Assembly: GCA_022425505.1 (NCBI GenBank)
Contig: JAKMFI010000082.1
Location: 1-40,907, forward strand
Direction of reading: 5' to 3'
DNA length: 40,907 nt
Source: Flavobacteriaceae bacterium
GTDB taxonomy: Bacteria; Bacteroidota; Bacteroidia; Flavobacteriales; Flavobacteriaceae
Below are positions 1-40,907 of this stretch, one piece after another. Each line of letters begins with the position of its first letter. Position 1 is the stretch's first letter. Under the pieces are notes generated by a model, which was not told where the DNA came from, searched no databases, and was given only the letters and a program-made list of their open reading frames with translations. Made by a program: the position numbers and the translations under genes.

Positions 1-34
1 CAATAAAGCAAGACACCCCTTGCGAATCATCTGT

Positions 35-1414
35 TTAAAGATTAGGAACTGTTACAGAAGATCGAATCCAACAGTCAAATGAAATCACTTCACCCGCTTT
101 ACCTTGGGTAAAGATATCTGTCTTGGAAGGCGCACGTCCCGTATAGCTCGCTTCAAGTTTTTGCGAGGTCTTTTTCAGCGATGGATCTACGATAGCTGCT
201 CTGCGTGCGGTTTGTGCGGCCAACCAGTACACGGCTTGTTTCTCAAACTGATTATTTCCACAATCATTTGCACTGTCTGCATAAAGTCCCGAAATCAGGA
301 TATAAGCTTTCCCCATAGAGGGCTTGTTGGACAAGGCCTGGTTTGCATATTTTCGAGCTTGACTTTTCAATCCTCTCTTTTTGAGCTTTGCCGCTATCTT
401 ATACAAAATTTCTGCCTTTCTGTAAACGTCTGACTCAAGAATAAGCGATTCCTCGTAAAAAGCGATGGCTTCGGTTGTATTTCCGGCTTTATCTTTCAAA
501 ATCCCTAAATAGTAAGCGGAATCTGCAGACGGACTCAAACTGTGTAAGGCCTCCACAAGCTCAACAAACAATGGATCATCTGAACACTCTTTAGCGTCCA
601 TACGGCTTGCAGCACGCTTCAACCATTTTTCATCGGATTTGTTCTCATCAAAATTTGAACGGTATAGCGGAATCAAGTTTTCACAAGATGCCTCTTGAGA
701 AATAATCGCATCCAAATTGTTGGCATAGGTCGAATTCGCACGGGAATTGATTTCAGCAACACGTTTGCTTCGTTTGTCCCTAGACGTTAAGGCTTCTCCT
801 GCATCTTCTTTCTTTAAAATACGGTCAAAGGTTCTGGATAGCTTTTGATTTTCAATGGTAAACTTTTCAGAGACATCCTCATATTTTGAAAACAGGGCAT
901 CCATAGTCACATTCTCATCCCCATTTTTGTACATAGTGTACAAGGTTTTAAAGTAGTTATATAGTGCTTTTGGATTGGCAAAACTTTCCATATCTGAGGC
1001 AAAGGCCTGATCAAAGGTTGCATAAATCTCAGCTAACGATGCGGTTTCATATTCCAGCATTGACTGTGCCTTGGCAGATATTATTTTTCCACGCTGTGAT
1101 TTTCCTCTGCGGTCTGTAGGGAAATAACTCAACCAGTCTTCATAGAGAGAACGTAACATTGAAATGTATTCTGAGTTGTCCTCTTCGTTTTTGATTTTAT
1201 GTCCTAGAATACGCTCCCCATAGATGTATGTGGCTTCATTTAGCTCTGGACAATGTGTTTTTACTTCCAACCAAGGTACATAGGCGGAATCGTAGTTTTT
1301 CACTTTTGCAAACTCTGCAAAAATACTGAGGTTTGCTGGGCAGTCTGCTGCAGATTGAGCAGAGAGCACTCCAAATGAGAATAAAAGTAGAATTAAAAAG
1401 GTTAAATTTTTCAT
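35..1414 (-). CDS. Tetratricopeptide-repeat-like secreted/periplasmic protein with N-terminal signal peptide
   Basis: 459-aa ORF, signal peptide MKNLTFLILLLFSFGVLSAQ, TPR-like helices (AYYLGILKDKAGNTTEAIAFYEESL; AEILYKIAAKLKKRGLKSQARKYANQAL). Confidence 0.8.
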   Translation of the reverse strand: MKNLTFLILLLFSFGVLSAQSAADCPANLSIFAEFAKVKNYDSAYVPWLEVKTHCPELNEATYIYGERILGHKIKNEEDNSEYISMLRSLYEDWLSYFPTDRRGKSQRGKIISAKAQSMLEYETASLAEIYATFDQAFASDMESFANPKALYNYFKTLYTMYKNGDENVTMDALFSKYEDVSEKFTIENQKLSRTFDRILKKEDAGEALTSRDKRSKRVAEINSRANSTYANNLDAIISQEASCENLIPLYRSNFDENKSDEKWLKRAASRMDAKECSDDPLFVELVEALHSLSPSADSAYYLGILKDKAGNTTEAIAFYEESLILESDVYRKAEILYKIAAKLKKRGLKSQARKYANQALSNKPSMGKAYILISGLYADSANDCGNNQFEKQAVYWLAAQTARRAAIVDPSLKKTSQKLEASYTGRAPSKTDIFTQGKAGEVISFDCWIRSSVTVPNL

Positions 1415-1415
1415 T

Positions 1416-2663
1416 TTAATTGAATTTTCGCTTTATAAACCAACGGTCATTGAGTGAAAACCCAATGCGAATGTTGACATAATTTTCTTGAATGAGGGAC
1501 TCGCCTCCAGATCCCAGTTTTCCAAGTTCAAAGCCCACATTGACATTCGAAAAGCCAGCTACTGGTAAGCCAACCCCAAAAGTAATGCCAGTATTTTCAA
1601 TCGCTTTGTCATTCAAAATCATTCCTGTTTTAGACGAAACAAACCCAATACGGTAAACGATACGTTTCCAATAACTGGAAAACGAGTCGTATTCTGGTAT
1701 AAAATAGCCCCCTATTGATAGCTGGAAAGCTGGTTCGTATCGCACACTCCCAACAGCGTAAAACGCATTGTCAATAGAGCCGTCTGTCTCTGTCCACTGT
1801 CCACCAATATACCATTTTTTGGGCTCTCCAATTCCACCGCCTATGGTTTGTTTGGCGGGGAGCTCACTTCTGGTTTCATCGAGTCCTTCAAGAAACAAAT
1901 TTACTTCTTGCGTATCGCGTTGTTCGCCCAGTGAGGTGAATGTGGATATGGAGCGAACATTAAAAGATTCTAGATTGGCTTTCGGTTGATAGGCATAGTG
2001 CAATTGCATTTGTAGCCGATTCGAAAGGTGGATCTTATAATATGAGGACAGATTCCACTCCACACCTCTCAACTCCGATTCGTTATTTAGCTGTGAGAGT
2101 AAATCAATTCCATCGTCTTGTCGGGTGTGGACTCTAAAAATCGACCCAAAATTGTAATGGACCGAAGCTCCAATCCCCAAATTTTTTAGGGGAGAGAACC
2201 CTAAAGAAAAGAAAACCTGATTGATTCCGCCATTTCCTTCGTAATTCGAATTGGAACTCAAACCATTAATTTCGTCGGAAACACTGAGTCGATAGCCAAC
2301 TGCTGTTTTTGGCAGAAGCCCAAAACCAAATCCGAAATACTTTGTTGGTATAGCCACTGTCATATAATCAATCCCAGCCGTTTCATTTTTTGAAGAATTG
2401 GCATCTGAAATAAAGTCTCGCCTCGAATAATTTGCGCCGATATTGTAGTTGATAAGCTTCAGTTCAGCCAAAGAAGCAGGAGATGAAACGTTGTGGTGAA
2501 TACTATCAACATGTGCCACAAGTCCCCCCATAGATCTTTGATCAGCAGTTCCTGAAAACAAGGACTCCCCCAATCCGTAAAAAGAATAGGGTGAAAGGGT
2601 CCCTTTTTGAGCAAACAAATGGGAAGTGATGAGTAGAGAAGTGATTAAAAAAAAGCGAGTCAT
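1416..2663 (-). CDS. Putative outer-membrane beta-barrel protein (FadL/PorV-like appearance)
   Basis: 415-aa ORF with signal peptide, alternating beta-strand character, C-terminal strand ending IRIGFSLNDRWFIKRKFN; 1 bp from the neighbouring gene. Confidence 0.7.
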   Translation of the reverse strand: MTRFFLITSLLITSHLFAQKGTLSPYSFYGLGESLFSGTADQRSMGGLVAHVDSIHHNVSSPASLAELKLINYNIGANYSRRDFISDANSSKNETAGIDYMTVAIPTKYFGFGFGLLPKTAVGYRLSVSDEINGLSSNSNYEGNGGINQVFFSLGFSPLKNLGIGASVHYNFGSIFRVHTRQDDGIDLLSQLNNESELRGVEWNLSSYYKIHLSNRLQMQLHYAYQPKANLESFNVRSISTFTSLGEQRDTQEVNLFLEGLDETRSELPAKQTIGGGIGEPKKWYIGGQWTETDGSIDNAFYAVGSVRYEPAFQLSIGGYFIPEYDSFSSYWKRIVYRIGFVSSKTGMILNDKAIENTGITFGVGLPVAGFSNVNVGFELGKLGSGGESLIQENYVNIRIGFSLNDRWFIKRKFN

Positions 2664-3398
2664 TTATGACTTATTCGTTTCAAGCAAGAGATTTAGTCCG
2701 ATGGCTAAAAAATTTTCGTCCGCTAAGATGCCATTTTTTACCCGTTTAGACAAGAAACCAGCGTCTCCACCTGTTAAAATTATCCTAAATGTTGGTATAG
2801 ATGTTTCAAATCGACTGATAAATGCCTCTATCTCAGCAACAACACTCGAAATTACCCCGTGATGCATGGCCTCGTCAGTATTGGTGGGTGGAAAAGATGA
2901 AGGCTCATTTATCTTCAAATTGGGAAGTTGATGGGTAAACCTATGCATGGCTTGGTATCTCATCATCAAACCTGGGCTGATAACACCGCCAATGTGGCGT
3001 GCTTTTGCAGTCATCAAATCATAAGTAATGCAAGTACCAGCATCGATAATCAAAACATTTTCACGAGGAAACAAGTAAACCGCAGCTGCTAGGCCCACCA
3101 CCCTATCGATCCCCAAATTTTCAAATGGATCATAATCTGATGTAAAAGGAAATTGAAGCTGATGATGTACTTCCACACATTGGGTATTGTTGTAAAGCGT
3201 TTCCAAATCCGATTGAGTATTCCCGACCTGCGAAAGAATGGAATGTGTGATTTTATGTGTATCGAGAATCGATTGCCATGGAATGATTTCCGTACTGGAA
3301 AACTTCTGAGCAGATTTTAGTTCTAAGCCGTCAAACAAGCCGAGCTTGGTCTGTGTATTTCCGATATCAATTGTGAGATTCAAAACAATAATTCGCAA
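2664..3398 (-). CDS. coaX: Type III pantothenate kinase
   Basis: N-terminal LTIDIGNTQTKLGLFDG, NLGIDRVVGLAAAVYLFPRENVLIIDAGTCITYDLM, GGVISPGLMMRYQAMH; start appears to be TTG (3398 or 3383). Confidence 0.88.
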   Translation of the reverse strand: MRIIVLNLTIDIGNTQTKLGLFDGLELKSAQKFSSTEIIPWQSILDTHKITHSILSQVGNTQSDLETLYNNTQCVEVHHQLQFPFTSDYDPFENLGIDRVVGLAAAVYLFPRENVLIIDAGTCITYDLMTAKARHIGGVISPGLMMRYQAMHRFTHQLPNLKINEPSSFPPTNTDEAMHHGVISSVVAEIEAFISRFETSIPTFRIILTGGDAGFLSKRVKNGILADENFLAIGLNLLLETNKS

Positions 3399-3429
3399 GT
3401 GCTAAAATACTGGAATTTTTATTAGCCCC

Positions 3430-3459
3430 TTGTCAGTTCTATAAAGGGTTTTATATTTG
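3430..3459 (+). promoter_or_regulatory. Bacteroidetes-type promoter of tRNA-Phe (TTG / N19 / TATATTTG)
   Basis: TTG 3430-3432, 19-nt spacer, TATATTTG 3452-3459, just upstream of tRNA start 3477; fits the TTTG-N19-TAnnTTTG consensus. Confidence 0.6.
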
Positions 3460-3476
3460 CATCTGCCTAAGCGCAT

Positions 3477-3549
3477 GGTACCTTAGCTCAGTTGGTAGAG
3501 CAAAGGACTGAAAATCCTTGTGTCCCTGGTTCGATTCCTGGAGGTACCA
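3477..3549 (+). tRNA. tRNA-Phe(GAA)
   Basis: 73-nt cloverleaf: acceptor GGTACCT/AGGTACC, anticodon arm AAGGA-CTGAAAA-TCCTT (anticodon GAA), T arm CCTGG-TTCGATT-CCTGG (one T-T mismatch). Confidence 0.95.
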
Positions 3550-3551
3550 CT

Positions 3552-3588
3552 AGACCTTAATTAATTGTTATTCAGTTAGTTAGGGTCT
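3552..3588 (+). terminator. Rho-independent terminator-like hairpin directly after tRNA-Phe
   Basis: AGACCTTAA (3552-3560) pairs with TTAGGGTCT (3580-3588; one G-U), followed by TTTTATTTT. Confidence 0.55.
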
Positions 3589-3727
3589 TTTTATTTTGAT
3601 GATTTTTAATCCTTTTTGGGAATCGAACCAGTATCTTAATATACTGTATATCAGGCAATTAAATATTTTTTTGTGGTACACACTTCCACATCCTTAAAAT
3701 TCACCTTTATTTCATTAAATTTACAAT

Positions 3728-4015
3728 ATGGACAATAAATTATTTGGAGTTTTATTTTTCTGTTTTTTAATGGTTTTAGTTTTTGGATTAAACTATATCA
3801 CCCAACGAGTAGATATGGACAAAGTTCCCCAACAGAAGAAAAATAAATACCTCACTTGGTTTTGGTATTTCTATGGTGTTTTTTATCTCTTTTATGGATT
3901 AAGTGACATCTTTTTTGAAGGAGATTTTTTGTTTGGTACAATATGGGTAGTAATTTCCATAACAATTCTAATCTTGAACTATAAGGGTAAAGTTTTCTCT
4001 AACCTTTCCAAATAA
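3728..4015 (+). CDS. Small predicted membrane protein (about 3 TM segments), function unknown; only ORF of the tRNA-Phe insertion
   Basis: 95-aa ORF with hydrophobic segments LFGVLFFCFLMVLVFGLNYI, YLTWFWYFYGVFYLFYGLSDIFF, FLFGTIWVVISITILILNY. Confidence 0.6.
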   Translation: MDNKLFGVLFFCFLMVLVFGLNYITQRVDMDKVPQQKKNKYLTWFWYFYGVFYLFYGLSDIFFEGDFLFGTIWVVISITILILNYKGKVFSNLSK

Positions 4016-4054
4016 GTACTTTTCATAATCAACTTTTACATATAAATTTTATCG

Positions 4055-4073
4055 TGGTACACAATGTGTACCA
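4055..4073 (+). terminator. Perfect 9-bp dyad downstream of the 95-aa ORF; terminator-like or recombinase/regulator site
   Basis: TGGTACACA-A-TGTGTACCA followed by TATTTTTTATA; the 1-nt loop makes a protein-binding dyad an alternative. Confidence 0.4.
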
Positions 4074-4136
4074 TATTTTTTATAACTAACTGATTTTCAA
4101 TAAAAAATTTGATGGTTTTATTTCTGGAGGTACCAC

Positions 4137-4167
4137 AAACTCCGAGCTTGTTGTAAGCTCGGAGTTT
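4137..4167 (+). terminator. Strong intrinsic terminator, probably the ancestral tRNA-Phe terminator
   Basis: AAACTCCGAGCTT (4137-4149) / AAGCTCGGAGTTT (4155-4167), perfect 13-bp stem, loop GTTGT, then TTATTTAT. Confidence 0.75.
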
Positions 4168-4171
4168 TTAT

Positions 4172-4921
4172 TTATAACATCTTTAAAAAATCGATTTCTT
4201 GTTTGGTCAAGTGCCGCCATGTTCCTCTTGGAAGGTCTTTTTTGGTGAGCCCTGCAAAAACAACTCGATCCAAAGCAATCACCTCATAACCCAAGTGTTC
4301 AAATATGCGCCGTACGATTCTGTTTCTGCCCGAGTGAATTTCCAATCCAATTTCTCGTTTACTCGCTCCTTGGACATAGCTTACCTCATCGACTTTAACA
4401 GGACCATCATCGAGAGTAAATCCCCTACGAATCTGCGCCAAATCATGCGGTTTTAAGCTTTTGGAAAGTACCACATGGTAAAGTTTCTTGACCATCGATG
4501 ACGGATGGGTTAGTTTTTTGGCCAGATCACCATCATTGGTAAATAACAATAGTCCCGTTGTAGGGCGATCGAGGCGACCCACAGGGACAATGCGAGAGGG
4601 CGTTGACTTTGCAACCAGATCCATTACCGTTTTTCGACCGCGCTCGTCTTTGGTGGTTGTGATAAATCCCTTTGGCTTGTTGAGAAGGACATAGGCCTTT
4701 TTTTCAGGGTTAATACGTTTCCCGTCAAAATGCACAACGTCTCTTTCCTGAACTTGATAGCCAAGCTCTGTAACGACCTGATTGTTGACCTTTACCACAC
4801 CCAACCCAATGTGCATATCGGCTTCTCTGCGAGAACAAATCCCTGCATGGGCAATGTATTTATTAAGACGAGTTGTGCTTTTGGGAGTTGATTTCTTTGC
4901 AGATGATTTTCTTCGATTCAT
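4172..4921 (-). CDS. rluB: Pseudouridine synthase of the RsuA/RluB family
   Basis: S4-like N-terminus TRLNKYIAHAGICSRREADMHI, VGRLDRPTTGLLLFTNDGDLAKKLTHP, GRNRIVRRIFEHLGYEV. Confidence 0.85.
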   Translation of the reverse strand: MNRRKSSAKKSTPKSTTRLNKYIAHAGICSRREADMHIGLGVVKVNNQVVTELGYQVQERDVVHFDGKRINPEKKAYVLLNKPKGFITTTKDERGRKTVMDLVAKSTPSRIVPVGRLDRPTTGLLLFTNDGDLAKKLTHPSSMVKKLYHVVLSKSLKPHDLAQIRRGFTLDDGPVKVDEVSYVQGASKREIGLEIHSGRNRIVRRIFEHLGYEVIALDRVVFAGLTKKDLPRGTWRHLTKQEIDFLKML

Positions 4922-4942
4922 AGTTCTGCAAAGGTATAACAA

Positions 4943-5824
4943 CTAGATTGGGATTTTCAACAATGGCAAGCATATTATACCCAATAAAATCAGTGCCTTT
5001 ATCCCAAATAGAAGAAAAATCAATTGATTGGTTTTTGAAAATCTCCACAATAATATGGTGAAGAATACCAAAAACACCAAGCTGGCGATAAAGTAATACA
5101 GGATTCCATGTAAGGAATAAAAGAAATGCAACAGCAAAAAAACACCAAAACAAAAACACACCAACAGGGAAATAAGGCCTTTGGCCTGGACTTCCCCATA
5201 AACCGTGGGGATGGTCTTATAGTTGTTTGAAAGATCCCCTCTAATGTTGCATAAGTCTTTAACCAGCTCTTTAATAGAGATCAATAACAATAAATAAGAT
5301 GCGAGGGTAAAAATTTCCATTGTGAAATATTTAAAATGCACAGTTATCGCAAAAAATGGCAATACAGTCAGTGTTGCAGAAACCAGATTTCCAATAAATA
5401 AATATCGCTTTAGGAATCCCGAATAAAGCGCCATACTAACAATGTATCCACAAAAGAAAAGAGCTGATCGATGGGAAACGATACTGGCGACCAATAGTGC
5501 AACCCCATTGAAGGTAAAATATCCGATCAGCTTGGAGCGTTCAGATATATTTTGTTCCAACAAGGTTTTTTGGGGACGGTTAATCAAATCTTTTTCTTGA
5601 TCAAAAAACGCATTGATGATATAGCCCGCAGCTACGGAGAGTACAGTGGCCAAAACAATCAGCCACAAATTGATATCCAAAAAGGTCTCACTAGTGCTGG
5701 TCTCAGGTGAAAAGATAACAGCCGCAGATAGGAGTTGGGCAACAACCAGAACTGCTAGATTCTGTCCCCGAACCAAGGAGAGTAAGCTGATCGTCTTCAG
5801 AAATACGCCATCTTGACTAGGCAA
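4943..5824 (-). CDS. UbiA-family prenyltransferase (often annotated geranylgeranylglycerol-phosphate geranylgeranyltransferase-like)
   Basis: Multi-TM protein with Asp-rich motifs NAFFDQEKDLINRPQK and KDLCNIRGDLSNNYKTIPTVYG. Confidence 0.82.
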   Translation of the reverse strand: MPSQDGVFLKTISLLSLVRGQNLAVLVVAQLLSAAVIFSPETSTSETFLDINLWLIVLATVLSVAAGYIINAFFDQEKDLINRPQKTLLEQNISERSKLIGYFTFNGVALLVASIVSHRSALFFCGYIVSMALYSGFLKRYLFIGNLVSATLTVLPFFAITVHFKYFTMEIFTLASYLLLLISIKELVKDLCNIRGDLSNNYKTIPTVYGEVQAKGLISLLVCFCFGVFLLLHFFYSLHGILYYFIASLVFLVFFTILLWRFSKTNQLIFLLFGIKALILLGIICLPLLKIPI

Positions 5825-5834
5825 AACAAAAAGA

Positions 5835-6764
5835 TTAGAAAGTATAAACGACTTCCAGTCGGTGGTCTTTCAGTACAGACTGTGCCTTAGTGATATCTTC
5901 CGTAAACCCAAGTATATATCCACCTCCACCCGATCCGCAGAGTTTGAGGTAGTAGGCGTTGGTGTCAATACCTGTTTTCCAAAGCGCATGAAATTGCTCT
6001 GGGATCATAGGTTTAAAATGAGTAAGCACGGTTTTGGAAAGTCGTTTCAAATCGCCAAATAAAGATTTGACATCTCCTATTAAAAAGTGCTCAACACAGC
6101 GATCAGAATAGGAGATAAACTGTTCTTTGATCATTTTCCTAAAAGAAGGAGACTCCATGTTTTGCATAAAAATATTGACCATCGGGGCCGTTTCTCCCAT
6201 AGATCCACTGTCGAGTAAAAAGACTGCTCCCTTCCCAGCTTGAGGTTGAGATGGGATCCCGGTGGGCTCCAAAATATCTTTGGAGTGTATCAAAATAGGT
6301 AAACTCAAAAAACTATTTAGCGGGTCTAATCCAGATGATTTTCCATGAAAAAAAGATTCCATCTGACCAAAAATTTGTTTGAGCTTAAGCAACTTATCGC
6401 GAGTGAGGTTTTCCAAAATCGTGATTTTGTTATTCGCATAACGATCATAGACAGCAGCGACCAATGCGCCACTACTTCCAATGCCATATCCCTGTGGAAT
6501 GCTACTGTCAAAGTACAAGCCCTTAGCCAGATCTTCACGAAGTTGTTTAGTGTTAAAAGTTACCAAAGTACGATTGATCTGTTCCAGGTAGTCCGCGAAT
6601 TCACTCAACTTCTGATTCGATGCTTGCGCTTCATCGTTTTTTGTGTCTGAGATTTTTAGCGCTCCTTTATAAAAGTTATAGGGAATCGAAAGGCCTTTGG
6701 CATCTTTGATGATACCGTATTCTCCAAAGAGTAAAATTTTGGCGTAAAATAAGGGTCCTTTCAC
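5835..6764 (-). CDS. GHMP-family mevalonate kinase
   Basis: AKILLFGEYGIIKDAKGLSIPY, SIPQGYGIGSSGALVAAVYDRY, LKLCGSGGGGYILGF; adjacent to mevalonate diphosphate decarboxylase. Confidence 0.85.
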   Translation of the reverse strand: MKGPLFYAKILLFGEYGIIKDAKGLSIPYNFYKGALKISDTKNDEAQASNQKLSEFADYLEQINRTLVTFNTKQLREDLAKGLYFDSSIPQGYGIGSSGALVAAVYDRYANNKITILENLTRDKLLKLKQIFGQMESFFHGKSSGLDPLNSFLSLPILIHSKDILEPTGIPSQPQAGKGAVFLLDSGSMGETAPMVNIFMQNMESPSFRKMIKEQFISYSDRCVEHFLIGDVKSLFGDLKRLSKTVLTHFKPMIPEQFHALWKTGIDTNAYYLKLCGSGGGGYILGFTEDITKAQSVLKDHRLEVVYTF

Positions 6765-6773
6765 GTGTTAAAG

Positions 6774-7856
6774 CTACACTTTTTTTAGTCCCGTGCCAAC
6801 TCGGTCGTAAATCAATTCATTGTCTTGGCAATATTTTCGCAAATCGGACGCAATAAATTGGTCGATTTTCTCTGCTTCATGTGATGGATATAACAAATGT
6901 ACATTTGCTCCTGCATCAAGCGTGAATGTAAGGTGTAACCCTGTTGTCTTACGATATCTTCTTACCTCTTGTATAATTTGAATGGTGTTTGGGTGCATCA
7001 AAATATAAGAAGGTGAAGAGGTCAACATCATGGCATGTAAACTCAATGCCTCTCGCTCAACCAAATCACTAAACCCATCCATATCTCCCTTTTCTAAGAT
7101 CGTTAATAGGGCTTGATAGTGAGCTTTGGCTTGCGCAAAACGATTTTCCGCAAAGGGATGGTTATGCATCAGGTTGTGACCAACTGTACTACTGACTTCT
7201 TTTTGTCCCTTGTCAACTAAAAGTATGGTGTCTCGATAGGTTTTAAATACATCTGCTGCTTTTGTCCAGCGAACACCAAATAAATCGCTGCTGTCAGGCG
7301 TTGCAGCATGCTCTCCCCAAAGTACAAGAGGGCCTTCCACGCTTCGAGCTGCACTTCCTGACCCCAATCGAGCGAGAAAGGAACACTTTTTTATTTGATA
7401 TTCTGCAGTGAGTGAGGGATAAATCTGCTGTTCAAGATCCATTACCGCTGCAGCAAGAGCAGCCATTGCCGATGCAGACGAAGCAATTCCACTGCTATGC
7501 GGAAAGGAATTTACAGTATCTATTTGGAGATGATACTCTTTTAGATAGGGTGCGTATGGCAGGATTCTGTCAATAAAGGTTTTCACTTTCGGCTCAAAAG
7601 AGGGAGCGGGCTTTCCGTCATACTGAATTGCTAATGAAACATGATCTTGTTTGTCTATGAGTCTTTCAAATCGTATTGAAGTCATTGTTCGGCACTGATC
7701 AAGTGTAAAACTCACTGAGGGGTTGCAGGGGATTTGCAGCTCTTTTTTTCCCCAATACTTGACTAATGCAATATTGCTAGGCGCTGACCATTCTGTTTGG
7801 AATGAGGGAATTTCATTCCCCTCGGTTGTAGGGACAAACTGCGCTTTGTCATTCAT
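6774..7856 (-). CDS. mvaD: Diphosphomevalonate decarboxylase
   Basis: SAPSNIALVKYWGKKE, NSFPHSSGIASSASAMAALAAAVMDLE, GSGSAARSVEGPLVLWG, FTLDAGANVHLLYP. Confidence 0.92.
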   Translation of the reverse strand: MNDKAQFVPTTEGNEIPSFQTEWSAPSNIALVKYWGKKELQIPCNPSVSFTLDQCRTMTSIRFERLIDKQDHVSLAIQYDGKPAPSFEPKVKTFIDRILPYAPYLKEYHLQIDTVNSFPHSSGIASSASAMAALAAAVMDLEQQIYPSLTAEYQIKKCSFLARLGSGSAARSVEGPLVLWGEHAATPDSSDLFGVRWTKAADVFKTYRDTILLVDKGQKEVSSTVGHNLMHNHPFAENRFAQAKAHYQALLTILEKGDMDGFSDLVEREALSLHAMMLTSSPSYILMHPNTIQIIQEVRRYRKTTGLHLTFTLDAGANVHLLYPSHEAEKIDQFIASDLRKYCQDNELIYDRVGTGLKKV

Positions 7857-7927
7857 AGATGCACAAAGATAGCACCGATATTTTATTATACCCCATATGA
7901 CTGCTCTAGAGTTTTACTATATTAGTA

Positions 7928-8359
7928 ATGTTTAACCAAATTCCTAAAATCATGTTTAGTAAACCTAGAATCATTTCTACTTTCGCATCTTTTGTAATTA
8001 TCTACTTTTTTCCTTGGATTTTTTACGCTTACCTGGCAGTTGACTTTTTTGAAAGTCAAATGATCACAGACGTTTCTAGAGGCGACGATATGCTTCTCTT
8101 ACCCCTAACTATCGGTTGCCTCATTATGGCTTACCTGTTTTCGTCGATTTATGAAAAATGGGGGTTAGGTTCATACAACGTTCGAAGTGGTATTCAATTC
8201 GGAGTCCTGATTGGTCTCTTTTTTGGAGCAGGTATTGGTCTTGTCATGTACGGAACCTAAATGCGGATCACTGCGACTGGACATCTAGTGGATGCTGTAT
8301 TTTGGGTCGTAACATATGCAGTCTCTGGTGTGATGGCCAGTATCGTTTATAAGCGATAA
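7928..8359 (+). pseudogene. Small multi-TM membrane protein interrupted by an in-frame TAA (8258-8260) followed at once by ATG (8261)
   Basis: The 110-aa ORF 7928-8260 and the downstream peptide MRITATGHLVDAVFWVVTYAVSGVMASIVYKR (8261-8359) are in the same frame, separated only by TAA; together about 143 codons of continuous membrane-protein-like sequence. Confidence 0.5.
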
Positions 8360-8382
8360 AGGAGTGATTTATTCCCACAAAA

Positions 8383-8406
8383 AAAACCCCGTTGTTACGG
8401 GGTTTT
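8383..8406. terminator. Bidirectional intrinsic terminator between convergent genes
   Basis: AAAACCCCGT (8383-8392)-TGTT-ACGGGGTTTT (8397-8406). Confidence 0.85.
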
Positions 8407-8429
8407 CTCTGTCTTGGTAAACGTATCGT

Positions 8430-8624
8430 TTAAACTGACTTTACAAATGGAAGTCCAGTTCTTTCATTCTCTACAACCTTCTTACCAGCAGGTAGATCAC
8501 AAGCATTGCTGCGTTGATCTTTTGCGAAATAATAAATTGTCTGATTTCTACCACCTTTAAGCGTTACATCTTTGGTGTGTAAGTAATACGTTTTTCCTTT
8601 ACTGTTTTCAAATGAATAAGCCAT
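8430..8624 (-). CDS. Small conserved 64-aa protein of unknown function
   Basis: MAYSFENSKGKTYYLHTKDVTLKGGRNQTIYYFAKDQRSNACDLPAGKKVVENERTGLPFVKSV; resembles a small bacterial family with a ...FAKD...LPAGxxVVENxRTGLP pattern, recalled rather than searched. Confidence 0.75.
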   Translation of the reverse strand: MAYSFENSKGKTYYLHTKDVTLKGGRNQTIYYFAKDQRSNACDLPAGKKVVENERTGLPFVKSV

Positions 8625-8932
8625 GATTAATTATTTTATATAAAAATACACATTTTTTTGCAGATTATCACTCTTGTTTACAAATTAACGAATATGAACC
8701 CTCTTTTTTAAAGGTTTCCATTTTTTATAATATAAAGAACTTTACTTTGAAATGGATTACAGATCTATTCCTAATTTTTATTTATATATCTGACAATAAG
8801 ACAGTTATAAATAATATTAAAGATAGATTTATTCTTAGTAATCACAACGAGATCATTCTTTAACGTGGCCAGATAGAATTGAAAAAGAAATTAACATCAA
8901 CAAGAATAATCACCCTTTTTCGAAGGGAAAAT

Positions 8933-9973
8933 CTAATGTTTAAACCGATTTATATTGGTTTCTTGAGGAATCGGAGTTCCGTTTTCGATATGATCGTAGA
9001 GTAACCCTGCACAAAAGGGAGCTTGTAAAACTCCACGTGAACCCATACCATTACATATAGCAAGTTGAGGAAATTTGGGATGGACTCCAATGACAGGCCT
9101 TCTATCAGGTGTCGTAGGGCGAAATCCTGCTGATTGGTCTAAGATTTGATATGAGGTGCTGACGATCTTGTTCAATTTTGTTTGTAAACTGATCCGAGCG
9201 CTTGTCGTAGGCCCTTCACCCTGGTCTCTCCAGTTGTAGGTAGATCCAACTCGATATCTATTGTTGCCAAGAGGAATCATAAATACTCCACCATGTATAA
9301 TGGACTTTTCTTGTAAATTCTCACATTTAATAACCATCAACTCCCCTTTGGTCTTTTGAAGAGGTATGAATGAAAACCTCGGATTGCTAATCAGACCAAC
9401 TCCCTGTGTGAAAACGATATGTTTGGCTTCTATCTTTCCGTATCGAACCCCATTCTCTGTAATCTGTAAGGCATTAGAATCAAATACTGTTTTGATTAAG
9501 TTATTTTTACTCTCCAATAAAAGAGAATATCGCTCAACGAGCAATGCGGTATCTACCCAACCCGTGTTCTTTACAACTCCGAAGCCGAGTGGTGCCGTAA
9601 TGACTGGGTTTGTATTTTGCACGATATCATGGTTTATATACGATTTGCAGTCGGCTATTGCACTGGCGCTGTGCCAGCCATTGATATCCGCCGTTTGCTG
9701 CATGATCTTTAGAATTGGAGCGTCATGTACACATTGAATCCCCAAATCGATTTCTAGGGCTTTATAAAAGGGGATTGCCGCGGTCATAAGTTGATGACCC
9801 TTCCATGCGGGTTTGGTTCGTTTAAGGGCGATCGGATTGAATAGTCCTGATCCAACGCGACTGGCAGATTGCTGACCATGATCAATTACAACAAAAGCTT
9901 TTTGATTTTGTTTGAGCTTTTGACAAAAAGATACGCCAGACAAGCCCAAGCCGACAATGATATAGTCGATCAC
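8933..9973 (-). CDS. FAD-dependent oxidoreductase (DAO family)
   Basis: N-terminal Rossmann motif DYIIVGLGLSGVSFCQKL, C-terminal GFRPTTPDRRPVIGVHPKFPQLAICNGMGSRGVLQAP. Confidence 0.88.
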   Translation of the reverse strand: MIDYIIVGLGLSGVSFCQKLKQNQKAFVVIDHGQQSASRVGSGLFNPIALKRTKPAWKGHQLMTAAIPFYKALEIDLGIQCVHDAPILKIMQQTADINGWHSASAIADCKSYINHDIVQNTNPVITAPLGFGVVKNTGWVDTALLVERYSLLLESKNNLIKTVFDSNALQITENGVRYGKIEAKHIVFTQGVGLISNPRFSFIPLQKTKGELMVIKCENLQEKSIIHGGVFMIPLGNNRYRVGSTYNWRDQGEGPTTSARISLQTKLNKIVSTSYQILDQSAGFRPTTPDRRPVIGVHPKFPQLAICNGMGSRGVLQAPFCAGLLYDHIENGTPIPQETNINRFKH

Positions 9974-10025
9974 TTTGTTAGTTTAATTCAACTGTAAAGG
10001 TAGTGTGATGGCAGATGGTTAGCAA

Positions 10026-11006
10026 CTAGTTGCTCCACATGTCATGCTCAAAATTTCGAATGATTTCTTTTAAACGTTGAGACTCGGTAATACGGAGGTA
10101 TGGATCATCGTTAATGTAGGGGGTATCTATTAACTCTCTATCGTCCATGACATTATCAATTCGATATAGATAGGTATGAAATTTTCTAGAAAGAAGAAGC
10201 TGATCGAAAGATATACGTTTTGAGTTGTTTTTATCACTAAATACATAGTGCTTATGCAAAATATCTCGAATATCTCTATACCATAGCCAAAATAACGCCT
10301 TTGGTGTTGGTTCATTTTGAGTTGCACCACTCTCAAAGTCAATTTGTGCTGAATTTAAATCAAACTCGACATAACCAACTGGCTGAATTCCAATAAGCCG
10401 ATATCGCAATTCCCCATATTTCTTATCAAAGTACCACAATCCTTTGATATTATACCCTACAATATTTGAAGATTTTAGATAGGTAATGTCATTGTCATCA
10501 ACAACTCCGTCTAGATTTGAATCTTCTAGACTAATCCCTTCCACTAGGGAAAAACCCTCGCTCCCTTCTTGTCTCGGCGATCGAAGGTCTGCTATCTCTT
10601 TTACATTAAAGTTTCTATAAGCAGGATTGTATATGACAAGAACTTCTTTTTCTTCATTGCCCTCTATTTCCAAATCGGCTTCATCTTGAATAGTTTGTTC
10701 AAAAATATATTCGCGGATAATTCTCCACAATGATTTACGATCAGAAGAAAATTCTGAATCTAAAAGTGGGTAAAACAATGGGTAGTTAAACTGCTCATAA
10801 CCATCAATGTATTCGTAAACAACTTTACTCCATAAAATATCTTTGTCATCTACATATGGATAAGCAAGTGGTTCATTAAAGTCTAGTTCTTCTTGCTTTT
10901 CGGTTTTAACGCCAACCTCCTCTGGTGAAGAGGCGTTCAATAAGTTAAATTGCCCACTGACGTAAAAGCTCGATAAAATAAATACAAAAATGAAGAACTT
11001 GTTCAT
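10026..11006 (-). CDS. gldN: Gliding motility / T9SS protein GldN
   Basis: Position in gldKLMN order; signal peptide; DILWSKVVYEYIDGYEQFNYPLFYPL, SLWRIIREYIFE, NVMDDRELIDTPYINDDPYLRI. Confidence 0.92.
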   Translation of the reverse strand: MNKFFIFVFILSSFYVSGQFNLLNASSPEEVGVKTEKQEELDFNEPLAYPYVDDKDILWSKVVYEYIDGYEQFNYPLFYPLLDSEFSSDRKSLWRIIREYIFEQTIQDEADLEIEGNEEKEVLVIYNPAYRNFNVKEIADLRSPRQEGSEGFSLVEGISLEDSNLDGVVDDNDITYLKSSNIVGYNIKGLWYFDKKYGELRYRLIGIQPVGYVEFDLNSAQIDFESGATQNEPTPKALFWLWYRDIRDILHKHYVFSDKNNSKRISFDQLLLSRKFHTYLYRIDNVMDDRELIDTPYINDDPYLRITESQRLKEIIRNFEHDMWSN

Positions 11007-11010
11007 AATC

Positions 11011-12705
11011 TTATCTAATTTTAATACTAAAATCCCCTACTCTAACATTATTAATAGGTACTCTACGGCCTTTGGACTCAAAATATGCTGTAGATACAAC
11101 ATTGGTGAAAAAAGCTACTGAACCAGTTGACTGTGACTCAATTGCTGAAAATGCATCCCGTAACCCGTCTCCCTTGATTTGAATAGGAGGCAGATTTCCA
11201 ACAGAAAAAGTAAAACTAGTAACTTCTATTGTTAAATCATAATCAAAATCGCTTGGGACTTTTCCAGCAACTTTCCCTCTTTGAAGTCCAGTTTTGCTGA
11301 TTCCCGTAGAACCTGTATAAAATCTGTTATTGTATGCGATAGAGCTTTCCATGACAGGAAGGTCTTTCACTCTAAAGGTTTTGGATTTTTTAACTCTTGA
11401 ATTTGTTCTATCTCCAACATTGACAACAATTTTATCAAACCCATCTTTAGGCCTGACCTCAAAGGTGCTGCTGCCACTGGGCGAGATGTTAGCAGAAGAG
11501 GATGTGACCCGAATATTACTCTGAGAAATTTCTGGATCGATCACACGAATCTCGTTGGGTAATCCTCTGTAAAGGATATTCATCCGCGGTATCTCGATAA
11601 AGAAATCAGTTCGGTTGTTGACCACTAATGTTTGTTCAACTGGGATTGGCTCAAGGTTTCCGTCGGCATCAGAGAAAAATAAATCTCCTGTAATTTTCTT
11701 TTCTCCACCAGAGCTAAAAACCAAATTGAGATTAAGTGCCCCGTCTTCAATTGTAAAGTCTCTGCCTCGTCTCAACTCACGATTATCAATTTTAATCGAC
11801 ACCGAATCGGGTTGGAAGTCACTTGCAATCCGACCAATCAGTATTTTGGCGTCATTGATGCGTTCTCCAACAAAATAGGTTGATTTTGCGTTGAGTAGCG
11901 ACTTGGAGGTATTGATGTTGACTGCACTACCATCACTGAGTATTTTAGTGTTAAATGCTTCGACCATTTGGAGTTCTAATTCCCGAATATCAGATTGCAG
12001 CATGGTGAGTTTAGAAAGAGAAGCAATCTTTGGAAAACCTTTAAAGCTGTAATCAAGATAGGGTTGTATTGTACCCTCAGAATTAACAACTGAGTCCTTA
12101 AAAATGAAACTCCTAGCGATTAAATCATTACTGATCGAAAAATCATGAGGGGTTCTCTTGACAGTTAAACGGTTTTCTTTAGTAACAATCGAATCAATCA
12201 CCGATTTCATGAGTGTAGAATAATTTTTGAATTGATCTACATAAACCAGCCCTAAGCTGTCATAATTGTTACCCTCAAAGAACATATCATCTAATTCGAT
12301 TGATTTATCCATTGTTTGAAAATTGGTAATCAGAAGGGTGTCATTTCTGTTTGGACCATCCTTGACTACAACAGTTTTCTTGTACTTATTTTTGCCAAAT
12401 TCATCGAGAACCAATGTGTCTTTTAATGATTGTACAAAATCAAAGTATTGATTTGTGGCATCTTTTATGACAGGAGCCCATTCATTAGCGAAGGTATAGC
12501 TTGGATTTTCAGCATTTTGAGCGAATACCCTGTAGAGCTCATTGCTTTTTTCGCTTTTTGATTTTATAGAATTTTCAATATCCTCGTTTAATATTCCTAG
12601 CGTGGCCAATACTTCTTTACTGATATTTAATGCAAGCATAGCAATAAACACGAGGTACATCATGTTTATCATCTTCTGCCGAGAATCTTGTTTTCCTGCT
12701 GCCAT
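11011..12705 (-). CDS. gldM: Gliding motility / T9SS motor protein GldM
   Basis: MAAGKQDSRQKMINMMYLVFIAMLALNISKEVLATLGILNEDIE. Confidence 0.95.
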   Translation of the reverse strand: MAAGKQDSRQKMINMMYLVFIAMLALNISKEVLATLGILNEDIENSIKSKSEKSNELYRVFAQNAENPSYTFANEWAPVIKDATNQYFDFVQSLKDTLVLDEFGKNKYKKTVVVKDGPNRNDTLLITNFQTMDKSIELDDMFFEGNNYDSLGLVYVDQFKNYSTLMKSVIDSIVTKENRLTVKRTPHDFSISNDLIARSFIFKDSVVNSEGTIQPYLDYSFKGFPKIASLSKLTMLQSDIRELELQMVEAFNTKILSDGSAVNINTSKSLLNAKSTYFVGERINDAKILIGRIASDFQPDSVSIKIDNRELRRGRDFTIEDGALNLNLVFSSGGEKKITGDLFFSDADGNLEPIPVEQTLVVNNRTDFFIEIPRMNILYRGLPNEIRVIDPEISQSNIRVTSSSANISPSGSSTFEVRPKDGFDKIVVNVGDRTNSRVKKSKTFRVKDLPVMESSIAYNNRFYTGSTGISKTGLQRGKVAGKVPSDFDYDLTIEVTSFTFSVGNLPPIQIKGDGLRDAFSAIESQSTGSVAFFTNVVSTAYFESKGRRVPINNVRVGDFSIKIR

Positions 12706-12718
12706 TGGTTATATAGGT

Positions 12719-13321
12719 TTAATTCCCCATTGCTTTTGATATCGCAGCATACTTCTCGTTTAGCTGCTTAACGAGCGAGTTCATTTCTTCCAACTGAACC
12801 ACAAGTTTATCGCTAGCGGAAACAACCTCTCTGTGAGCTTGTGGCTGTCCATCAAAGCTCTTCTCAATACTGTTATAAACGTCTTGTACCTGAGAAACAC
12901 TTACACTCGCCGAAGCCAGACGATTATTGAGTTCATCTACATTGACTTGAAAGTTTTCTGGAATTTTGATAGTAGCTGCTGCAATTGTTGCAGACTGAAG
13001 GCTACCCGTCAGATTTTGGATTTGTTTGGTTGCACCTGTGAAAGCTTCCTTGAGCGCATCAACTTCTTTAGATACATCTGAAATTGCAGCTTCTGGAGTT
13101 ACATCGCCATGGTCATCATCATTTGTGACGGCATAACCCCTCAAACCTGCAATCATAAAAATCACAGCTTCGGTGATTAACCCTGCAGTAAGCCATGTGT
13201 TACCGCTGAATATAAAATCTTTGTGTGTAATTTTTAGAAGTGCTCCAATTATCACAACTGACGCACCAAGCCCAAAAACTAGTTCAAGATATTTTTCTGG
13301 TATAAAAAACTTTTTCTTCAT
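12719..13321 (-). CDS. gldL: Gliding motility / T9SS motor protein GldL
   Basis: Two N-terminal TM segments (ELVFGLGASVVIIGALLKITHKDF...GLITEAVIFMIAGLRG) and coiled C-terminus; between gldM and gldK. Confidence 0.93.
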   Translation of the reverse strand: MKKKFFIPEKYLELVFGLGASVVIIGALLKITHKDFIFSGNTWLTAGLITEAVIFMIAGLRGYAVTNDDDHGDVTPEAAISDVSKEVDALKEAFTGATKQIQNLTGSLQSATIAAATIKIPENFQVNVDELNNRLASASVSVSQVQDVYNSIEKSFDGQPQAHREVVSASDKLVVQLEEMNSLVKQLNEKYAAISKAMGN

Positions 13322-13331
13322 TGCTATTAAA

Positions 13332-14924
13332 TTATCTACTGTTTGATCCTAAATAGTCACGCACCAAGCGTAAACCAATATAACTTCTTGCACTGTCTGC
13401 ATACTCATAATCTCTACTCCCTACTTTTAAAAAGTAAGCGACGTCTTTCCACGAACCACCGCGAACGACCTTCCTTTCGTTTCCTGGCATATACACGTCA
13501 GGGTTAAAGGTAGTGTTGAATTCGTAACTTTCGTTGTAATAAGGGGAGGATGTCCATTCGGCCACATTACCAGACATATTATAAAGCCCAAAATCGTTTG
13601 GCTCATACGAGTCTACTTCCGATGTATAAACAATGTTGTCTGCTGCATAATCGCCTCGTTTTGGCTTAAAATTAGCGAGAAAATCACCACGGCTATCTAC
13701 CAAATATGGTCCACCCCACGGGTAAATTGCCGACTGCTTTCCTCCACGAGCGGCATATTCCCATTCCCCTTCGGTAGGTAATCTGAACTCACCAACAGTC
13801 GTTTTATTTTTTTCTCCTCTTAAATAATCGTTTCTATATTTTGATCTCCAATTTGCAAACGCCTTAGCCTGCTTCCAACTAATCCCTACCACGGGATAGT
13901 CTGCATAGGCAGGATGCCAAAAATATTCGTTAAACATCGGTTCGTTGTAGCTGTATTTAAAATCGCGGATCCAAACCGTTGTATCGGGGTAGATCGGAAC
14001 TGCATCGTAGATTAGGAAATCGGCTCGGGAAAGCTCGTTAATGTTCGAATTTTTCATCGCATTGACAAAGTCATCGACTTGCAATTCAGAAAAACGATAA
14101 ATCAATTTCTTTGTGTCAATGGACTTCACGCCATTATACCACTCGTTTTCAGGTAAATAAATTGAATCCTCCATGACTTCAGCATAGTGTATGTCCGGAT
14201 AATCTTCTCTTTCCCACAAAATCTGCTCATCACGGTTAAATGGAAGTGAGTGATGAAAAACACTATCAGAAGAAGTCCTAGTTGATAACCAAAGTTTTAC
14301 TGGGTTTTGTGCTCGAAAGCGAACGAGTTGTTGGTAACCATTCAGACTTGTCAAATCCTCCTCTGGGTCTCCGATAAAGTCTTCCATAGCTGGATAATAT
14401 CGAAGGATTTCCCCTCCAGAGGTGTTGTACAGATCTTCCAAACTTTGATTTTCTGCAATTTCAAGTTGCTCGTCAGACGGCATCACTTCTTCAAGCTCGT
14501 CGGGGTCATTCAATATAGAGTAGAAAAAATCAACATCATCGGAGGGAATGGCAGTGGTTCCACGTTCATAATTATTGTCCTCGTACATGCCTTCAAAAAC
14601 CATCACGGCTTTTTCGGCAAGCTTTGAGCGAACAATCGAATCTTTAACCCATTCTATGAACTGCATATACTCCCGATTGGTGATTTCGGTTTCGTCCATA
14701 TAAAAGGTTCGGACTGTCATCGTTCGGGTAATATCATTTTGTGCATCAATGATATCCTCGTCAGAAGAACCCATAATAAAAGACCCACCAGGAACTTCAA
14801 CCATCCCATGTGGGTTTACCCGAATAAACTTTTTAGTCTTAACTCCTATTAACTCGCCTTGGTCGCGTTTACCACAACTCAAGACTACAATTAACAAAGC
14901 AAGTAATGCAGTTATGCTTCTCAT
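13332..14924 (-). CDS. gldK: Gliding motility / T9SS lipoprotein GldK (formylglycine-generating-enzyme-like domain)
   Basis: Lipoprotein signal MRSITALLALLIVVLSCGK (start at the internal Met, 14924; longest ORF starts 14966), VPGGSFIMGSSDED, YPVVGISWKQAKAFANWRS, FRLPTEGEWEYAARGG, NMSGNVAEWTSS, VVRGGSWKDVAYFLKVGSRDYEYADSARSYIGLRLV. Confidence 0.94.
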   Translation of the reverse strand: MRSITALLALLIVVLSCGKRDQGELIGVKTKKFIRVNPHGMVEVPGGSFIMGSSDEDIIDAQNDITRTMTVRTFYMDETEITNREYMQFIEWVKDSIVRSKLAEKAVMVFEGMYEDNNYERGTTAIPSDDVDFFYSILNDPDELEEVMPSDEQLEIAENQSLEDLYNTSGGEILRYYPAMEDFIGDPEEDLTSLNGYQQLVRFRAQNPVKLWLSTRTSSDSVFHHSLPFNRDEQILWEREDYPDIHYAEVMEDSIYLPENEWYNGVKSIDTKKLIYRFSELQVDDFVNAMKNSNINELSRADFLIYDAVPIYPDTTVWIRDFKYSYNEPMFNEYFWHPAYADYPVVGISWKQAKAFANWRSKYRNDYLRGEKNKTTVGEFRLPTEGEWEYAARGGKQSAIYPWGGPYLVDSRGDFLANFKPKRGDYAADNIVYTSEVDSYEPNDFGLYNMSGNVAEWTSSPYYNESYEFNTTFNPDVYMPGNERKVVRGGSWKDVAYFLKVGSRDYEYADSARSYIGLRLVRDYLGSNSR

Positions 14925-14979
14925 TACATATGCTAAATTATGATATTTATTAAAAATACTGTTCACAAAAATATGTAAT

Positions 14980-16125
14980 TTAAATAATACTTCTACGAAT
15001 GGCCTTCCACCAACGCTCTGGAACCGTCCCTTTTTCCGCTGTATAAAAGTCCTCTTCAGAACAAGAAATCAGCACCGATTCCAGATTAGAATCGTGTTCA
15101 GGTCGTACTTCTAACCACCACCGCTTACTCAAAGAGCTTTGATAAAAAATTAATTCCTGATCATCGCACGATACCACGTATCGAACGCTATTTTCCTTTG
15201 TTGAAAAGGGATATTCATTGACTCTGTAATGCATTCCTTCAATTATATACCATACTGCTTGGGCAGTAAAATTTGTAGATGCGCTGCTTTCAGGAATATT
15301 GCACAAACCGACAAATCGCACCCGATCACTGATACCAACATAACGAGCTAATCCACAAAATTGTTGTGCTGTAAAACCATTTACTTGTGTAAAACCTCCT
15401 TGAAGCTCGTTGGATTTCACTGCAGTCATATCCATAGAAACAATGTCCGAGTCTCGCATCAATGGCTCTACGACCTTGAGGTCAGAAGTGAGTGTGCCAA
15501 GGCGAATGGACTCAAAATACAAACGCTCCATCAAATCAATTTCATCTTGAGCAACCATATAACTTTGATAACCCAAATTACAGAAATTGGTCATGTAGTT
15601 CGGACGATTAGCGATGAGTTTTGACATATAGGAATCTGGAGAGATAAGGCTCCCAACTCCTCCAAAATCAAATTTATAATCGATTGATGTGAGGTTGTAA
15701 TATACCTCGAACTCATTGAAAACGCTACACAAGCCCAAGGTATTTTCTTGACTACCACCAAAAGCGATAAGCAGAATGTTGCGCTGATACATCTCTTTAG
15801 CAATATCATGCAATACCTTGTGAGAGTCTTTCTCTTTGTCGCCAATCGGAATGTCTCCCAAGTCGATGATCTTATTATTCCAATTTCCGATATATAGACT
15901 GTACAGCGCTTTACGAATCCCATTCAGATTTTGCTTGCGCTGATGAGGTTGCCCAATGGATCTCGTTTCTTGAACGCCAACAATAGCGATTCGTACATTT
16001 TTAAAGCTAGGAACTCCTGCCTTTTCTGAATGTATTTTAAGTGCATTTCCTATGGTCTGCGGCTCTGATATCGTACGCAAAGGCAAAACCTCATCAGGAA
16101 CCGGGATAAGAAGCTCTATCGCCAT
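14980..16125 (-). CDS. Arginase/formimidoylglutamase-superfamily protein, probably catalytically degenerate
   Basis: Arginase-like blocks with substituted ligands: FGGSQENT (vs GGxHx), SIDYKFD (vs DAHxD), SMDMTAVKS (vs SxDxDxxDP). Confidence 0.75.
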   Translation of the reverse strand: MAIELLIPVPDEVLPLRTISEPQTIGNALKIHSEKAGVPSFKNVRIAIVGVQETRSIGQPHQRKQNLNGIRKALYSLYIGNWNNKIIDLGDIPIGDKEKDSHKVLHDIAKEMYQRNILLIAFGGSQENTLGLCSVFNEFEVYYNLTSIDYKFDFGGVGSLISPDSYMSKLIANRPNYMTNFCNLGYQSYMVAQDEIDLMERLYFESIRLGTLTSDLKVVEPLMRDSDIVSMDMTAVKSNELQGGFTQVNGFTAQQFCGLARYVGISDRVRFVGLCNIPESSASTNFTAQAVWYIIEGMHYRVNEYPFSTKENSVRYVVSCDDQELIFYQSSLSKRWWLEVRPEHDSNLESVLISCSEEDFYTAEKGTVPERWWKAIRRSII

Positions 16126-16128
16126 CGC

Positions 16129-18597
16129 TTATTTTTTTGTTTTCTTCTTTTTTGGCTTGCTTTTACTCAACATCGCTTGTACTTCTTTGAGGGATAAATC
16201 AGCTACTGCGATGGTTTTGTTGAGTTCAACTTTGTTTTTCCCTTTGATGAGGTTGTGGCGTCCCCATCGTGCTTTTTCAATGCGAATGCCCTCTTCTTCC
16301 CATATACGAACAACGCGTTCTGCCTCTTTCTTCTTTTTTGCCTCGATCAACTCTTTGATGTCTTCATCAGAAAGCTTATCAAAATCATACTGTTTGGATA
16401 CATTGATAAACCACCCATTCCATTTGATAAAAGGTCCAAAACGACCCTTTCCTTTCGTGACACCTTGACCTTCATAGGTTGCGATTGGAGCATCGTCTTT
16501 ACGTTTCTGTTCGATGCATGCAATCGCTTCTTCGAGTGTTACGGACAACGGGTTTGCGCCTTTTGGCAAGGAAACAAATACCTTATTGTGTAGCACATAA
16601 GGGCCATAACGTCCATTGTTGGTTTGCACAGGCATTCCCTCATACTCCCCTAGCGTTGCGGGTAATTTAAACAAGTCTAACGCTTCTTCATATGTGATTT
16701 TGGACAAACTATATGTGTCTGGCATATTGGCAAACAAAGGCTTTTCTTCGTCTTCGACAGTTCCCAATTGTGCCATTGGGCCAAATTTTCCAAGGCGGAC
16801 ACTCAGTTGACGACCAGATTTTGGATCTGTTCCCAAAATTCGCTGCCCAGTTTCTCGTGTGGCGTTTTTCTTAACGTCTTCTACAACTGGGTGAAAATTG
16901 GCATAAAATTGCTTCATGATCGATTCCCACTCGGAATTTCCAGTAGCAACTCGGTCAAAATCCTGTTCAATACTGGCCGTAAATCCGTAATCAACGATGT
17001 CCTTAAAATTATTGATCAAGAAATCGTTGACCAAAATGCCTATGTCTGTTGGTACAAGTTTTCCTTTCTGCGATCCTGTTTTCTCGGACTGATTTTTTGA
17101 AGTGAGCTTATTGTCCTGCAAAACAAGCTGTTTGTAGGTTCGCTCCTCGCCTTCATGCGTTCCTTTGGCGACATACTTTCGATTGAGAACGGTCGATATG
17201 GTCGGCGCATAGGTCGATGGTCTACCAATCCCGAGCTCCTCTAATTTTTTGACCAATGATGCCTCAGAATATCTGTAGGGAGGGCGACTGAAGCGCTGAG
17301 TGGCAACAACACGTTTTGCATGCACAGTCTCGCCTTGCTTCATCGCTGGTAATAGGGATTGATCCTCCTCTGAAGGGTCATCAACACCTTCTAAATACAA
17401 TTTTAAAAACCCATCAAAAACCACAACTTCTCCACGAGCAACAAAGTCATGGCTATGTTGATCTGTCGTGATCCTTGCAACCGTTCTTTCCAGTTTTGCC
17501 AGACTCATCTGCGAAGCCAATGTACGCTTCCATATCAAGTCATACAGTCTTTTCTGATCAAACTCTACATCCACATTCATTCGACTCAAGTCAGTAGGAC
17601 GAATGGCTTCATGCGCTTCTTGTGCACCTTTTTTTGATGTTTTATATTGTTGAATTCGAACATACTCTTTGCCATAGTTGTTTTCTATGACCGATGCGGC
17701 TTGACCTAAAGCTTGTTTGGAAAGGTTAACACTGTCTGTTCGCATATAGGTAATTAAACCCGCTTCGTATAGACGTTGGGCATTTTGCATAGTCCGACTC
17801 ACAGAAAATCCGAGTTTCCGTGATGCTTCTTGTTGTAATGTTGAGGTGATAAAAGGTGCTGCAGGCGATTTGGTTGCTGGCTTTTTCTCGATGGAAGAAA
17901 CTTGAAAGGCGGCACCGATATTCTGTTCTAAAAACGATGATGCTTCTTGCTCACTACTAAAAGTTGTAGCCAACTCCGCTTTAAAGGCTTTCCCATCAAC
18001 AGTGGTAAAGTCTCCCTGCAGTTTAAATGTTTCTTTGGGAACAAAGTTTTCGACTTCGCGTTCACGCTCAACGACCAAACGAAGGGTAACAGACTGCACA
18101 CGCCCTGCTGACAGACCGCCTTGTACTTTACGCCACAGTATGGGTGATAATTCATAACCAACAAGTCGATCCAAAACACGTCGTGCTTGTTGGGCGTCGA
18201 CTAAATTTTGATCGATTTGTCGAGGATGCTCAATCGCATGGTTAATCGCAGTTTTTGTAATCTCGTTAAATACGATTCGTTTTGTGTTTTCTTTTTGCAA
18301 CTCCAAAACATTCGACAAATGCCAGGCAATGGCCTCTCCTTCCCGGTCTTCATCGCTAGCAAGCCAAACCGTATTTGACTTTTTTGCTAAGCTCTTCAAT
18401 TCAGAAACAAGCTTTTTCTTATCACTTGAAACCGTATATTTTGGTAAAAAGTTTTGCTCAACATCAACTCCCAACTCTTTGTCGGGAAGATCTGAAACAT
18501 GTCCGTAACTAGAAACCACCTTGAAGTCTGGACCAAGAAATTTTTCAATGGTTTTGGCTTTAGCTGGTGACTCTACAATAACAAGATTTTTCGCCAT
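16129..18597 (-). CDS. topA: DNA topoisomerase I
   Basis: MAKNLVIVESPAKAKTIEKFLG, WLASDEDREGEAIAWHL, active-site region GLITYMRTDSVNLS, ELGIGRPSTYAPTISTV, C-terminal repeat domains (longest ORF starts 18621). Confidence 0.97.
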   Translation of the reverse strand: MAKNLVIVESPAKAKTIEKFLGPDFKVVSSYGHVSDLPDKELGVDVEQNFLPKYTVSSDKKKLVSELKSLAKKSNTVWLASDEDREGEAIAWHLSNVLELQKENTKRIVFNEITKTAINHAIEHPRQIDQNLVDAQQARRVLDRLVGYELSPILWRKVQGGLSAGRVQSVTLRLVVEREREVENFVPKETFKLQGDFTTVDGKAFKAELATTFSSEQEASSFLEQNIGAAFQVSSIEKKPATKSPAAPFITSTLQQEASRKLGFSVSRTMQNAQRLYEAGLITYMRTDSVNLSKQALGQAASVIENNYGKEYVRIQQYKTSKKGAQEAHEAIRPTDLSRMNVDVEFDQKRLYDLIWKRTLASQMSLAKLERTVARITTDQHSHDFVARGEVVVFDGFLKLYLEGVDDPSEEDQSLLPAMKQGETVHAKRVVATQRFSRPPYRYSEASLVKKLEELGIGRPSTYAPTISTVLNRKYVAKGTHEGEERTYKQLVLQDNKLTSKNQSEKTGSQKGKLVPTDIGILVNDFLINNFKDIVDYGFTASIEQDFDRVATGNSEWESIMKQFYANFHPVVEDVKKNATRETGQRILGTDPKSGRQLSVRLGKFGPMAQLGTVEDEEKPLFANMPDTYSLSKITYEEALDLFKLPATLGEYEGMPVQTNNGRYGPYVLHNKVFVSLPKGANPLSVTLEEAIACIEQKRKDDAPIATYEGQGVTKGKGRFGPFIKWNGWFINVSKQYDFDKLSDEDIKELIEAKKKKEAERVVRIWEEEGIRIEKARWGRHNLIKGKNKVELNKTIAVADLSLKEVQAMLSKSKPKKKKTKK

Positions 18598-18727
18598 AAG
18601 TTTGCGTGAAAACGGAAACAAAAGTAGTAGAATTATTTTTGAACAAACAAAATTTTTCTTCTACATCACCCTAATTTTCTTAAAAATCGGCTACAATTCA
18701 TTGAGAAAAATCCATTAATTTTGTGGT

Positions 18728-20449
18728 GTGATTGCAAGATTTTTCCCAATTATCAAAGACCTGTTGACTTATAATCAAGCGACTCTTTTTAGCGACTTGA
18801 TAGCAGGGCTTTCTATTGCAGTAATTGTTATACCGCAAGGGTTGGCATATGCGATGATTGCAGGACTACCACCAATTTATGGGCTTTACGCAGCCCTAAT
18901 TCCTCAGCTCATTCACGGAATTCTGGGGACTTCACGCCACCCAGCCGTTGGACCAGTCGCTCTTGACTCCCTTGTCGTAGCCATTGCCTTAGGCGCTTTG
19001 TCTCTGAGTGGAATTGGGGAGGTAATCGCTGCTGCAGTATTTTTAGCGACAATGGTTGGCGTTTTACAATTGATAATGGGGCTTCTCCAAATGGGCGTAT
19101 TGGCCAACTACCTATCACGACCTGTAATCAGTGGTTTTACTTCTGCTGCCGCAATTATCATTGGATTGAGTCAGGTGGAACATCTGTTGGGACTGCAAAT
19201 TGAATCATCAAATCAGATTCAAAAAATGATATTGTCCGTTTTACAAAATTTCAATGAAACCCATCTGATTACGGTTGCCGTTGGTCTCTCTGCGATGTCT
19301 CTGATTTTGATCACTAAAAAATACTTGCCCAAATTCCCTTCTGCATTAATCGTTTCGGTTTTTGGTGTTTTATTGATTTGGAGCACCCGTTGGGATTTAC
19401 ATGGTGTTGAGATTGTTGGATATATTCCTGCTGGGCTTCCAGATGTCGGTCTTCTCACTGTCTCTCCAGATCTGATGAGAGACATGCTGCCCTTTGCTTT
19501 GACCTTGGCCGTGATTGGCTATGTCGAAATCATTTCAATCACAAAAGAATTGGAGGAACAGGAAGAAAAATATTCGCTCAAACCCAACAAAGAACTCATG
19601 GCCTTGGGGACTGCAAATCTAGTGGGTTCTTTTTTTCAATCCTATCCTGTGTCAGCAAGTTTTTCTCGATCAGCAGTAAAGTTTCAAGCTGGTGCCAAGA
19701 CAGGGATGACAGCAGTTTTTAGTGCTTTGATTGTTGGTTTAACGCTTCTTTTTTTTACATCTCTAATCTTTTATCTTCCTATCGCTGTATTGGCAGGGAT
19801 TATCATGGTCGCTGTGATACGCCTAATTAATGTTCGTTATGCAATTGATTTATACAAAACACGTCGCGATGAGTTTTTTCTTTTACTCATGACCTGTCTG
19901 CTCACATTATTTGTTGGAATCACTGAAGGGATCCTTATTGGGGCATTGCTATCTTTATTGCTTATGGTCATTCGAACATCAAAACCACATTATGCCGTGC
20001 TAGCCAAGGTTTCAGGAACAAACTATTACAAAAATATTTCTCGCTTTGAAACAGATACAAAAATCGATGATGATATTCTCATCATGAGATTTGATGCACA
20101 ATTGTTTTTTGGTAATCGTGACTATTTTAGAAAAATTGTATTTAAAGAAATGGAAAAGAAACCGAATCTGAAAGGGTTTGTTTTGGTTGCCAGAGGGATT
20201 ACATACATCGATAGTAGCGGTCTCAGCACCTTAGGTGCCATGATCAAGTCGTTTCAGCAGAAAGGCATCCTTTTTATGGTAGCTGGGGCAATCGGACCCG
20301 CAAGGGATGTGTTACAACAAAGTAAACTCACAGACTTGATACAAGAAAAAAACATGTTCGCAAAAACAGCTGACGCGATTGATTATTTTAAAGGAAAAGT
20401 CGTGCCAAGCGATGTTCAGAAAAAAATTGCAAGTCAAACAAATCATTAA
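18728..20449 (+). CDS. SulP-family anion transporter with C-terminal STAS domain
   Basis: SDLIAGLSIAVIVIPQGLAYAMIAGLPPIYGLYAA, HPAVGPVALDSL, STAS motif GITYIDSSGLSTLGAM; GTG start. Confidence 0.93.
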   Translation: MIARFFPIIKDLLTYNQATLFSDLIAGLSIAVIVIPQGLAYAMIAGLPPIYGLYAALIPQLIHGILGTSRHPAVGPVALDSLVVAIALGALSLSGIGEVIAAAVFLATMVGVLQLIMGLLQMGVLANYLSRPVISGFTSAAAIIIGLSQVEHLLGLQIESSNQIQKMILSVLQNFNETHLITVAVGLSAMSLILITKKYLPKFPSALIVSVFGVLLIWSTRWDLHGVEIVGYIPAGLPDVGLLTVSPDLMRDMLPFALTLAVIGYVEIISITKELEEQEEKYSLKPNKELMALGTANLVGSFFQSYPVSASFSRSAVKFQAGAKTGMTAVFSALIVGLTLLFFTSLIFYLPIAVLAGIIMVAVIRLINVRYAIDLYKTRRDEFFLLLMTCLLTLFVGITEGILIGALLSLLLMVIRTSKPHYAVLAKVSGTNYYKNISRFETDTKIDDDILIMRFDAQLFFGNRDYFRKIVFKEMEKKPNLKGFVLVARGITYIDSSGLSTLGAMIKSFQQKGILFMVAGAIGPARDVLQQSKLTDLIQEKNMFAKTADAIDYFKGKVVPSDVQKKIASQTNH

Positions 20450-20463
20450 TACCCTTAAATTGA

Positions 20464-21027
20464 ATGGATATGAATTGGATATATGACCCTTGGTCCTGGT
20501 ACATTGGTGGGCCTCTCATTGCCCTTGTCATGCTTTTGCTCTTGTTGAGCGAAAAAAAATTTGGAATGTCTTCAAATCTCAGAACGATCTGTGCTGCATT
20601 TGGTGCTGGCAAGTCCACTCCTTTTTTTGACTATGACTGGAGGTCTCAACGCTGGAATATCATTGTTATTTTGGGCGCTTTTGTAGGTGGTTTGATCGGT
20701 GCAAAATTTTTATCCACCCAGACTGCGGTTGATCTACACCCTGATGTTATCCTTCAACTCCAAGAACTCAACATCGTGGACGCCGGACAGGCATATATGC
20801 CAGAAAGATTGTTTGGGAGTGCTAGCTGGACCGACTGGAAGTCTTTGTCGATTCTTGCTGTTGGTGGATTTCTAGTCGGCTTTGGAGCTCGCTATGCTGG
20901 TGGCTGTACATCAGGTCATGCGATTTCGGGCTTGAGCAACCTTCAACTACCATCTTTGATTGCAGTCATCGGATTTTTTATTGGTGGAATTATTATGAAT
21001 CACTTTCTAATTGGCTATATCCTATGA
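20464..21027 (+). CDS. YeeE/YedE-family (thiosulfate/sulfur transport) protein, N-half
   Basis: GFGARYAGGCTSGHAISGLSNLQLPSLIAVIGFFIGGI motif, multi-TM. Confidence 0.88.
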   Translation: MDMNWIYDPWSWYIGGPLIALVMLLLLLSEKKFGMSSNLRTICAAFGAGKSTPFFDYDWRSQRWNIIVILGAFVGGLIGAKFLSTQTAVDLHPDVILQLQELNIVDAGQAYMPERLFGSASWTDWKSLSILAVGGFLVGFGARYAGGCTSGHAISGLSNLQLPSLIAVIGFFIGGIIMNHFLIGYIL

Positions 21028-21437
21028 GAACGATACGCTATTTTATCATCGGAATCCTATTTGGAATTACTTTGTTTAAATCTGAGGCGGCCTCATGGTT
21101 TCGCATCTATGAAATGTTTCAATTCAAATCCTTCCATATGTATGGCATCATCGGGTCAGCTCTTGTTTTGGGGGTTGTTATTACCCAAAGTATCAAACGT
21201 TTTGGAATCAAATCGTTTTACGGGCAACCTATTGTGATTGCGGATAAAGAAAAGATGCTAAAAAGCAATCTATATGGAGGCATTGTATTTGGGCTTGGCT
21301 GGGCACTTGTGGGAGCTTGCCCTGGTCCAATCTTTGTTCTTCTAGGAGCGGGTTATCTTCCTGTTTTAGTGTTGTTTTTCTTTGCCACGCTGGGGACTTT
21401 TCTATATGGAAAACTCAAAAAACGACTTCCACACTAG
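21024..21437 (+). CDS. YeeE/YedE-family (DUF6691-like) protein, C-half
   Basis: GIVFGLGWALVGACPGPIFVLLGAGYLP; start overlaps the previous stop (ATGA). Confidence 0.88.
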   Translation: MRTIRYFIIGILFGITLFKSEAASWFRIYEMFQFKSFHMYGIIGSALVLGVVITQSIKRFGIKSFYGQPIVIADKEKMLKSNLYGGIVFGLGWALVGACPGPIFVLLGAGYLPVLVLFFFATLGTFLYGKLKKRLPH

Positions 21438-21462
21438 CCAGTAATTGGATGGGTCGCTTAGA

Positions 21463-21485
21463 AATACTGACAAAATGTCGGTATT
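21463..21485 (+). terminator. Intrinsic terminator after the SulP-YeeE operon
   Basis: AATACTGACA-AAA-TGTCGGTATT (one G-U) followed by TTTGTATTTTT. Confidence 0.6.
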
Positions 21486-21494
21486 TTTGTATTT

Positions 21495-22967
21495 TTGCTT
21501 GCATTTACAACTAAAACAGATCATTTGTACTCTGAAACCCAACACGATAAAAATCCCAACCAGTACAATGGGGAAGTCCTAGATGACCAAGGCTCAAATA
21601 GCCATGGCAAAAAGATGTACATCGAAAGCTATGGTTGTCAGATGAACTTTTCTGATAGTGAGATTGTAGCATCGATTCTGGGAGAAGCTGGCTACTCAAC
21701 CACCCGCGAGCTAAAAGAAGCCGACTTGGTGCTTGTAAACACCTGTTCGATTCGTGAAAAAGCAGAACAAACGGTCAGAAACCGATTGGAGCAATTTAAC
21801 GGGATCAAAAAGAGCAATCCCAATTTAAAAGTTGGGGTATTGGGTTGTATGGCCGAGCGACTCAAATCAAAATTCCTAGAAGAAGAAAAAATTGTTGACC
21901 TCGTTGCAGGGCCAGATGCCTACAAAGACCTTCCCAGTCTAGTGAAAGAGGTAGAGGAAGGGAGAGATGCCGTGAATGTCATTTTATCTAAAGAAGAAAC
22001 CTATGGGGATATTCGGCCTGTTCGTCTACAATCGAATGGGGTGACTGCCTTTGTATCCATTACAAGAGGTTGTGACAATATGTGTACTTTCTGTGTGGTT
22101 CCATTCACACGAGGGAGAGAGCGCAGTCGTGACCCAAAAAGTATCTTAAAAGAAATGAAAGATTTAGCCGATAAAGGATATAAAGAAGTTACCCTACTCG
22201 GTCAGAATGTCGATAGTTATTTATGGTACGGAGGAGGTCCTAAAAAAGATTTTCGCAAGGCAACAGACCTCCAAAAGAAAACGGCAATAACCTTTGACAA
22301 ACTTCTTGATATGGTTGCCAGCGAGCAACCAAATATGCGCATCAGATTCTCCACATCAAATCCGCAAGATATGACAGTGGATGTTCTATATGTGATGCGC
22401 AAATACAAAAACATTTGCAACTACATCCACTTGCCCGTGCAGTCTGGTAGCGATCGCGTTTTGGAAGCGATGAACCGACAACATACCCGAAAAGAGTATA
22501 TCGAACTGATTGATCATATTCGTACAATATTACCTGATTGTGGAATTTCACAGGATATGATCAGTGGATTTCCGAATGAAATTGATGAAGACCACCAAGA
22601 CACCCTCAGTTTGATGGACTATGTCAAATACGACTTTGGATTTATGTTTATGTACTCAGAACGCCCAGGGACTCCAGCCGCAAAAAAGCTTGAAGATAAC
22701 ATCCCTGAGGATGTCAAAAAACGCCGTTTGCAAGAGGTTGTCGCACGACAACAACAACACAGTTTGTACCGAACCCAGCAGTTTGTTGGTCAAACAGTAG
22801 AAGTTTTGATCGAAAAAGAATCCAAAAAATCAAAAGAACACTGGAGTGGACGAAATCAACAAAATACAGTAGTTGTTTTCCCCAAGGAAAACTTTAAAGT
22901 TGGTGATTTTGTAAATGTAAAAATCGAAGATTGCACATCTGCAACCCTAATCGGTAAAGCCGTATAG
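21495..22967 (+). CDS. miaB: tRNA-2-methylthio-N6-dimethylallyladenosine synthase
   Basis: [24 protein letters not shown], radical-SAM [45 protein letters not shown]; start codon uncertain (TTG 21495 or 21525; first in-frame ATG 21615). Confidence 0.95.
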
Positions 22968-22969
22968 CC

Positions 22970-24214
22970 ATGGACAAAATTCAATCGATCAAACAACGCT
23001 TTGAAATCATTGGAAATGACCTCCAACTCAATCGAGCAATTGGGAAAGCGATTCGAGTCTCACCAACCGATATTTCTGTTTTGGTAACTGGCGAAAGTGG
23101 AGTCGGTAAAGAGAGTATTCCTCGAATCATTCATCAACTTTCTTTGCGAAAACACGGGAAGTTTATCGCAGTCAATTGTGGTGCTATCCCCGAAGGAACA
23201 ATCGATTCGGAACTGTTTGGTCATGAAAAGGGGGCCTTTACAGGTGCTACCTCCACACGAAGCGGCTATTTTGAAGAAGCTGATGGAGGTACCATATTTT
23301 TGGATGAAGTTGGCGAATTGCCCTTGACGACACAAGTCCGCTTGTTGCGAGTCTTGGAAAATGGTGAGTTTTTGAAAGTCGGTTCTTCGCAAGTCCAAAA
23401 AACCAATGTGCGAATCGTAGCAGCTACTAATCTTGATATGCCCAAAGCCATTCAGCAAGGGAAATTTCGAGAAGACTTGTTTTATCGTTTGAGTACGGTC
23501 GAAATTGTACTTCCCCCACTGCGAGAAAGAAATGGAGATATTCATTTGCTGTTCCGCAAGTTTGCAGCAGATTTTGCACAGAAGTATAAAATGCCAACTG
23601 TGCGTTTGGACGAACAGGCACAACAACTCTTGGAAAGACAACAATGGCATGGGAATATTCGACAACTTCGCAATGTGGCCGAACAACTATCCGTTTTGGA
23701 ACAAGATCGTGCTATTGGAGCCAACACCTTAGGACTGTACCTGCCAGACCACAACACACGCTTACCAGCCGTAGTTCCCTCGCCGTCTGGTGGCGGGAGT
23801 GATTTTGGTTCAGAACGGGAAATTTTATATAAAGTACTGTTTGACATGAAAGCTGACTTGAACGATTTAAAGCAGCTCACTTTGGAGTTGATGAATTCTT
23901 CAAGCACAGAACAGGTTCGCTCGGACAATGAAGGCCTGATTCAAAAAATTTATGGCGAAGAACAAAACCGGCCCGAACGTTTACTCCCTTCAGGAAACGA
24001 GACCAACTCCTATCCAAAAAAGACAGATGACAACTTTGACTACGCTGAAGAAATTGAGGAAGAAGAAACCTTGAGTCTAATTGACAAAGAACTCGAACTC
24101 ATCAAAAAAGCACTGGAACGCAATAACGGCAAACGCAAAGCCGCTGCTGACGAACTCGGCATATCTGAACGTACCCTTTATCGGAAAATCAAACAATTTG
24201 ACATTGATTTGTAA
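22970..24214 (+). CDS. Sigma-54-dependent AAA+ transcriptional activator without receiver domain
   Basis: Walker A GESGVGKE, GAFTGA loop (HEKGAFTGATSTRSGYFEEADGGTIFLDEVGELPL), Fis-type HTH KKALERNNGKRKAAADELGISERTLYRKIKQFDI. Confidence 0.95.
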   Translation: MDKIQSIKQRFEIIGNDLQLNRAIGKAIRVSPTDISVLVTGESGVGKESIPRIIHQLSLRKHGKFIAVNCGAIPEGTIDSELFGHEKGAFTGATSTRSGYFEEADGGTIFLDEVGELPLTTQVRLLRVLENGEFLKVGSSQVQKTNVRIVAATNLDMPKAIQQGKFREDLFYRLSTVEIVLPPLRERNGDIHLLFRKFAADFAQKYKMPTVRLDEQAQQLLERQQWHGNIRQLRNVAEQLSVLEQDRAIGANTLGLYLPDHNTRLPAVVPSPSGGGSDFGSEREILYKVLFDMKADLNDLKQLTLELMNSSSTEQVRSDNEGLIQKIYGEEQNRPERLLPSGNETNSYPKKTDDNFDYAEEIEEEETLSLIDKELELIKKALERNNGKRKAAADELGISERTLYRKIKQFDIDL

Positions 24215-24723
24215 TGAGAAAAGTTATACTATTTTGTTTGTCTTTATTCGTATTTGGATGTAAATTTTATTCATTTACTGGGGCATCTATTCCTGAAAAT
24301 GCGGGAACCGTCCAAGTCAACCTTTTCACAAACGATGCAGCCAACTCAATAGGATCAACCTTCGAACCAGGACTTGACAGAGATTTTACAAATGCCATGC
24401 AAGAGGTATTGCTAAACCAAACAAATTTAGAACTGACAGGAGTCAATGGAGATTTGATTTACGAAGGTGAAATCACCGAATATCGGGTAACACCAACAAC
24501 AGCTACTGCCCAACAAACAGCAGCACAAAACAGATTGACAATCTCCATCAACGTTCGCTATATCAACACCAATAATGAAGAGGACAATTTTGAAAAAAGA
24601 TTTTCCCATTTTTATGATTATGCTGATACTGCGCAACTACAAAGTGTGAAAGCAGATGCTCATGTTGAAATTTTTGAGCGTATTACGCAAGATATTTTTA
24701 ACCAATCCCTCGCCAAATGGTAA
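24214..24723 (+). CDS. lptE: LPS-assembly lipoprotein LptE
   Basis: Lipoprotein signal ending FVFGCKFYSFTGASIPENAGTVQVNLFTNDA; typical position downstream of the sigma-54 activator. Confidence 0.85.
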   Translation: MRKVILFCLSLFVFGCKFYSFTGASIPENAGTVQVNLFTNDAANSIGSTFEPGLDRDFTNAMQEVLLNQTNLELTGVNGDLIYEGEITEYRVTPTTATAQQTAAQNRLTISINVRYINTNNEEDNFEKRFSHFYDYADTAQLQSVKADAHVEIFERITQDIFNQSLAKW

Positions 24724-25334
24724 ACGAAAAGCAAACCATTGAAGAGTTGCAAAGTTTGGCAAAAAACGAACCTGAGAAAGCGCTTGTACTGGTCAAAAAA
24801 ATCATCAAGGAATATCCGTATTTTATGGCTGCACGCGTTCTGGAATTGGATATCCTCAAAACAACAAATCAAAAAGGGTATAAATATGCACTTCGTGCTT
24901 GTGCGTTGCAAACGACTCAGCGAAATGTTCTGTATCAACATTTAGAAAATCTTGCGCAAAGCGTTGAAAATGATCAACAACAAATCACGGTTCCAAATGA
25001 AAACAATTTGCATTCATTCTTGCAGTGGCTGGAACTAATCGACGACAAAACCACAGACCGAACACCGTCAAAATTTGACTGGATCGATGATTTCGTGGCG
25101 CAAAATGCAAAAATTATTCCTACAAAAAGTACCGCTTCGAAAAAAGACCTATCCAAAGAGAATCCGCTGTCAAAAAATGAAATCATGACAGAAACGCTTG
25201 CACATTTATATTGGAAACAAAAAAAATACGATGAGGCGAAGAAAGCGTTCAAGATTCTCTCTTTGAAATATCCAGAAAAAAGTAGTTTATTTGCAGACCA
25301 TATTAAACAAATCAAATCGGAAGATTCGAAATAA
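24717..25334 (+). CDS. Tetratricopeptide-like cytoplasmic protein
   Basis: 205 aa, helical repeats, TLAHLYWKQKKYDEAKKAFKILSLKYPEKS; overlaps the lptE stop by 7 nt. Confidence 0.75.
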   Translation: MVNEKQTIEELQSLAKNEPEKALVLVKKIIKEYPYFMAARVLELDILKTTNQKGYKYALRACALQTTQRNVLYQHLENLAQSVENDQQQITVPNENNLHSFLQWLELIDDKTTDRTPSKFDWIDDFVAQNAKIIPTKSTASKKDLSKENPLSKNEIMTETLAHLYWKQKKYDEAKKAFKILSLKYPEKSSLFADHIKQIKSEDSK

Positions 25335-25340
25335 TTAAAC

Positions 25341-25688
25341 ATGAGTACATTTTCCATTTTCATCACCTTAATCATCATCGTTTCATTTCTTTTGGTGCTT
25401 GTTATCATGGTTCAAAACCCTAAGGGAGGTGGTCTTTCTTCATCTTTTGGTGGTGGCGGACAACAGATTGGCGGCGTACAAAATACCTCAGACTTCCTAG
25501 ATCGAAGTACATGGGTGCTGGCCACTTTATTATTAGTACTCACTCTATTGTCAAACTCAATGGTATCGCGTCCTGGTACTCTTGAAGACTCTAGTTTGTT
25601 GAGTGACGAAGCCATTGAAGAGATTATTCCCGAGGAAATTCCAGAAGAATTACCAGAAGTTCTTCCTGAAGAAATTCCCTCTGAATAA
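25341..25688 (+). CDS. secG: Preprotein translocase subunit SecG
   Basis: VIMVQNPKGGGLSSSFGGGGQQIGGVQNTSDFLDRSTWVLATLLLVLTLLS. Confidence 0.93.
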   Translation: MSTFSIFITLIIIVSFLLVLVIMVQNPKGGGLSSSFGGGGQQIGGVQNTSDFLDRSTWVLATLLLVLTLLSNSMVSRPGTLEDSSLLSDEAIEEIIPEEIPEELPEVLPEEIPSE

Positions 25689-25718
25689 TCATTCCAAATC
25701 ATTTAAAAAATGCCATAA

Positions 25719-25733
25719 TGTCACGATTTGACA
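25719..25733. promoter_or_regulatory. Inverted repeat TGTCA-N5-TGACA upstream of groES
   Basis: TGTCACGATTTGACA, perfect 5-bp arms, upstream of the sigma-54-like element. Confidence 0.4.
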
Positions 25734-25754
25734 GATGATTCCATAAAAAATTCA

Positions 25755-25771
25755 CTGGCACGATTCGTGCC
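25755..25771 (+). promoter_or_regulatory. Candidate sigma-54 (-24/-12) promoter of groESL
   Basis: CTGGCACG-ATTC-GTGCC: full match to the YTGGCACG half, GG-N10-GC spacing, GTGC instead of TTGC; about 30 nt before the groES ATG. Confidence 0.5.
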
Positions 25772-25799
25772 TAACATTAACAAAAATATATACCAAATT

Positions 25800-27721
<1,922 letters not shown>

Positions 27722-27739
27722 CATCACACCAATAAAATC

Positions 27740-27759
27740 ACTGCCCCGAAAGGGGCAGT
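27740..27759 (+). terminator. Intrinsic terminator of groESL
   Basis: ACTGCCCC-GAAA-GGGGCAGT followed by TTCTTTTCT. Confidence 0.85.
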
Positions 27760-27768
27760 TTCTTTTCT

Positions 27769-28224
27769 ATGACATTTGATTCATTGCTCAATATAATCGA
27801 CAAAAAGCTCAGCTCGGGTGTAAGTCAATCAGAGGGTTTGCAATATATCTGTCAACTTCTCTTTGATCACATTGAACACTACGACTGGGTGGGTTATTAT
27901 TTGCACAACCCTGAAAAAAAAGAGCTGGTTTTGAATGCCTATGTTGGCGAGCCTACAGACCACAAACACATTCCATTTGGAAAAGGAATTTGTGGTCAGG
28001 TTGCGCTAAGCAATGAAAATTTTATCGTTGATGACGTGAATGCACAAGACAACTATATCGCATGTAGCTTGGATGTGAAATCCGAGATTGTAATTCCACT
28101 ATTTGTCAACGAACACAATATTGGACAAATCGATATTGACTCAAATTGCTTGCGTGCGTTTTCGGAAAATGATGCCGCTTTTTTAGGCGAAGTGAATCAT
28201 CTTGTATCGATTCATTTGTTTTAG
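27769..28224 (+). CDS. GAF-domain protein (fRMsr-like)
   Basis: HYDWVGYYLHNPEKKELVLNAYVGEPTDHKHIPFGKGICGQVA...VIPLFVNEHNIGQIDIDSN. Confidence 0.85.
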   Translation: MTFDSLLNIIDKKLSSGVSQSEGLQYICQLLFDHIEHYDWVGYYLHNPEKKELVLNAYVGEPTDHKHIPFGKGICGQVALSNENFIVDDVNAQDNYIACSLDVKSEIVIPLFVNEHNIGQIDIDSNCLRAFSENDAAFLGEVNHLVSIHLF

Positions 28225-28276
28225 ACAATAATCTGACCCTAGAATACGCCTGAAAATTGCTACTTTTGCAACCTAT

Positions 28277-29812
28277 TTGGGGCATATGCAAGATTCAATC
28301 CGCGTTTCATCCGCACTGATTTCCGTTTTTGACAAGAAAGGTTTAGATCCCATTGTTGAAAAACTCTATCAACTTGGCGTTACAATCTATTCCACGGGGG
28401 GCACTGCTGATTATATTGATTCCTTAGGAGTCGAGGTCATTCGCGTGGAGTCGATTACGGACTATCCTTCAATCTTAGGAGGGCGTGTAAAAACCCTTCA
28501 CCCAAAAGTTTTTGGCGGCATTCTCAACCGAAGAAATCATACCAGCGATCAAGAAGAACTCTCCACCTATGAAATACCATCGATAGACTTGGTAATTGTT
28601 GATTTGTATCCTTTTGAAGAAACTGTAGCTGGTGGCGGTACAGAACAAGAAATTATAGAAAAGATTGATATTGGCGGAATCGCCTTGATTCGAGCCGCAG
28701 CTAAAAATCACGCCGACGTGGTGTGCGTAGCTTCTAAGTCAGAATACAAGTTGCTATCTTCTTTATTGAGCGATCAAAATGGAGCATTTACTCTAGAGCA
28801 GCGAAAATATTTCGCAAAGCATTCATTTAACGTATCCTCTCATTATGACAGTGCCATTTTTAACTACTTTGACAATGGCTCGTCATCGTTAAAGCTCAGC
28901 ATTCAGAAGGGGCATCAGCTTCGATATGGTGAAAATCCTCATCAGGAAGGATATTTCTTTGGCGATTTGGAACAATTGTTTGATAAACTCAACGGAAAAG
29001 AATTGTCCTATAACAACCTGCTTGATATTGATGCTGCGCTCAACTTGATGGAAGCCCACGAGGAAACCGATCCAACCTTTGCCATTCTCAAGCACAACAA
29101 TGCCTGTGGACTTGCGACCAGAAACACACTCAGTGACGCATACGATGCTGCGCTAGCTGTTGATCCAATCTCTGCTTTTGGAGGGATTTTAATTGCAAAT
29201 CGTCCGATTGATATCGAAACGGCTCGACAAATCCATGACTTGTTTTGTGAAGTCGTCATTGCGCCATCCTTTGATGAGAAAGCACTAACCTTACTCAAAA
29301 ACAAGAAAAATCGAATTTTATTAGCTCAAAAAACAAACACACATACAGTTAAACTGGTTCGGAGCTGTCTCAACGGATACCTCGTGCAAGAAAAGGATCA
29401 AGTAATTGATCATGAGCAAATGCTACAAACGGCAACAGCTACAAAACCTTCTGCAGATCAAGTGGAAGACATGTTGTTTGCCTCTAATATCTGTAAAAAC
29501 ACAAAATCAAACACCATAGTATTGGCAAAGGGCTTACAATTGCTTGCGTCAGGAACGGGTCAAACATCTAGAGTTGATGCCCTCAAACAGGCGATCAAAA
29601 AAGCAGAAACCTTTGGATTTGATCTAGATGGAGCAGTCATGGCAAGCGATGCGTTTTTTCCTTTTCCCGACTGCGTAGAAATTGCCCACAAAGCGGGTAT
29701 AAAAGCTGTCATACAGCCAGGAGGATCAATTAAAGACCAACAAAGTATCGATTATTGCAATGCCAATCAAATGATCATGGTGATGACAGGGGTGCGCCAT
29801 TTTAAACATTAA
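28277..29812 (+). CDS. purH: Bifunctional AICAR formyltransferase/IMP cyclohydrolase
   Basis: ALISVFDKKGLDPIVEKLYQLGVTIYSTGGTADYI, GGRVKTLHPKVFGGIL, LRYGENPHQEGYFFG, AFFPFPDCVEIAHKAGIKAVIQPGGSIKDQ. Confidence 0.98.
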   Translation: MGHMQDSIRVSSALISVFDKKGLDPIVEKLYQLGVTIYSTGGTADYIDSLGVEVIRVESITDYPSILGGRVKTLHPKVFGGILNRRNHTSDQEELSTYEIPSIDLVIVDLYPFEETVAGGGTEQEIIEKIDIGGIALIRAAAKNHADVVCVASKSEYKLLSSLLSDQNGAFTLEQRKYFAKHSFNVSSHYDSAIFNYFDNGSSSLKLSIQKGHQLRYGENPHQEGYFFGDLEQLFDKLNGKELSYNNLLDIDAALNLMEAHEETDPTFAILKHNNACGLATRNTLSDAYDAALAVDPISAFGGILIANRPIDIETARQIHDLFCEVVIAPSFDEKALTLLKNKKNRILLAQKTNTHTVKLVRSCLNGYLVQEKDQVIDHEQMLQTATATKPSADQVEDMLFASNICKNTKSNTIVLAKGLQLLASGTGQTSRVDALKQAIKKAETFGFDLDGAVMASDAFFPFPDCVEIAHKAGIKAVIQPGGSIKDQQSIDYCNANQMIMVMTGVRHFKH

Positions 29813-29844
29813 TTCGTATAATTACACTATAATTTAATTTCATT

Positions 29845-30873
29845 ATGGGTTTTTTCGATTTCTTAACTGAAAATATTGCGATTGACTTAGGTACTGCAAA
29901 CACCCTAATTATCCATAATGACAATGTGGTTGTTGATAGCCCATCCATCGTTGCTCGTGATCGTGTAACAAGTAAAATCATTGCTGTTGGACATGAAGCT
30001 GCTTTGATGCAAGGGAAAACACATGAGAACATCAAAACCATACGACCCCTCAAAGATGGTGTTATTGCTGACTTCGACGCTTCCGAGCAGATGATCAGTA
30101 TGTTTATCAAAAACATTCCTGCACTCAAAAAACGATTTTTTACTCCTGCTTTACGCATGGTAATCTGTATTCCGTCTGGAATCACCGAGGTTGAAATGCG
30201 AGCTGTTCGCGAATCAGCAGAACGTGTAAATGGAAAAGAAGTGTATTTGATTCATGAACCGATGGCTGCTGCCATAGGAATCGGCGTAAACATCATGCAA
30301 CCAAAAGGGAATATGATTATCGATATCGGAGGTGGAACAACAGAAATTGCTGTGATTGCCCTTTCGGGGATTGTTTGTGATAAGTCGGTCAAAGTGGCTG
30401 GTGATGTGTTTACTAATGACATCATTTACTATATGCGTACACAACATAATTTATATGTTGGTGAGCGTACCGCAGAGCGGGTAAAGATCTTGATTGGCTC
30501 TGCACTAGAAGAATTGGAGAACCCACCAGAAGATATGACCGTTCAAGGAAGGGATTTGCTGACAGGTAAACCCAAAGAAACTGTGATTTCTTATCGGGAA
30601 ATTGCAAAGGCACTCGACAAATCCATCATACGAATTGAAGACTCCGTTATGGAAACCCTATCACAAACTCCTCCAGAACTTGCAGCAGATATCTACAACA
30701 CAGGGGTTTACCTTGCTGGAGGTGGTTCCATGCTTCGTGGACTAGACAAGCGATTGTCCCAAAAAACTGATCTTCCAATTTTTATCGCTGAAGATCCATT
30801 ACGAGCCGTTGTTCGGGGAACTGGAATCGCGCTTAAAAATATTGATCAATACAAGACAATCCTTGTTAAATAG
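29845..30873 (+). CDS. mreB: Rod-shape-determining protein MreB
   Basis: IAIDLGTANTLIIHNDNVVVDSPSIVA, MIIDIGGGTTEIAVIALSGIV, VYLAGGGSMLRGLDKRL. Confidence 0.98.
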   Translation: MGFFDFLTENIAIDLGTANTLIIHNDNVVVDSPSIVARDRVTSKIIAVGHEAALMQGKTHENIKTIRPLKDGVIADFDASEQMISMFIKNIPALKKRFFTPALRMVICIPSGITEVEMRAVRESAERVNGKEVYLIHEPMAAAIGIGVNIMQPKGNMIIDIGGGTTEIAVIALSGIVCDKSVKVAGDVFTNDIIYYMRTQHNLYVGERTAERVKILIGSALEELENPPEDMTVQGRDLLTGKPKETVISYREIAKALDKSIIRIEDSVMETLSQTPPELAADIYNTGVYLAGGGSMLRGLDKRLSQKTDLPIFIAEDPLRAVVRGTGIALKNIDQYKTILVK

Positions 30874-30880
30874 CTGAACG

Positions 30881-31681
30881 ATGCAGCAGCTCGTCAATGC
30901 CATTATTCGATTTCGTAACGGCTTGGTTTATCTCCTGCTTATTTCATTGTGTGTTTTCCTATTGCAACAGTCAAGTGCTTATCATCGCAGTTTGGTTGCA
31001 AATGTGAGTGTCTTTTTTGGTGCTGAATTCAGTGATCTTGTCAACTCTTTTACCAGTTACACCAATCTGAGAGAAACCAACAAACGCCTTCTGCAAGAAA
31101 ATCAAGTTCTGCTTGATCAAATTCTTTCTGAAGAAAGGCTCCCTTCTGACACATTAGCATTTAGCTCAATACCTCTACAAGTCATTCGAAATTCTTTTAT
31201 AAATAGCTATAATTACATTACTCTAAAAGGTGGTAAAAACAGTGGTGTTAAAAATGAAATGGGGCTGGTGACTGCGCAAGGAATCGTAGGGGTTGTACAA
31301 TTTGTACAGAACCGATATGCGCAGGGAATTTCGATTTTAAACAAAGACTTGAAGATCAATGCAAAGCTAAAAAACAGCAATCATTTTGGAAGCTTAACCT
31401 GGAAAGGGGATGACCCAACCAAAATGAAACTTTTCGACGTTCCAAAAACGGCTACGATCAAAATCGGTGATACGATTCAAACAGGTGGGATGTCAACGAT
31501 TTTTCCGCCGAATCTTCCCATCGGGTCAATTTCAAATTTTGTTGACGACCCCTCGAAAAGTTTTTATGATATTCAAATTTCTCTTTTTCAAGATATGACC
31601 AATTTGGGAACGGTTTTTGCCATCGATCATCCCCTAGCAGAAGAAGTTCAATCTGTTCAAAAATTGGCTGATGAAAAGTAG
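30881..31681 (+). CDS. mreC: Rod-shape-determining protein MreC
   Basis: Single N-terminal TM, coiled coil, beta domain NYITLKGGKNSGVKNEMGLVTAQGIVGVVQ; between mreB and mreD. Confidence 0.95.
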   Translation: MQQLVNAIIRFRNGLVYLLLISLCVFLLQQSSAYHRSLVANVSVFFGAEFSDLVNSFTSYTNLRETNKRLLQENQVLLDQILSEERLPSDTLAFSSIPLQVIRNSFINSYNYITLKGGKNSGVKNEMGLVTAQGIVGVVQFVQNRYAQGISILNKDLKINAKLKNSNHFGSLTWKGDDPTKMKLFDVPKTATIKIGDTIQTGGMSTIFPPNLPIGSISNFVDDPSKSFYDIQISLFQDMTNLGTVFAIDHPLAEEVQSVQKLADEK

Positions 31682-32177
31682 ATCATATTCCTTTATTGCC
31701 TACTTTTTTTTGTTGCCCATTCTTCAAGTGATGGTATTTGACCAATTTGATTTGGACACACAATTGATTCCGCATGTTACACTCCTTTTTTTGATCTTTT
31801 ATCCTACGGACGCCGACCAAACCTTTTACCTTTTAGCTGCCTTTCTCTACGGCCTTTACTTAGACATCCTCCACTCAACAATGGGCCTCCAAGCAGCGGC
31901 ATGTGTTACCGCAGCTTTTGTCAGACCTTTTATCATCACATCGGTTTTTGGTAAAAACCACGGTTATGTCAATATCCGATTACAACAGACACCTCTGCTT
32001 GCTCTATCTGCTTATTGTTTGAATATTGTACTGATTCATCATCTGGTGTATTATGTCTTTGGGGTGTCGAGCTGGACGCAATGGCTTCGGATTGTACAAC
32101 AATTTATTTTTGGGAGTCTTTTTACATTGTTATTTTTAATTGCAATTATGTTTTTATTGCGAAAGAATAAACAATGA
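31671..32177 (+). CDS. mreD: Rod-shape-determining protein MreD
   Basis: 168-aa multi-TM protein with GLYLDILHSTMGLQA, between mreC and PBP2. Confidence 0.9.
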   Translation: MKSRSYSFIAYFFLLPILQVMVFDQFDLDTQLIPHVTLLFLIFYPTDADQTFYLLAAFLYGLYLDILHSTMGLQAAACVTAAFVRPFIITSVFGKNHGYVNIRLQQTPLLALSAYCLNIVLIHHLVYYVFGVSSWTQWLRIVQQFIFGSLFTLLFLIAIMFLLRKNKQ

Positions 32178-34036
32178 GAAAAAGCCTACTTTTCATACTT
32201 GTTGTTAGCAGTGGTGTTATTTTTACAATTCGCCTCTTTAGTTTACAAGTCTTTAGTTCTGATTACGAAAGTCAATCTCTTCAAAACTCTGTGTTGAAAG
32301 AGTATATCTACCCAGAGCGCGGATTTATTTATGATCGAAACGGAACACTGATTGTCGAAAATCAACCCACCTACGACCTCATGGTCATTCCGAGGCAGTT
32401 GCAGCAACTTGATACGATCGAGTTCTGTAACCTGTTGAAGATTGACAAAAAATTACTCGTTGATAAAATCAAAGAAGCTCGTGCATATTCAACAAGAAAA
32501 CCCTCCGTATTCCTGGCACAATTATCAAAAAGTGATTATGCTGCCCTGCAAGAGAAACTCTGGAAATACCGTGGGTTTTATGTCCAAAAGAGGGCTGTTC
32601 GAAAATATAATACTTCCTCCGCCTCTAATATTTTGGGATATATCAGTGAAGTCAATCGATTTGATCTCAGAAGAGACCCTTATTACCAATCTGGCGAATT
32701 GATTGGACGCCAAGGAATTGAGAAAACCTATGAAAAAACGTTGAGAGGTGTAAAAGGGGTTCGCTATTTACAACGAGACAAATTTAATCGAGTGATTGGA
32801 CCCTATCAAAAAGGCGAGCTCGACACCCTACCTACAAAAGCACAAGACATTTACTTGACGATTGATATTGCCCTTCAAGAGTATGGGCAAAAACTTTTAC
32901 AAAATAAAAGAGGAGGTATCGTTGCTATTGAGCCTGAAACAGGTGAGATTCTAGTCAACGTAAGTACGCCGACATACCCCCCAGATCTATTGGTGGGTCG
33001 TAATCGATCTGAAAATTTCACGGTTTTAAAAAATGACACCATTAACCGCCCCCTTTTTGATCGTGGGCTGCAAGGTCAATATCCGCCTGGGTCTCCATTT
33101 AAGCTCGTCAATGCGCTGATTGCACTTCAGGAGGAAGCGATTACGCCCCGATTCCGCGTGCAATGTAATGAGGGGCACTATTACGGCCGAAATGACTTTA
33201 TGAAATGCCATTGTAGTTACGGAACTAAAAATCGACTAAACAGCGGGATTTACAATTCTTGTAACACCTATTTTGCCAACGTATATCGCCGCACCATTGA
33301 TCATTTTAACGATCCAAAGAAGGGTATGGACATATGGAGCAATCACGTCAAAAGTTTCGGAATGGGAAATTATCTGGGGTACGACCACCCCACTGGTCAA
33401 AAAGGGTTTATTCCAAATTCCGATTATTACAATTACTGGTATCCCAATCAACGTTGGGGAGCAACAACCTCACTCTCCAACTCAATTGGCCAGGGTGAAG
33501 TGCTAACTACCCCAATTCAGTTGGCCAATATGGTTGCAACAATTGCAAATAGAGGATTTTTCTACAAACCTCATTTTGTCAAGAAACTTCAACGAGATTC
33601 TATCGCTGAGAAATACAGAAAACCAAACTACACAACCATAGACTCGATCCATTTTGAGCCAGTGGTAGAGGGCATGTCCAATGTTGTCAAGTGGGGTACT
33701 GCTCGTATCGCTCGGGTTCCAGGGGTTGAAGTCTGTGGAAAAACAGGAACCGTTGAAAATTTTGTGAGAATAGAAGGCGAAAAAGTACAGTTAACCGACC
33801 ACTCCATGTTTGTTGCCTTTGCCCCTAGAGAAAATCCAAAAATTGCTGTCGCTGTTTTTGTGGAGAATGGATACTGGGGTGGGCGTTGGGCTGCGCCAAT
33901 CGCAAGTTTGGTCATTGAAAAATATCTGACTGGTAATGTCAGAAGAACCTACCTAGAAAATCGGATGGTAAACGGAAGTTTAGTCGATGAGTATCAAAAG
34001 CCATTGAGCGGTAAACCTTTTGAAATCAATGAATAA
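32174..34036 (+). CDS. mrdA: Penicillin-binding protein 2
   Basis: SPFK active-site motif (QGQYPPGSPFKLVNALIAL), SNSIGQGEVLTTPIQLANM, CGKTGTVEN. Confidence 0.96.
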   Translation: MRKSLLFILVVSSGVIFTIRLFSLQVFSSDYESQSLQNSVLKEYIYPERGFIYDRNGTLIVENQPTYDLMVIPRQLQQLDTIEFCNLLKIDKKLLVDKIKEARAYSTRKPSVFLAQLSKSDYAALQEKLWKYRGFYVQKRAVRKYNTSSASNILGYISEVNRFDLRRDPYYQSGELIGRQGIEKTYEKTLRGVKGVRYLQRDKFNRVIGPYQKGELDTLPTKAQDIYLTIDIALQEYGQKLLQNKRGGIVAIEPETGEILVNVSTPTYPPDLLVGRNRSENFTVLKNDTINRPLFDRGLQGQYPPGSPFKLVNALIALQEEAITPRFRVQCNEGHYYGRNDFMKCHCSYGTKNRLNSGIYNSCNTYFANVYRRTIDHFNDPKKGMDIWSNHVKSFGMGNYLGYDHPTGQKGFIPNSDYYNYWYPNQRWGATTSLSNSIGQGEVLTTPIQLANMVATIANRGFFYKPHFVKKLQRDSIAEKYRKPNYTTIDSIHFEPVVEGMSNVVKWGTARIARVPGVEVCGKTGTVENFVRIEGEKVQLTDHSMFVAFAPRENPKIAVAVFVENGYWGGRWAAPIASLVIEKYLTGNVRRTYLENRMVNGSLVDEYQKPLSGKPFEINE

Positions 34037-35285
34037 CAAATTTATTTTAAAGTTTGATTGGTACACTTTTTTGGTGTATTTCGCTTTGGTGGCAATTGGC
34101 CTGATTAATATCTACTCCATTGGGCATACCCAAGAGGAAAGCATGCTGTCTTTAAATCATGCGTTTGGAAAGCAATTGTTCTTTGGGTTTTTGAGTATCG
34201 GCCTGATTTTCTTCCTTCAATTTCCAAAAGTGAAGGTCTATGAGCGTTATTCTAGTATTTTCTATTTGATAATACTTGCTCTACTCATCGGTCTTTTTAT
34301 TTTCGGAAAAGAAGTTTCTGGAGCAAAATCATGGTATTCAATCGCTGGCTTTAGCTTTCAGCCAGCTGAATTTGCCAAAATAATCACTGCCTTGGCACTG
34401 ACCAAGCACTTGAGTGAAATCAACACAGACTTAACAACACTATCCGATCAACTCACGTCCTTCGCCCTTATCTTACTGCCTGCACTGATCATCTTGCCAC
34501 AACCAGATCCTGGCAGTACGGTGGTATTCCTCAGTTTTCTTTTGGTTTTACACACAGAAAAACTCCCCTCTCAATATTTACTTTCATGTATTGGGCTTAT
34601 CGTTTTGTTTATCATGACTCTTTTGATTGGCAACACCATCGCAACAGCTATCGTATTGGGATTGGGTCTTGTATATATTATTGGACTGGACAGAAAGAGG
34701 CGCAGAAAACGACTTCTCTCTACACTTTTAACCCTTGTTCTGGCTAGTGGATTTATTCATTCCGTTGATTTTGTATTTGAAAATGTATTTGAGCAACGCC
34801 ACCGTGATCGCTTCAATATTGTTTTAGGTCGTGAAGTGGACACCCAGGGGATTGGATACAACATCAATCAATCTCAAATTGCAATCGGATCTGGAGGAGT
34901 ACTTGGAAAGGGCTTTCTTGAGGGTACACAAACAAAAGGGAATTTTGTCCCTGAACAACAGACGGATTATATTTTTACAACTGTTGGTGAAGAGTGGGGT
35001 TTTGTCGGTTCTTTTGTCGTGGTTGTTCTATTTATGATTTTGATGCTTCGCATACTTCTGACCTCTCGGCGGCAAAAAAACAATTTTAGTAGAATTTATT
35101 GTTATTGCGTGGTCTGCCTTTTGTTTGCTCATTATAGTATTAATTTGGGTATGGTTCTCGGCCTAATCCCTACCATAGGAATCCCGCTACCCTATTTGAG
35201 TTACGGTGGTTCGAATCTTTTGGCGTTTAGTCTATTGTTGGGCATTTATTTGAAACTCGATGCCAATCGAGTCAACGAATGGTAA
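34020..35285 (+). CDS. rodA: Rod-shape-determining protein RodA (SEDS family)
   Basis: GAKSWYSIAGFSFQPAEFAKI, PEQQTDYIFTTVGEEWGFVGS, GIPLPYLSYGGSNLLAF. Confidence 0.97.
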   Translation: MKSMNNKFILKFDWYTFLVYFALVAIGLINIYSIGHTQEESMLSLNHAFGKQLFFGFLSIGLIFFLQFPKVKVYERYSSIFYLIILALLIGLFIFGKEVSGAKSWYSIAGFSFQPAEFAKIITALALTKHLSEINTDLTTLSDQLTSFALILLPALIILPQPDPGSTVVFLSFLLVLHTEKLPSQYLLSCIGLIVLFIMTLLIGNTIATAIVLGLGLVYIIGLDRKRRRKRLLSTLLTLVLASGFIHSVDFVFENVFEQRHRDRFNIVLGREVDTQGIGYNINQSQIAIGSGGVLGKGFLEGTQTKGNFVPEQQTDYIFTTVGEEWGFVGSFVVVVLFMILMLRILLTSRRQKNNFSRIYCYCVVCLLFAHYSINLGMVLGLIPTIGIPLPYLSYGGSNLLAFSLLLGIYLKLDANRVNEW

Positions 35286-36374
35286 TTAGCGTTTCACTGG
35301 GTCAAAACGGTCTCTCAAGCTATTGCCAATCAGCATAAAAGAGCTTACTAAAAGCATAATGGCGAGCCCAGGAATCAATGCCAAATAAGGTTTTCCCATG
35401 ACTAAAAATTGATAGTGATCCTTAATCATTGTGCCCCAACTAGGAATCGGTGGCTGGACGCCAATTCCCAAAAAACTCAATCCGCTTTCAATAAGAATTG
35501 CGGCGGCAAAGTTGGAGGCGGTGATGACCACCAAAGGGCCAAAAGCGTTTGGAAGGATATGCCCAAAAAGTGTGCGGAAAGTGGAAAATCCAAGTACCTG
35601 GGTTGCAATTACATATTGACGGTTTTTGATGCTCATCACTTGACCACGAACAATACGAGCCACTTCCACCCACATGGTCAAACCAACAGCAATAAAAACT
35701 TGCCAAAATCCTTTCCCTAAAGCAACAGATATCGCAATGACAAGCAATAAAGTTGGAATTGACCAAGTGACATTGATAATCCACATGACAATCTTGTCAG
35801 CCACACCACCGTAAAATCCGCCTAAGCTGCCCAGAAAAATGCCGACGATCAGCGAAATGAATACCGAGATCAAGCCAATGGAAAGGGAAATCCGTGTTCC
35901 GACCAACAAACGGCTCAGAACGTCTCTTCCAAACAAGTCGGTTCCCAACACAAACCTATGGTCTGCGATATGCTGATCAACGATTTCAGAAGCCGACGCG
36001 AGTCCGTTGAAAGCAGTCATCCGAAACCACTCCTGCTGACCAGGAGAATCAAAGTTGAAATGTTCAATCCAAATTCCATCTTCCTCAACTTGGTAAGATG
36101 AAATCGGGTATTGATTTCCAGGATTGGGGTTGCCAAATAACAACGTGGATAGTCGGGAATGATCTTTATCTGCAGCAGTGGGCACATGAAGCATCTTTAC
36201 CTTAAACCCTGGCGACTGAGAGTGTATTGAGAGATGCATTTGATTAGCATTGACCGAGTTGTCGGGTGCAATGACATAGGCCAAAACAGAAATGGCAACA
36301 CTGATTAAAATAAAGCCAGTAGCTAGGTAACCCCCCAGATCATATAAAAACGCTCGGTTGGTTGTTTTTTGCAA
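35286..36374 (-). CDS. ABC transporter permease (DppC/OppC-like)
   Basis: HRFVLGTDLFGRDVLSRLLVGTRISLSIGLISV, ILPNAFGPLVVITASNFAAAILIESGLSFLGIGVQPPIPSWGTMI. Confidence 0.92.
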   Translation of the reverse strand: MQKTTNRAFLYDLGGYLATGFILISVAISVLAYVIAPDNSVNANQMHLSIHSQSPGFKVKMLHVPTAADKDHSRLSTLLFGNPNPGNQYPISSYQVEEDGIWIEHFNFDSPGQQEWFRMTAFNGLASASEIVDQHIADHRFVLGTDLFGRDVLSRLLVGTRISLSIGLISVFISLIVGIFLGSLGGFYGGVADKIVMWIINVTWSIPTLLLVIAISVALGKGFWQVFIAVGLTMWVEVARIVRGQVMSIKNRQYVIATQVLGFSTFRTLFGHILPNAFGPLVVITASNFAAAILIESGLSFLGIGVQPPIPSWGTMIKDHYQFLVMGKPYLALIPGLAIMLLVSSFMLIGNSLRDRFDPVKR

Positions 36375-36385
36375 TCGGATTATGT

Positions 36386-38524
36386 TTATTTTTTTGCGAG
36401 TGGTTCTTGCTGATAAATTCTCACTTTAAGTTCATCCAAAATGTTCACAGCTTCTTCGACATAATAGTCTTCTGTTAAGTCTGAAAACCAGCGTTCCCTT
36501 TTTTCAAGAAAGATGCTATCTTTTGTAATCCTTTCTTGCTCTGCAGGAGCAATCGTAAATTCCAAGTTATTGTAATATTCCTTTACCGCATCAAATTGAT
36601 CTGCATAAGTCCGGTCTGCTTCCAGTTCTGAAACATATTCTTGGTAATTCAAAGCGATGCTTTTATCGTTTTGACGTTGCTCGATCCACTTTGCATCTTG
36701 GTCAACAAGTTTGAAAATGGGATGATTGTTCACTCGATCCTGACTCTGTTTTATGACCTCGTCGTAATTCAGATAGCCATGCCATTTTGTATATATCAGA
36801 GGGGTGATTTGATCCCACGACATAGGGTTGTCCTCATCCCTTTCGCCAATATCGACATAACTATAACGATCCGGAGTAATCACATCGCTTTTAACCCCCT
36901 CAAGCTGGGTTGAACCACCATTGATTCTATAAAACTTATCGGTTGTTATTTTTAAAGCCCCGAGGTTTCCATAGGTGCTATTTGAGAGAAATCGGTTGAG
37001 ATCCACCACATTTTGTACAGTTCCCTTGCCAAATGTTTGCTTACTCCCCAACACAATCGCACGTTCATAGTCCTGAAGAGCTGCTGCTAATATTTCAGAG
37101 GCCGATGCGGATAACTCATTCACGAGAATTACCATTGGGCCATCCCAAAGCGTTTTATCATCTCGGTCTCGCAAAACCTCTGTTTTACTCACAGTCGATT
37201 TTACCTGTACAATTGGACCTTTGTCAATAAACAGTCCCGCAATATCGACCACCGTTTGCAAGGATCCACCACCATTATTTCTTAAGTCGATGATGAGACC
37301 CTCAACGCCTGCCTCTTTGAGATTGATTACCTCCTGCTCGACATCATGCGCTGCGTTTCTTTCTTTGTAACTTTTAAAATCGACATAAAATTTTGGAAGA
37401 TGGATAAGGCCATATTTCTGATCGAGTCGGTTAATTACACTAGACCGTGCATACGATTCTTCCAAAACAACTAAATCGCGCTTCACAGGAATCGTCTCGA
37501 TTGTACCATCGACTTTTTTGATCGTCAAGTGAACTGTAGAACCTTTTGGCCCTTTGATCAACTTGATGGCATCGTCCAATCGCATAGATCGAATGTCAAC
37601 GGCATCTCCTTCCTCTTGCCGAACCAACTGAATTTCATCTCCAACTTCCATAAGCTGATCACGCCAAAGCGGTCCACCAACGATGATATCAACCACCTTA
37701 ATCGCCTGATCTCTTTTAGAAAGTCGCGCACCGATTCCCTCAAACTTTCCTGACATATTCATGTCAAAACGGTCTTTGTCATCAGGGTTAAAGTAGTTTG
37801 TGTGTGGGTCAAACTGCAAAACGAAAGCATTGAGGTAGATGTCAAACCAGTCCTTGCGCTCTAGATCATTCATCAAATCGAAATAATCCTCCATGTTTTC
37901 ACGCGTTGTTGTTCGTGCTTCTTCTTCAAGAACCACCCATGATGGCGAAACATAATCTGCTGTACTTTCCCCCTCCTTTTTCTCTGCTTCTTGCACCTTA
38001 TCATATAGCACGCTCAATGTCGATAACTTGAGTTGCTTTCTCCACTTTTCAGCTCGGGAGGTTTGAGAAAGAGGGAATAATTGCTCCTCATAATCCATAT
38101 CAAACGATTCCTTTTTTTCAAAGTCGAATGGGCGAGACAGCAAGAACGCATACAAACTTTCGACTTCATTCATGCGAAGGATGAGTCTTTTGTAAGTCAA
38201 GTCAAAAAATGTCAAATCTAACTCTCTTAACTGATCGTCAATTCGGTACATATATTTGGCAAACTCTCTGTAATCGCTCTGTAAAAAATATCTTTTTTGG
38301 CCATCAATACTTTCGAGATAGGTGTGAAAAATTTGTTCAGACATATCGTCATTGAGGGACTTCACATTAAAATGACCACGTTGGATCACATGTGAAATCA
38401 GCTCAATCAGTAGTCTATCTTTATCATTACTGACAAACTCTTTTTTTGATGGAATAGAAATCGCCGTGAGTAAATAAAAACCTACAGCAATCGCAAAAAC
38501 AATATAGGAGGTATTCTTTTTCAT
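36386..38524 (-). CDS. prc: C-terminal processing (tail-specific) peptidase with PDZ domain
   Basis: FEGIGARLSKRDQAIKVVDIIVGGP, GLIIDLRNNGGGSLQTVVDIAGLF, catalytic region VNELSASASEILAAALQDYERAIVLGSKQTFGKGTVQ. Confidence 0.95.
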   Translation of the reverse strand: MKKNTSYIVFAIAVGFYLLTAISIPSKKEFVSNDKDRLLIELISHVIQRGHFNVKSLNDDMSEQIFHTYLESIDGQKRYFLQSDYREFAKYMYRIDDQLRELDLTFFDLTYKRLILRMNEVESLYAFLLSRPFDFEKKESFDMDYEEQLFPLSQTSRAEKWRKQLKLSTLSVLYDKVQEAEKKEGESTADYVSPSWVVLEEEARTTTRENMEDYFDLMNDLERKDWFDIYLNAFVLQFDPHTNYFNPDDKDRFDMNMSGKFEGIGARLSKRDQAIKVVDIIVGGPLWRDQLMEVGDEIQLVRQEEGDAVDIRSMRLDDAIKLIKGPKGSTVHLTIKKVDGTIETIPVKRDLVVLEESYARSSVINRLDQKYGLIHLPKFYVDFKSYKERNAAHDVEQEVINLKEAGVEGLIIDLRNNGGGSLQTVVDIAGLFIDKGPIVQVKSTVSKTEVLRDRDDKTLWDGPMVILVNELSASASEILAAALQDYERAIVLGSKQTFGKGTVQNVVDLNRFLSNSTYGNLGALKITTDKFYRINGGSTQLEGVKSDVITPDRYSYVDIGERDEDNPMSWDQITPLIYTKWHGYLNYDEVIKQSQDRVNNHPIFKLVDQDAKWIEQRQNDKSIALNYQEYVSELEADRTYADQFDAVKEYYNNLEFTIAPAEQERITKDSIFLEKRERWFSDLTEDYYVEEAVNILDELKVRIYQQEPLAKK

Positions 38525-38641
38525 TTCATTTTGCTTGAGGGCTTACGAATATAAAGATAATTGTAATATCATGTAAATATCAAGGATATGAGTGGAAAAG
38601 GCAAATTGAAATCTGTATTTTTGTTTGTATAAAACACAAAC

Positions 38642-39412
38642 ATGAGCAGCAAACCACTAATTCTTGTCACCAATGACGATGGAATAAGCGCCCCTGGGCT
38701 TCGCTCCCTTATTCACATGATGAATTCGATTGGAAAGGTGGTTGTGGTCGCTCCTGACAGTCCGCAATCTGGTATGGGGCATGCCATTACGATTAATAGC
38801 ACCTTGCGTTGTACCCAAGTCAAACTCGACGATGGTCCACAACAAGAATATTCATGTTCTGGAACGCCAGCAGACTGTGTAAAGCTCGGAGTTCATGAAA
38901 TTTTAAAGCGAAAACCAGACCTCTGCGTTTCTGGAATCAATCATGGCTCTAATGCAGCGATCAATGTCATCTACTCTGGAACCATGAGTGCGGCTATTGA
39001 AGCTGGGATTGAAGGTATTCCTGCAATTGGGTTTTCACTGCTCGATTATGCTTGGGATGCAGATTTTACCTCCCTCCACCCTTATGTGAAAAAAATCACA
39101 AAATCGGCCTTACAAAACAAAATCCCTGACAGCACGGTTCTCAATGTCAATTTTCCCAAACGAAAAGAAGGTGAAATCAAAGGGATTAAAATTTGTCGTC
39201 AAGCCAATGCCTATTGGATTGAAGAGTTCGATAAACGTCAAGACCCCATGGGAAAAGAATACTATTGGATGACTGGTGCATTTATCAATAATGACAAAGG
39301 AGAGGACACCGATATTTGGGCGCTCGAAAATGGATATGTTTCAGTCGTTCCAACACAATTTGATCTTACCGCACATCATCAAATTCAAAAACTAAACTCA
39401 TGGACTTTCTAA
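38642..39412 (+). CDS. surE: 5'-nucleotidase SurE
   Basis: ILVTNDDGISAPGLRSLIHMM, VVAPDSPQSGMGHAITI, SGTPADCVKLGV, GINHGSNAAINVIYSGTMSAAIEA. Confidence 0.97.
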   Translation: MSSKPLILVTNDDGISAPGLRSLIHMMNSIGKVVVVAPDSPQSGMGHAITINSTLRCTQVKLDDGPQQEYSCSGTPADCVKLGVHEILKRKPDLCVSGINHGSNAAINVIYSGTMSAAIEAGIEGIPAIGFSLLDYAWDADFTSLHPYVKKITKSALQNKIPDSTVLNVNFPKRKEGEIKGIKICRQANAYWIEEFDKRQDPMGKEYYWMTGAFINNDKGEDTDIWALENGYVSVVPTQFDLTAHHQIQKLNSWTF

Positions 39413-39696
39413 AGAAAATCAGTCCTGGATTATTGGGTTGGCTGACTGGACTCGTCTTGCCGTTTGGCACTCTTTTTCTATTGATAGAATATTCGGTTGA
39501 TGGCAATGCTGTGGACACTATCCCCATGCTGTATGCTTACGATGAGCTAGGCATTTGGATCACAATAGCAGTGCTGCCCAATCTTTTTTTCTTTTGGTGG
39601 TGGATTCAAAAAAAGAATACGCGCGCAGCTCAATCTGTTCTTGGCGCAACCATTTTTTGGGCTTTTCTGAGTCTGCTCTTAAAATTTGGTGTATGA
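39400..39696 (+). CDS. Small conserved-looking membrane protein between surE and lpxB
   Basis: 98 aa, about 3 TM; 13-nt overlap with surE and ATGA overlap with lpxB. Confidence 0.75.
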   Translation: MDFLKKISPGLLGWLTGLVLPFGTLFLLIEYSVDGNAVDTIPMLYAYDELGIWITIAVLPNLFFFWWWIQKKNTRAAQSVLGATIFWAFLSLLLKFGV

Positions 39697-40805
39697 AATA
39701 CTACTTCATCGCTGGAGAGGCTTCAGGAGATTTGCATGGTGCCAATCTAATTGCTGCACTTAAACAAAAAGATGCAAAATCCGAATTTCGAGCTTGGGGA
39801 GGAGACAAAATACAAAATCAGGGGGCACAAATCGTAAAACACTACAAATACCTCGCTTTTATGGGGTTTTGGGAGGTTGCCAAAAACCTGAGAACCATCC
39901 TTTCCTATATTGCCTTTTGTAAAAAAGATATTCTCGCTTTCAAACCAGATGCTTTAGTCCTTATCGACTACCCGGGTTTTAACATGCGTATCGCAAAATG
40001 GGCGACCGCTTTGGGAATTCCAGTACACTATTACATCATGCCACAGGTTTGGGCGTGGAAAGAAAATCGCGTGCGAAAATTGGCAAAGCACACCAATTAT
40101 CGCTATGCCATACTGCCTTTTGAAGTGGATTTTTTTGAACAAAAACACAAGCTTCCCATTGACTTTGTCGGGCATCCTCTTATCGACGAGTTATCAGCAA
40201 TCCCCAAGTCGGATGGTACATCGCTTACAGCTGCTTTGGGCTTGACAAAAAATGAAAAGATCATTGCCTTGTTGCCGGGAAGTCGAAAACAAGAAATCAG
40301 TAAAATTTTAGGGGTAATGACAAGGATAATTGACTCTTTTCCAGACTATCGATTTGTGATCGCAGGAACGTCAAACATCGATCGATCCCTTTATCATCAA
40401 CTTGCACCTGGTGTCGATATCGTTATCGATCAAACCTATGATTTGGTTCGTCTTGCTTATGCTGCAATCGTCACAAGTGGAACAGCTACCTTGGAAACAG
40501 CTCTGATAAAAACCCCTCAAATCGTGTGTTACAAAACAAGCCCTTTGAGCTTTGCCATCGCCAAACGAATTGTAAAAATTTCCTTTATTTCCCTCGTTAA
40601 TTTGGTTGTGAACCGTTTGCTCGTACGGGAGTTGATTCAAAGCGAATGTAACCAAACCAAGTTGACAAATTCCCTTCAGGAAATCCTCTCCGAAAACGGT
40701 AGAAAAGCGATTCTATCAGGATATGACGAACTCATTGAAAAACTTGGAGGCAAAGGGGCAAGTGAGAAAGTTGCCTCGCTCATTTACAAACGAACTCATG
40801 CGTAA
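39693..40805 (+). CDS. lpxB: Lipid-A-disaccharide synthase
   Basis: MKYYFIAGEASGDLHGANLIAALKQKDAKSEFRAWGGDKI, YIMPQVWAWKENRVRKLAK, ALLPGSRKQEI; true start ATG 39693 rather than the ORF-track start 39555. Confidence 0.96.
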   Translation: MKYYFIAGEASGDLHGANLIAALKQKDAKSEFRAWGGDKIQNQGAQIVKHYKYLAFMGFWEVAKNLRTILSYIAFCKKDILAFKPDALVLIDYPGFNMRIAKWATALGIPVHYYIMPQVWAWKENRVRKLAKHTNYRYAILPFEVDFFEQKHKLPIDFVGHPLIDELSAIPKSDGTSLTAALGLTKNEKIIALLPGSRKQEISKILGVMTRIIDSFPDYRFVIAGTSNIDRSLYHQLAPGVDIVIDQTYDLVRLAYAAIVTSGTATLETALIKTPQIVCYKTSPLSFAIAKRIVKISFISLVNLVVNRLLVRELIQSECNQTKLTNSLQEILSENGRKAILSGYDELIEKLGGKGASEKVASLIYKRTHA

Positions 40806-40907
40806 ATCATTTGCGTTTATTGCTCTTGTTTTTCTGGCTACAAGCTGTGGAGTGCTCAAGAGTGGTAAAAAAATGAAACCCCGTGATGGTGTTGTTTTTT
40901 ATGCCAA
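40798..40907 (+). CDS. Lipoprotein, truncated by window end (possibly a C40/NlpC-type peptidase, by position only)
   Basis: MRKSFAFIALVFLATSCGVLKSGKKMKPRDGVVFYA..., lipobox ATSC; overlaps the lpxB stop by 8 nt. Confidence 0.6.
   Translation, partial: MRKSFAFIALVFLATSCGVLKSGKKMKPRDGVVFYA

Follow-up and report, generated by a model that had tools for sequence, protein, structure and literature searches.

The question raised by this locus is how a 586-bp segment came to lie directly behind a tRNA-Phe gene, with a copy of the tRNA 3' end at each border and no integrase inside. The window analysed is the whole stretch of 40,907 nucleotides, a contig of a Flavobacteriaceae genome. The genomes it was compared with were incomplete MAGs and single-cell genomes. 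In our reading, the segment (3551–4136) is probably a non-autonomous integrative cassette for which a tyrosine recombinase would be supplied in trans.

The duplicated tRNA-Phe tail described in the first-pass annotation was found again by repeat search: GGTTCGATTCCTGGAGGTACCAC at 3528–3550 recurs as GGTTTTATTTCTGGAGGTACCAC at 4114–4136, with 20 of 23 matches, a spacing of 586 and a perfect 13-nt core. The core has two exact copies in the window, where the chance expectation is 0.01 (shuffles, up to 1 mismatch), and it occurs at exactly two places in the whole 1.36-Mb genome, which answers the concern that it might be a common genomic repeat. An inverted-repeat search also recovered the 13-bp terminator stem (AAACTCCGAGCTT/AAGCTCGGAGTTT) abutting the second repeat copy. 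As had been noted, the segment has a single sizeable ORF, which encodes a 95-aa protein, and no integrase. The unit therefore has the hallmark of a tRNA element, a direct repeat of the tRNA 3' end at both borders with the tRNA restored; of the integrase that a tRNA-targeting element is expected to carry, nothing was found beside this ORF. The features are collected in Table 1.

Table 1. Features of the tRNA-Phe locus (window positions; roles of att, arm and terminator features are predicted).
Feature	Position	Strand	Basis
tRNA-Phe (GAA), target gene, 3' end restored by insert	3477–3550	+	ARAGORN; Rfam RF00005 (E=1.3e-14); relatives
attL core CTGGAGGTACCAC	3538–3550	+	exact 13-mer, two genome copies only
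Integrase-less cassette, 586 bp, attL core end to attR core end	3551–4136	+	clean empty junctions; L142/L135 units
Cassette-borne intrinsic terminator for tRNA (AGACCTTAA..TTAGGGTCTTTTT)	3552–3592	+	sequence; other cassettes
Inverted exact copy of tRNA T-arm half-core CTGGTTCGATTCC, 13 nt	3619–3631	-	inverted-repeat search
Inverted P-arm-like sequence (arm site, TGATATACAGTAT, half-core)	3621–3683	-	arm-model match, E=1.5e-5
Single left arm-type repeat TGGTACACA	3674–3682	+	inverted-repeat search
Cargo gene, 95-aa predicted membrane protein, small Flavobacteriaceae family	3728–4015	+	ORF, homologs, AF2
P-arm palindrome TGGTACACAATGTGTACCA, putative integrase arm-type sites	4055–4073	.	collection-wide palindrome search
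Conserved P-arm element TAACTAACTGATTTTCA	4083–4099	+	alignment of 13 arms
P-side GGTTTTATTT preceding attR core	4114–4123	+	sequence, repeat search
attR core CTGGAGGTACCAC	4124–4136	+	sequence, repeat search
Ancestral chromosomal terminator (AAACTCCGAGCTT stem), directly after tRNA at empty sites	4137–4172	+	relatives, inverted repeats

The 74-nt tRNA-Phe gene is identical in 11 same-genus relatives. An empty site, with the tRNA followed by the AAACTCCGAG terminator, had been predicted for some relatives and different content between the same borders for others, and both were found. In 9 of 12 same-genus genomes (G001, G002, G004–G008, G010 and G012), the tRNA is joined directly to the AAACTCC terminator; in G008, the flanks of this clean junction are 93% identical to the window. 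The opposite case raised by the first-pass annotation, the same 586-bp segment in all relatives and no empty site, is contradicted by these nine genomes. G003 has another element at the site, with an integrase as its first gene, and G009 has a different gene after tRNA-Phe. In G011, the window unit is shortened to 345 bp, 82% identical, with a further internal deletion in the ORF, and stands in tandem with another element bearing AGTACCC arms.

The same unit was found at tRNA-Phe in a MAG labelled Lutibacter (L142, 94.6% identical to the window) and in a Flavobacteriaceae MAG (L135, 90.7%), with a length of 586/587 bp in L142/L135. A comparison of the window with L142 gave no DNA similarity beyond 3450–4137, and the protein of coaX, the gene adjoining the unit, is only 39% identical. 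Given 94.6% identity of the unit beside a neighbouring protein at 39%, these comparisons indicate that the unit has spread horizontally as a whole, with its right border exactly at the core. In the window and in L142, the unit is on its own, bounded by its two copies of the core; in L135, only a decayed left end lies behind it. This stretch (L135:7018–7090) is a degenerate second copy of the cassette left end directly behind attR, i.e. a tandem remnant.

Two other explanations can be weighed at this point. A dead relic, meaning the deletion remnant of one old element that came down by vertical descent and disappeared from most relatives, would fit the missing integrase, the ORF deletion in G011 and a dN/dS of 0.4–1.1 for the 95-aa ORF, at which clear constraint is not shown. 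It is very unlikely, as the copy in unrelated L142, whose flanks have no detectable DNA similarity, is closer to the window unit than the copy in G011 of the same genus, and as the empty site in G008 is clean. A duplicated or misassembled tRNA tail might be suspected because the genome is 79% complete and split into 146 contigs, one of which is the window. The structure recurs, however, in the independent assemblies of L135 and L142, and other genomes have related cassettes, so that the probability of an artefact is practically negligible.

Three features of the interior had been missed in the first-pass annotation, one of them the inverted 13-nt T-arm copy at 3619–3631. The insert supplies its own terminator directly behind tRNA-Phe, and a terminator stands at the same position in other cassettes and in integrase elements. 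Moreover, TGGTACACA repeats occur in the cassette, and two of them make up the palindrome near its right end. The order there is palindrome TGGTACACAATGTGTACCA, then TAACTnnnTGATTnTCA, a GGTT-containing stretch and the core, which resembles an attP arm; the window unit thus has a P arm with palindrome and TGATTnTCA ahead of the core. On the tRNA side, no 12-bp-phased pair of arm repeats was found in the tRNA-Phe units of the window, L142, L140 and L137. The left side of the window unit has instead one arm site and an inverted arm-like half-core. This left arm is atypical, and it is the main feature at odds with our reading.

L135 and L142 retain the inverted T-arm half-core; in G011 and L140 it is degenerate. 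In tRNA-Phe units, CTGGTTCGATTCC lies beside arm sites (window 3619–3683, minus strand). In tRNA-Met units, the inverted half-core is GGTTnnAGTCC, often followed by GGTTTGGACT; half-cores were seen in L131, L132, L134, L143 and L144.

An exact palindrome search over 257 Gb of sequence found TGGTACACAATGTGTACCA at 19 places, 12 of them in Bacteroidota. In all 12 Bacteroidota loci, the same arm precedes the tail of a tRNA-Phe or tRNA-Met, always by an equal distance. Matches in Acinetobacter, a Helicobacteraceae MAG and a Euryarchaeota MAG were set aside, as neither a tRNA nor such a context was seen. In 13 genomes of the genus, a looser form of the palindrome occurred at three loci only, and a reversed-pattern control gave none. 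A sequence model of the arm brought in more relatives with other palindromes (TGGTACCC, GGAACCC). Other cassettes without an integrase thus form a family in which the right attP-like arm is conserved.

A phage origin was considered and rejected: there was no DNA match in phages, the attP-like patterns were absent from IMG/VR, the palindrome matches in IMG/VR look like unrelated coding regions and the integrase relatives there are at most 28% identical and without such arms. The pattern TGTGTACCA-N3-TGTGTACCA was seen in 55 IMG/VR contigs (L260–L314), in some beside integrases of other lineages, as recognised by a crude motif. These viral matches are a hint that the arm motif may serve elsewhere as an arm site and is possibly widely used.

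The tRNA-Phe units counted were those of the window, L135, L142, L140 (with a 91-aa homolog), L137 (221 bp) and G011; the tRNA-Met units were those of G002 (two), G101 (three), L143, L144 and G426. No integrase was found in the units bounded at both ends. The tRNA-Met cassettes form tandem arrays, often with anti-phage genes. Sister-cassette cargo comprises a Bsp6I-type restriction endonuclease with a C5 methylase, further C5 methylases and PDC-S18, all of which match known defence families. G101 and G002, which belong to different genera, have two cassettes in common, in opposite order: the one with the restriction-modification (R-M) system (95.1% over 3.6 kb) and the one with PDC-S18 (85% over 1.3 kb). 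In the G101 array, each of the three cassettes has one arm type at both ends, unlike its neighbours', and L143 and L144 have homologous ends and different cargo. These units appear to form a cassette family at tRNA-Phe and tRNA-Met in unrelated marine Flavobacteria, singly or arrayed and in many cases with anti-phage genes.

A 221-bp cassette at tRNA-Phe (L137:164–384) has several arm sites and no space for the 95-aa gene. It may represent a tyrosine-recombinase element in a minimal, MITE-like form.

The main rival explanation is a cis-mobilizable remnant: an autonomous element at tRNA-Phe would have lost its integrase along with other genes, and the leftover would have moved only in cis, by tandem accretion to a neighbouring element, and later lost its helper. 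This is the description given of CIMEs (PMC5704250), which keep their att sites, have neither integration nor transfer genes and occur in tandem at tRNA genes. The ssrA islands of Dehalococcoides, a serine-recombinase system in which 15 islands are without an integration module, are read likewise (PMC3146451). The window unit also keeps att sites without integration and transfer genes, its left arm looks rearranged, tandem arrays are common and the shortened G011 unit is itself part of a tandem. With the ssrA islands, the cassettes share the tandem arrangement, the bounding by RNA-gene 3'-end repeats and, in some, the missing recombinase. We nevertheless consider the cis remnant less likely. 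The unit is alone between its own cores in the window genome and L142, and only the decayed left end accompanies it in L135. The matched arms of each G101 cassette and the opposite order of two cassettes in two genera suggest individual mobility. Unlike CIMEs, these cassettes have a conserved right arm, stand alone in unrelated genomes and change order, and trans rather than only cis mobilisation is suggested for them. Unlike the ssrA islands, they have attP arms in the style of tyrosine recombinases, and of several types.

The reading as trans-mobilised cassettes may extend to the arrays. These might be an integron-like system of marine Flavobacteria without integrons, in which integrase-less cassettes of single genes or operons, often anti-phage ones, build up and reshuffle behind tRNA-Met and tRNA-Phe and each arm (TGTGTACCA, GGGTACCA, GAGTTCCAA, GGGTTCCATTT) addresses a different trans integrase from autonomous elements at the same tail; we put this forward tentatively, with doubt and belief in near balance. 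Further arm-site sequences named beside TGTGTACCA in this arm code are TTGTTCCAAAT and GGGTACTA. CALINs, i.e. integron cassette arrays without an integrase (PMC11389934), are likewise integrase-less arrays mobilisable in trans. Their borders are attC sites; those found here read as tRNA-tail cores with attP-like arm sites.

Elements with an integrase were found at the same tRNA tails in G003, G336, G426, G378, G352 and G275. They are about 6–17 kb long and resemble the cassettes in their tRNA tails, terminator and arm repeats; unlike the window cassette, they encode an integrase (~515–550 aa) and often a ParB-like gene. The integrases have Phage_integrase and Arm-DNA-bind_5 (PF17293) domains, that of G003 a SAM-like domain as well. 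Of 400 family genomes, 7 have relatives of the G003 integrase. All seven copies with their upstream side present follow immediately on a tRNA (Phe, Met, Asp, Val), and their elements have an exact repeat 12 bp apart, with a sequence differing from element to element. An exact arm repeat 12 bp apart, 53–68 nt after the tRNA tail, was present in all eight integrase-bearing elements (8/8), and the same layout was present in all six tRNA-Met cassettes (6/6), compared with 37 of 2000 random windows. Integrase elements with a known right end have a comparable arm before the core, and the right arms in G426, G275 and G352 are of similar plan.

In several autonomous elements (L245, L252, L246, L112), the ParB-like gene follows the ~515-aa integrase. 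Integrases of ~350 aa were seen 0.6–4.4 kb upstream (on the 5' side) of tRNA-His, tRNA-Trp and tRNA-Met (L191, L192 (window genome), L122). In L122, integrase and tRNA are separated by an ORF of 131 aa that has a possible HUH motif. These loci represent another element type.

The helper search covered PF00589 in 14 genomes and the arms around 19 integrases and gave no integrase element with TGGTACAC arms. Likewise, the carriers, the 400 family genomes and the marine-type viral contigs yielded no integrase that lies in an element with TGTGTACCA arms, which counts against our reading. Five cassette-bearing genomes have only two tyrosine recombinases each, both of XerC/XerD size (about 300 aa). 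This agrees with our reading. It would also suit a mobilisation by host XerC/XerD and not by an element integrase, which is scarcely probable: the core is a tRNA tail and not obviously dif-like, and the arm layout is like that of elements whose integrases have an arm-binding domain.

The first-pass annotation had left a choice between a deletion remnant and a minimal cassette mobilised in trans. The cassette is the better supported of the two, and the remnant the less, because the same 586-bp structure is found in two further, unrelated genomes (91–95% DNA identity) and the right arm is shared. The mobilisation in trans itself we infer from the integrase-bearing elements with the same attachment layout; what the arms do and how the DNA passes between cells are inferred as well. 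The attP of the cassette (core CTGGAGGTACCAC with flanking arm sites) would be recombined by a tyrosine recombinase acting in trans with the tail of tRNA-Phe, which would restore the tRNA and leave attL and attR. With the cassette would come a terminator for the tRNA, a single gene for a membrane protein and a right arm to which the integrase would bind. Likely helpers would be integrases like those of the autonomous elements at the same tRNA tails, each reading its own arm sequence.

For the 95-aa cargo protein, AF2 predicts three helices (pLDDT 80.8). No usable match was found in Pfam, PADLOC, PHROGs, plasmids and a PDB fold search, and none to a known defence family. Distant homologs (about 22–43% identical) occur in other Flavobacteriaceae. 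Six of the homologs lie 3' of tRNA-Val or tRNA-Phe (L083, L084, L086, L087, L088, L090); they were set aside as chromosomal relatives, as they are convergent to the tRNA and without direct repeats. The toxin, immunity or exclusion function that the first-pass annotation had offered as speculation thus has no family match behind it. A defence role of the protein would be only a guess, by association with the sister cassettes.

Tycheposons and PICMIs (PMC11389934, PMC10803314) are also marine mobile elements dependent on helpers. In the window unit, no phage satellite gene (packaging, capsid or phage-derived) was found, and the cargo ORF has no PHROG match. No description of such cassettes in Flavobacteria was found in the open-access literature.

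The signature of arm palindrome, TGATTnTCA and tRNA tail provides a handle for finding further cassettes and their helper integrases. An arm code would make it directly testable which integrase moves which cassette. If our reading is true, gene-sized insertions, including anti-phage genes, would spread in streamlined marine Flavobacteria without carrying a recombinase.
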